Below, piece after piece: positions 1-36,701 of a DNA stretch of 36,701 bases. The DNA is taken from contig PLTC01000146.1 in NCBI GenBank assembly GCA_003165295.1, positions 1,701 through 38,401 of the forward strand. Direction: 5' to 3'. Positions within the stretch are counted from its first letter, which is position 1; each line of letters starts with the position of its first letter. The DNA comes from Rhodospirillales bacterium (GTDB lineage: Bacteria > Pseudomonadota > Alphaproteobacteria > Azospirillales > Azospirillaceae). The notes under the pieces are model-generated. The model was not told the origin of the DNA. It searched no databases and saw nothing but the letters and a program-made list of their open reading frames with translations. The position numbers and the translations under genes are program-made.

Positions 1-3
1 CAA

Positions 4-17
4 GGAGGCGAGCCTCC
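4..17 (-). terminator. Short hairpin, possible terminator of the small minus-strand gene
   Basis: GGAGGC and GCCTCC form a perfect 6-bp stem around a GA loop. It lies about 45 bases beyond the stop of the small minus-strand gene at 64-309. No real T-run follows on the minus strand, so a terminator role is only a guess. Confidence 0.25.
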
Positions 18-63
18 CTGCGGGTGCGGGAGAGAGCCCTGCAAAAACAATCACCACTCCACG

Positions 64-309
64 TCACCACCAGGGACGGGTGAGCCCTGCCACCATTTCC
101 GCGGTAATCGCCAAACCCGTGGCCGCCGACACATGTGCCGCGGCAACGATACAGGCGTGGTGTCTCGCGGCCTCACCGATCAGCCGTCGTTGGCGCCGCG
201 CCGCAAGCAGCGCCTCGGTGTACGCATCCACAATGAAGTCATCGACGTCGGTCACTGCTGCGGCGTTTTGCACACATCTGTCCGACCGGTCCGATCCATG
301 CCTGGCCAT
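64..309 (-). CDS. Small hypothetical protein divergent from imuA
   Basis: An 81-residue frame starting MARHGSDRSD and ending GLTRPWW. The middle, roughly residues 20-75, looks like a compact helical protein: acidic DVDDFIVDAY, then an Arg-rich turn, then an Ala-rich helix. I do not recognise a family. The frame stays open further upstream, but those residues lie antisense to imuA and look non-coding, so I start at 309. The ribosome site is weak. It is divergent from imuA, and the LexA box at 411-425 lies in the shared spacer, so co-regulation by SOS is possible but unproven. It could also be a chance frame in GC-rich DNA. Confidence 0.4.
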   Translation of the reverse strand: MARHGSDRSDRCVQNAAAVTDVDDFIVDAYTEALLAARRQRRLIGEAARHHACIVAAAHVSAATGLAITAEMVAGLTRPWW

Positions 310-410
310 AACGCCATAAATAGGGGTTCCCGGAGATTTTACATCCCCCCAAGCCCCTCTTTTGAAATCGCCGGCGCTTGCGGCGCCACTTGACAGCACC
401 CCGGCAAATG

Positions 411-425
411 GAACATACAGGGAAC
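411..425 (+). promoter_or_regulatory. LexA (SOS) box upstream of imuA
   Basis: The sequence reads GAAC, seven bases (ATACAGG), GAAC. This is an exact match to the alphaproteobacterial LexA operator GTTC-N7-GTTC in reverse orientation. It ends 47 bases before the ATG at 473, and imuA-type cassettes are classic LexA targets. The site also argues for the internal start at 473, because an in-frame ATG at 362 lies upstream of the operator. Confidence 0.75.
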
Positions 426-472
426 TATGGAGCCCGCGCTCCAATCCCGATGGCCTTGATGCTGGTTGCCCC

Positions 473-1261
473 ATGTCTTCTGCTGTTCGCTCAGAGAACG
501 AGGATCCGGTCGACAAAGCGGCGACGCTCGCTGCGTTACGGGCGCAGGTCCGCCGGCTTGAAGGATGTTTGACCGGCACCATACACCCGTTAGGAGTGTC
601 TGAACTTGATGGCTGGTTGCCCGGTGGCGGGTTGGCGTTGGGCTGCATCCACGAGGTCGGCGGGGCCGGAGCCGGAGACGATGGCGCCGCAGTCGGCTTT
701 GCCGCGGTGGTGCTGGGACGGCTGGCGACCGATGGCGGGCGGGTCCTCTGGCTGACCCGCCGGGATGATCTTTATCCACCGGGCCTTGCCGGGCTGGGGT
801 TGAGGCCGGAAAGGCTGATTCCGGTGCCGGTCCGTCGGGACCGCGACACGCTGTGGGCGATGGAGGAGGCGCTTCGCCACCGTCGGCTGGCGGCGGTGCT
901 GGGGGAGGTCAATGACCTGGATCTGGTGGCATCGCGGCGCCTGCAACTGGCGGCCGAAGGGGGGGGCGTCACCGGCCTGTTGCTGAGACCGCCGGCGTCG
1001 CCGCCGGCCGCCAGCGCCGCAGTTACGCGCTGGCGGCTGGCGGCGACGGCCAGCATCGGGATTTCCGGCCTGGGGCCGCCGCGCTGGCGGGTCGAATTGC
1101 TGCGTTGTCGGGGTGGGCGGCCCGGACAATGGGTGCTGGAATGGACCGGCGATCGGTTGCGGGGAAGTCCCGACGCCGACGCGGATCAGAGCAAAAAACT
1201 CGAATGCCCGACTCAGAGTTCGAGCACCACCCGGTTACGGCCGGTCGCCTTGGCCTCGTAG
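473..1261 (+). CDS. imuA: ImuA, RecA-like SOS mutagenesis accessory protein
   Basis: A 262-residue RecA/SulA-fold protein of the ImuA family, the accessory factor that works with ImuB and DnaE2 in damage-induced translesion synthesis. The family pattern is clear: LDGWLPGGGLALGCIHEVGG near the N-terminus (about residues 47-66), then a GGRVLWLTRRDDLYPPGL strand-loop and the RWRVELLRCRGGRPG segment near the C-terminus. No full Walker A is visible, as is usual for ImuA. An in-frame ATG at 362 would place the start upstream of the LexA box, so 473 is chosen. The last 49 bases overlap the convergent diguanylate cyclase gene, and the final 40 or so residues look unlike the family. imuB is not adjacent but lies about 30 kb away at 30859-32379. 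Confidence 0.85.
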   Translation: MSSAVRSENEDPVDKAATLAALRAQVRRLEGCLTGTIHPLGVSELDGWLPGGGLALGCIHEVGGAGAGDDGAAVGFAAVVLGRLATDGGRVLWLTRRDDLYPPGLAGLGLRPERLIPVPVRRDRDTLWAMEEALRHRRLAAVLGEVNDLDLVASRRLQLAAEGGGVTGLLLRPPASPPAASAAVTRWRLAATASIGISGLGPPRWRVELLRCRGGRPGQWVLEWTGDRLRGSPDADADQSKKLECPTQSSSTTRLRPVALAS

Positions 1262-2169
1262 AGCGCCCGGTCGGCCCGGTTCAGGCCGGTTTCGATGCTG
1301 GCGTCACTGGTCACGGCCTGGGTAACCCCAATGCTGACGGTGAAGCCGGCCCTCTCGCCCCTGGCCTCAATGGTGATGTCGGCAACCCGGCGTCGCAATC
1401 GCTCGGCGATGGCCACCGCCCCCTCCACAGTGGTTTGGGGCAACAGAACCGCGAACTCTTCACCGCCCATCCGTCCCAGCACGTCCTCCTGGCGCAAGCT
1501 GCCGAGACCGGCATTGACGAATGCCTTGATCGCGTCGTCACCGACTGCGTGGCCAAAGCTGTCGTTGATCCGCTTGAAATAGTCGATGTCCATTACCATC
1601 AGTGACAGGGGCGTCCCGTGTCTCAGAAATTGTTTGAACTCGCGGGCCGCCGCATCCATGAAATATCGTCGGTTATAAGCCCCGGTCAGGCTGTCAGTGG
1701 TGGACAAAATAAATAACTCATGTTCCTTCTGCTTCAGCAGCGTGATATCGCTGAACACGATATTTATAACCGGCAATCCTTCCCAAAATAGTGGGCTCAT
1801 CGAGAGCTGAATCACTCTTTTTTTGCCGCCGACGTCGACCAGTTGAACCTCCAGCGAGCGCACGGTGACCGAATCATCGAAGCATTGATTGAACTTATCC
1901 CGTACCAGCCCGGCGTGCTCATCGTCGATGAAATCGAAAATATGATGGCCGACCAGTTCACGGGCCGGAATACCGATCACCGCACCGGCTTCCGAATTGG
2001 CAAAGATGATCGCGTGACGCTGATGGATCACCAGACCGGCAGGAATCAGGTCGAGGAAAGCCCCGAGCTTGCTCCGGGCAATCCGCAATTCGTTCTGGGT
2101 TCGCTGTGCGTCAGGGTCAGTGGCGAACAGGTCGTCGTTTTCTACACCTTTCGGCTGCATATCCATCAT
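1213..2169 (-). CDS. PAS-GGDEF diguanylate cyclase
   Basis: A 318-residue protein predicted to make cyclic di-GMP from two GTP. Residues about 30-148 form a PAS sensor domain, with LIPAGLVIHQRHAIIFANSE as the typical PAS core and FSDITLLKQKEHEL as the linker helix. Residues 155-318 are the GGDEF domain: STTDSLTGAYNRRYF, DIDYFKRINDSFGHAVGD, and the active-site loop GGEEF at 235-239. RQED at 226-229 lies five residues before it, which is the RxxD inhibitory site for product feedback. No membrane segment or signal peptide is seen, so it should be cytosolic. The ATG at 2169 has GGGAGG seven bases upstream; in-frame ATGs further up lack this. Its 3' end overlaps imuA tail to tail. Confidence 0.95.
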   Translation of the reverse strand: MMDMQPKGVENDDLFATDPDAQRTQNELRIARSKLGAFLDLIPAGLVIHQRHAIIFANSEAGAVIGIPARELVGHHIFDFIDDEHAGLVRDKFNQCFDDSVTVRSLEVQLVDVGGKKRVIQLSMSPLFWEGLPVINIVFSDITLLKQKEHELFILSTTDSLTGAYNRRYFMDAAAREFKQFLRHGTPLSLMVMDIDYFKRINDSFGHAVGDDAIKAFVNAGLGSLRQEDVLGRMGGEEFAVLLPQTTVEGAVAIAERLRRRVADITIEARGERAGFTVSIGVTQAVTSDASIETGLNRADRALYEAKATGRNRVVLEL

Positions 2170-2395
2170 GTCAGCCTCCCAACACTTTCCGCTTCCGGTC
2201 AGCCGAGCGGTCTGCCCGGCTGACCGGAAAGATACAGGCGAGCCCAGTCTAAGACTTAAGTCTAAGTATTTCCCGCCTGAGAGAGTTACGTCGGTGCCGC
2301 ACGACAGACCCGCGCCCGGCATCGCCCGCCAGGGTCATCCCATTTTGCCGTCATTTGGGGCACGGCCGCGGCTGTTCTTGTTGTGCGGACTGGCG

Positions 2396-2410
2396 CTAAC
2401 CAATTGTTAA
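2396..2410. promoter_or_regulatory. Candidate CtrA-type binding site
   Basis: CTAA, seven bases, TTAA, followed by CCAT. The alphaproteobacterial CtrA consensus is TTAA-N7-TTAA, so this matches seven of eight fixed bases. It sits about 230 bases upstream of the diguanylate cyclase start, in the position of a distal operator. A one-mismatch site can arise by chance in AT-rich DNA. Confidence 0.35.
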
Positions 2411-2705
2411 CCATAGATCGCGCGCTCAATCTTTTTCGTTGTGGTCATTTGCAACGAGTCATAGCGCGGAACGGGCGAATATTGATTAGATATTGTGCCT
2501 ATTATTCAATTTTCCATGGTGCTTTATCCAAATAGCGAACTTATTGAGCGAAAATCGGTTCGGAAAAGCCGCCACCACCTTATCGCGCGGCTCTCCACCT
2601 CAACCGGTTTGCCGTCCGGGCCGATTGGCGAGAGGCCGCAATGGGCTCAAACCATCGACTCGGGGGAAGGGTTGACCTGCCGCACGGGCTCCGATGTCCC
2701 GGGCT

Positions 2706-2745
2706 CCCGACTCGGCGTGACGGTGGGCCGGAAGCGGGTTTTTTT
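2706..2745 (+). terminator. Terminator-like hairpin with seven T, no obvious gene before it
   Basis: CCCG (2706-2709) and CGGG (2735-2738) close an interrupted stem, and CGGC (2713-2716) pairs with GCCG (2727-2730) inside it. Seven T follow directly at 2739-2745. This is the best T-tract terminator seen in the window, yet no protein gene ends upstream of it on the plus strand, which raises the possibility of a small RNA. Confidence 0.35.
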
Positions 2746-2894
2746 CTGTCATGCCGCCCTGTTGAACCACCCCTGCCCTTCTCCCGGCCAACCGTCAAGG
2801 TTGAGCCATTTGGGCAAGACCGCGTCGCGAAGTTGGTCTTTCGCAACGCGAAATAATTCGATCGCAATGCAAAATATAGGATTTCCAGAACGAC

Positions 2895-2910
2895 CTATCT
2901 CTATAGATAG
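2895..2910. repeat. 16-bp palindrome, possible operator
   Basis: CTATCT, CTAT loop, AGATAG. It is a perfect inverted repeat in the AT-rich patch about 100 bases upstream of the gene starting at 3008. It could be a repressor site for that gene. No family could be assigned. Confidence 0.3.
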
Positions 2911-3007
2911 TGTTATTATACCAAAATGCAGGGTTAATATTCAACCGTCTCGTTGTTCTGTTCACTGACCGAGCAGCAATTGGAATGGGTGTGGGTTCAA
3001 CGAATGG

Positions 3008-4168
3008 ATGATTGGAACAATGGATAGCGTCGATCATCGCCGTTCCGGCCTGTTGTTTGGAGCCCCTTCGGTATCGGGTCCGGCAAATCGGTGTGGTTCC
3101 CACGATGCGGCCGGTGAAATTTTTGGTGGTAGCCGGCCTGATTTGAAACATCTGCAAAAGGAACTGACCCTCGGCCCGGGCTTCTTCGTGGCGATGGGAC
3201 GGCCCGAGAAGGCCGGCGGCGACGATGAACCGGAACCGGAACCGGAACCGGAACCGGGACAGGGGGTTGGAGCCAGCCGCCGTGAAGAGTTGCGGCCCTG
3301 GAGCGAAGAAGAGAGAGAGCAGCTTCGGGCGCTGCATGCCCAGCGACTGACCAATACCGAGATCGCCGCCCGCCTCGGTCGTACCGGCGAAGCGGTAAGC
3401 AATATGAGCCGGCGGCTTGGCCTGCGGCGCCGGGACTCCGCGCAGCCCTGGACCAACGGTCAGTTGCGATTGCTCCAGCGGATGCTCGAAGACGGGTGCA
3501 GCCTGAAGGAAATTGCCGATCTTACCGGCCATCCGCGCTCCTCGGTGGCCGACAAGCTGCGCCGGCTCAACGTTCAGAGCCTGCGATTCCGGAGGCCCTG
3601 GACCGACCGGGAGCGTGAGACGGTCCTGGCCCTTCACGCCACCGGCGCCTCTCTTGCCGCCATTGCCCAGGCGGTCCCCGACCGCAGCGTTGATGCCGTG
3701 CAGCAAAAATTGCAGGAACTGGTCGGTCCGGCACCGTTCCGCTCCGGCCAGCGCGGCGCCCAGGACGCGATGATCAAGGCCAAAGTCGAACGCCCGGCGG
3801 AGCCGCCGTCGGTCGCGCCGTCATTCCGGCCGACCGCAAATTCCGGAGGGGCGCCGGCCCGTGCCGCCGTCCGACTGATCCGCGAGCGGCGGGAAACCAG
3901 GCCCACCATGGTTCCGGCCTCGGTGGACGAGATGGTCCGCTGGTTGCGCTCGCGGGACTTTATGGTCCTCCATCGGATGCCGGGCTGGCAGGTCGACCGC
4001 CATGTCCTCGAAGACGAACTCTCGCTGCTGGAGTTCGTCAATGTCCGTCGCCATCGGCTCAACCTGCCGCCATTCGTCATTCCCGGTGCGGCCGGCTGTA
4101 CCCAATCCACCGAACCACGGGCCACCGAACCACGGGCCACCGAACCGAGGGCCATCGCACCGGCCTGA
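3008..4168 (+). CDS. DNA-binding protein with three GcrA/Myb-like helical repeats
   Basis: A 386-residue protein with three repeats, each opening with PW(S/T) and ending in a three-helix unit, at about residues 96-139, 146-189 and 196-240. The key Trp falls at 98, 148 and 198, an exact 50-residue period. Repeat 1 (WSEEE...LTNTEIAARLG...RRLGL) closely resembles the N-terminal DNA-binding unit of GcrA, the sigma70 partner that reads CcrM-methylated GANTC sites; GcrA itself has one such unit. Before the repeats is a Glu-Pro tract (residues 74-83). After them comes a disordered stretch, a conserved-looking domain at about 295-360 and a degenerate TEPRA tail. The start is uncertain: neither 3008 nor the ATG at 3194 (residue 63) has a strong ribosome site. 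A regulatory role is inferred; no target is known. Confidence 0.75.
   Translation: MIGTMDSVDHRRSGLLFGAPSVSGPANRCGSHDAAGEIFGGSRPDLKHLQKELTLGPGFFVAMGRPEKAGGDDEPEPEPEPEPGQGVGASRREELRPWSEEEREQLRALHAQRLTNTEIAARLGRTGEAVSNMSRRLGLRRRDSAQPWTNGQLRLLQRMLEDGCSLKEIADLTGHPRSSVADKLRRLNVQSLRFRRPWTDRERETVLALHATGASLAAIAQAVPDRSVDAVQQKLQELVGPAPFRSGQRGAQDAMIKAKVERPAEPPSVAPSFRPTANSGGAPARAAVRLIRERRETRPTMVPASVDEMVRWLRSRDFMVLHRMPGWQVDRHVLEDELSLLEFVNVRRHRLNLPPFVIPGAAGCTQSTEPRATEPRATEPRAIAPA
3227..3256 (+). repeat. Five tandem GAACCG hexamers inside the triple-repeat gene
   Basis: Five consecutive copies of GAACCG encode an alternating Glu-Pro tract just before the first GcrA-like repeat. Such in-frame hexamers are prone to length change by slippage, which would alter the linker length without a frameshift. 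Confidence 0.9.
4107..4151 (+). repeat. Three 15-bp tandem repeats at the 3' end of the triple-repeat gene
   Basis: The unit CCACCGAACCACGGG occurs at 4107-4121 and 4122-4136, with a third slightly changed copy at 4137-4151. It encodes TEPRA pentapeptides in the C-terminal tail, so copy number can vary without breaking the frame. Confidence 0.9.
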
Positions 4169-4379
4169 CCGGTTCGGTTGCGATACCGGCGATTGCCTTA
4201 CCCCTCCGGCCTTTGCTATGGAGAGCCGGACGCCGGGGGCGGTTACCACGAGAATGCCACAAAAATGCCCTCTCCCGGTCACGTCCGCAGGTCCATAAGG
4301 GCAGGCGGCGCGGCTGGGTTTCAGCCGCGGGTTTCGCCCGGGACGGGCAACTGTGGGTGCGCAGGGGATAAATTTTACC

Positions 4380-5141
4380 ATGGCGATGATCGAAATCGAA
4401 CGGCTGGTCAAACGCTTCGGCGTTTTCACCGCGGTCGATGGCGTCGGCTTCACGGTCGACCGCGGTACCGTGCTGGGCTTCCTTGGTCCCAATGGGGCCG
4501 GCAAGTCGACCACGATGAAAATGATCACCGGCTTTCTGCCGCCGACCTCGGGACGAATCGTGGTCTCCGGCTTCGACCTTGCCGAACGGCCCCTGGCGGC
4601 CAAGCGGCGGATTGGCTATCTGCCCGAGGGGGCGCCGGCCTATGCCGACATGACGCCCCGGGCATTTCTTGAGTTCGTCGCCGATGTCCGTGGCCTGATC
4701 GGGGCCGACCGCCGGCGCAAGCTTGACGAGGCGATCGCCCGAATCGACCTGGAACCGGTGTTGGAACAGCCAATCGACACCCTGTCCAAGGGCTTCAAAC
4801 GCCGGGTCGGGCTGGCGCAGGCGATCCTGCACGACCCGGAGGTGCTGATCCTGGACGAACCCACCGACGGCCTGGACCCTAACCAGAAGCATGCCGTGCG
4901 GATCTTGATCAAGGCGATGGCCGCCACCAAGGCGATCATCATCTCCACCCATATCCTGGAGGAGGTCGAGGCGGTGTGCACCCGTTCCCTGATCATCGCC
5001 CACGGCAAGGTCCTGGCCGAAGGCGAGCCGTTGTCCGACAGCCGCGGCTGGCGCTTTGGCACGCTGGAGGCGGCACCGGGCCGGCTCGACGCGGTATTCC
5101 GCCGGATCACCACCGGTCAGGTCACGGAGCTGGCAGCATGA
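4380..5141 (+). CDS. GldA-like ABC transporter ATP-binding protein
   Basis: A 253-residue ABC ATPase that powers the permease encoded next. Walker A is GPNGAGKST (about residues 37-45), the signature is LSKGFKRRVGLAQAILHDP, Walker B is VLILDEPTDGLDP, and the H-loop is IIISTHILEEVE. The order ATPase, permease, auxiliary protein, DUF4340 matches the GldA-GldF-GldG group of ABC systems, named after Bacteroidetes gliding genes but common in non-gliding Proteobacteria, where the substrate is unknown. The ATG at 4380 follows AGGGG by 12 bases; the upstream in-frame ATG at 4353 has no support. The stop overlaps the next start as ATGA, so the two are translationally coupled. Confidence 0.92.
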   Translation: MAMIEIERLVKRFGVFTAVDGVGFTVDRGTVLGFLGPNGAGKSTTMKMITGFLPPTSGRIVVSGFDLAERPLAAKRRIGYLPEGAPAYADMTPRAFLEFVADVRGLIGADRRRKLDEAIARIDLEPVLEQPIDTLSKGFKRRVGLAQAILHDPEVLILDEPTDGLDPNQKHAVRILIKAMAATKAIIISTHILEEVEAVCTRSLIIAHGKVLAEGEPLSDSRGWRFGTLEAAPGRLDAVFRRITTGQVTELAA

Positions 5142-5875
5142 CCGGCGGAACCGCAGCCATCTTCCGGCGCGAACTGGCGGGCTACTTCGCAACGCCGGTC
5201 GCCTTCGTCTTCATCATCATCTTCCTGCTGCTCAACGGCATCTTCACCTTCTATGTCGGGGGCTTTTTCGAACGGGGGCAGGCCGACCTGCGGCCGTTCT
5301 TCATGTTCCATCCCTGGCTTTATCTGCTGCTGATGCCGGCCATCGCCATGCGGCTGTGGGCCGAAGAACGCCGGAGCGGCTCGATCGAATTGCTGCTGAC
5401 TTTGCCGGTACACCTCTACGAGGTGGTGCTGGGCAAGTTCCTGGCCGCCTGGTGCTTTACCGCCATCGCGCTGGCACTGACCTTTCCGATCTGGCTCACC
5501 GTCAGCTTTCTTGGCCACCCCGATCAGGGGGTGATCCTGGCCGGTTACCTCGGCAGCCTGCTGATGGCCGGCGGCTACCTGGCCATCTGCGCCTGCCTGT
5601 CGGCGACCACCCGCAATCAGGTCATCGCCTTTGTGGTCGGGGTCATCGTTTGTCTGCTGTTCACCGTCTCGGGCACACCGATCGTGCTGGATCTGGTCAG
5701 TGCCTGGGCGCCACATACCCTGGTCGACACCATTGCGTCCTTCAGTTTTCTGGCCCGCTTCGACTCCATCGTCGAAGGGGTGATCGACGTGCGTGACCTG
5801 ATCTATTTCGCGTCCCTCATCGCGTTCTGGCTGTTCGCCAACGCGGTGGTGGTCGAGCTGCGCAAAGCCGGCTGA
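5138..5875 (+). CDS. GldF-like ABC transporter permease
   Basis: A 245-residue inner-membrane protein with about six hydrophobic segments. The N-terminal RRELAGYFATPVAFVFIIIFLLLNGIF and the EERRSGSIELLLTLPV motif are typical of ABC-2 permeases of the GldF/NatB/NosY type. It should form the membrane channel with the ATPase encoded immediately upstream; its start overlaps that gene's stop by four bases. The next gene follows after 13 bases. The transported substrate cannot be told from sequence. Confidence 0.92.
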   Translation: MTGGTAAIFRRELAGYFATPVAFVFIIIFLLLNGIFTFYVGGFFERGQADLRPFFMFHPWLYLLLMPAIAMRLWAEERRSGSIELLLTLPVHLYEVVLGKFLAAWCFTAIALALTFPIWLTVSFLGHPDQGVILAGYLGSLLMAGGYLAICACLSATTRNQVIAFVVGVIVCLLFTVSGTPIVLDLVSAWAPHTLVDTIASFSFLARFDSIVEGVIDVRDLIYFASLIAFWLFANAVVVELRKAG

Positions 5876-5888
5876 GGGAGGCCCGATC

Positions 5889-7898
5889 ATGAACCGGAGA
5901 GTCCTGTCGATGGCGGCGCTGGGCGCTGCCGCCGTCCTGTTCGTCGCCATCAACATCCTCGGTCAAACGTCGCTGCACCAGGCCAGGCTCGACCTGACCG
6001 AGGGCCAGTTGTTCACGCTGTCCCAGGGCACCCGCAACATCCTGGCGTCGCTCAAGGAGCCGATCAGCCTGAAGCTGTTTTTTTCCGATAAGCTGGCGGG
6101 CACCAACCCGCAGCTCCACGGCTATGGCCAGCGGGTACGCGAACTTCTGGAAGAGTACGCCAACCGCTCCCACGGCATGATCCGACTCCAGGAGATCGAT
6201 CCCGAGCCGTACTCCGATGCCGAGGACCGGGCGGTGGAGGCCGGGATTCAGGGTGTGCCGCTGGATCAGAACGGCGACAAGCCAGCCTATTTCGGCCTGG
6301 TCGGCACCAACACCACCGATCATCAGGAAACCATCCCATACTTCGCTCAGGAACGGGAGGCGTTCCTCGAATACGACCTGACCAGGCTGGTCTACGCCCT
6401 CACCGATCCCAAAAAGGCGGTGGTGGGCGTTCTCACCGACATGGACCTGACCTACGGGCCGGGGGGCATGATGGCGGCGATGCGCGGCGAGGCGCATCCC
6501 TACGCCTTTCTGGACTCGTTGCGCCAGACCTTCGATGTCCGGGTGTTGAAGACCGATCTGACCGCCATTGACAAGGATGTCTCGGTACTGCTGGTGCTGC
6601 GACCGCAAAAGCTGGCGCCGCCGACGCTCTTCGCCGTCGATCAGTATCTGCTGGCCGGCGGCCGGGCCATGGTGTTCGTGGATCCCTATGTGGAAAGCGT
6701 CGTGGATCAGCCGGGACCCGGCGGCATGCCGATGCCCGGGACATCCCATAGTGCCGTCCTGCCCCAGTTGTTCCAGGCCTGGGGACTCGAGATGGACCCC
6801 GGCCGTTTCGTCGCCGATCCTGAACTGGCGGTGCGGGTCGCCTTTGGCCAGGGCGGCCGGCGCCGCGCGGTGCCGTATCCGGCATGGCTGATGCTGACCC
6901 CGGATAATCTCAGCAAGGACGATGTCGTCACCACCGATCTGGCCAGCCTGATGGTCGGCTCGGCAGGGGCTCTGGCCAAACGCAAGGATGCCGACATCAC
7001 CTTCACGCCCCTGGCCACCAGCTCGCCCCGTGCGCAGTTGGTGGATGTGAGCAAACTCGAAGGGGAGCCCGACCCCGAGGCGATGCTGACCGCGCTGGCT
7101 TCCGGCGGGCAGGCCTACGTCCTGGCCGCGCGCGTCACCGGCACCCTCAAGACCGCGTTCCCCGATGGTCCGCCGGTTCCGGCCGACGATCACAAGACCG
7201 GCGATCACAAGACCGGCGATGACAAGGCCGACGATGACAAGGCCGACGAGCAGAAAGCCGGCGATCAGAAGGCTGAGGCCGGAAAGCCCCGGCCGGCCGC
7301 CCCGGCGAGGTCGCTGACCGTCAGCGCCCAGCCGGCCAACCTGATCGTGGTTGCCGACACCGATATGCTGGAGGATCGTTTCTGGGTTCAGCAGCAAACC
7401 CTGCTCGGCCAGCAACTTTCGGTGCCGTTCGCCGGCAATGTCGACTTCCTGGCCAATGGCATCGACAATCTGGCCGGCTCCAGCGACCTGATCGGCCTGC
7501 GCGGCCGGGCCGGAGCATCACGGCCGTTCCTGGCGGTGGAAGACCTGCACCGTGCCGCCGGAGCGCAGGTGCTGGCCCGCGAACAGGCGTTGCGCAAGAA
7601 GCTGGAGGAGGCACAAAAGCAAATCTCCGACCTTGAAGGCAAGGCCACCAAGGCCGGGGCCGGCGGCACCCTGCTGTCCAAGGAAGAGCAGGCGACCATC
7701 GAACATTTCCGCGCCGAAGTGCTGAGCACCCGCAAGGAACTGCGTCAGGTCCAGCACGCCCTCAATCAGGACATCGAGCGGCTGTCGGCAACGGTCAAGG
7801 TTCTCAACATCGGCGCCATGCCGGTGCTGGTGGCCGGCTTTGCCCTTGGCCTTGCCGTCTGGCGCACCCGCCGCCGCAGCCGCACCGTCCGCGAGTAA
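5889..7898 (+). CDS. GldG-like ABC auxiliary protein
   Basis: A 669-residue membrane-anchored protein of the ABC_transp_aux/GldG family. It has one N-terminal membrane segment (about residues 7-27), a large periplasmic part opening with DLTEGQLFTLSQGTRNIL and including SLKLFFSDKL and LLEEYANRS, a coiled-coil stretch at about 570-630, and a final membrane helix followed by a basic tail (RTRRRSR). A charged linker of six pentapeptides (about residues 434-463) interrupts the periplasmic part. The ATG at 5889 has GGGAGG upstream. It lies between GldF-like and DUF4340 genes with 13-base gaps on both sides, so all four are probably one operon. The role is likely structural or substrate handling; it is not known biochemically. 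Confidence 0.9.
   Translation: MNRRVLSMAALGAAAVLFVAINILGQTSLHQARLDLTEGQLFTLSQGTRNILASLKEPISLKLFFSDKLAGTNPQLHGYGQRVRELLEEYANRSHGMIRLQEIDPEPYSDAEDRAVEAGIQGVPLDQNGDKPAYFGLVGTNTTDHQETIPYFAQEREAFLEYDLTRLVYALTDPKKAVVGVLTDMDLTYGPGGMMAAMRGEAHPYAFLDSLRQTFDVRVLKTDLTAIDKDVSVLLVLRPQKLAPPTLFAVDQYLLAGGRAMVFVDPYVESVVDQPGPGGMPMPGTSHSAVLPQLFQAWGLEMDPGRFVADPELAVRVAFGQGGRRRAVPYPAWLMLTPDNLSKDDVVTTDLASLMVGSAGALAKRKDADITFTPLATSSPRAQLVDVSKLEGEPDPEAMLTALASGGQAYVLAARVTGTLKTAFPDGPPVPADDHKTGDHKTGDDKADDDKADEQKAGDQKAEAGKPRPAAPARSLTVSAQPANLIVVADTDMLEDRFWVQQQTLLGQQLSVPFAGNVDFLANGIDNLAGSSDLIGLRGRAGASRPFLAVEDLHRAAGAQVLAREQALRKKLEEAQKQISDLEGKATKAGAGGTLLSKEEQATIEHFRAEVLSTRKELRQVQHALNQDIERLSATVKVLNIGAMPVLVAGFALGLAVWRTRRRSRTVRE
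7188..7277 (+). repeat. Six degenerate 15-bp tandem repeats in the GldG-like gene
   Basis: Six in-frame 15-base units run from 7188 to 7277. The first two are identical (GATCACAAGACCGGC), units three and four are identical to each other, and the last two are diverged. They encode D(H/D/Q)KxG/D pentapeptides, a highly charged Lys-Asp linker. The pattern shows recent duplication by slippage. Confidence 0.9.
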
Positions 7899-7911
7899 CC
7901 GGGGTCGAGCC

Positions 7912-9006
7912 ATGAAACCTATCACTTTTGCCGTCTTCGCCGCCGTAACTGCGGCGGTTGCGGGTGCCGCGCTGTATACCGTGGCCAATCGCAGCGCCGA
8001 AACCCTGCCCGAAGTCGCCGGCGGGGCACCGCTGGTGCCGGGGCTGACCGACCAGATCAATCAGGTGGTGGCCTTGACCGTGTCCGGGGCCGGCGCCTCC
8101 GTAACCATCACGCGCCCGACACCCGACAGCGACCACTGGTCGGTGGACGAGAAGGCCGGTTACCCGGCCGCCCTGGATCAGGTGCGGCAGACCATCCTGG
8201 CGGTGGCGGGCACCAGGACGCTGGAGCCGAGAACGATCAAGCCCGAACAATACAGCAAGCTCCAGGTCGACGACGCCGGCGCCATCCGGGTGGCATTACG
8301 AACCGCCGACGGCAGGACGCTGCCGGTGCTGCTGGTCGGCAAGAGTGCGGCCTCCTCCAGTCCCGACCACCCGGTCCTCCACTTTTATGCCCGCCTTGCC
8401 GGAGAGGCACAGTCCTGGCTGGCGGTGGGTCAGTTGCCGTCGCTTTCCACCGACCCGATGCAGTGGGTGGAGCGGTCATTGCCCGGCCTGCCGGAGGCTC
8501 GGGTCAGGGCGGTGACGGTCAGCCGACCCGGCGTGGCACCGCTTACCATCAGCCGCAAGGACGCCGGCCAGAAGGACTTTACCGTCGAGGGTCTGCCGGC
8601 GGACGCGAGGCCCAATCAGGTCAGGCTCAATCAATTGGCAACCGTTGCCGATTTCCTGTCATTTGACGATGTCGCCAAACGCGATCCGGCGATCCTTCCC
8701 GATGCCGACACGGTGGTTACCACCCTCCACGCCTTTGATGGCGAGGTGCTGACCATCCGCATCGATCGCCGCAACGGAAAATCCTGGGCCAGTTTCACCG
8801 CCGAAACCGAAGCCGTACCGACGGCCGCGCCGAATGCCCCGGCGCCGGCCGGGCAACCGGATCCGGCCCAGGAGGTCAGGAACACTCAGGAACGGACGGC
8901 CGCCTGGAGCTATCGCCTGCCCGACTACTCGGCCAAGGAATTGACGCCCGGCGTCGACGACCTGACCGAAAAGCCTCCGGCGGCATCCGAACCGGCCAAA
9001 CCATAA
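7912..9006 (+). CDS. DUF4340 domain protein of the Gld-like operon
   Basis: A 364-residue protein with a single N-terminal membrane segment (about residues 4-25) and a periplasmic DUF4340 region. Typical features are the early GLTDQINQVVALTV and SDHWSVDEKAGYPAALDQVRQTIL segments, then repeated beta-rich units. The C-terminus (about 300-364) is rich in Pro and Ala and looks disordered, ending EKPPAASEPAKP. It follows the GldG-like gene by 13 bases and closes the operon before a GC-rich palindrome. DUF4340 proteins usually accompany GldG-like proteins; their function is not established. The ATG at 7912 is preferred because an upstream in-frame ATG lies inside the previous gene. Confidence 0.88.
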   Translation: MKPITFAVFAAVTAAVAGAALYTVANRSAETLPEVAGGAPLVPGLTDQINQVVALTVSGAGASVTITRPTPDSDHWSVDEKAGYPAALDQVRQTILAVAGTRTLEPRTIKPEQYSKLQVDDAGAIRVALRTADGRTLPVLLVGKSAASSSPDHPVLHFYARLAGEAQSWLAVGQLPSLSTDPMQWVERSLPGLPEARVRAVTVSRPGVAPLTISRKDAGQKDFTVEGLPADARPNQVRLNQLATVADFLSFDDVAKRDPAILPDADTVVTTLHAFDGEVLTIRIDRRNGKSWASFTAETEAVPTAAPNAPAPAGQPDPAQEVRNTQERTAAWSYRLPDYSAKELTPGVDDLTEKPPAASEPAKP

Positions 9007-9014
9007 CCGCGCTT

Positions 9015-9032
9015 CGCCGCCCCGGGGCGGCG
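9015..9032. terminator. GC-rich palindrome after the Gld-like operon
   Basis: CGCCGCCCC and GGGGCGGCG form a perfect 9-bp inverted repeat, followed on the plus strand by GGTTTCT. It lies in the 57-base gap between the DUF4340 gene and the CDF gene and probably ends the operon, although the T-run is short. Confidence 0.55.
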
Positions 9033-9063
9033 GGTTTCTGACGGGAAAACTCGGGACAATCGA

Positions 9064-10473
9064 ATGAACACGGAAAAGAAGCAGGCGGTTGCGTTGTCGT
9101 CGGTATTCGCCAGTGCCCTGCTGACCGTGACCAAGCTGACGGTCGGCCTGTTGACCGGCAGCCTCGCGATTCTGTCCGAAGCGGCGCATTCGGGCCTCGA
9201 TCTGCTGGCCACTCTGCTCACCTGGCTCGCGTTGCGGGTCAGCGACAAACCGGCCGACGATGACCACCATTATGGCCACGGCAAGATCGAGAGCGTGTCG
9301 GCGCTGATGGAGACCGGACTGCTGTTCCTGACCAGCGGCTGGATTCTTTACGAGGCGGCCGAACGCCTGTTGTTCGGTGCGCCGCCGGTTCAGGCAACCT
9401 GGTACGCGGCGGCGGTTATCGTGCTGTCCATTGTGGTCGATGTCGCGCGCGCGCGGGTCCTGACCCGGGTGGCCGAAGAGACCCGAAGCCAGGCACTGGA
9501 AGCCGATGCCCTGCACTTCAGCTCGGATATCCTCAGTTCGACGGCGGTGCTGGTCGGACTTGGGCTGGTGGCGCTGGGCTACGCCTGGGCCGACGCCACC
9601 GCGGCGCTGGTGGTGTCGGGCTTCGTCTGTCTGGCCGGTTATCGGTTGGGCAAGCGGACCATCGATGTCCTGGTCGATACCGCGCCTCTCGGTCTGGTCG
9701 AGCATGTTCGCGGTCTGGCCCGCGACTATCCCGGCGTCGCCCGGGTCGAACGGGTGCGGGTGCGGCCGGCCGGGGCTTCGGTGTTCGTCGAGCTGACGGT
9801 GCGGGTCAGTCGGGCACTGGCCCTGGAGCAGGTCCATGACATGTGCGACGGTCTGGCCCGGCGGGTCCAGGAGGCGATCCCCGAGGCCGAACCCTTCGTC
9901 CACGCCGAACCGGTGGCGCTCGATACCGAATCGATCATTGAGACGGTTCAGATCGTCGCCCGCAACCGTTCGCTGTCGGTGCATGACATCGCGGTTCACA
10001 CCCTGGGCAACACCCATCAGGTCAGCCTAGACGTTGAAGTGGACGAGGATCTGCCGATCGGCAGCGCCCATCAGGTGGCCACCGGTTTGGAAGAGGCCAT
10101 TCGCCGCGAACTGGGCGGCACCGTTGGCGTCGACACCCATTTGGATCCGCGCCGCACGCGCATCCAGTCGGGAACCCCGGTTGACCCCGATCAGGTGTCG
10201 CATGTCACGACTCTGGTCCGCGAGGCGGCGCAGGCGGTGCGACCGCCGGTGGACATCCACAACGTCAAGGTCCAGGGCGAGGCCGGAGGTCTCTACGTTT
10301 CGTGCCATTGCGTCTTCGACGAGGCTCTGCCGATCCGTCGGGTCCACGATCAGACGGTACGCCTGGAGGCGATGATCTGGGATCGGATCGAGGGTCTCGA
10401 GCGGGTGGTGGTCCACGCCGAACCCGTTCACCATGTGGACGACACCAGCGATGCCACCGGGTCCGGAGCGTAA
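9064..10473 (+). CDS. Cation diffusion facilitator with three tandem C-terminal domains
   Basis: A 469-residue CDF/ZT-family efflux protein, well above the usual 290-330. Residues 1-205 are the six-helix membrane part. The metal site is HSGLD (His42, Asp46) in TM2 and HFSSD (His151, Asp155) in TM5, which points to Zn or a similar divalent ion exchanged for protons. A His-rich HHYGHGK loop (68-74) follows TM2. The cytosolic part holds three ferredoxin-like ZT-dimer units at about 208-285, 287-364 and 376-456; the first and third both end in VHAEPV, and the second has the same length and helix-strand pattern but ends in DTHLDP. Normal CDF proteins carry one such unit, used for dimerisation and metal sensing. 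The terminal DDTSD tail is acidic. It is probably a separate transcription unit, because a palindrome precedes it. Confidence 0.93.
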   Translation: MNTEKKQAVALSSVFASALLTVTKLTVGLLTGSLAILSEAAHSGLDLLATLLTWLALRVSDKPADDDHHYGHGKIESVSALMETGLLFLTSGWILYEAAERLLFGAPPVQATWYAAAVIVLSIVVDVARARVLTRVAEETRSQALEADALHFSSDILSSTAVLVGLGLVALGYAWADATAALVVSGFVCLAGYRLGKRTIDVLVDTAPLGLVEHVRGLARDYPGVARVERVRVRPAGASVFVELTVRVSRALALEQVHDMCDGLARRVQEAIPEAEPFVHAEPVALDTESIIETVQIVARNRSLSVHDIAVHTLGNTHQVSLDVEVDEDLPIGSAHQVATGLEEAIRRELGGTVGVDTHLDPRRTRIQSGTPVDPDQVSHVTTLVREAAQAVRPPVDIHNVKVQGEAGGLYVSCHCVFDEALPIRRVHDQTVRLEAMIWDRIEGLERVVVHAEPVHHVDDTSDATGSGA

Positions 10474-10642
10474 GCAAGGCCCCCGGGAATCCCGCGCCCG
10501 CACCGCCGGAGAGAATAAAAACAACGAAATATCAGGGCGCTATCTCCCTTCGCGGGGGCTTCGTCAGGGAGAGGTCGCGGCAGCGGCATTTTCACCGGCC
10601 GCAAAACCTCTTGAGAATTGCCGGGATGGCCACGGCTGCGAC

Positions 10643-10671
10643 TTGCGTAGCCGTAGCCGGCGTTCTATAAT
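10643..10671 (+). promoter_or_regulatory. Sigma70-type promoter of rpoZ
   Basis: TTGCGT at 10643-10648 and a perfect TATAAT at 10666-10671 are separated by 17 bases. Transcription would begin near 10678, about 24 bases before the rpoZ start codon. This is the best promoter seen in the window. Confidence 0.7.
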
Positions 10672-10701
10672 TACGGGCTCATCATATGGAGTGGGTTCGG
10701 C

Positions 10702-11130
10702 ATGGCGCGCGTTACCGTTGAAGATTGTGTCCTCCAGGTTCCCAACCGGTTTGAGCTGGTGATGATGGCGGCCCAGCGGGCACGAAGTGTTGCCGCCGGC
10801 GCTCCCTTGTCCATCGACCGGGACAACGACAAGAATCCGGTGGTCGCATTGCGCGAGATCGCCGAGTTGACGGTGTCGTTGGAAAACCTGCGCAATGATT
10901 TGATCCGGGGTCACCAGCGGCATTCGGACTCCGAAGAGCCCGAAGAGGAAATCGTCGAGTTGATGGCGGGCGAGCAGGTCTGGAACCGAACCGGCAGCGA
11001 AGCCGGAGGTGAAGGCGAGTTGGACGATGGCCTGATGGACGAAGGCGACGAGGACGCCGAGGAACCCATCGACGGCGAAATTGACGACCTGTCCGGCGTC
11101 GAGTTCGAGGGCGAGATTCCGCCGGTGTGA
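10702..11130 (+). CDS. rpoZ: RNA polymerase omega subunit
   Basis: A 142-residue omega subunit that helps assemble and stabilise RNA polymerase and takes part in the ppGpp response. The N-terminal [25 protein letters not shown] and [13 protein letters not shown] are hallmark omega motifs. Residues from about 75 to the end form a long acidic tail rich in Glu, Asp and Gly, which makes it longer than the roughly 90-residue enterobacterial protein; such tails occur in alphaproteobacterial omegas. GGAG lies about 13 bases before the ATG. spoT follows downstream, the usual pairing. Confidence 0.97.
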
Positions 11131-11168
11131 TCCTGATGTACCCAAAGGACGATACAGGCCTTTGGCAG

Positions 11169-11229
11169 CCAGGGGTTGCACCCCTGGACCCCACCGGGGC
11201 CGGCGGCCCCAGACCCCGTTAATGGGGTC
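11169..11229. repeat. Three consecutive hairpins between rpoZ and spoT
   Basis: Three perfect inverted repeats run in series: CCAGGGGT/ACCCCTGG (11169-11187), GGGGCC/GGCCCC (11196-11210) and GACCCC/GGGGTC (11212-11229). They fill most of the 173-base gap. They resemble dispersed GC-rich intergenic palindromes common in alphaproteobacteria. They could tune read-through from rpoZ into spoT or protect the mRNA end; no T-run is present. Confidence 0.75.
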
Positions 11230-11303
11230 CGACGGGCAAAGCCCCTGGAGGCAGAAGGCCGGCCGGCGGCGACGCCCGGACCCGGAACGGGGGACTGGCA
11301 GTC

Positions 11304-13457
11304 ATGATCCGGCAATATGAACTGGTTGAGCGCGTCCGGGCCTACGATCCTTCGGCGGACGAGGATATCCTCAATCGCGCCTACGTGTTTTCGCTGAAGT
11401 GCCACGGCTCGCAATTGCGGGCCAGCGGGGATCCCTATTTTGCCCACCCGGTCGAGGTCGCCGGCCTGCTGACCCAGATGAAGCTCGACACCGCGTCGAT
11501 CGTCACCGGTTTGCTTCACGACACCGTCGAAGACACGGTGGCCACCCTCGAAGACATCGAGCGGCTGTTCGGCAGTGAAATCACCCGGCTGGTGGATGGC
11601 GTCACCAAGCTGTCGCGGATCGAGCTTCAGAGCGACCAGACCAAGCAGGCGGAGAACTTCCGCAAGCTGGTGCTGGCCATGTCCGAAGACATCCGGGTGC
11701 TGCTGGTCAAGCTGGCCGACCGGTTGCACAACATGCGGACCCTCCACTACCTCAAGAATCCCGAAAAGCGCCGCCGGATCGCCCGCGAAACCCTGGAAAT
11801 CTACGCCCCGCTGGCCGAGCGGATCGGCATCCAGCGATGGAAGGACGAGTTGGAAGACCTGTCCTTCGCCGAACTCAATCCCGAAGCCCGGGACTCGATA
11901 CTCACCCAACTGGCACGCCTGCGCAGCGAGGGCGAAGGCCGGGTCGAGCGGGTGGTGGAGGCGTTGCGCCAGACCCTGCACGAGCAGGGCCTGCCCGGCG
12001 CCACGGTCAGCGGCCGGGAGAAGAGCGTCTATTCGATCTGGCGCAAACTCGAGCACAAGAGCATCTCGTTCGAGCAGCTCTCCGATATCATGGCATTTCG
12101 GGTCATCGTCGAATCTGTGGACGCCTGCTATCAGGCGCTGGGAATCATCCACGCCCGCTACCCGGTGGTGCCGGGTCGGTTCAAGGATTATATTTCAACG
12201 CCCAAGCCCAACGGCTATTCCTCTCTGCATACCGGCGTGATCGGTCCCGACAAGCAACGCATTGAGGTGCAGATTCGCACCCAGGACATGCACGACGTAG
12301 CCGAACTTGGCGTCGCCGCCCACTGGGCCTACAAGCAGGACCAGCAGCGCACCGAAACCCGGGAATACCGGTGGATGCGCGAGTTGCTCGACATCCTGGA
12401 GCACGCCCAGCGCCCCGAGGAATTTCTCGAACATACCAAGCTGGAACTGTTCCAGGATCAGGTGTTCTGCTTCACCCCCAAGGGCGACCTGATCAGCCTG
12501 CCGCGGGGGGCAACGCCGGTGGACTTCGCCTACGCGGTCCACTCCCAGATCGGCGACACCTGCGTCGGCGCCAAGATCAACGGCCGCATGCTGCCGTTAC
12601 GCACCCAGTTGCAGAATGGCGATCAGGTCGAAATCGTCACCTCCAAGTCTCAGACCCCGTCACCGGCCTGGGAGCGGTTCGTCGTCACCGGCAAGGCCAA
12701 GGCACGCATCCGCCGGTTTTTGCGGACCCAGCAACGGACCCAGTACATCCAGCTCGGTCGCGCCCTGCTCCTGAAAATCTTCCGCCGCGAGGGTTACGAC
12801 TTCTCGGACAAATCCCTGGACGGGGTCTTGAAGATCTTCCAGGCGACCTCCACCGACGACCTTTTCGCCAATGTCGGAGCCGGTCTCCATTCCGCGCACG
12901 AGGTGTTCAACGCGGTCTTTCCCGGCCACAAGCAGACCGAGCGCGACGAAAAGACCGGTCTGCCCACGGTCCGCCCCAAACCAAAGCCCAAGGGCAAGGA
13001 CCAGCCGCTGCCGATCCGCGGCCTGATTCCGGGCATGGCCGTTCACTACGCCCGCTGCTGCCACCCCCTGCCCGGCGACCGCATCGTCGGCATCGTCACC
13101 ACCGGCAAAGGCGTGACCATTCACACCATCGACTGCGAAACCCTGGAAAGCTTCAGCGATTCTCCGGAACGGTGGATCGACGTGGCCTGGGATATCGGTT
13201 CCAACCGCCCGGAAAACCACGTCGGCCGCATCGCCCTGGTGGTGGCCAACGAACCCGGCAGCCTGGGCTCGCTCAGCACCGTGATCGGCAAGAATGACGG
13301 CAACATCACCAATCTCAAGATCACCAACCGGAGCCAGGACTATTTCGAGATGCTGATGGACATCGACGTGAAGGACGCCAAGCACCTCACCAACATCATC
13401 GCGGCACTGCGCGCCACCCCGGTCATCAATTCGGTGGACCGGGCGCGCGGGCGGTAG
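11304..13457 (+). CDS. spoT: Bifunctional (p)ppGpp synthetase/hydrolase, RelA/SpoT family
   Basis: A 717-residue Rsh protein that makes and degrades the stringent-response alarmone. The HD hydrolase domain (about 25-190) has HGSQLRASGDPYFAHP, the His72-Asp73 pair in LLHDTVEDT, and KLADRLHNMRTL. The synthetase domain (about 230-345) has EQLSDIMAFRVIV and GRFKDYISTPKPNGYSSLHT, so both activities look intact. A TGS domain (about 385-450), a zinc-finger-like HYARCCHPLPGD segment (near 575-590) and a C-terminal ACT domain (about 640-715) complete the usual order. GGGGGA lies nine bases before the ATG. It is the only long Rsh in the window, as in most alphaproteobacteria. Confidence 0.97.
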   Translation: MIRQYELVERVRAYDPSADEDILNRAYVFSLKCHGSQLRASGDPYFAHPVEVAGLLTQMKLDTASIVTGLLHDTVEDTVATLEDIERLFGSEITRLVDGVTKLSRIELQSDQTKQAENFRKLVLAMSEDIRVLLVKLADRLHNMRTLHYLKNPEKRRRIARETLEIYAPLAERIGIQRWKDELEDLSFAELNPEARDSILTQLARLRSEGEGRVERVVEALRQTLHEQGLPGATVSGREKSVYSIWRKLEHKSISFEQLSDIMAFRVIVESVDACYQALGIIHARYPVVPGRFKDYISTPKPNGYSSLHTGVIGPDKQRIEVQIRTQDMHDVAELGVAAHWAYKQDQQRTETREYRWMRELLDILEHAQRPEEFLEHTKLELFQDQVFCFTPKGDLISLPRGATPVDFAYAVHSQIGDTCVGAKINGRMLPLRTQLQNGDQVEIVTSKSQTPSPAWERFVVTGKAKARIRRFLRTQQRTQYIQLGRALLLKIFRREGYDFSDKSLDGVLKIFQATSTDDLFANVGAGLHSAHEVFNAVFPGHKQTERDEKTGLPTVRPKPKPKGKDQPLPIRGLIPGMAVHYARCCHPLPGDRIVGIVTTGKGVTIHTIDCETLESFSDSPERWIDVAWDIGSNRPENHVGRIALVVANEPGSLGSLSTVIGKNDGNITNLKITNRSQDYFEMLMDIDVKDAKHLTNIIAALRATPVINSVDRARGR

Positions 13458-13464
13458 CGCGACG

Positions 13465-15324
13465 GTGGCGGGAATGGGTTGCGCGCCGCGGTTGGTGTTG
13501 TTGTTGGCCCTGCTGCTGGCGCCGCCCGTTGCCGGCGGAACCGTCGGGTCGGAGACCGACACCGGACCGGGCGGCGTGGTCGCGGCCGGCATCGCCATGC
13601 ATGGGGTCCCCAAATATCCACCGGGTTTTGCCGCCTTTGACACCGTCAATCCCGAGGCCCCCAAGGGCGGGGTGCTGCGGACCGCGGTGACCGGCAGTTT
13701 CGACAGCCTCAACCCGTTCATCGTGCGCGGCCGGGCGGCGTTTGGCCTGGATCAGGTCTTCGAAAGCCTGATGATTCGGGCCGACGATGAGCCATTCACG
13801 CTTTACGGCCTGATCGCCGCGTCGGTCGAGACGCCGCCGGACCGCTCGTGGGTGGTGTTCCGGTTACGCCCGGAGGCGCGCTGGCATGACGGGACCCCGA
13901 TCACCGCAGACGACGTGCTGTTCACCTGGCAAACCCTGCGAACCCAGGGTCGGCCCAACCATCGCGCGTACTATAACCGGGTGCGCGCCGCGGAAGCGGT
14001 GGGTACCCACGGTGTTCGCTTCGTGTTCGCCCCTGCCCCCGATGGCACCATCGACCGCGAGCTGCCGTTGATCATGGGCCTGATGCCAATCCTGCCCCGC
14101 GCCTGGTGGCGGAACCGGGTGTTCGATCGCACCACCCTGGAGCCGCCGCTGGGTTCGGGACCCTACCGGATTGCCGCGGTGGACGCCGGCCGGGCCATCG
14201 AATACCGCCGGGTGCCCGACTATTGGGGACGCGGGCTGGCGGTCCGGCGGGGAACCGGCAATTTCAACGTGTTGCGTTACGATTATTACCGGGACGACGG
14301 CACCGCGCTGGAAGCGTTCAAGGCCGGCAACGCCGATCTCCGGCACGAAGCCGACCCCACCCGCTGGGCCACCGCCTATGACTTTCCCGCGGTCCGGGAC
14401 GGCCGGGTGCGGCTGGAGGCGCTGGCCCACGGCCGCCCCGAACCCATGCGCGCCTTCGTCTTCAACACCCGCCGCTGGCCGTTCCAGGACCGGGAGGTGC
14501 GCCGGGCCTTGGGCTACGCCTTCGATTTCGAATGGATCAACCGGGCGCTGTTCCACGGCGCCTATATCCGCACCGCAAGTTACTACCCCAACTCGGAACT
14601 GGCGGCCTCGGGCCAGCCTGGCGCGGCCGAATTGGCGCTGCTGGCGCCGTTCCACGCCGAACTGCCGCCCGAGTTGTTCTTGGGGCCGTTCGACCCGCCC
14701 CGCACCGACGGCAGCGGACCGGCCGGCTTGCGCCCCAATCTGCGTGAGGCAACACGGCTGCTGGCCAAGGCCGGCTGGCGGGTCATCGACGGCCGGCTGG
14801 TGGACGCCAGTGGCCGGCCCCTTGCCTTCGAGATTCTGCTGGATGCCCCCGCCGACGAAAAGGTGGCGCTGGAATTCGCCCGGGCGCTGGCCCGGCTTGG
14901 CGTCGGCGCCCGGGTCCGGGTCGCCGACAGCGCCCAGTTCCAGGGCCGGCTCGACGCCTTCGACTACGACGTGGTGCTGACCCGGTGGCTCTCCACCCTG
15001 TCGCCAGGCAACGAACAACTGACCTATTTCGGCTCGGCGGCGGCCGACCAGGACGGCAGCCGCAACTATGCCGGCGTGCGCTCCGCTGCGGTGGATGCGC
15101 TGGCGGCGTCTTTGGGCGAGGCCCCCGACCGGGCGGCGCTGCTGGCCCGGGTTCACGCCCTGGACCGGGTGCTGTCCTGGGGCTATTATGGGGTTCCACT
15201 CTATCACCTCAGCCGGGATCTGGTTGCCTCATGGTGCTGGCTGCACCGGCCGCCCGCGGTTCCGGTCAATGGTTTTTCACCCGATACCTGGTGGCGCGAC
15301 CCTCCCGGCACCGGCTGCCGGTAA
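13465..15324 (+). CDS. Periplasmic peptide-type ABC solute-binding protein, YejA-like
   Basis: A 619-residue family 5 extracellular solute-binding protein. The start is a signal peptide (LVLLLALLLAPPVAGG) with no lipobox Cys. Core motifs are MHGVPKYPPGFAAFDTVNPEAPKGG, typical of the YejA branch, then SFDSLNPFI, LAMHDGTPITADDVLFTW-type WHDGTPITADDVLFTW and PLGSGPYRI. It should bind oligopeptides or similar ligands for an ABC importer, but no permease or ATPase gene is next to it here. The start is a GTG at 13465 or the ATG at 13474, eight to seventeen bases after the spoT stop, so it is probably co-transcribed with spoT. No strong ribosome site is visible. Confidence 0.9.
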   Translation: MAGMGCAPRLVLLLALLLAPPVAGGTVGSETDTGPGGVVAAGIAMHGVPKYPPGFAAFDTVNPEAPKGGVLRTAVTGSFDSLNPFIVRGRAAFGLDQVFESLMIRADDEPFTLYGLIAASVETPPDRSWVVFRLRPEARWHDGTPITADDVLFTWQTLRTQGRPNHRAYYNRVRAAEAVGTHGVRFVFAPAPDGTIDRELPLIMGLMPILPRAWWRNRVFDRTTLEPPLGSGPYRIAAVDAGRAIEYRRVPDYWGRGLAVRRGTGNFNVLRYDYYRDDGTALEAFKAGNADLRHEADPTRWATAYDFPAVRDGRVRLEALAHGRPEPMRAFVFNTRRWPFQDREVRRALGYAFDFEWINRALFHGAYIRTASYYPNSELAASGQPGAAELALLAPFHAELPPELFLGPFDPPRTDGSGPAGLRPNLREATRLLAKAGWRVIDGRLVDASGRPLAFEILLDAPADEKVALEFARALARLGVGARVRVADSAQFQGRLDAFDYDVVLTRWLSTLSPGNEQLTYFGSAAADQDGSRNYAGVRSAAVDALAASLGEAPDRAALLARVHALDRVLSWGYYGVPLYHLSRDLVASWCWLHRPPAVPVNGFSPDTWWRDPPGTGCR

Positions 15325-15373
15325 GGTTTGTTGCTTTCGGATTTGCGTTGCACCATGGGGACTCAGTATTGTC

Positions 15374-15393
15374 CCGCCGGAGAGATCCGGCGG
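15374..15393. terminator. Perfect hairpin between the solute-binding and RidA genes
   Basis: CCGCCGGA and TCCGGCGG pair exactly around a GAGA tetraloop. The hairpin is in the 115-base gap 50 bases after the solute-binding protein gene. No T-run follows, so it is either a Rho-dependent or mRNA-stabilising structure, or a weak terminator. Confidence 0.45.
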
Positions 15394-15439
15394 ATCGGTC
15401 ACCGTCACACGGAATCGGAACAAGGGAGCAGGAACGGGT

Positions 15440-15907
15440 ATGGCGGGAAAGATCGACGAACGACTGAGCGAACTGGGCATCATGCTGCCCCGGGCACCGG
15501 CTCCGGCGGCGGCGTATGTGCCCTATACCCGGGCCGGGGACATCCTCCATGTCGCCGGGCAGTTGCCGGTGCATCTTGGCGAATTACGCTATGTCGGCAA
15601 GATCGGGGCCGATTTTTCCATCGACGAGGGCCAGGCGGCGGCGCGCCAGTGCGGGGTTAACCTGATCGCGCAGGTGGCCGACGCCCTGGACGGCGACCTC
15701 GACCGGGTGGTGCGGTGCCTCAAGCTGGGCGGTTTCGTCAACGCCACGCCCGAGTTCCGCGACCACCCCAAGGTGATCAACGGCGCCTCGGAACTGATGA
15801 TCCAGGTGTTCGGAGAGATCGGGCGCCATGCCCGCTTCGCGGTCGGCGTCAATTCGCTGCCATTCGGGGTCTCGGTGGAAATCGACGGCATCTTTCAGGT
15901 CCGCTGA
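15440..15907 (+). CDS. RidA/YjgF family protein
   Basis: A 155-residue protein of the YjgF/RidA superfamily, in the branch with members of about 150 residues. Typical segments are YVPYTRAGDILHVAGQLP, AARQCGVNLIAQV, LKLGGFVNATPEF and RFAVGVNSLPFGVSVEIDG. RidA proper hydrolyses reactive enamines and imines from PLP enzymes using an Arg near the C-terminus; here the corresponding region ends SVEIDGIFQVR, so enzymatic activity of this subgroup is not certain. GGGAGCAGGAACGGGT lies before the ATG at 15440, giving a good ribosome site. The next gene starts about 70 bases later and may be co-transcribed. Confidence 0.9.
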   Translation: MAGKIDERLSELGIMLPRAPAPAAAYVPYTRAGDILHVAGQLPVHLGELRYVGKIGADFSIDEGQAAARQCGVNLIAQVADALDGDLDRVVRCLKLGGFVNATPEFRDHPKVINGASELMIQVFGEIGRHARFAVGVNSLPFGVSVEIDGIFQVR

Positions 15908-15977
15908 CGCGGGCTAATTTATGGGTCGGGGCCGGGAATCGCGTTTTCCGGCCGATGGCGACAGGGGGAGCAGGCCC

Positions 15978-17156
15978 GTGCCCGACGGCAGCGCACAGGA
16001 TCGTATCACCGCCGAAATCCTGTTCGGCGTCAACCGGGTCAGCGCCGCAGAGTGGGATGCCTGCGCCGGCGCCGGCAATCCCTTCGTCAGCCATGCCTTC
16101 TTTACGGCGCTGGAAGAAAGCGGCTCGGTATCCGGGCGGACCGGCTGGCTGCCCCTGCATCTGGCGGTCCGGGACCGGCAGGGACCCCAATGGCCGAACG
16201 GACGGCTGGCCGCGGTGGCGCCCATGTATCTCAAGAACCACTCCTTCGGCGAGTACGTGTTCGATCACGCCTGGGCCGAAGCCTATGACCGCGCCGGCTT
16301 GAGTTACTATCCGAAGCTTCAGGTCGCGGTCCCATTTACGCCGGTGACCGGGCCGCGCCTGCTGGTGCGGCCGGACGCCGACCCGCAGGTGCTGCCGACG
16401 CTGCTGGCCACGCTGGAGCAGGTGGCGCGCCATCAAAAGGTGTCGTCGATCCACGCCACCTTTTGCACCGAGGCGGAATGGCAGCGGCTGACCGAAGCCG
16501 GCTGGCTGCCACGCATCGGTCTGCAATATCACTGGCACAATCGGGATTATGCCGGCTTCGACGATTTCCTGGGCACGCTCGCGGCACGCAAACGCAAGGC
16601 CATCCGCAAGGAGCGCCAGATCGTCGCGGAGAGTGGCGTGCGCCTGCACACCCTGACCGGAAGTGACCTCAAAGCCGAACACTGGGACGCCTTCCATCGC
16701 TGCTACCTTGAAACCAGCGACCGCAAATGGGGCTTCGCCTACCTCAACCGCGAGTTCTTCCACCGTCTGGGCGCGGTGCTGGCCGACCAAGTGGTGCTGG
16801 TGATGGCCGAGGCCGATGGCCGCTGGATCGCCGGCGCACTCAACCTGATCGGCGGCGATACCCTTTATGGCCGCAACTGGGGCGGCGGTACGGATGTGCG
16901 CTTTCTGCACTTCGAAGCCTGCTACTATCGCGCCATCGACTTCGCCATCGCCAACCGCCTCCGCCGGGTCGAAGCCGGCGCCCAGGGCGAGCACAAGCTC
17001 CAGCGTGGCTATCAGCCGACCCTGACCTACAGCGCCCACTGGATCCGCAAGTGCGCGGTGCGCGATACCCTGGCCGCGCACCTGGAACGGGAACGGCAGA
17101 TGATTGCGGAGACCAAGATCACGCTGGAAGCGGAACTGCCTTACCGGCAGGAATGA
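15978..17156 (+). CDS. COG3146 (DUF482) GNAT-like acyltransferase
   Basis: About 392 residues of the COG3146 family, a FemAB/GNAT-type fold described as putative peptidoglycan or acyl transfer proteins, with no proven substrate. Family signs are NPFVSHAFFTALEESGS near the N-terminus, LSYYPKLQVAVPFTPVTGPRLLV, RKRKAIRKERQIV and the strongly conserved C-terminal EAGAQGEHKLQRGYQP. I choose the GTG at 15978 because AGGGGGAG stands seven bases before it; an in-frame ATG at 15921 would add 19 residues (MGRGRESRF...) that do not look conserved. It follows the RidA gene. Confidence 0.88.
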   Translation: MPDGSAQDRITAEILFGVNRVSAAEWDACAGAGNPFVSHAFFTALEESGSVSGRTGWLPLHLAVRDRQGPQWPNGRLAAVAPMYLKNHSFGEYVFDHAWAEAYDRAGLSYYPKLQVAVPFTPVTGPRLLVRPDADPQVLPTLLATLEQVARHQKVSSIHATFCTEAEWQRLTEAGWLPRIGLQYHWHNRDYAGFDDFLGTLAARKRKAIRKERQIVAESGVRLHTLTGSDLKAEHWDAFHRCYLETSDRKWGFAYLNREFFHRLGAVLADQVVLVMAEADGRWIAGALNLIGGDTLYGRNWGGGTDVRFLHFEACYYRAIDFAIANRLRRVEAGAQGEHKLQRGYQPTLTYSAHWIRKCAVRDTLAAHLERERQMIAETKITLEAELPYRQE

Positions 17157-17334
17157 TGCCGGCAGCCTTGGCGGGTGACTTTAAGCCCCGGGTTCCGCAG
17201 TACCGCCGGCCCTTGGCGGGTCCTGGGCAAATCCCTGGCCGGGCGAAAGACTTTAGCAGGCTGGGGAAAATGGGTTCGCCCCTGGGCATTTCCTTCGGCC
17301 GGGTCGGAAAAAATCTACTTTTACGAGCATAATT

Positions 17335-17413
17335 CCCGCAAATTTGCGGGTTCAGAGGGGATTTTGCCCCTCTGACGGGGCGAGATGCCCCTTCTTTCTG
17401 CCCTCCGGGCAGA
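17335..17413. repeat. Four hairpins in series
   Basis: Four perfect inverted repeats lie side by side: CCCGCAAATTTGCGGG (17335-17350), CAGAGGGG/CCCCTCTG (17353-17374), GGGGC/GCCCC (17377-17391) and TCTGCCC/GGGCAGA (17397-17413). They lie between the COG3146 gene and the transposase remnant; the stretch 17157-17334 before them has no gene that I can see. The set could act as a terminator zone or be a palindromic repeat element. Confidence 0.75.
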
Positions 17414-17425
17414 CTCCGGGCGCAG

Positions 17426-17514
17426 TCATACCGCGACCGGGATCAGGCGCGACAGCCGGACCAGATTATAGGCCGCCGCGCTGAAGGTGAACAGCCAGCC
17501 GACCAGGGCGGTGC
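17426..17514 (-). pseudogene. 3' remnant of an IS5/IS1182-type transposase
   Basis: Read on the minus strand, this stretch gives about 28 residues ending in a stop: GTALVGWLFTFSAAAYNLVR followed by LSRLIPVAV. The GW-FTF-AAYNLVRL pattern is the usual C-terminus of DDE transposases of the IS5 and IS1182 groups. Nothing else of the gene remains. The hypothetical gene upstream runs into it out of frame, so this is the scar of a deleted insertion sequence. Confidence 0.7.
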
Positions 17515-17903
17515 CTCCATCTGGCCTCCAGCTTGGGGTCCTTGCGGAAGATAGCGTAAAATGGATAGCTACACATCCGCCGATAGGCGCTCGCCATAAT
17601 GAAGCATGCAGCGTTCATGAATTCATATGGATGATAGCCTGTTATCGTCTGGAGTTCTTCCTGGCCAAGTTCGTAGAGGACGGCGTTGATCACGTCATAG
17701 ATCAAACGCCAGTCTTCCAGAGGAAGGGAAATGCTCCGCTCCCCGTCTCCAAGCTCGACAAACACGGCTAGCAACTCTCTCAGCCGAGCGACCTTGACGC
17801 CGAGGAAGCTGGGCAAGAAGCGTCCGGCATAGCCCATGAAAGACTCGACCAGGGCCTGTCGAATGACCCCGCGTTCCCGTTCCGAAAGGATGATTTCGAT
17901 CAT
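17466..17903 (-). CDS. Hypothetical protein truncated by a transposase remnant
   Basis: A 145-residue frame. The first 128 or so residues look like a genuine protein: MIEIILSERERGVIRQALVE, GYAGRFLPSFLGVKVARLREL, a charged middle and SAYRRMCSYPFYAIFRKDPKLEA. I do not recognise the family. The last 17 residues (WRHRPGRLAVHLQRGGL) are the transposase remnant read in the wrong frame, so the original C-terminus has been lost. The start at 17903 has only a weak ribosome site. It stands alone in a stretch of mobile-element debris and may no longer be functional. Confidence 0.5.
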   Translation of the reverse strand: MIEIILSERERGVIRQALVESFMGYAGRFLPSFLGVKVARLRELLAVFVELGDGERSISLPLEDWRLIYDVINAVLYELGQEELQTITGYHPYEFMNAACFIMASAYRRMCSYPFYAIFRKDPKLEARWRHRPGRLAVHLQRGGL

Positions 17904-17959
17904 TCTAATGTCCGCGACGACGCGGATCTGGTAAGGGTGATCGCTACGCTGTGGCAGTT

Positions 17960-18012
17960 TGGTGATCCCGCTGGGATTCGAACCCCGGGGCCACTTGATT
18001 AGAAGTTCGGAC
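17960..18012 (-). pseudogene. tRNA-like 3' fragment
   Basis: On the minus strand the sequence CGGGG TTCGAAT CCCAG forms a T-arm with one mismatch, followed by CGGGATC, A and CCA, which is the 3' end of a tRNA. Before it, CTTCTAA resembles the anticodon loop of tRNA-Arg(UCU), but the stem bases do not pair. No matching 5' acceptor strand is found, so this is not a working tRNA. It may be the leftover of an integration site. Confidence 0.5.
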
Positions 18013-18082
18013 GATGCCGAAAATTTTGCAATATCATTAACATTTTAACAAGCCGCTGTTGGGCGCGTGTCCAAAATGTGCA

Positions 18083-18324
18083 GGCTCTTCCTGGGTTTTG
18101 GGGTAGTAGTTTTGTTGGGAAAACAAAGCGTTAACCATGGCGTCTTGGGAGCGCGGGCATCCTGCCCGCTCTTCGCAAGCTCCGTTGAAGATCGGCAACT
18201 CTTTGATCTCGCGGCAATAAGCGGGCAGGATGCCCGCGCTCCCAGGAGGGAGCCAGTTAGCCAATAACGCTCTAACATACTGATAAATATAATTTTTAAG
18301 CCACCCCGGAATCCAGGAAGAGCC
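18083..18324. mobile_element. 242-bp non-autonomous element with ISL3-like terminal inverted repeats
   Basis: The left end (18083-18105) and the reverse complement of the right end (18302-18324) both begin with GGCTCTTCCTGG and both continue, after five variable bases, with GGGGT. ISL3-family insertion sequences typically begin with GGCTCTT. No transposase is inside, so this looks like a MITE-like derivative or a solo-end remnant. The 8-base flanks are not direct repeats, so either the ends have decayed or it did not arrive by a simple insertion. A third copy of the end occurs at 30706-30728. Confidence 0.5.
18146..18244. repeat. Perfect 25-bp inverted repeat of REP type
   Basis: The arms 18146-18170 and 18220-18244 are exact reverse complements over 25 bases, separated by 49 bases. 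Each arm is itself a hairpin, GCGGGCA and TGCCCGC around TCC. This arrangement matches a BIME-like pair of REP palindromes. It lies inside the 242-bp element above. Confidence 0.85.
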
Positions 18325-18345
18325 TTTATCTTTTTCCGCAGCCTG

Positions 18346-19260
18346 CTAGAGGTCGAGGTCGCATACGAACCGGATGACGTGGTCGTCGCCGTCCTTGTCC
18401 GGCGCCGAACCGATCCCCAGCAGGCCGCTGCCGACCAGCCGGGTGGAATCCCGCCGGAGCAGAATCGGCGGTCCGTCGCCGGTGCGGACGAATGTCCCGT
18501 TCGAACTGTGATCGGTCAGCATGAAGCTCTCCCGGCTGAATTCGATGGCGCCGTGCTGCCGCGACGCCTGACGGGACAGAATCATGATATCGCTGGTTTC
18601 GCTTCGACCGATGGTCAGTTTCGGGTGCGCCAGATCCACCACGAACTCGCGATCGAGGTAACCCAGTTTGAGGGTCAGCGCCGCTTCTGTCAGGTTGCGC
18701 AGGACCGAACGGCCAATGACGGTGCTGTCGGTGGTGTCCTCGGCGCTGTCGTGGGGACGCAGCCGGTAGATGCTGGTGGGGACGGTCCGGCCCTTGACCG
18801 TGGTCCGATCCAGCAGCACCGACCGCTTGCGCAATGGCTCCGAGAGCCGGCGCACCATCTCGTCAGTCAACAGGACCTCTTGCGGGCTGGCCAGACTCTG
18901 GACCCGGGCGGCAACATTGATCGCGTCTCCGAACACGTCGCCGTCCGCATCCACCGCGCTGCCATAGTGCAGACCCACCCGAACGTGGACGCCGCCCACC
19001 TGCGCCGTCATGAGAGAAGCTGACGCCACCGTCGCCATCATCGCCTCGGCGGCGGTGCAGGCGCCGACCGGATCGGGAAAGGTACACATCAGACCGTCGC
19101 CCAGGCTCTTGATCACCCGCCCGCCGCCCCGGGTAACCGCCGACTCGAGCTGACGGAGAAGCCCCTGGATGATCTGAGTGGCGCGGACATTGCCCACCGT
19201 CTCATAAAGACGGGTGCTGTCACAGACATCGGCAAACAAAATGGCTAAGTCGATTTCCAT
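18346..19260 (-). CDS. Class III adenylyl cyclase with FHA domain
   Basis: A 304-residue soluble protein. Residues 1-170 form a class III cyclase domain with all six key positions: metal Asp11 (FADVCDST) and Asp55 (SLGDG), ATP-selecting Lys51 and Asp108 (DVFGD), and Asn115 and Arg119 in NVAAR. Lys and Asp at the base-recognition sites indicate cAMP rather than cGMP. Residues about 200-290 are an FHA domain, with GRS at 218-220, SRQHG at 233-237 and HSSNGTFV at 251-258, which binds phosphothreonine. This suggests control by a Ser/Thr kinase, though no kinase gene is in the window. The ATG at 19260 is chosen because the cyclase domain starts there; residues further upstream look non-coding. Confidence 0.92.
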   Translation of the reverse strand: MEIDLAILFADVCDSTRLYETVGNVRATQIIQGLLRQLESAVTRGGGRVIKSLGDGLMCTFPDPVGACTAAEAMMATVASASLMTAQVGGVHVRVGLHYGSAVDADGDVFGDAINVAARVQSLASPQEVLLTDEMVRRLSEPLRKRSVLLDRTTVKGRTVPTSIYRLRPHDSAEDTTDSTVIGRSVLRNLTEAALTLKLGYLDREFVVDLAHPKLTIGRSETSDIMILSRQASRQHGAIEFSRESFMLTDHSSNGTFVRTGDGPPILLRRDSTRLVGSGLLGIGSAPDKDGDDHVIRFVCDLDL

Positions 19261-19546
19261 GGAGATGCTTGATCCGCCCCTCGCACCCCGGCCGCCGCCC
19301 GGACGGTATCGACTCCGTCTCCGGCCGCCGTTGCCCCCCCGGCATTTGTAAGCGACCGCGACCATAGCACACTCCCCCGGCCCCGGCCATCCGGCCATGG
19401 GCGGGATCGAAGGCCGGTATGAAAATACCTGAACGAAAATCCCTTGCAGCCGGGTCTGCGGCAGGGCAGCGTACCGGCTGGGATGGTGCGCCGCCCTCTC
19501 TGGCGGGGGCTGTCTTCCCCAAAACCCCGGCAGACGCGGAGGCCCT

Positions 19547-20251
19547 CTGAGCACGCCCCCATCCCACATTGAACGCCACTTCCTGGCGTCGGCAGCCGTC
19601 CGCGACATCGTCATCGGCATGGCCGACGGTTTGACCGTGCCGTTTGCGCTGGCGGCCGGACTGTCCGGGGCGGTCGGATCGTCGGGGGTGATTGTGACCG
19701 CCGGCCTCGCCGAAATCGCCGCCGGCTCACTGGCCATGGGGCTCGGCGGCTATCTTGCTGCCCGCACCGATCAGGAACATTATGATTCGGAACACCGACG
19801 CGAACTTTCCGAGACCCGTGACCGGCCCGAACTGGAACGGCACGAAGTGGCGGAAATCCTGCGTAGCTTCGGTCTATCGGGAGAGGCGCTGGGTCAGGTG
19901 GTGAAAGCCATCGCCAGTGACCGCGACCGCTGGGTCGACTTCATGATGCGTTTCGAATTGGGGCTGGAACGGCCGGACCCGCGCCGGGCACCGGTCAGCG
20001 CCATCACCATCGGCTCGGCTTATCTGGTGGGCGGGGTGATCCCCTTGCTGCCTTACATGCTGTCCCCTGCGATCCACCCTGCGCTGTTGATCTCGGTGGC
20101 GGTGACGCTTGCGGCCTTGCTGTTGTTCGGTGGGGTCAAGGGACTTCTGACCGGGGTACCGCCGGTGACGGCCGGGCTCCAGACCGCGGCCATCGGCGCC
20201 CTTGCCGCCGCCGCGGCTTACGGGGTTGCCAAGCTGGTCGGCCCGGCCTGA
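19547..20251 (+). CDS. VIT1/CCC1-family iron/manganese transporter with CTG start
   Basis: A 234-residue membrane protein of the VIT1/CCC1 family, which moves Fe(II) or Mn(II). It has two N-terminal helices (IVIGMADGLTVPFALAAGLSGA and IVTAGLAEIAAGSLAMGLGGYLA), a cytosolic metal-binding-type loop rich in Glu and His, and three C-terminal helices. The first ATG, at 19619, would cut off the conserved HIERHFLASAAVRDIVIG segment that opens this family. The frame upstream has no ATG, GTG or TTG, but CTG at 19547 lies four bases after GGAGG and would give (M)STPPSHIERHF. CTG is therefore the likely start; ACG at 19553 or ATT at 19568 are alternatives. Confidence 0.85.
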   Translation: MSTPPSHIERHFLASAAVRDIVIGMADGLTVPFALAAGLSGAVGSSGVIVTAGLAEIAAGSLAMGLGGYLAARTDQEHYDSEHRRELSETRDRPELERHEVAEILRSFGLSGEALGQVVKAIASDRDRWVDFMMRFELGLERPDPRRAPVSAITIGSAYLVGGVIPLLPYMLSPAIHPALLISVAVTLAALLLFGGVKGLLTGVPPVTAGLQTAAIGALAAAAAYGVAKLVGPA

Positions 20252-20329
20252 ACGCCTCCGATCGGCGCAAATACGAAGTTCGGAGATGCCGTCCTCAGTT
20301 GTCTTTACCCGCATCAAGGTTGTTCTGCC

Positions 20330-21031
20330 ATGCTGTCGAGGCTTTTTGCCGTTGCCATGATCCTCGTGGTCCTGCCGGTCGCCGGTGCCGAAGCCGATCC
20401 TCTGGAAGCGTTCAACCGGTGGATGTTTGCGTTCAACAATGCGGTGGCCGGGACGGTCATCGCGCCGGTTTCGGCTGCACTTTCAACGTCGATTCCGCCG
20501 CCGGTGATCCAGGCCGGCCGCAACATCTATGCCAACCTGACCGAGCCGGAATTCATCGTCACCAACCTGTTTGCGGGCAATCACGCCGATGCCGGTCTCT
20601 CCGCCAGCCGGTTCCTGGTGAATTCCACCCTGGGCATCGGCGGTCTGTTCGATCCCGCCACCGGGCTCGGGCTGGTCCCGCGCGAGACCGAGTTCGGCGA
20701 ATCCCTGTGCGCGGCCGGAGTGCCCGCCGGCCCCTATCTGGTGCTGCCCTTCATCGGCCCCACCAATGTCGCCTCGGCCGGCCTGCTCACCGGCTTTTTC
20801 GCGGTCGAATGGTACGCGCTCAGTCTGATCTCAACCCTGCTCGCCACCGCCGATCTGGTGGTCGACATCGGCGCCTCGGCGGCCAGTCTGCGCCATGCCG
20901 CCGACCTGCCGGACCTGACCCGACAGGACCCCTATCAGCGCCAGAGGAGCGACTACCTTCAATACCTGAATAACGGATGCCGCGAGAGCGGGTCGAAGAC
21001 CCTTCCGCCGGCGGTCGCTGCCAAGAACTAA
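20330..21031 (+). CDS. MlaA/VacJ-family protein without a lipobox
   Basis: A 233-residue protein of the MlaA family, which removes misplaced phospholipid from the outer leaflet of the outer membrane. The sequence has the family core: DPLEAFNRWMFAFN (residues 23-36), FLVNSTLGIGGLFDPAT, EFGESLCAAGVPAGPYLVLPFIGPT and the closing YQRQRSDYLQYL region. The N-terminus is a signal peptide ending in VAGAEA, but it has no Cys, so the protein cannot be lipidated in the way E. coli MlaA is. It should be released by signal peptidase I or stay anchored. No mlaBCDEF genes are nearby. The ribosome site is weak. Confidence 0.9.
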   Translation: MLSRLFAVAMILVVLPVAGAEADPLEAFNRWMFAFNNAVAGTVIAPVSAALSTSIPPPVIQAGRNIYANLTEPEFIVTNLFAGNHADAGLSASRFLVNSTLGIGGLFDPATGLGLVPRETEFGESLCAAGVPAGPYLVLPFIGPTNVASAGLLTGFFAVEWYALSLISTLLATADLVVDIGASAASLRHAADLPDLTRQDPYQRQRSDYLQYLNNGCRESGSKTLPPAVAAKN

Positions 21032-21061
21032 CCCCCTGTTTCAACCGAATGAGTGCTTTCC

Positions 21062-21901
21062 ATGTCCCGACTCGAAATCATCACCCGCCGTCCCGAACAC
21101 CCGAGCCGTCCGGTTTCGTTGCTGTTTGTACATGGCTCGTTTACTCATGCCGGTATTTGGGACGTGAACTTCCTGCCCTACTTTGCCGCGGCAGGCTACA
21201 CCGCCCACGCCGTCAGTCTGCGCGGCCACGGCCAGAGCGAGGGCCGGGCCCAGCTGCCCTGGTCCAGCCTTAACGATTACGTGGCCGACCTGTCCGAGGC
21301 GGTGGCGCAACTGGGCGAGCCGCTGGTTCTGATCGGCCATTCCATGGGCGGTATGGTGTTGCAACGCTACCTGCGCCATAACACCACCACGGCGGCGGTG
21401 TTGATGGCCTCGGTGCCGCCCTACGGCATGTGGGATTCCACCATCGGCATGCTGTTCCGCGACCCGCTGCTGATGCACCAACTGGGGCTGTTGATGACCT
21501 TTGGGCCGGGACTGGTCAACATCGCCACCGTCCGCCGCGCCATGATCTCGGACCGGGTTCCGGCCTCGGAAATGCTGCGTTACGAGTCCCTGTTCCAGAG
21601 CGAGTCACAGCGGGTGGTGATCGAGATGCTGGCCTTCGATCCCGTCTCGTGGCAGCCCGAGCCGTCGCTGCCGGTGCTGGTTCTGGGCGCAGAGGACGAC
21701 GCCTTCCTCGTCCCGGCCCAGATCGAGGCCACCGCCCGGGCCTTCGGCACCACCGCCACCATCTTCCCCGACATGGCCCATGGCATGATGATCGAGCCCG
21801 ACTGGCGTCTGGTGGCCGACACCATCGCCGGCTGGCTTGGAGACCTGGTAACCCGCCGGAACCCCAGTCGGGCGTTTACGCCTTCCTCCCGTAATCGATG
21901 A
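21062..21901 (+). CDS. Alpha/beta hydrolase
   Basis: A 279-residue alpha/beta-hydrolase fold protein. The oxyanion strand is LLFVHGSFTHAGIWD, the nucleophile elbow is GHSMGG (about residues 93-98), the acid is in LGAEDDAFLVP and the catalytic His in FPDMAHGMMIEP, so the Ser-Asp-His triad is complete. A lid region around 130-190 is unassigned. The substrate is unknown; esterase, lipase or thioesterase roles are all possible. A GTG nine bases upstream (21053) is an alternative start. It follows the MlaA-like gene by about 30 bases and may share its transcript. Confidence 0.9.
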   Translation: MSRLEIITRRPEHPSRPVSLLFVHGSFTHAGIWDVNFLPYFAAAGYTAHAVSLRGHGQSEGRAQLPWSSLNDYVADLSEAVAQLGEPLVLIGHSMGGMVLQRYLRHNTTTAAVLMASVPPYGMWDSTIGMLFRDPLLMHQLGLLMTFGPGLVNIATVRRAMISDRVPASEMLRYESLFQSESQRVVIEMLAFDPVSWQPEPSLPVLVLGAEDDAFLVPAQIEATARAFGTTATIFPDMAHGMMIEPDWRLVADTIAGWLGDLVTRRNPSRAFTPSSRNR

Positions 21902-22043
21902 TGGCGGCGGTGCCGGCCGGGATTTAGAGGAAGAGACGGTCGCTTTGAACCGGATCGGATTGTACCGGAGCGATGATTGACCCGCATGGAACGGCATTTC
22001 GGAGCATCGGTTGGATTGTTACGGATTCGTGCGGCAAACCCGT

Positions 22044-22072
22044 TTCACGACACTGCTTCTCTGGCCTATAAA
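22044..22072 (+). promoter_or_regulatory. Candidate promoter of the unrecognised 396-residue protein
   Basis: TTCACG (22044-22049) and TATAAA (22067-22072) are separated by 17 bases, matching four and five of six sigma70 consensus bases. It lies 47 bases before the ATG at 22119, in the 217-base gap after the hydrolase gene. Confidence 0.4.
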
Positions 22073-22118
22073 GGAACGTCCCTGCCCCTGGCGGCTGTTG
22101 GTAGAGGTTGCGGCCGCG

Positions 22119-23309
22119 ATGACCACTGAGCCCCCATCATTCCATTCGGTCCTGGATCTGGTTTGCGCCGATGCCGACCGGGCAAGAGACGGGCTGACCC
22201 TGACCATCAGGCAGGACAATGAATTCTGGTTCGTCCTGCCTGATGGGATTCTGCCGGTGGTCCCCGGCACCGACAACTGGCTCCCGTACCTCAGCCTTGA
22301 CCCTAACGGCCGCCGATCTTACCTGCTCGCCCGAATGGCGTTCACCCGAAATAACGGGGCCATCGCCGATTCGGTCACCGGCAAGGGCATTCTGATGGAA
22401 TTCCAGCCCTGTATACTGGTGGGCCGGAACAAGGATGGTCGCGGTACGGTAAGACGCTTCGACGACGGCGGTCTAAAGCCGCTCAAGCCACCGTCGCCGC
22501 CCCCGGAACCCGAAGGACCGGTCGTTCCCGATGTCGGCGCCCTGCTGTCGGGACTTGAGGAGACGCGCCAGACCCTGAGCGCCGTCGATACCCTGCTGGA
22601 CGATCCCGACTCCCTGCTGACCGAGGACGAGGACAAGCGTCGCGCGTTGCAGGGGACGATTGCCGCCACCAAGGATCGCGCACTGATCGGGCTGGGACGG
22701 TTGGGCGAGGCGTTGTCCCAAGGCACCAGCCAGCCGACCGAAGAGTGGCGGGAGAACGTCCACCAGGCACTGACCGAAACCATTGAGGCCATGGTGTCCT
22801 TCGAGGAACTGGCCGACGACCTCCGGGACGAGAAGCGGCAGGAACTGGAAGTCCTGCACCGCTCGATCGTCGCCTATTTCGCGCGCATCGATCCCAAACT
22901 CAACGCCGAAGCCTGTCAACAGTTCTCCCGCGGAGTTAACCAGATCATCCTCGAAGACCGTAAGAGTACATTAACTGAAAAGCGCGACAGGATCGAAAAA
23001 AACATTGAAAAAGATTACGAGTGTATCATTTCTACGCTCCAGGGATTCTCCGGTAAAGGCTCAAGCCTGCCATTTATACCTTTTCCTTTCGCAGAGCCGG
23101 CTGGTGGAACCCAGATCAAGCTCGTTTTCAATATGATTCATCTGGCTATGGCGGTGCGCTACGGCGGCCTGTCGATCAGACTCGACACCTCCCGGTTTCC
23201 CCGCCTCCATGACGAGCTGCGCGGCTGGGACATGACACATCCGCCACGGGTTTACATTACGGACCGTAGCACCGGCAAGTGCCCGACGTCCTACGACCAG
23301 AGCCTGTAG
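22119..23309 (+). CDS. Unrecognised 396-residue protein with helical core
   Basis: I do not recognise this protein. Residues 1-115 form a beta-rich N-terminal part with several aromatics (QDNEFWFVLPDGILPVVPG). Residues 122-135 are a Pro-rich linker. Residues 140-300 are strongly charged and helical, probably coiled coil (EETRQTL, EELADDLRDEKRQELEVL, EKRDRIEKNIEKDYE). The last 90 residues are mixed and end RVYITDRSTGKCPTSYDQSL. No signal peptide or membrane segment is seen. The ATG at 22119 is preferred; an upstream frame opening at 22011 gives a poor leader. The stretch 22955-23080 is clearly richer in A and T than its surroundings, which hints at a transferred or rapidly evolving segment. 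Confidence 0.75.
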   Translation: MTTEPPSFHSVLDLVCADADRARDGLTLTIRQDNEFWFVLPDGILPVVPGTDNWLPYLSLDPNGRRSYLLARMAFTRNNGAIADSVTGKGILMEFQPCILVGRNKDGRGTVRRFDDGGLKPLKPPSPPPEPEGPVVPDVGALLSGLEETRQTLSAVDTLLDDPDSLLTEDEDKRRALQGTIAATKDRALIGLGRLGEALSQGTSQPTEEWRENVHQALTETIEAMVSFEELADDLRDEKRQELEVLHRSIVAYFARIDPKLNAEACQQFSRGVNQIILEDRKSTLTEKRDRIEKNIEKDYECIISTLQGFSGKGSSLPFIPFPFAEPAGGTQIKLVFNMIHLAMAVRYGGLSIRLDTSRFPRLHDELRGWDMTHPPRVYITDRSTGKCPTSYDQSL

Positions 23310-23338
23310 TCCCGGCAAGCGCGAAGGATCCGCATGGC

Positions 23339-23435
23339 GTCGTGGGTTCCAGGGGCCATGCCCTTGGTGGGTCCAGGGCCATGCCCTTGGTGGGTCCAGG
23401 GCGAAGCCCTGGTCTGGGGAAGCTCGTCCCACGAC
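23339..23435. repeat. Tandem 23-bp repeats inside an inverted-repeat-bounded spacer
   Basis: Two exact 23-base tandem copies starting CCATGCCCTTGGTGGGTCCA occupy 23356-23378 and 23379-23401. A hairpin, CCAGGGC/GCCCTGG, follows at 23396-23412. The group is bounded by GTCGTGGG (23339-23346) and CCCACGAC (23428-23435). It lies between two convergent genes, so it may act as a two-way terminator. Confidence 0.8.
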
Positions 23436-23451
23436 CACCCAAGGAACGGGA

Positions 23452-24054
23452 TCACGCCGTTGGTCCACCGGTGTAATGGTCCGGCCAATGCTCGCGGACG
23501 AAGGCGCCCGAGCTGTCGAAGACGTGACAGACGTCCAGCAGCGCCGGGCGTGCCGCCGGCAACGGTTTGCGACCTTCCGCTTCGGCCGCCGCCGCGGCAA
23601 TGGCCGCCGCCGCCGCGCGCTCGCGCACCAGCACCGGGTAGATGGTCTGAAACGCAGTGGTGGCGATGGGCGCCAGCAACTCGGTCAGATGGGTACAGCC
23701 CTTGATCCCCGCCAGCCGCTCCTTGATCGCCCGGGTCCAGCCGGCACCGATGGTCAGTCCGACCAACTGCTGGAAGGCACCGGTGATGCCGCCACAAATA
23801 TCGAAGGGCGACTTTTCGATCACGGCCTCAATGGCCGTCACAACGAAATCGTCGGTGATGGTCAGGCGGATCCGCATTCCGTGAACCGGATCGCCGGGCT
23901 CGATCTCACCGCGATGAACCGTGTGAAAGCCATAAGTCTTGACATCGGTCAGGTGGCCTTCGATGTCCCACAAGCCGTCGTCACGACGGTAGCCGCAGCA
24001 GGTGACGTGACGGGTGTGAATGTGCCGGCGGGGGCTGGGGTCGGATAAGGCCAT
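23452..24054 (-). CDS. DUF2889 family protein
   Basis: A 200-residue protein of the DUF2889 family, whose function is unknown. Family traits are HTRHVTCCGYRRDDGLWDIEGHLTDVKTY near the N-terminus, GEIEPGDPVHGMRIRLTI, and a FDICGGI segment near residue 85, followed by the IKGCTHLTELL motif with conserved Cys and His. An Ala-rich helix spans about 142-165. The ATG at 24054 has GGAG six bases upstream. It is the last gene of the minus-strand block and ends at the convergent tandem repeats. The conserved Cys and His suggest metal binding, but that is inference. Confidence 0.88.
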   Translation of the reverse strand: MALSDPSPRRHIHTRHVTCCGYRRDDGLWDIEGHLTDVKTYGFHTVHRGEIEPGDPVHGMRIRLTITDDFVVTAIEAVIEKSPFDICGGITGAFQQLVGLTIGAGWTRAIKERLAGIKGCTHLTELLAPIATTAFQTIYPVLVRERAAAAAIAAAAAEAEGRKPLPAARPALLDVCHVFDSSGAFVREHWPDHYTGGPTA

Positions 24055-24102
24055 CGGATCTCCGCAACGAGTAAAGCCGCCCCCACCCGGCCTGTGGACC
24101 GC

Positions 24103-24585
24103 TCAGTGCGGACGGTCCACGATGGTATCGACAGAATACCCGGAGCCGAAGACGATGGCTTCGCACTCGTGAACATCCTGCACAAGCTGCTCAGTGGCGA
24201 CGGCGAACAGATCCCGTATCGATACCATGCCGACCACGCGACCGTCTTCCACCACCGGAAGATGGCGGTAGTGTCTTTTCCGCATGAACTGAAGGGCTTC
24301 GAGGGCGCGGGCCTCGGGCGGCAGGGTGTCGGGATCACGGGTCATCACCTCGCTGAGCCGGGTCCGTCGAGGATCGCGACCGGCCCCGACCACACGGACG
24401 GTCAGGTCCCGTTCGGTGAAGATACCGAGAATCCGGCTCAGGGTGGTGCCATCTGCGGTAATGACCACGGCGCTGATTTCCCTTTCGACCATCCGTTTGA
24501 CGGCCCCGGTCACCAACTCCTGAGGCGACGCCGTGACCACGTCCTGATCATGAACGACATCGGGCACCAATCGGCGTTGTGGCAT
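24103..24585 (-). CDS. CBS-pair domain protein
   Basis: A 160-residue protein consisting of two CBS domains and a short C-terminal extension. VVTASPQELVTGAVKRMVEREISAVVI with GIFTERDLTVRV is the first unit and SEVMTRDPDTLPPEARALEALQFMRKRHYRHLPVV with GMVSIRDLF is the second. Stand-alone CBS pairs usually sense adenine nucleotides and control a partner protein. The start at 24585 follows AGGAGGGAG and is clear; the open frame above it is not protein-like. The CorC-like gene upstream also has CBS domains. Confidence 0.9.
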   Translation of the reverse strand: MPQRRLVPDVVHDQDVVTASPQELVTGAVKRMVEREISAVVITADGTTLSRILGIFTERDLTVRVVGAGRDPRRTRLSEVMTRDPDTLPPEARALEALQFMRKRHYRHLPVVEDGRVVGMVSIRDLFAVATEQLVQDVHECEAIVFGSGYSVDTIVDRPH

Positions 24586-24741
24586 TGTTGCTCCCTCCTC
24601 CCCGTGGCGTCCGTCACCGCTCGCGCGCCTTGTGCCGTGGTTCCGGCAACATCGTTCATGGACGCTTTCTTTTTCCCACAGGGAAGGTGGTGCCAAAACC
24701 CCTCTTGTCAAGCAGAGCACCCCGGACCACGCCCGACCGGC

Positions 24742-26052
24742 TTACGACTCAGGATTTTCGTCGGGAATCGCCGCCGCACCGCCGGCGCCCGGCGGGGTCA
24801 CCCGCAGCGCCGTGATCTGGTGCCGCTGGCGCCCCAGAATCTCGAAACGGAAATCATAGAACACGAAGGTCTGACCCACATCGGGAATCCGTCGGGCTTC
24901 GTTGAGCACCAGACCCGCGATGGTCGAGGCACGGTCATCGGGTAACCGCCATTCGAACTCGCGGTTAAGGTCGCGGATGGTCACCCAGCCATCCACCACG
25001 TAGGAGCCGCCCGGCTCGGCGCGCACGCCGGCCACCTGGACGTCATGCTCGTCGGCAATGTCGCCGACGATCTCTTCCAGAATATCCTCCAGCGTCACCA
25101 CGCCCATCAAGCTGCCATATTCGTCGACCACCAGCGCGAAATGCTCGCGCCTCCGGCGAAACGCCTGAAGCTGGTCAAAGAGGGTGGTGGTATCCGGGGT
25201 AAACCACGGCTTTTGGGCGATGGTCAGAATATCCATCTTGTCAAGTTCGCCGCCATGGGCATGAACTTCGCGCAAAAGCGCCTTGGCGTGCAGAACCCCG
25301 ATGATGTTGTCGGTCTCGCCACGCCACAGCGGAACCCGGGTGAACGCGCTGTTGAGCACCGCGTCGACGATCTCCCGGGGCGGCAACGAGGCATCGATCA
25401 TCACTACATTGCGCCGATGGGTCATGATTTCGCTGACCTCGACATTGGTCAGGTCAAGGATCGAGCGCAGCATCGCCCGCTCTTCGCGAACTTCCTCTTC
25501 GGTATCGACGCCACGATGAAGCTCGATGGCGCCACGCAACTCGTCTTCGTTGGACACGAGACTCCGGGTACGGATATCGGCGCCCAGCAGACGCAGCATG
25601 TGCAGAACGCACCACGCAACCGCCCGCGTCACCGGCGCCAGCACCACCACCGCGACCTGCACCGGCGGCGCCACCAGCAGCGCCGCGCGGTCGGCATAGT
25701 TGATGGCATAGGTCTTGGGCATCACTTCGGCAAAGACCAGGATCAGACCGGTCATGATCCCGGTGGCATAGAACACGCCATGGTCACCGAACAGGCCGAT
25801 CAACAGGCTGGTGGCCATGGCCGAACTCAGGATGTTGATGGCGTTGTTGCCCAGCAGCAAGGCGCCGATCATCTGTTCCTTCTGCTCGCGCAGCCGGTTG
25901 ACCATTCGGGCACGCGGATTGCCTTCCTGCTCCAACTGGTGCATGCGCGCCCGCGATGCCCCTGTCAGCGCGGTTTCCGCCCCCGAAAAGAACGCCGAAA
26001 TCCCGACCAGGACCAGGATCACACCGATCGTGATCCACACCGTCATGTCCAT
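24742..26052 (-). CDS. CorC/HlyC (CNNM-type) membrane protein
   Basis: A 436-residue membrane protein of the DUF21-CBS-CorC_HlyC family, implicated in Mg2+ or Co2+ export. The DUF21 transmembrane domain spans about 1-165, with GISAFFSGAETALTGASRARM and the VFAEVMPKTYAINYADRAA motif. Two CBS units follow at about 205-325, including EYGSLMGVVTLEDILEEIVGDI. The CorC_HlyC domain is about 345-425. It follows aroB on the same strand after 129 bases, as is common in alphaproteobacteria. The ATG at 26052 is followed two codons later by another ATG, so the start could be 26046. Confidence 0.92.
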   Translation of the reverse strand: MDMTVWITIGVILVLVGISAFFSGAETALTGASRARMHQLEQEGNPRARMVNRLREQKEQMIGALLLGNNAINILSSAMATSLLIGLFGDHGVFYATGIMTGLILVFAEVMPKTYAINYADRAALLVAPPVQVAVVVLAPVTRAVAWCVLHMLRLLGADIRTRSLVSNEDELRGAIELHRGVDTEEEVREERAMLRSILDLTNVEVSEIMTHRRNVVMIDASLPPREIVDAVLNSAFTRVPLWRGETDNIIGVLHAKALLREVHAHGGELDKMDILTIAQKPWFTPDTTTLFDQLQAFRRRREHFALVVDEYGSLMGVVTLEDILEEIVGDIADEHDVQVAGVRAEPGGSYVVDGWVTIRDLNREFEWRLPDDRASTIAGLVLNEARRIPDVGQTFVFYDFRFEILGRQRHQITALRVTPPGAGGAAAIPDENPES

Positions 26053-26181
26053 CGCTTCTGCCTGCCCGAAGGCACCGCCCCTGCCCCGCCGCGGCGCACC
26101 CTGGCCGCCCGACGCGAAGCATAGCGCCGGCCGTGATCCCAGGCAATGATCACAACGATGCGCGCCACCGAACGCGCGGCA

Positions 26182-27300
26182 TCATGCCTGCGGTTGCGGC
26201 TCCAGGACCTTCAGCACCTCGACCGGGTCGACCTCGGTGGCCAGGAAGGCCTGGCCGATACCGCGGGCGAGCACGAAAGCAATGCGACCGTCGCGGACCT
26301 TTTTGTCGCGGCCCATATGGGCGAGCAGGTGCCCGGGATGCCACGGGACACCGGGCACGTCGGCGGGACCCGTGGGCAGGCCGACCTCGAACAGATGCCG
26401 GCGCACCCGCAACGCATCGGCGGCCGGCGCAAGACCCAGCACCACCGACAGGTCGAAGGCCAGCGCAAGACCGATGGCCACCCCTTCGCCATGGGTCAGG
26501 GTGTCGCCGAAGTCGCAGGCGGCTTCCAGGGCATGGCCGAAAGTATGGCCGAGGTTGAGCAGCGCCCGGGCGCCGCTCTCGCGTTCATCGGCGCCGACGA
26601 TGGCGGCCTTGGCCCGGCAACTGGTCTCGACCGCGTGGCGGCGGGCGTCCTGGTCGCCGGCGATCACGGCGGCGCCGTGCCGCTCCAGCCACTCGAAGAA
26701 CGCCGGGTCATTGATCAGGCCGTATTTGACGACCTCGGCATAACCCGACAGCACCTCGCGCCGCGCCAGGGTATCGACCACCCTGGTATCGGCCAGCACC
26801 AGCCGGGGCTGATGAAAGGCGCCGATCAGATTCTTGCCATGCCGGTTGTTGATGCCGGTCTTGCCGCCCACCGAACTGTCCACCTGGGCCAGCAGGGTCG
26901 TCGGAATCTGGACGAAATCCAGGCCGCGCAAGGCGATCGCCGCGGCAAAGCCGACCAGATCGCCGACCACTCCGCCGCCCAGCGCCACCAGCACCGTCGA
27001 CCTCTCGAGGCCGCGAGCGAACAAGGCGTCCAGCAGCTGCTCCAGGTGATCGAAATCCTTGGTCCGTTCCCCTGGCGGCAGGATCACCGCCGGACCGCCA
27101 TCGGCCAGCCCTTCCCGATCCAGCGCCTGTTGCAACGCCGCCAGATGCCGGCTGGCCACCGTCTGGTCGGTGACGACAATCAGCCGCCGGTGTTTGCCGA
27201 TGGCCCCCGCAATCAGCCGCCCGGCCTCGGCGATCACCCCCGGACCCACCACGATGTCGTAACCGCGGCTGCCCAATTCGACCCGAACGACATCCCTCAT
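26182..27300 (-). CDS. aroB: 3-dehydroquinate synthase
   Basis: A 372-residue enzyme of the shikimate pathway that turns DAHP into 3-dehydroquinate using NAD+ and a divalent metal. The full set of family motifs is present: ALGGGVVGDLVGFAAA for NAD binding, PTTLLAQVDSSVGGKTGIN, GYAEVVKYGLI, LNLGHTFGHALE with metal-binding His, and THGEGVAIG. The start overlaps the aroK stop as ATGA, so the two are translationally coupled, the usual aroK-aroB pair. The length is normal for the family. Confidence 0.98.
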   Translation of the reverse strand: MRDVVRVELGSRGYDIVVGPGVIAEAGRLIAGAIGKHRRLIVVTDQTVASRHLAALQQALDREGLADGGPAVILPPGERTKDFDHLEQLLDALFARGLERSTVLVALGGGVVGDLVGFAAAIALRGLDFVQIPTTLLAQVDSSVGGKTGINNRHGKNLIGAFHQPRLVLADTRVVDTLARREVLSGYAEVVKYGLINDPAFFEWLERHGAAVIAGDQDARRHAVETSCRAKAAIVGADERESGARALLNLGHTFGHALEAACDFGDTLTHGEGVAIGLALAFDLSVVLGLAPAADALRVRRHLFEVGLPTGPADVPGVPWHPGHLLAHMGRDKKVRDGRIAFVLARGIGQAFLATEVDPVEVLKVLEPQPQA

Positions 27301-27959
27301 GGCCTGACCCTCATGGATTTGCTCCCGTCCTCGACGGTTTCGGGAAGCGGCGCGGTGGTGGCAAGCGTCCGACCAAGGTGGCGCTCCAAGGCCGCCAGCA
27401 CCCGATCGACCATCTCCTCGAGCGGACAGTCCACGCTGTCGACCGTCAGGTCCGCCTCGGCATAAATCGGGTTGCGGAGCGTGATCAGCCGGTCAAGAAC
27501 GTCGCGCGGGGCCTCGCCCTGTTTCAGCAATGGCCGGTTGTTTCGCCTGGCGGTACGCGCAACCAAAACCTCCAGTTCGGCCCGCAGCCAGACGGAGATC
27601 ACCCGTCCGCGCATCAACGCCCGCGTGATTGGATCGACGAAGGCGCCGCCGCCGGCGGCCAGAATCTGCACCGGCCGCTCCAGCAGCCGCCCGATGACCC
27701 GCCGCTCGCCGTCACGGAATGCGGCCTCGCCATGAATCAGAAAGTATTCCTCGATGGTACAACCAGCCGCGGCCTCGATCTCCACGTCGGCATCGACGAA
27801 GGGCAGACCCAGCCGCGCCGCGAGACGCTTGCCGATTGCGGTCTTCCCGGCCCCCATCAGTCCGACCAGCACGACGGTTTGTGGCAAGACCGCCGGCTCG
27901 ACGCCATCGGGATTGCCGGGTGCCGTCACTGGCCGGCGGATTGCTGTGAACGGAGACAT
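27297..27959 (-). CDS. aroK: Shikimate kinase
   Basis: A 220-residue kinase that phosphorylates shikimate. Walker A is GLMGAGKTAIGKRLA (about residues 34-48), the shikimate-binding FVDADVEIE follows, then AAGGGAFVD and the lid region with RRNNRPLL. The first 26 residues (MSPFTAIRRPVTAPGNPDGV) are an extension before the domain. The ATG at 27959 is the nearest sensible start; the frame runs further upstream but there it is not protein-like. Its last bases overlap aroB. There is a 439-base gap to ccrM upstream. Confidence 0.95.
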   Translation of the reverse strand: MSPFTAIRRPVTAPGNPDGVEPAVLPQTVVLVGLMGAGKTAIGKRLAARLGLPFVDADVEIEAAAGCTIEEYFLIHGEAAFRDGERRVIGRLLERPVQILAAGGGAFVDPITRALMRGRVISVWLRAELEVLVARTARRNNRPLLKQGEAPRDVLDRLITLRNPIYAEADLTVDSVDCPLEEMVDRVLAALERHLGRTLATTAPLPETVEDGSKSMRVRP

Positions 27960-28398
27960 CCGAGACCCAAGCCCTGTCAAAATTCCCGGAACCGTGCGGG
28001 CGGGAATGGCTCTCCGTTCGCGCACGCAACCTCGCCCGCGGCGGCTGCATGCCCCCGCCCCGGAGCGCAGCACCATGGCACAGCGGCACGACCGCTGCCA
28101 AGGGGCAAGGCCGCGCGCCACTCGTGGCTTCAGGCCGACGCCGCCCCGCGTCGCCGGCCGGACCGGATCAGACCGGGAATACTTGCGTCCTGGATTGTGC
28201 CGGATCGCCGGTCACCCCCGGCGGGCTTCCTCCACGACCCTGCACCCAGATCCCGACAATCCGCCTGCATCCGGCAGCCTGCCGCAGTCGGTTGCAAAAG
28301 ACAGACAGGCAGACAGGTCCGGCCCGGGTGACGGGGCCAGGCTGGGCTGGGGAAAGTATATCCGCGAAGTCGGGGAAGTCGCCCGGCGGATGCCGGTA
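27960..28398. other. Gene-free spacer between ccrM and aroK
   Basis: This 439-base gap has no gene I can support. Open frames on both strands cross it but show no family motifs and read through neighbouring genes in antisense. It probably holds the aroK promoter, though no strong -35/-10 pair is visible. Confidence 0.5.
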
Positions 28399-29586
<1,188 letters not shown>

Positions 29587-30237
29587 TCAGCGTCTTATCG
29601 CCATCTCCTCACGTACTGGTGCAAAAGTGGCACGATGATGCCGGGTCGGCCCCCAGCGCCGCAACGCCGCGAGGTGGTCAGCGGTGGGGTAACCGGCATT
29701 GTGGGACCAGCCAAATTGAGGGAATTCCTCAGAAATCCGTTCCATCTCCTTGTCCCGGACGACTTTTGCGACGATCGAGGCGGCAGCGATGGACAGGCTC
29801 GACTGGTCTCCGCGAATGATTGTGGTGGCCGGACACGACAGTCCCGGCGGCAGATGGCGGCCATCGACCAGCACATGGTCCGGTCGGACCGCGAGACCGG
29901 CCACGGCTCTGGCCATGGCCAGCAGCGCCGCCCTCAATATATTGAGTTCCTCGATCTCGCGGACCGTGGCCGCGCCCACCGCCACCGCCACCGCCGCAGC
30001 GCGGATTTCCGGGGCCAACCGCTGCCGGGTGGCCCGGCTGAGCCTCTTGCTGTCGTTGACGACGCCGGCCAGTCCGGCCGGCAGGCCCTCGAACGGCAGA
30101 ATTACCGCGGCGGCCATCACCGGCCCGGCCAGCGGCCCCCGACCGACCTCGTCGACGCCGCAAACCAGCCGGCCATCGGCGGCGCCGGCCTGTCGCTCGT
30201 GATGGAAATCAGGATGGTCGGAACGGTTCGCCTTCAT
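29587..30237 (-). CDS. rnhB: Ribonuclease HII
   Basis: A 216-residue RNase HII, which cuts RNA from RNA-DNA hybrids, including single ribonucleotides in DNA. The active-site opening is CGVDEVGRGPLAGPV (Asp29, Glu30), with further acidic residues in VLVDGRHLP and in SIVAKVVRDKEM. The final NAGYPTADHLAALRRWGPTRHHRATF is the family C-terminus. The ATG at 30237 fits the family length; the frame upstream to 30444 is poor. It lies directly before ccrM on the same strand. Confidence 0.96.
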   Translation of the reverse strand: MKANRSDHPDFHHERQAGAADGRLVCGVDEVGRGPLAGPVMAAAVILPFEGLPAGLAGVVNDSKRLSRATRQRLAPEIRAAAVAVAVGAATVREIEELNILRAALLAMARAVAGLAVRPDHVLVDGRHLPPGLSCPATTIIRGDQSSLSIAAASIVAKVVRDKEMERISEEFPQFGWSHNAGYPTADHLAALRRWGPTRHHRATFAPVREEMAIRR

Positions 30238-30858
30238 GGCCGGGAAGATAGCCGGGAACCGGCGCGATCTCCAGAGGCCATGGCGGCTTTCTGCCGGCCG
30301 CCGGGGCCGCCCCCTGACGAAAAGTTTTGTTACTCCACATCGCAACCACTCAAATCCTGCTTTCATGCGCAAGTCGGCCAATTTGTCACCGATCAGTCTG
30401 ATTATGTGCGATCTTTGGATGATTGATGGCGTGCAACAAGGCAATACCGCAGTTCAAAGGCAATATTGCTGAAATATCGCGAGTTATATCATATATGTGT
30501 ATGAATATTCCCTGTTCAATGCAATACAATCGCATGTAACAATATTTCATTATATCGTATTGTAGTTTACTCTACACTTTATTCGTGTCGAGAAAGCGAC
30601 CGAACGCTGACATACGGCAGCGCGGCATTGCTACGGTGGCACTTATTATTTTGGGATGCACCGGTTCCCATAAACGCGGCTTTCGGACGTCTGGGCTGGG
30701 CCGGTGGCTCTTCCTGGAGTCCGGGGTGCTGATCTGCTGCCGACGATGCGTGGTGCGACCCCGTCGTTCGGTGCATCCCTCGGTCCGGATCGGCGGCCCG
30801 CTCAACGCTAAATAATCCCGCGGTCGGGGGCGGGCTCAGAGTGTGACAAGCACTCGGG
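30238..30858. other. 621-base intergenic region with an AT-rich island
   Basis: No convincing gene is seen between imuB and rnhB. The stretch 30330-30600 is markedly AT-rich. It contains the palindrome GCAATATTGC (30460-30469) and probably the rnhB promoter. A 76-codon frame at 30585-30815 has a lipobox-like opening but a poor remainder, so it is rejected. A copy of the ISL3-like end lies at 30706-30728. Confidence 0.55.
30706..30728 (+). repeat. Solo copy of the ISL3-like terminal repeat
   Basis: This 23-base stretch starts GGCTCTTCCTGG and matches the right end of the 242-bp element at 18083-18324 in 22 of 23 positions (as reverse complement of 18302-18324). No partner end is found nearby. 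It shows that this end sequence is dispersed in this genome. Confidence 0.7.
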
Positions 30859-32379
30859 TCAGCCGAAGAATCCGTGCAGGAACCACGGCGCCGCGCGGTC
30901 CGGCTGGTAGCGCCCGGAGCGGAACAGCCAGAACCGCCGGCCATCGGCGTCCTCCACCCGGTAATAATCCCGGAGGTCGCCCGGACCGCGCCACCATTCC
31001 GGCTCCAGACGTTCCGGCCCTTCGGCCTTGGTCACCCGGTGGACCACGCCCCGCCAGCGAAACATCAGGGGCGGATCGTCGGGCACCGGGGCCATCACCT
31101 CAACGGGCTCCGGTTGCCCCAGCAGGCGCAATGGTCGTGGCCGGTCGGCCGGCCAGTGGGCGCCGGTAAAGGGCTCCAGCGCCGGAACCCAGGCCACCGC
31201 GTGCTCGGGCCACCAGCTTGCCCGGGGCAGAGGCCGCCGCACCGTTCCCAGGCGCAAACCCAGCCGGTCGACCAGCCCCGCAAGATCGTCGGCGGCGGCA
31301 TCTCCGGCATCAAGGCCGCCGCCCAGACCGGGCTGGACCGCCGCCAGGGGTTCCACCAGGGGCGCGGCCAGCACCAGCACCTCCAGGCCAGCCCCCGGTG
31401 AGATGGTGCCGAGACGCTCGGCCAACAGGGTCAGCAACGCCGCCGGCGCCCGGACCGGCCGGCTGGTACCGATGGCGATCACCCGGGGCGGGTCGCCGCA
31501 GTCGGCATCCACGGGAAAGCACCACAGTTCTAGCCGGCGCGCCCCCTCCCCGGCCTTTTCCAGCCCGGCGCACAGCGAGGTCAGCAGACGCCGCACCGCC
31601 GCGGCAATTGCGTCCGCAGTGGCGATGGGTTCGGCAAAGGCCAGCCGCGCGATGTGGGCCGCGGCGGGTCGGCGGGGCGAAATCGGCTCGTCCTCGCTGC
31701 CCAGTGCCCAATCGAGCCGCCGCCCGACCTCGATGCCGAAGCGCGCGGCCAGCGAACGCCGCGGCAGCGGATAAAGCGCGCCGATCCGGCGGAGGCCGAC
31801 CCGGGCCAGCGCCGCCGCCGTCGGCGGCGGCAGACCCAGGGCCTCCACCGGCAGGTCGGCCAGAAACCCGCGCTGGCCATCGGGTGGAATCAGCGCCGGA
31901 CGCCAGCGCGCGGCGGCGCGGGCGGCGCCCGGCGTATCGGCGATGGCGACCCGCGCGGTGAAGCCGGCCCGACTCAGGCGTCGGGTCAGATCCTTGACCA
32001 GTCCCTCTTCACCACCGAACAGGTGGGCGCACCCGGTGATGTCCAGGACCAGGCCGTCGGGCGCCTCCACCGCCAGCCACGGCGTATAACGCCCGCACCA
32101 GTCGGCCAGCCCTTCGAGCGCCCGTGCACACGGCCCGGGTTCCGCCGGGACCACCGCCAGCCCGGGCACCACCGCCCGGGCATCGGCCAGCGTCATCCCC
32201 GGCCCGACTCCCGCCGCCGCCGCGGTCCGATTGACTGCCACCACCATCATGCCACGCCCGGCCCCACCCCCAACCGCGGCCACCACCACCAGTTCCCGCC
32301 CGACCGCCACGCCGCCTCGACGCTCGACGATATCGGTGGCAAGACGTGGCAGCCACAGGGACAGGATGCGGCGAGACAT
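30859..32379 (-). CDS. imuB: ImuB, inactive Y-family polymerase-like mutasome protein
   Basis: A 506-residue Y-family DNA-polymerase relative. The N-terminus MSRRILSLWLPRLATDIVERR replaces the catalytic acidic motif of true Y polymerases, and the later motif is VLDITGCAHLFGGE; both are typical of ImuB, which lacks polymerase activity and links ImuA and DnaE2 to the sliding clamp. The C-terminus has the family segments HRVTKAEGPERLEPEWW and DYYRVEDADGRRFWLFRSG, ending PWFLHGFFG. The ATG at 32379 (MSRRIL) is chosen; the frame above is not conserved. Contrary to the usual imuA-imuB-dnaE2 cassette, imuA is about 30 kb away and no dnaE2 follows. Only a degenerate LexA-like site (GAAC-N7-ATAC, 32400-32414) is upstream. 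Confidence 0.93.
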   Translation of the reverse strand: MSRRILSLWLPRLATDIVERRGGVAVGRELVVVAAVGGGAGRGMMVVAVNRTAAAAGVGPGMTLADARAVVPGLAVVPAEPGPCARALEGLADWCGRYTPWLAVEAPDGLVLDITGCAHLFGGEEGLVKDLTRRLSRAGFTARVAIADTPGAARAAARWRPALIPPDGQRGFLADLPVEALGLPPPTAAALARVGLRRIGALYPLPRRSLAARFGIEVGRRLDWALGSEDEPISPRRPAAAHIARLAFAEPIATADAIAAAVRRLLTSLCAGLEKAGEGARRLELWCFPVDADCGDPPRVIAIGTSRPVRAPAALLTLLAERLGTISPGAGLEVLVLAAPLVEPLAAVQPGLGGGLDAGDAAADDLAGLVDRLGLRLGTVRRPLPRASWWPEHAVAWVPALEPFTGAHWPADRPRPLRLLGQPEPVEVMAPVPDDPPLMFRWRGVVHRVTKAEGPERLEPEWWRGPGDLRDYYRVEDADGRRFWLFRSGRYQPDRAAPWFLHGFFG

Positions 32380-32764
32380 GGCAATCCGGGAAATATCATG
32401 AACGTATCCCATACATAATATGAAAACAGGCGGATTGCGAGTCCCGGTAGCCGGAGGGCTGACCCGCCCGCTTCTGATGGCGCGTCGCTTTTCCCGCTCG
32501 GGCAAAGTGCCGGACACAGGTCCGGGGCCGGCGGACAGAAAAAAGCTGGCGCTACCGAGCCAAAAAGAGCAGAAATAAACTATTCAAAAGAGCAGACCTG
32601 TCGGATAAATCGCGCTTTCCGTCATCGGTAGCACTCTATAAACCGAATATTATTATCCGTAAATTGCGATATCATCTCAGGAAGACTGGATAATAATATC
32701 ATTTATTGGGTGACTCTGAAATCATGCTCTTGGCATCTCTGGCTGATACCGGCGATGAAGACGA
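32380..32764. other. AT-rich spacer between the glycosyltransferase gene and imuB
   Basis: A 385-base gap with no gene I can support. The stretch 32520-32720 is AT-rich. The main structure is a 12-bp inverted repeat described separately. A degenerate LexA-like site sits about 20 bases before the imuB start. Confidence 0.5.
32647..32699. repeat. Perfect 12-bp AT-rich inverted repeat
   Basis: ATATTATTATCC (32647-32658) and GGATAATAATAT (32688-32699) are exact reverse complements, separated by 29 bases. They lie between the end of the glycosyltransferase gene and imuB. They could be paired operator sites, since a stem this AT-rich would be a weak hairpin. Confidence 0.6.
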
Positions 32765-33559
32765 TCATGGCGGCAGGCGGCGATCAGCCGCGAGGGGAAT
32801 ATAAAGTTTTGGAAAAGTTGTCCGCAGATCGGCCGCCGAGCGCAAGGAGGGCGGATGTCTCCACCATCTATTGAACAGAAGCAACTTGTTGTTAAGGTAA
32901 AAATTGCCATAGGTGGCCGCAAGAACCTCTTTTTTTGCGACGTTAACCGGATCCGTGTCGCTCAGATAGCCATGGACAACCGGAATCTCGATATGACGTT
33001 GGCGAAAGCCGACCCACTCGTAGCGGCGACACATATCCGTATCTTCGAAGTAAGCCGGGGCGAAGGCGGCATCAAAAAGCCCGTATCGTTCGGCGACACT
33101 GGTCCGAATGATGGCCACCGCACCGCAGATATAGGCAAAGTCCTGGTTGACCGCTCCGGCCGTCGGCCGCACCGCGTCGCAGAACGGTCCGCCGATGGCC
33201 ACCCCCGGATCGGCCACCATGGCCCCGACCAGGGTATCGAGCCAACCCGGCTGACCAAAGATCACGTCATTGTTGATCGTGACAAAGAAATCGAACGCCA
33301 GCTTCCGTCGCATAAGTTCGTAAGCAAGATTGTGGCCGGCACCATAGCCGATATTCGTTCTCAGCAGTTTGACCGACACCCCGGGCGTGCGGGCGGCAAA
33401 CGCCTTGAGCAGGGCGCGGGTTTCCGGCTCCGAGCCTTGGTCGACGATGACCACCGCGTAATTCGATCCCGGCGGATGCGCTGAAAGATCGCCCAGGAGA
33501 TTGTCCAGATAGCGGGGCGAGTCCCAGCTCAGAATACTGATGAGAGCCATTGCTGCCAT
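32765..33559 (-). CDS. GT2-family glycosyltransferase
   Basis: A 264-residue family 2 glycosyltransferase. It opens with ALISILSWDSPRYLDNLL, then VVIVDQGSEPETRALLKAF, RTNIGYGAGHNLAYELM and the nucleotide-sugar motif FFVTINNDVIFGQPGWL; the acceptor region contains AYFEDTDMCRRYEWVG. It probably adds a sugar to a cell-surface glycan or lipid; donor and acceptor are unknown. GAGGAAGG lies eight bases before the ATG at 33559; a second ATG at 33550 is possible. It follows the TPR-methyltransferase gene by 134 bases on the same strand, so the two may work together on a glycan. Confidence 0.9.
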   Translation of the reverse strand: MAAMALISILSWDSPRYLDNLLGDLSAHPPGSNYAVVIVDQGSEPETRALLKAFAARTPGVSVKLLRTNIGYGAGHNLAYELMRRKLAFDFFVTINNDVIFGQPGWLDTLVGAMVADPGVAIGGPFCDAVRPTAGAVNQDFAYICGAVAIIRTSVAERYGLFDAAFAPAYFEDTDMCRRYEWVGFRQRHIEIPVVHGYLSDTDPVNVAKKEVLAATYGNFYLNNKLLLFNRWWRHPPSLRSAADLRTTFPKLYIPLAADRRLPP

Positions 33560-33693
33560 GATCGCGGCCTTCCTCAGGCGCTTTCCCCCCGGACACCGTT
33601 CGGTTGCGCCCCCCGGGAGCCTGCCCGATCGAAACTTCGCCTGCAAGCGCGACCCATCGCCAGATGAACAACGAACCGGCCACAGCCCGGAAG

Positions 33694-34854
33694 TCAGAGC
33701 CGGTTCCCCCGACCGATATATTCGGCCACCGCGGCCCGACGGTTGGGAATTGTGACCGGAGAGAACTCCCGGTTGCGGGCCTGCCAGTCGGCGAAGGTCA
33801 GGGGCATCAGCTCCGCCACCATCCGGTCGTAGACCTGCGGCAGCACACTGGAGGCGGGATCGAGCCCGCGGACCACCAGCAGACCACTGGGCGCGGCCGG
33901 CACCATGCCCAGTTCGAGATCGGGGCGATGGCGGCGGAGTGCCGGCAGAATCTTCCAGGTATCGCCGGTCCAGAAGCCGGAGCGACGCACCCGGGCCGAG
34001 CTGATCGCGTCAAGCGGAAGGACATCGTGGAAAACCATCACCGCCGAGGGCGCCGCATGCCGCTCCAGGTTGATGAAGTCCTTTAGCGCCTGGTCGAAGG
34101 TATGGAGCCCGTCGATGAACGCCAGTTCGACCCTCTGGCCGTTGAGTTCCGCGGTCAGATCGTAGCCGGCAAAGAAGTCGTCGCTGGTGGTCCCGAACAG
34201 GCGGGTGGCGGTTATGAACTCGTGGGTCACCCGCAGTGCCGGATCGATGCCGACTGCCAAAGTCGGCGGTCTGGCCAGGGCCAGTGTCGCACCGGTTTCG
34301 ACGCCGATTTCAACATAGGTCGCCGGCCGCAGAATGTCGTGCAACTGGGCCAGAACCGAGACGTAGTCGTCGCCGGGGAGCCTGACCGACGCCAGGCCGG
34401 ACAAGGCTCCGGGAAAGGCCGGATAGCGGGCCAACAGGCCGGAGAGGATCGTCCCGGCCTCCCGGCGCCGGCCCAACCGGTTGAGAGTCAGTGCCAGGTT
34501 GCGTTGAAAGACCGGATCGTCAGGCGACAATCTCACCGCCTGCCGGTGACACCCGACCGCTTCGCCTGGCCGGCCGGCCACCGCCAGCGCCAGTCCCAGG
34601 TTATCGTGATGTTCGGCACGATCGGGCTCGAGGACGACGGCTCGGCCGAGCAAGGCCATCGCCAGTTCGTCGCGGCCCGCGCGCAGGGCAATCACTCCGG
34701 CCAGCCCGAACACCCCGACGTCGTCGGTATCGGCCTCCAGCAACCGCTGGCACAGCGTCGACGCCCGGTCAAGCCGGCCGGCCGCCAGCTCGGCCTTAGC
34801 CAGCGCCAGGGTCTGATCTTTCGGGTGCGGCGACAACGGCGGGCGGTGGTCCAT
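33694..34854 (-). CDS. TPR protein fused to a class I methyltransferase domain
   Basis: A 386-residue protein. Residues about 10-155 are four tetratricopeptide repeats (for example AELAAGRLDRASTLCQRLLE and HHDNLGLALAVAGRPGEAVG). Residues about 175-300 are a Methyltransf_24-type domain: TYVEIGVETGATLALA for cofactor binding, AVGIDPALR, then VELAFIDGLHTFDQALKDF and VMVFHDVLPLD. The remainder is a C-terminal extension. Such TPR-methyltransferases often modify sugars or lipids in surface glycan clusters, and a GT2 gene follows directly. In-frame ATGs lie upstream at 34908 and 34959; 34854 is chosen for GGGGG about nine bases before it. Confidence 0.85.
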   Translation of the reverse strand: MDHRPPLSPHPKDQTLALAKAELAAGRLDRASTLCQRLLEADTDDVGVFGLAGVIALRAGRDELAMALLGRAVVLEPDRAEHHDNLGLALAVAGRPGEAVGCHRQAVRLSPDDPVFQRNLALTLNRLGRRREAGTILSGLLARYPAFPGALSGLASVRLPGDDYVSVLAQLHDILRPATYVEIGVETGATLALARPPTLAVGIDPALRVTHEFITATRLFGTTSDDFFAGYDLTAELNGQRVELAFIDGLHTFDQALKDFINLERHAAPSAVMVFHDVLPLDAISSARVRRSGFWTGDTWKILPALRRHRPDLELGMVPAAPSGLLVVRGLDPASSVLPQVYDRMVAELMPLTFADWQARNREFSPVTIPNRRAAVAEYIGRGNRL

Positions 34855-35127
34855 GGCGGGCGCCCCCAAGGGAAAGGACGGACAACGGAAGCCACCAATG
34901 TACGCCATCCGGCGGCTACCCGCGACAGTACGGATTTCCAGGTTGTCGGCTGATGTCATCGGCGCAGGACGTAGGCCGGGACCACCATCACCGGTGCCGA
35001 ACCGGAGATGGGAAAAGGTGATGGATGTGGTATTCCTGCGACGGGGAGGAGCGCCGCTCCCCCCAACTCCGTCGCCAAAGGCCGATCCGCCCTTGGAACC
35101 CTTGGTCTTTCCATCTCGTTGTCCGCC

Positions 35128-36645
35128 ATGACCGACCGGCTGCCCGATCGCTTCAACATCGCCCGCCACTGCCTGACCGACCAGGCCCGGCTCCGCCCCG
35201 ACAAGATCGCGCTGATCATCGTCGGCGATGACGGCTGCGAGAGGCGCTGGAGCTACTCCGAGCTTGACCTGCTGGTGCGGCGGCTGGCCGGCGGGTTGCT
35301 GGCGCTTGGGGCACGGCCGGGCGAGCGGCTGATGATCCGCATGGACAACGACCTGCCCTATCTGCTGACCTTTTTCGCCGGTTTTGCCGCCGGGTTGATC
35401 TCTTTCCCTTCTTCCGCCGCCCTCACCGCCGAGGAGGCGGAATTCCTGCTGGACGATTCGGGAGCGTCGCTGCTGGCGGTCTCCAACGATCTGACCCTTA
35501 CCCACCCGCTGCCGGACTCGGTGCGGGTGGTGACCGACACCGAGATCCGGCGGCTGGCCGAAACCGGACCGCTACCCCAGCCCCAGGATACCGCCGCCGA
35601 TGACCCGGCCTTTCTGATCTACACCTCGGGCACCACCGGCCGACCCAAGGGCGTGCTCCATGGTCACCGGGTGGTCTGGGGCCGGCGACCGATGGTGGCG
35701 GGCTGGTACGGCCTGACCGCTGACGACGTGGTGCTCCACGCCGGCGCCTTCAACTGGACCTACACGCTGGGGGTCGGCCTGCTCGACCCCTGGGCCAACG
35801 GCGCCACCGCGGTCCTCTACAATGGCCGCCCCGACCCGGCGGTCTGGCCCGAACTGATCTCCCGTCTTGGCGTCACCCTGTTCGCCACGGTGCCCAGCCT
35901 CTACCGCCGCATCCTCAAATACGGCGCAGTCTCCCGCGAAAAGCTGGCCACCCTGCGCCATGGCCTGAGCGCCGGCGAGGCGCTGGCGCCGGCCCTGCTC
36001 GAAGCCTGGCGCGCCCGGGCCGGCACCGAGCTTTACGAGGCGCTGGGCATGAGCGAGATTTCCACCTACGTTTCCACCGGTCCCGGCATGGTGATCAAGC
36101 CCGGCAGTCCGGGCAGGCCCCAGGCCGGGCGCCAGGTGGCCATCCTCGACCCCGAGGCCCCCGCCGCCGAGCCGCGGCTGCTGCCCCCGGGTCAGGTCGG
36201 CCTGCTGGCGGTCCATCGATCCGACCCCGGACTGATGCTCGGCTACTGGAAACGGCCGGAGGAAGAGGCGCTGGTGATGCGCGGCGCGTGGTTCACCGGC
36301 GGCGACCTTGCCCACCTGGACGAGGACGGCTATCTGTGGTTTCATGGACGCAATGACGACCTGCTCAACACCCATGGCTACCGGCTGTCGCCACTGGAAA
36401 TCGAGCGGGTGCTGGCCCATCACCCCGATATCGCCGACGTCGCGGTGGGTGAGGTTGCGGTGGCCGCGGACCTGACCGTGCTTACCGCCTTCGTGGTCCC
36501 CCATGGCACCACCAGCGAAGCCGCGATCCTGGACTGGGCCAGGGATCACCTGGCCACCTATAAACTACCGCGCCGGGTCGTGTTCGTAGACCGGTTGCCC
36601 CGCACCGCCAACGGCAAACTGCTCCGCCGCGCCCTGCCCGCCTGA
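35128..36645 (+). CDS. Acyl-CoA synthetase / AMP-binding enzyme
   Basis: A 505-residue enzyme of the ANL superfamily, which activates an organic acid as acyl-AMP and passes it to CoA. The phosphate-binding loop is YTSGTTGRPKGVLH (residues 165-178). EALGMSEISTY is the A5 motif, FTGGDLAHLDEDGYLWFHGRNDDLLNTHGYRLSP covers the hinge, and the catalytic Lys is in PRTANGKLLRRALP. The sequence resembles benzoate- and short-chain acyl-CoA ligases, but the substrate cannot be fixed. The ATG at 35128 is chosen; the frame upstream crosses the divergent promoter region. It is divergent from the TPR-methyltransferase gene, and the 273-base gap holds no other gene. Confidence 0.93.
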   Translation: MTDRLPDRFNIARHCLTDQARLRPDKIALIIVGDDGCERRWSYSELDLLVRRLAGGLLALGARPGERLMIRMDNDLPYLLTFFAGFAAGLISFPSSAALTAEEAEFLLDDSGASLLAVSNDLTLTHPLPDSVRVVTDTEIRRLAETGPLPQPQDTAADDPAFLIYTSGTTGRPKGVLHGHRVVWGRRPMVAGWYGLTADDVVLHAGAFNWTYTLGVGLLDPWANGATAVLYNGRPDPAVWPELISRLGVTLFATVPSLYRRILKYGAVSREKLATLRHGLSAGEALAPALLEAWRARAGTELYEALGMSEISTYVSTGPGMVIKPGSPGRPQAGRQVAILDPEAPAAEPRLLPPGQVGLLAVHRSDPGLMLGYWKRPEEEALVMRGAWFTGGDLAHLDEDGYLWFHGRNDDLLNTHGYRLSPLEIERVLAHHPDIADVAVGEVAVAADLTVLTAFVVPHGTTSEAAILDWARDHLATYKLPRRVVFVDRLPRTANGKLLRRALPA

Positions 36646-36679
36646 CGGTTGCGGTCCTGACGTCACAAGGTCAAGGGTT

Positions 36680-36701
36680 CAAAGGGCCGACCGGCCCTTT
36701 G
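36680..36701 (+). terminator. Terminator-like hairpin after the acyl-CoA synthetase gene
   Basis: CAAAGGGCCG and CGGCCCTTTG are an exact 10-bp inverted repeat around AC. It lies 34 bases after the stop codon. The window ends here, so a following T-run cannot be seen. Confidence 0.6.

Follow-up and report, generated by a model that had tools for sequence, protein, structure and literature searches.

An open reading frame at 3008-4168 on the plus strand of a 36,701-nucleotide window (the whole stretch of DNA that was analysed, from a Rhodospirillales bacterium) encodes a protein of 386 residues that is real and conserved, but known in kind: a predicted tandem helix-turn-helix (HTH) DNA-binding protein. 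It probably works as a local, sequence-specific regulator that binds double-stranded DNA with its modules set along one extended site, its own promoter being one likely target. The papers searched contain no description of this protein.

The given ATG is uncertain as the start codon; the stretch NEWMIGTMD around it is common to three species in the orthologue comparison. The N-terminal region (residues 1-93; 3008-3286, plus strand, as for all parts of the protein) is of low complexity, probably disordered, 32-44% identical to its orthologues, and contains an (EP)n run near 3228-3258. It leads to three HTH repeats, namely R1 (residues 96-145; 3293-3442), R2 (residues 146-195; 3443-3592), and R3 (residues 196-245; 3593-3742). 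A Pro/Ala-rich linker of variable length (residues 246-304; 3743-3919), with pLDDT mostly below 50, connects them to a C-terminal domain (residues 305-358; 3920-4081), and a variable tail with ATEPR repeats and the stop codon, 20% identical to orthologues, occupies 4082-4168. The repeats and the C-terminal domain are under purifying selection, with dN/dS values of 0.05-0.17 among three orthologues (about 0.1 for the C-terminal domain) against approximately 0.4 in the linker.

Tryptophans are found at positions 98, 148, 198, 312, and 327, and the initial annotation had taken the first three as marks of a threefold repeat with a period of 50 residues. This description was confirmed. Self-alignment of residues 91-245 gave by far its best result at an offset of 50 (mean BLOSUM62 score of 0.71), a score that none of 3000 shuffled sequences reached at any offset, and pairs among R1-R3 share 11-12 of 50 identical residues (z about 5), with no equally good result in 20,000 shuffles. 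The structure prediction proposed there as a check, run with AlphaFold on ten family members, placed three separate three-helix HTH units where the repeats stand (pLDDT about 80-93), followed by the disordered linker and a C-terminal domain of alpha-beta-beta-beta-alpha topology.

The whole protein scored 41.1 bits with the Pfam GcrA model (cut-off 26.9), a value summed from two repeats and a cut-off that no single repeat reaches, and 29.8 bits with Myb (cut-off 24.4). Profile searches of each repeat, also proposed initially with GcrA and Myb/SANT in mind, divided them: R1 (W98; GcrA 24.4 bits, HTH_38 21.9) and R2 (W148; GcrA 23.5 bits) gave their best scores with the DNA-binding part of the GcrA model, which is its first third, whereas R3 (W198) was better described by Myb (Myb_DNA-binding, 22.3 bits) and matched c-Myb R3 in the PDB search. 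From these scores and the structural model, together with the shuffles for R1, the repeats can be classed as GcrA-DBD/HTH_38-like, GcrA-DBD-like, and Myb/SANT-like, respectively. Against the PDB, the family profile found c-Myb (1h88) at E = 1e-8 and the GcrA DNA-binding domain at 1e-3; the early analogy with three-repeat Myb proteins therefore holds. Foldseek returned SNAPC4, Reb1, Cbp1 (2lvs), and c-Myb, plus the GcrA DNA-binding domain for one unit, and no match to the whole model reached E = 0.001. Since the trihelical HTH is common to GcrA, Myb, SNAPC4, Reb1, and Cbp1, GcrA is not singled out.

The C-terminal domain, 54 residues with the conserved motif WLRSRDFxVL...GWxVD...LLxFVNxRRxRLxLPPF, was predicted alone at a mean pLDDT of 93.9. 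It matched no Pfam family, and its assignment to a known fold was rejected, as nothing in the PDB fell below E = 1.4 and viral matches were weak. In a partial sampling that covered 289 genomes from the class and 398 from the phylum, the only convincing occurrence was in G041, a member of another family in which a single repeat precedes the same domain; other weak matches were short or lay in stop-containing frames. Proteins with three repeats are encoded in the window's genome (G000), G001, and G004 and by one copy in G002, while six paralogues in G002 and G003 have two, corresponding to R1 and R3, with R2 absent. A divergent relative occurs in G032, from another genus. Five copies of the family were seen in G002 (L009, L013, L015, L017, and L019, with two or three repeats), two in G003 (L010 and L014), and one in the window's genome. 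Family members retain the C-terminal domain while the number of repeats varies from one to three; this common part probably mediates self-association or contact with a partner. Public records of the family are uncultured Rhodospirillales MAGs, and the family is small, with almost all of its members in a single genus of uncultured bacteria. Outside the family, visual inspection suggests some seven consecutive HTH units of this kind in a hypothetical protein of a Sphingobium plasmid (L107, 916-2214), encoded next to a conjugative DNA-transfer gene, and, in one of a Priestia megaterium plasmid (L106, 1138-2031), three HTH units in tandem, an additional HTH, and one last unit at the end.

Upstream of the gene, the palindrome CTATCTCTATAGATAG (2895-2910), 97 bases before the ATG, is a candidate operator. 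It has the form CTATC-N6-GATAG, sits in an A+T-rich stretch, and is kept in three species, whose upstream alignment reads CTATC-NN-TAT-N-GATAG. In each of the three genomes it is the sole exact match, at the same place; matches with two mismatches are no more numerous than those of a reversed-pattern control. An RNA hairpin instead of an operator was rejected, as the fold of this region was not significant (z-score of -0.44). The simplest reading is that the palindrome would serve as a private operator for autoregulation. Directly downstream in three species is a gld-type ABC operon, with genes for an ABC ATPase, a permease, an ABC_transp_aux protein, and DUF4340; on the upstream side, a PAS-GGDEF gene is found in both the window and L024. 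Elsewhere in the window, 362-1261 and 30859-32517 appear by eye ImuA- and ImuB-like (a mutagenesis cassette), about 30 kb apart; the former has no Pfam match.

The initial annotation had further proposed that the protein, with several GcrA-like units, reads GANTC sites methylated by CcrM, an idea that now seems very unlikely. A resemblance of R1 to the GcrA DNA-binding domain does stand: both R1 and R2 match this part of the Pfam model, and the GcrA domain (5yiu) superposes on one unit of the predicted structure at 0.7 Å over 42 columns. With both CcrM and GcrA in the organism, methylated GANTC probably exists there. That GcrA, however, is a separate gene: the genome carries it complete, with both domains, on contig C52, and all four relatives in the genus have one too, which speaks against the proposal, as does the missing sigma-interacting domain. 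Nor does the likeness extend to the recognition helix. R33, N34, A35, V36, I37, G38, K39, and H41 are invariant in 27 GcrA sequences of the class; with A35 and V36 omitted as likely core, and conservation substituted for contact data, the alignment shows that R1 keeps none of the remaining six, R2 two, and R3 one. In a single-repeat tree of 46 columns and little resolution, R1 clusters with repeat 1 of the paralogues that have two, apart from GcrA (91/87). The GcrA model also scores plasmid tandem-HTH proteins, the Priestia (Bacillota) control falling just below the cut-off and the Sphingobium one above it, and GcrA is widespread in the class, whereas the present family is almost limited to one genus. 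As to ccrM, the gene is indeed in the window (28399-29568, minus strand) and was judged real, its best NCBIfam match being NF050803 at 607 bits, below the curated 830, but the linkage is not conserved. Each of the four relatives has ccrM on a different contig from the target gene, including G001, where the contig of the orthologue spans 188 kb (those of the other relatives are too short to tell); a conserved ccrM neighbourhood was accordingly rejected. Because ccrM is 24 kb away and absent from the 188-kb contig, the linkage looks accidental. GANTC is absent within 200 bases upstream in three of three orthologues, the sequences give no sign that the protein depends on CcrM methylation, and an epigenetic reading is unlikely.

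GcrA consists of a DNA-binding domain (1-45), a linker, and a sigma-interacting domain (108-173) (PMC7403470), and the order of parts is the same here: N-terminal HTH, disordered linker, and small conserved C-terminal domain. That the protein is a sigma-70 cofactor working like GcrA, in which a new C-terminal domain replaces the sigma-interacting one, is nonetheless distinctly improbable. Only positions 3-51 of 155 in Pfam GcrA (PF07750) are matched, with nothing beyond position 51 in the sigma-70-interacting domain (profile positions about 94-152), and the PDB holds no structure similar to the C-terminal domain. The NCBIfam GcrA equivalog (NF050816) gave 10.6 bits against a cut-off of 280. 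The protein was rejected as the GcrA of this organism in view of the separate complete GcrA, the missing sigma-interacting domain, and the mostly lost helix invariants. An improbable origin, too, is a domesticated phage or plasmid protein whose role would be architectural or repeat-binding, comparable to that of Cbp1 at CRISPR arrays, and not the regulation of promoters. Such an origin would agree with the best PHROG match, a D5-like transcriptional regulator (phrog_323; E = 4e-23 over two repeats), with tandem-repeat HTH proteins on the Sphingobium and Priestia plasmids and in phage Goslar, and with the expansion of paralogues in G002. Yet the viral contigs searched hold no relative of the whole protein, for which a viral origin was rejected, and the chromosomal neighbourhood is stable, with the gld-type ABC operon adjoining in three species.

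A local regulator, the interpretation favoured here, is consistent with nearest neighbours in structure and sequence that are tandem-repeat DNA-binding proteins, with the stronger constraint on repeats and C-terminal domain than on the linker, with a constant C-terminal domain beside a variable number of repeats, and with a palindrome that is conserved and exactly unique per genome. Judging from its anatomy and from Cbp1 and c-Myb, R1-R3, with short linkers between them, would lie consecutively on DNA and jointly recognise a single extended site; the flexible linker would carry the C-terminal domain, which may keep the protein assembled or bind a partner. The likely target, less sure than the rest, would be its own promoter region via the palindrome. 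Several observations argue against parts of this proposal, including the lack of a whole-model Foldseek match noted above. The palindrome points to a pair of identical half-sites, whereas non-identical modules in tandem would be expected to favour an asymmetric site, and the palindrome could thus belong to another factor; CTATC-N6-GATAG is missing from the two-repeat paralogues and the three-repeat copy of G002; and the downstream ABC operon could be the target instead. A more elaborate version of the local regulator is tentative and rather doubtful: a constant, new alpha-beta3-alpha domain would bear one to three HTH modules, the length of the site read would vary from member to member, and the member with three modules would govern its own gene from a private operator. 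If each module does recognise a few bases along one site, these natural variants with one, two, or three modules could serve as a simple bacterial system for examining how tandem HTH units build up specificity, a topic already addressed with Myb proteins and archaeal Cbp1.

Among known systems, GcrA, the sigma-70 cofactor of the Caulobacter cell cycle, likewise has an N-terminal trihelical DNA-binding domain, with which R1 and R2 score, but it combines one such unit with a sigma-interacting domain, while the present protein has three units and no such domain. Matches to the GcrA profile alone do not imply GcrA or methylation-dependent regulation. At least two HTH units of one kind likewise stand in tandem in the D5-like regulators of phages (phrog_323) and in other plasmid and phage proteins of the HTH_38 type, and matches to them showed no trace of the family's C-terminal domain. 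Myb/SANT proteins share tandem trihelical repeats of about 50 residues, each led by a conserved Trp. A classical Myb repeat has three regularly spaced Trp, whereas the present protein has one per repeat, and c-Myb and other R1R2R3 Myb proteins, Reb1, and SNAPC4 are eukaryotic, unlike this bacterial protein. Cbp1 is the best model for the mechanism. Its three HTH domains, arisen by duplication, follow a single DNA site from 5' to 3', and its relative Cbp2 has two (PMC10883916). The present protein resembles Cbp1 in its three tandem HTH modules with short linkers and in a repeat number that varies among relatives, but the NCBIfam Cbp1 equivalog (NF040595) gives 15.5 bits against a cut-off of 140 (E = 0.012), and Cbp1 comes from archaea, where it binds to CRISPR arrays, while the protein described here has an extra C-terminal domain.
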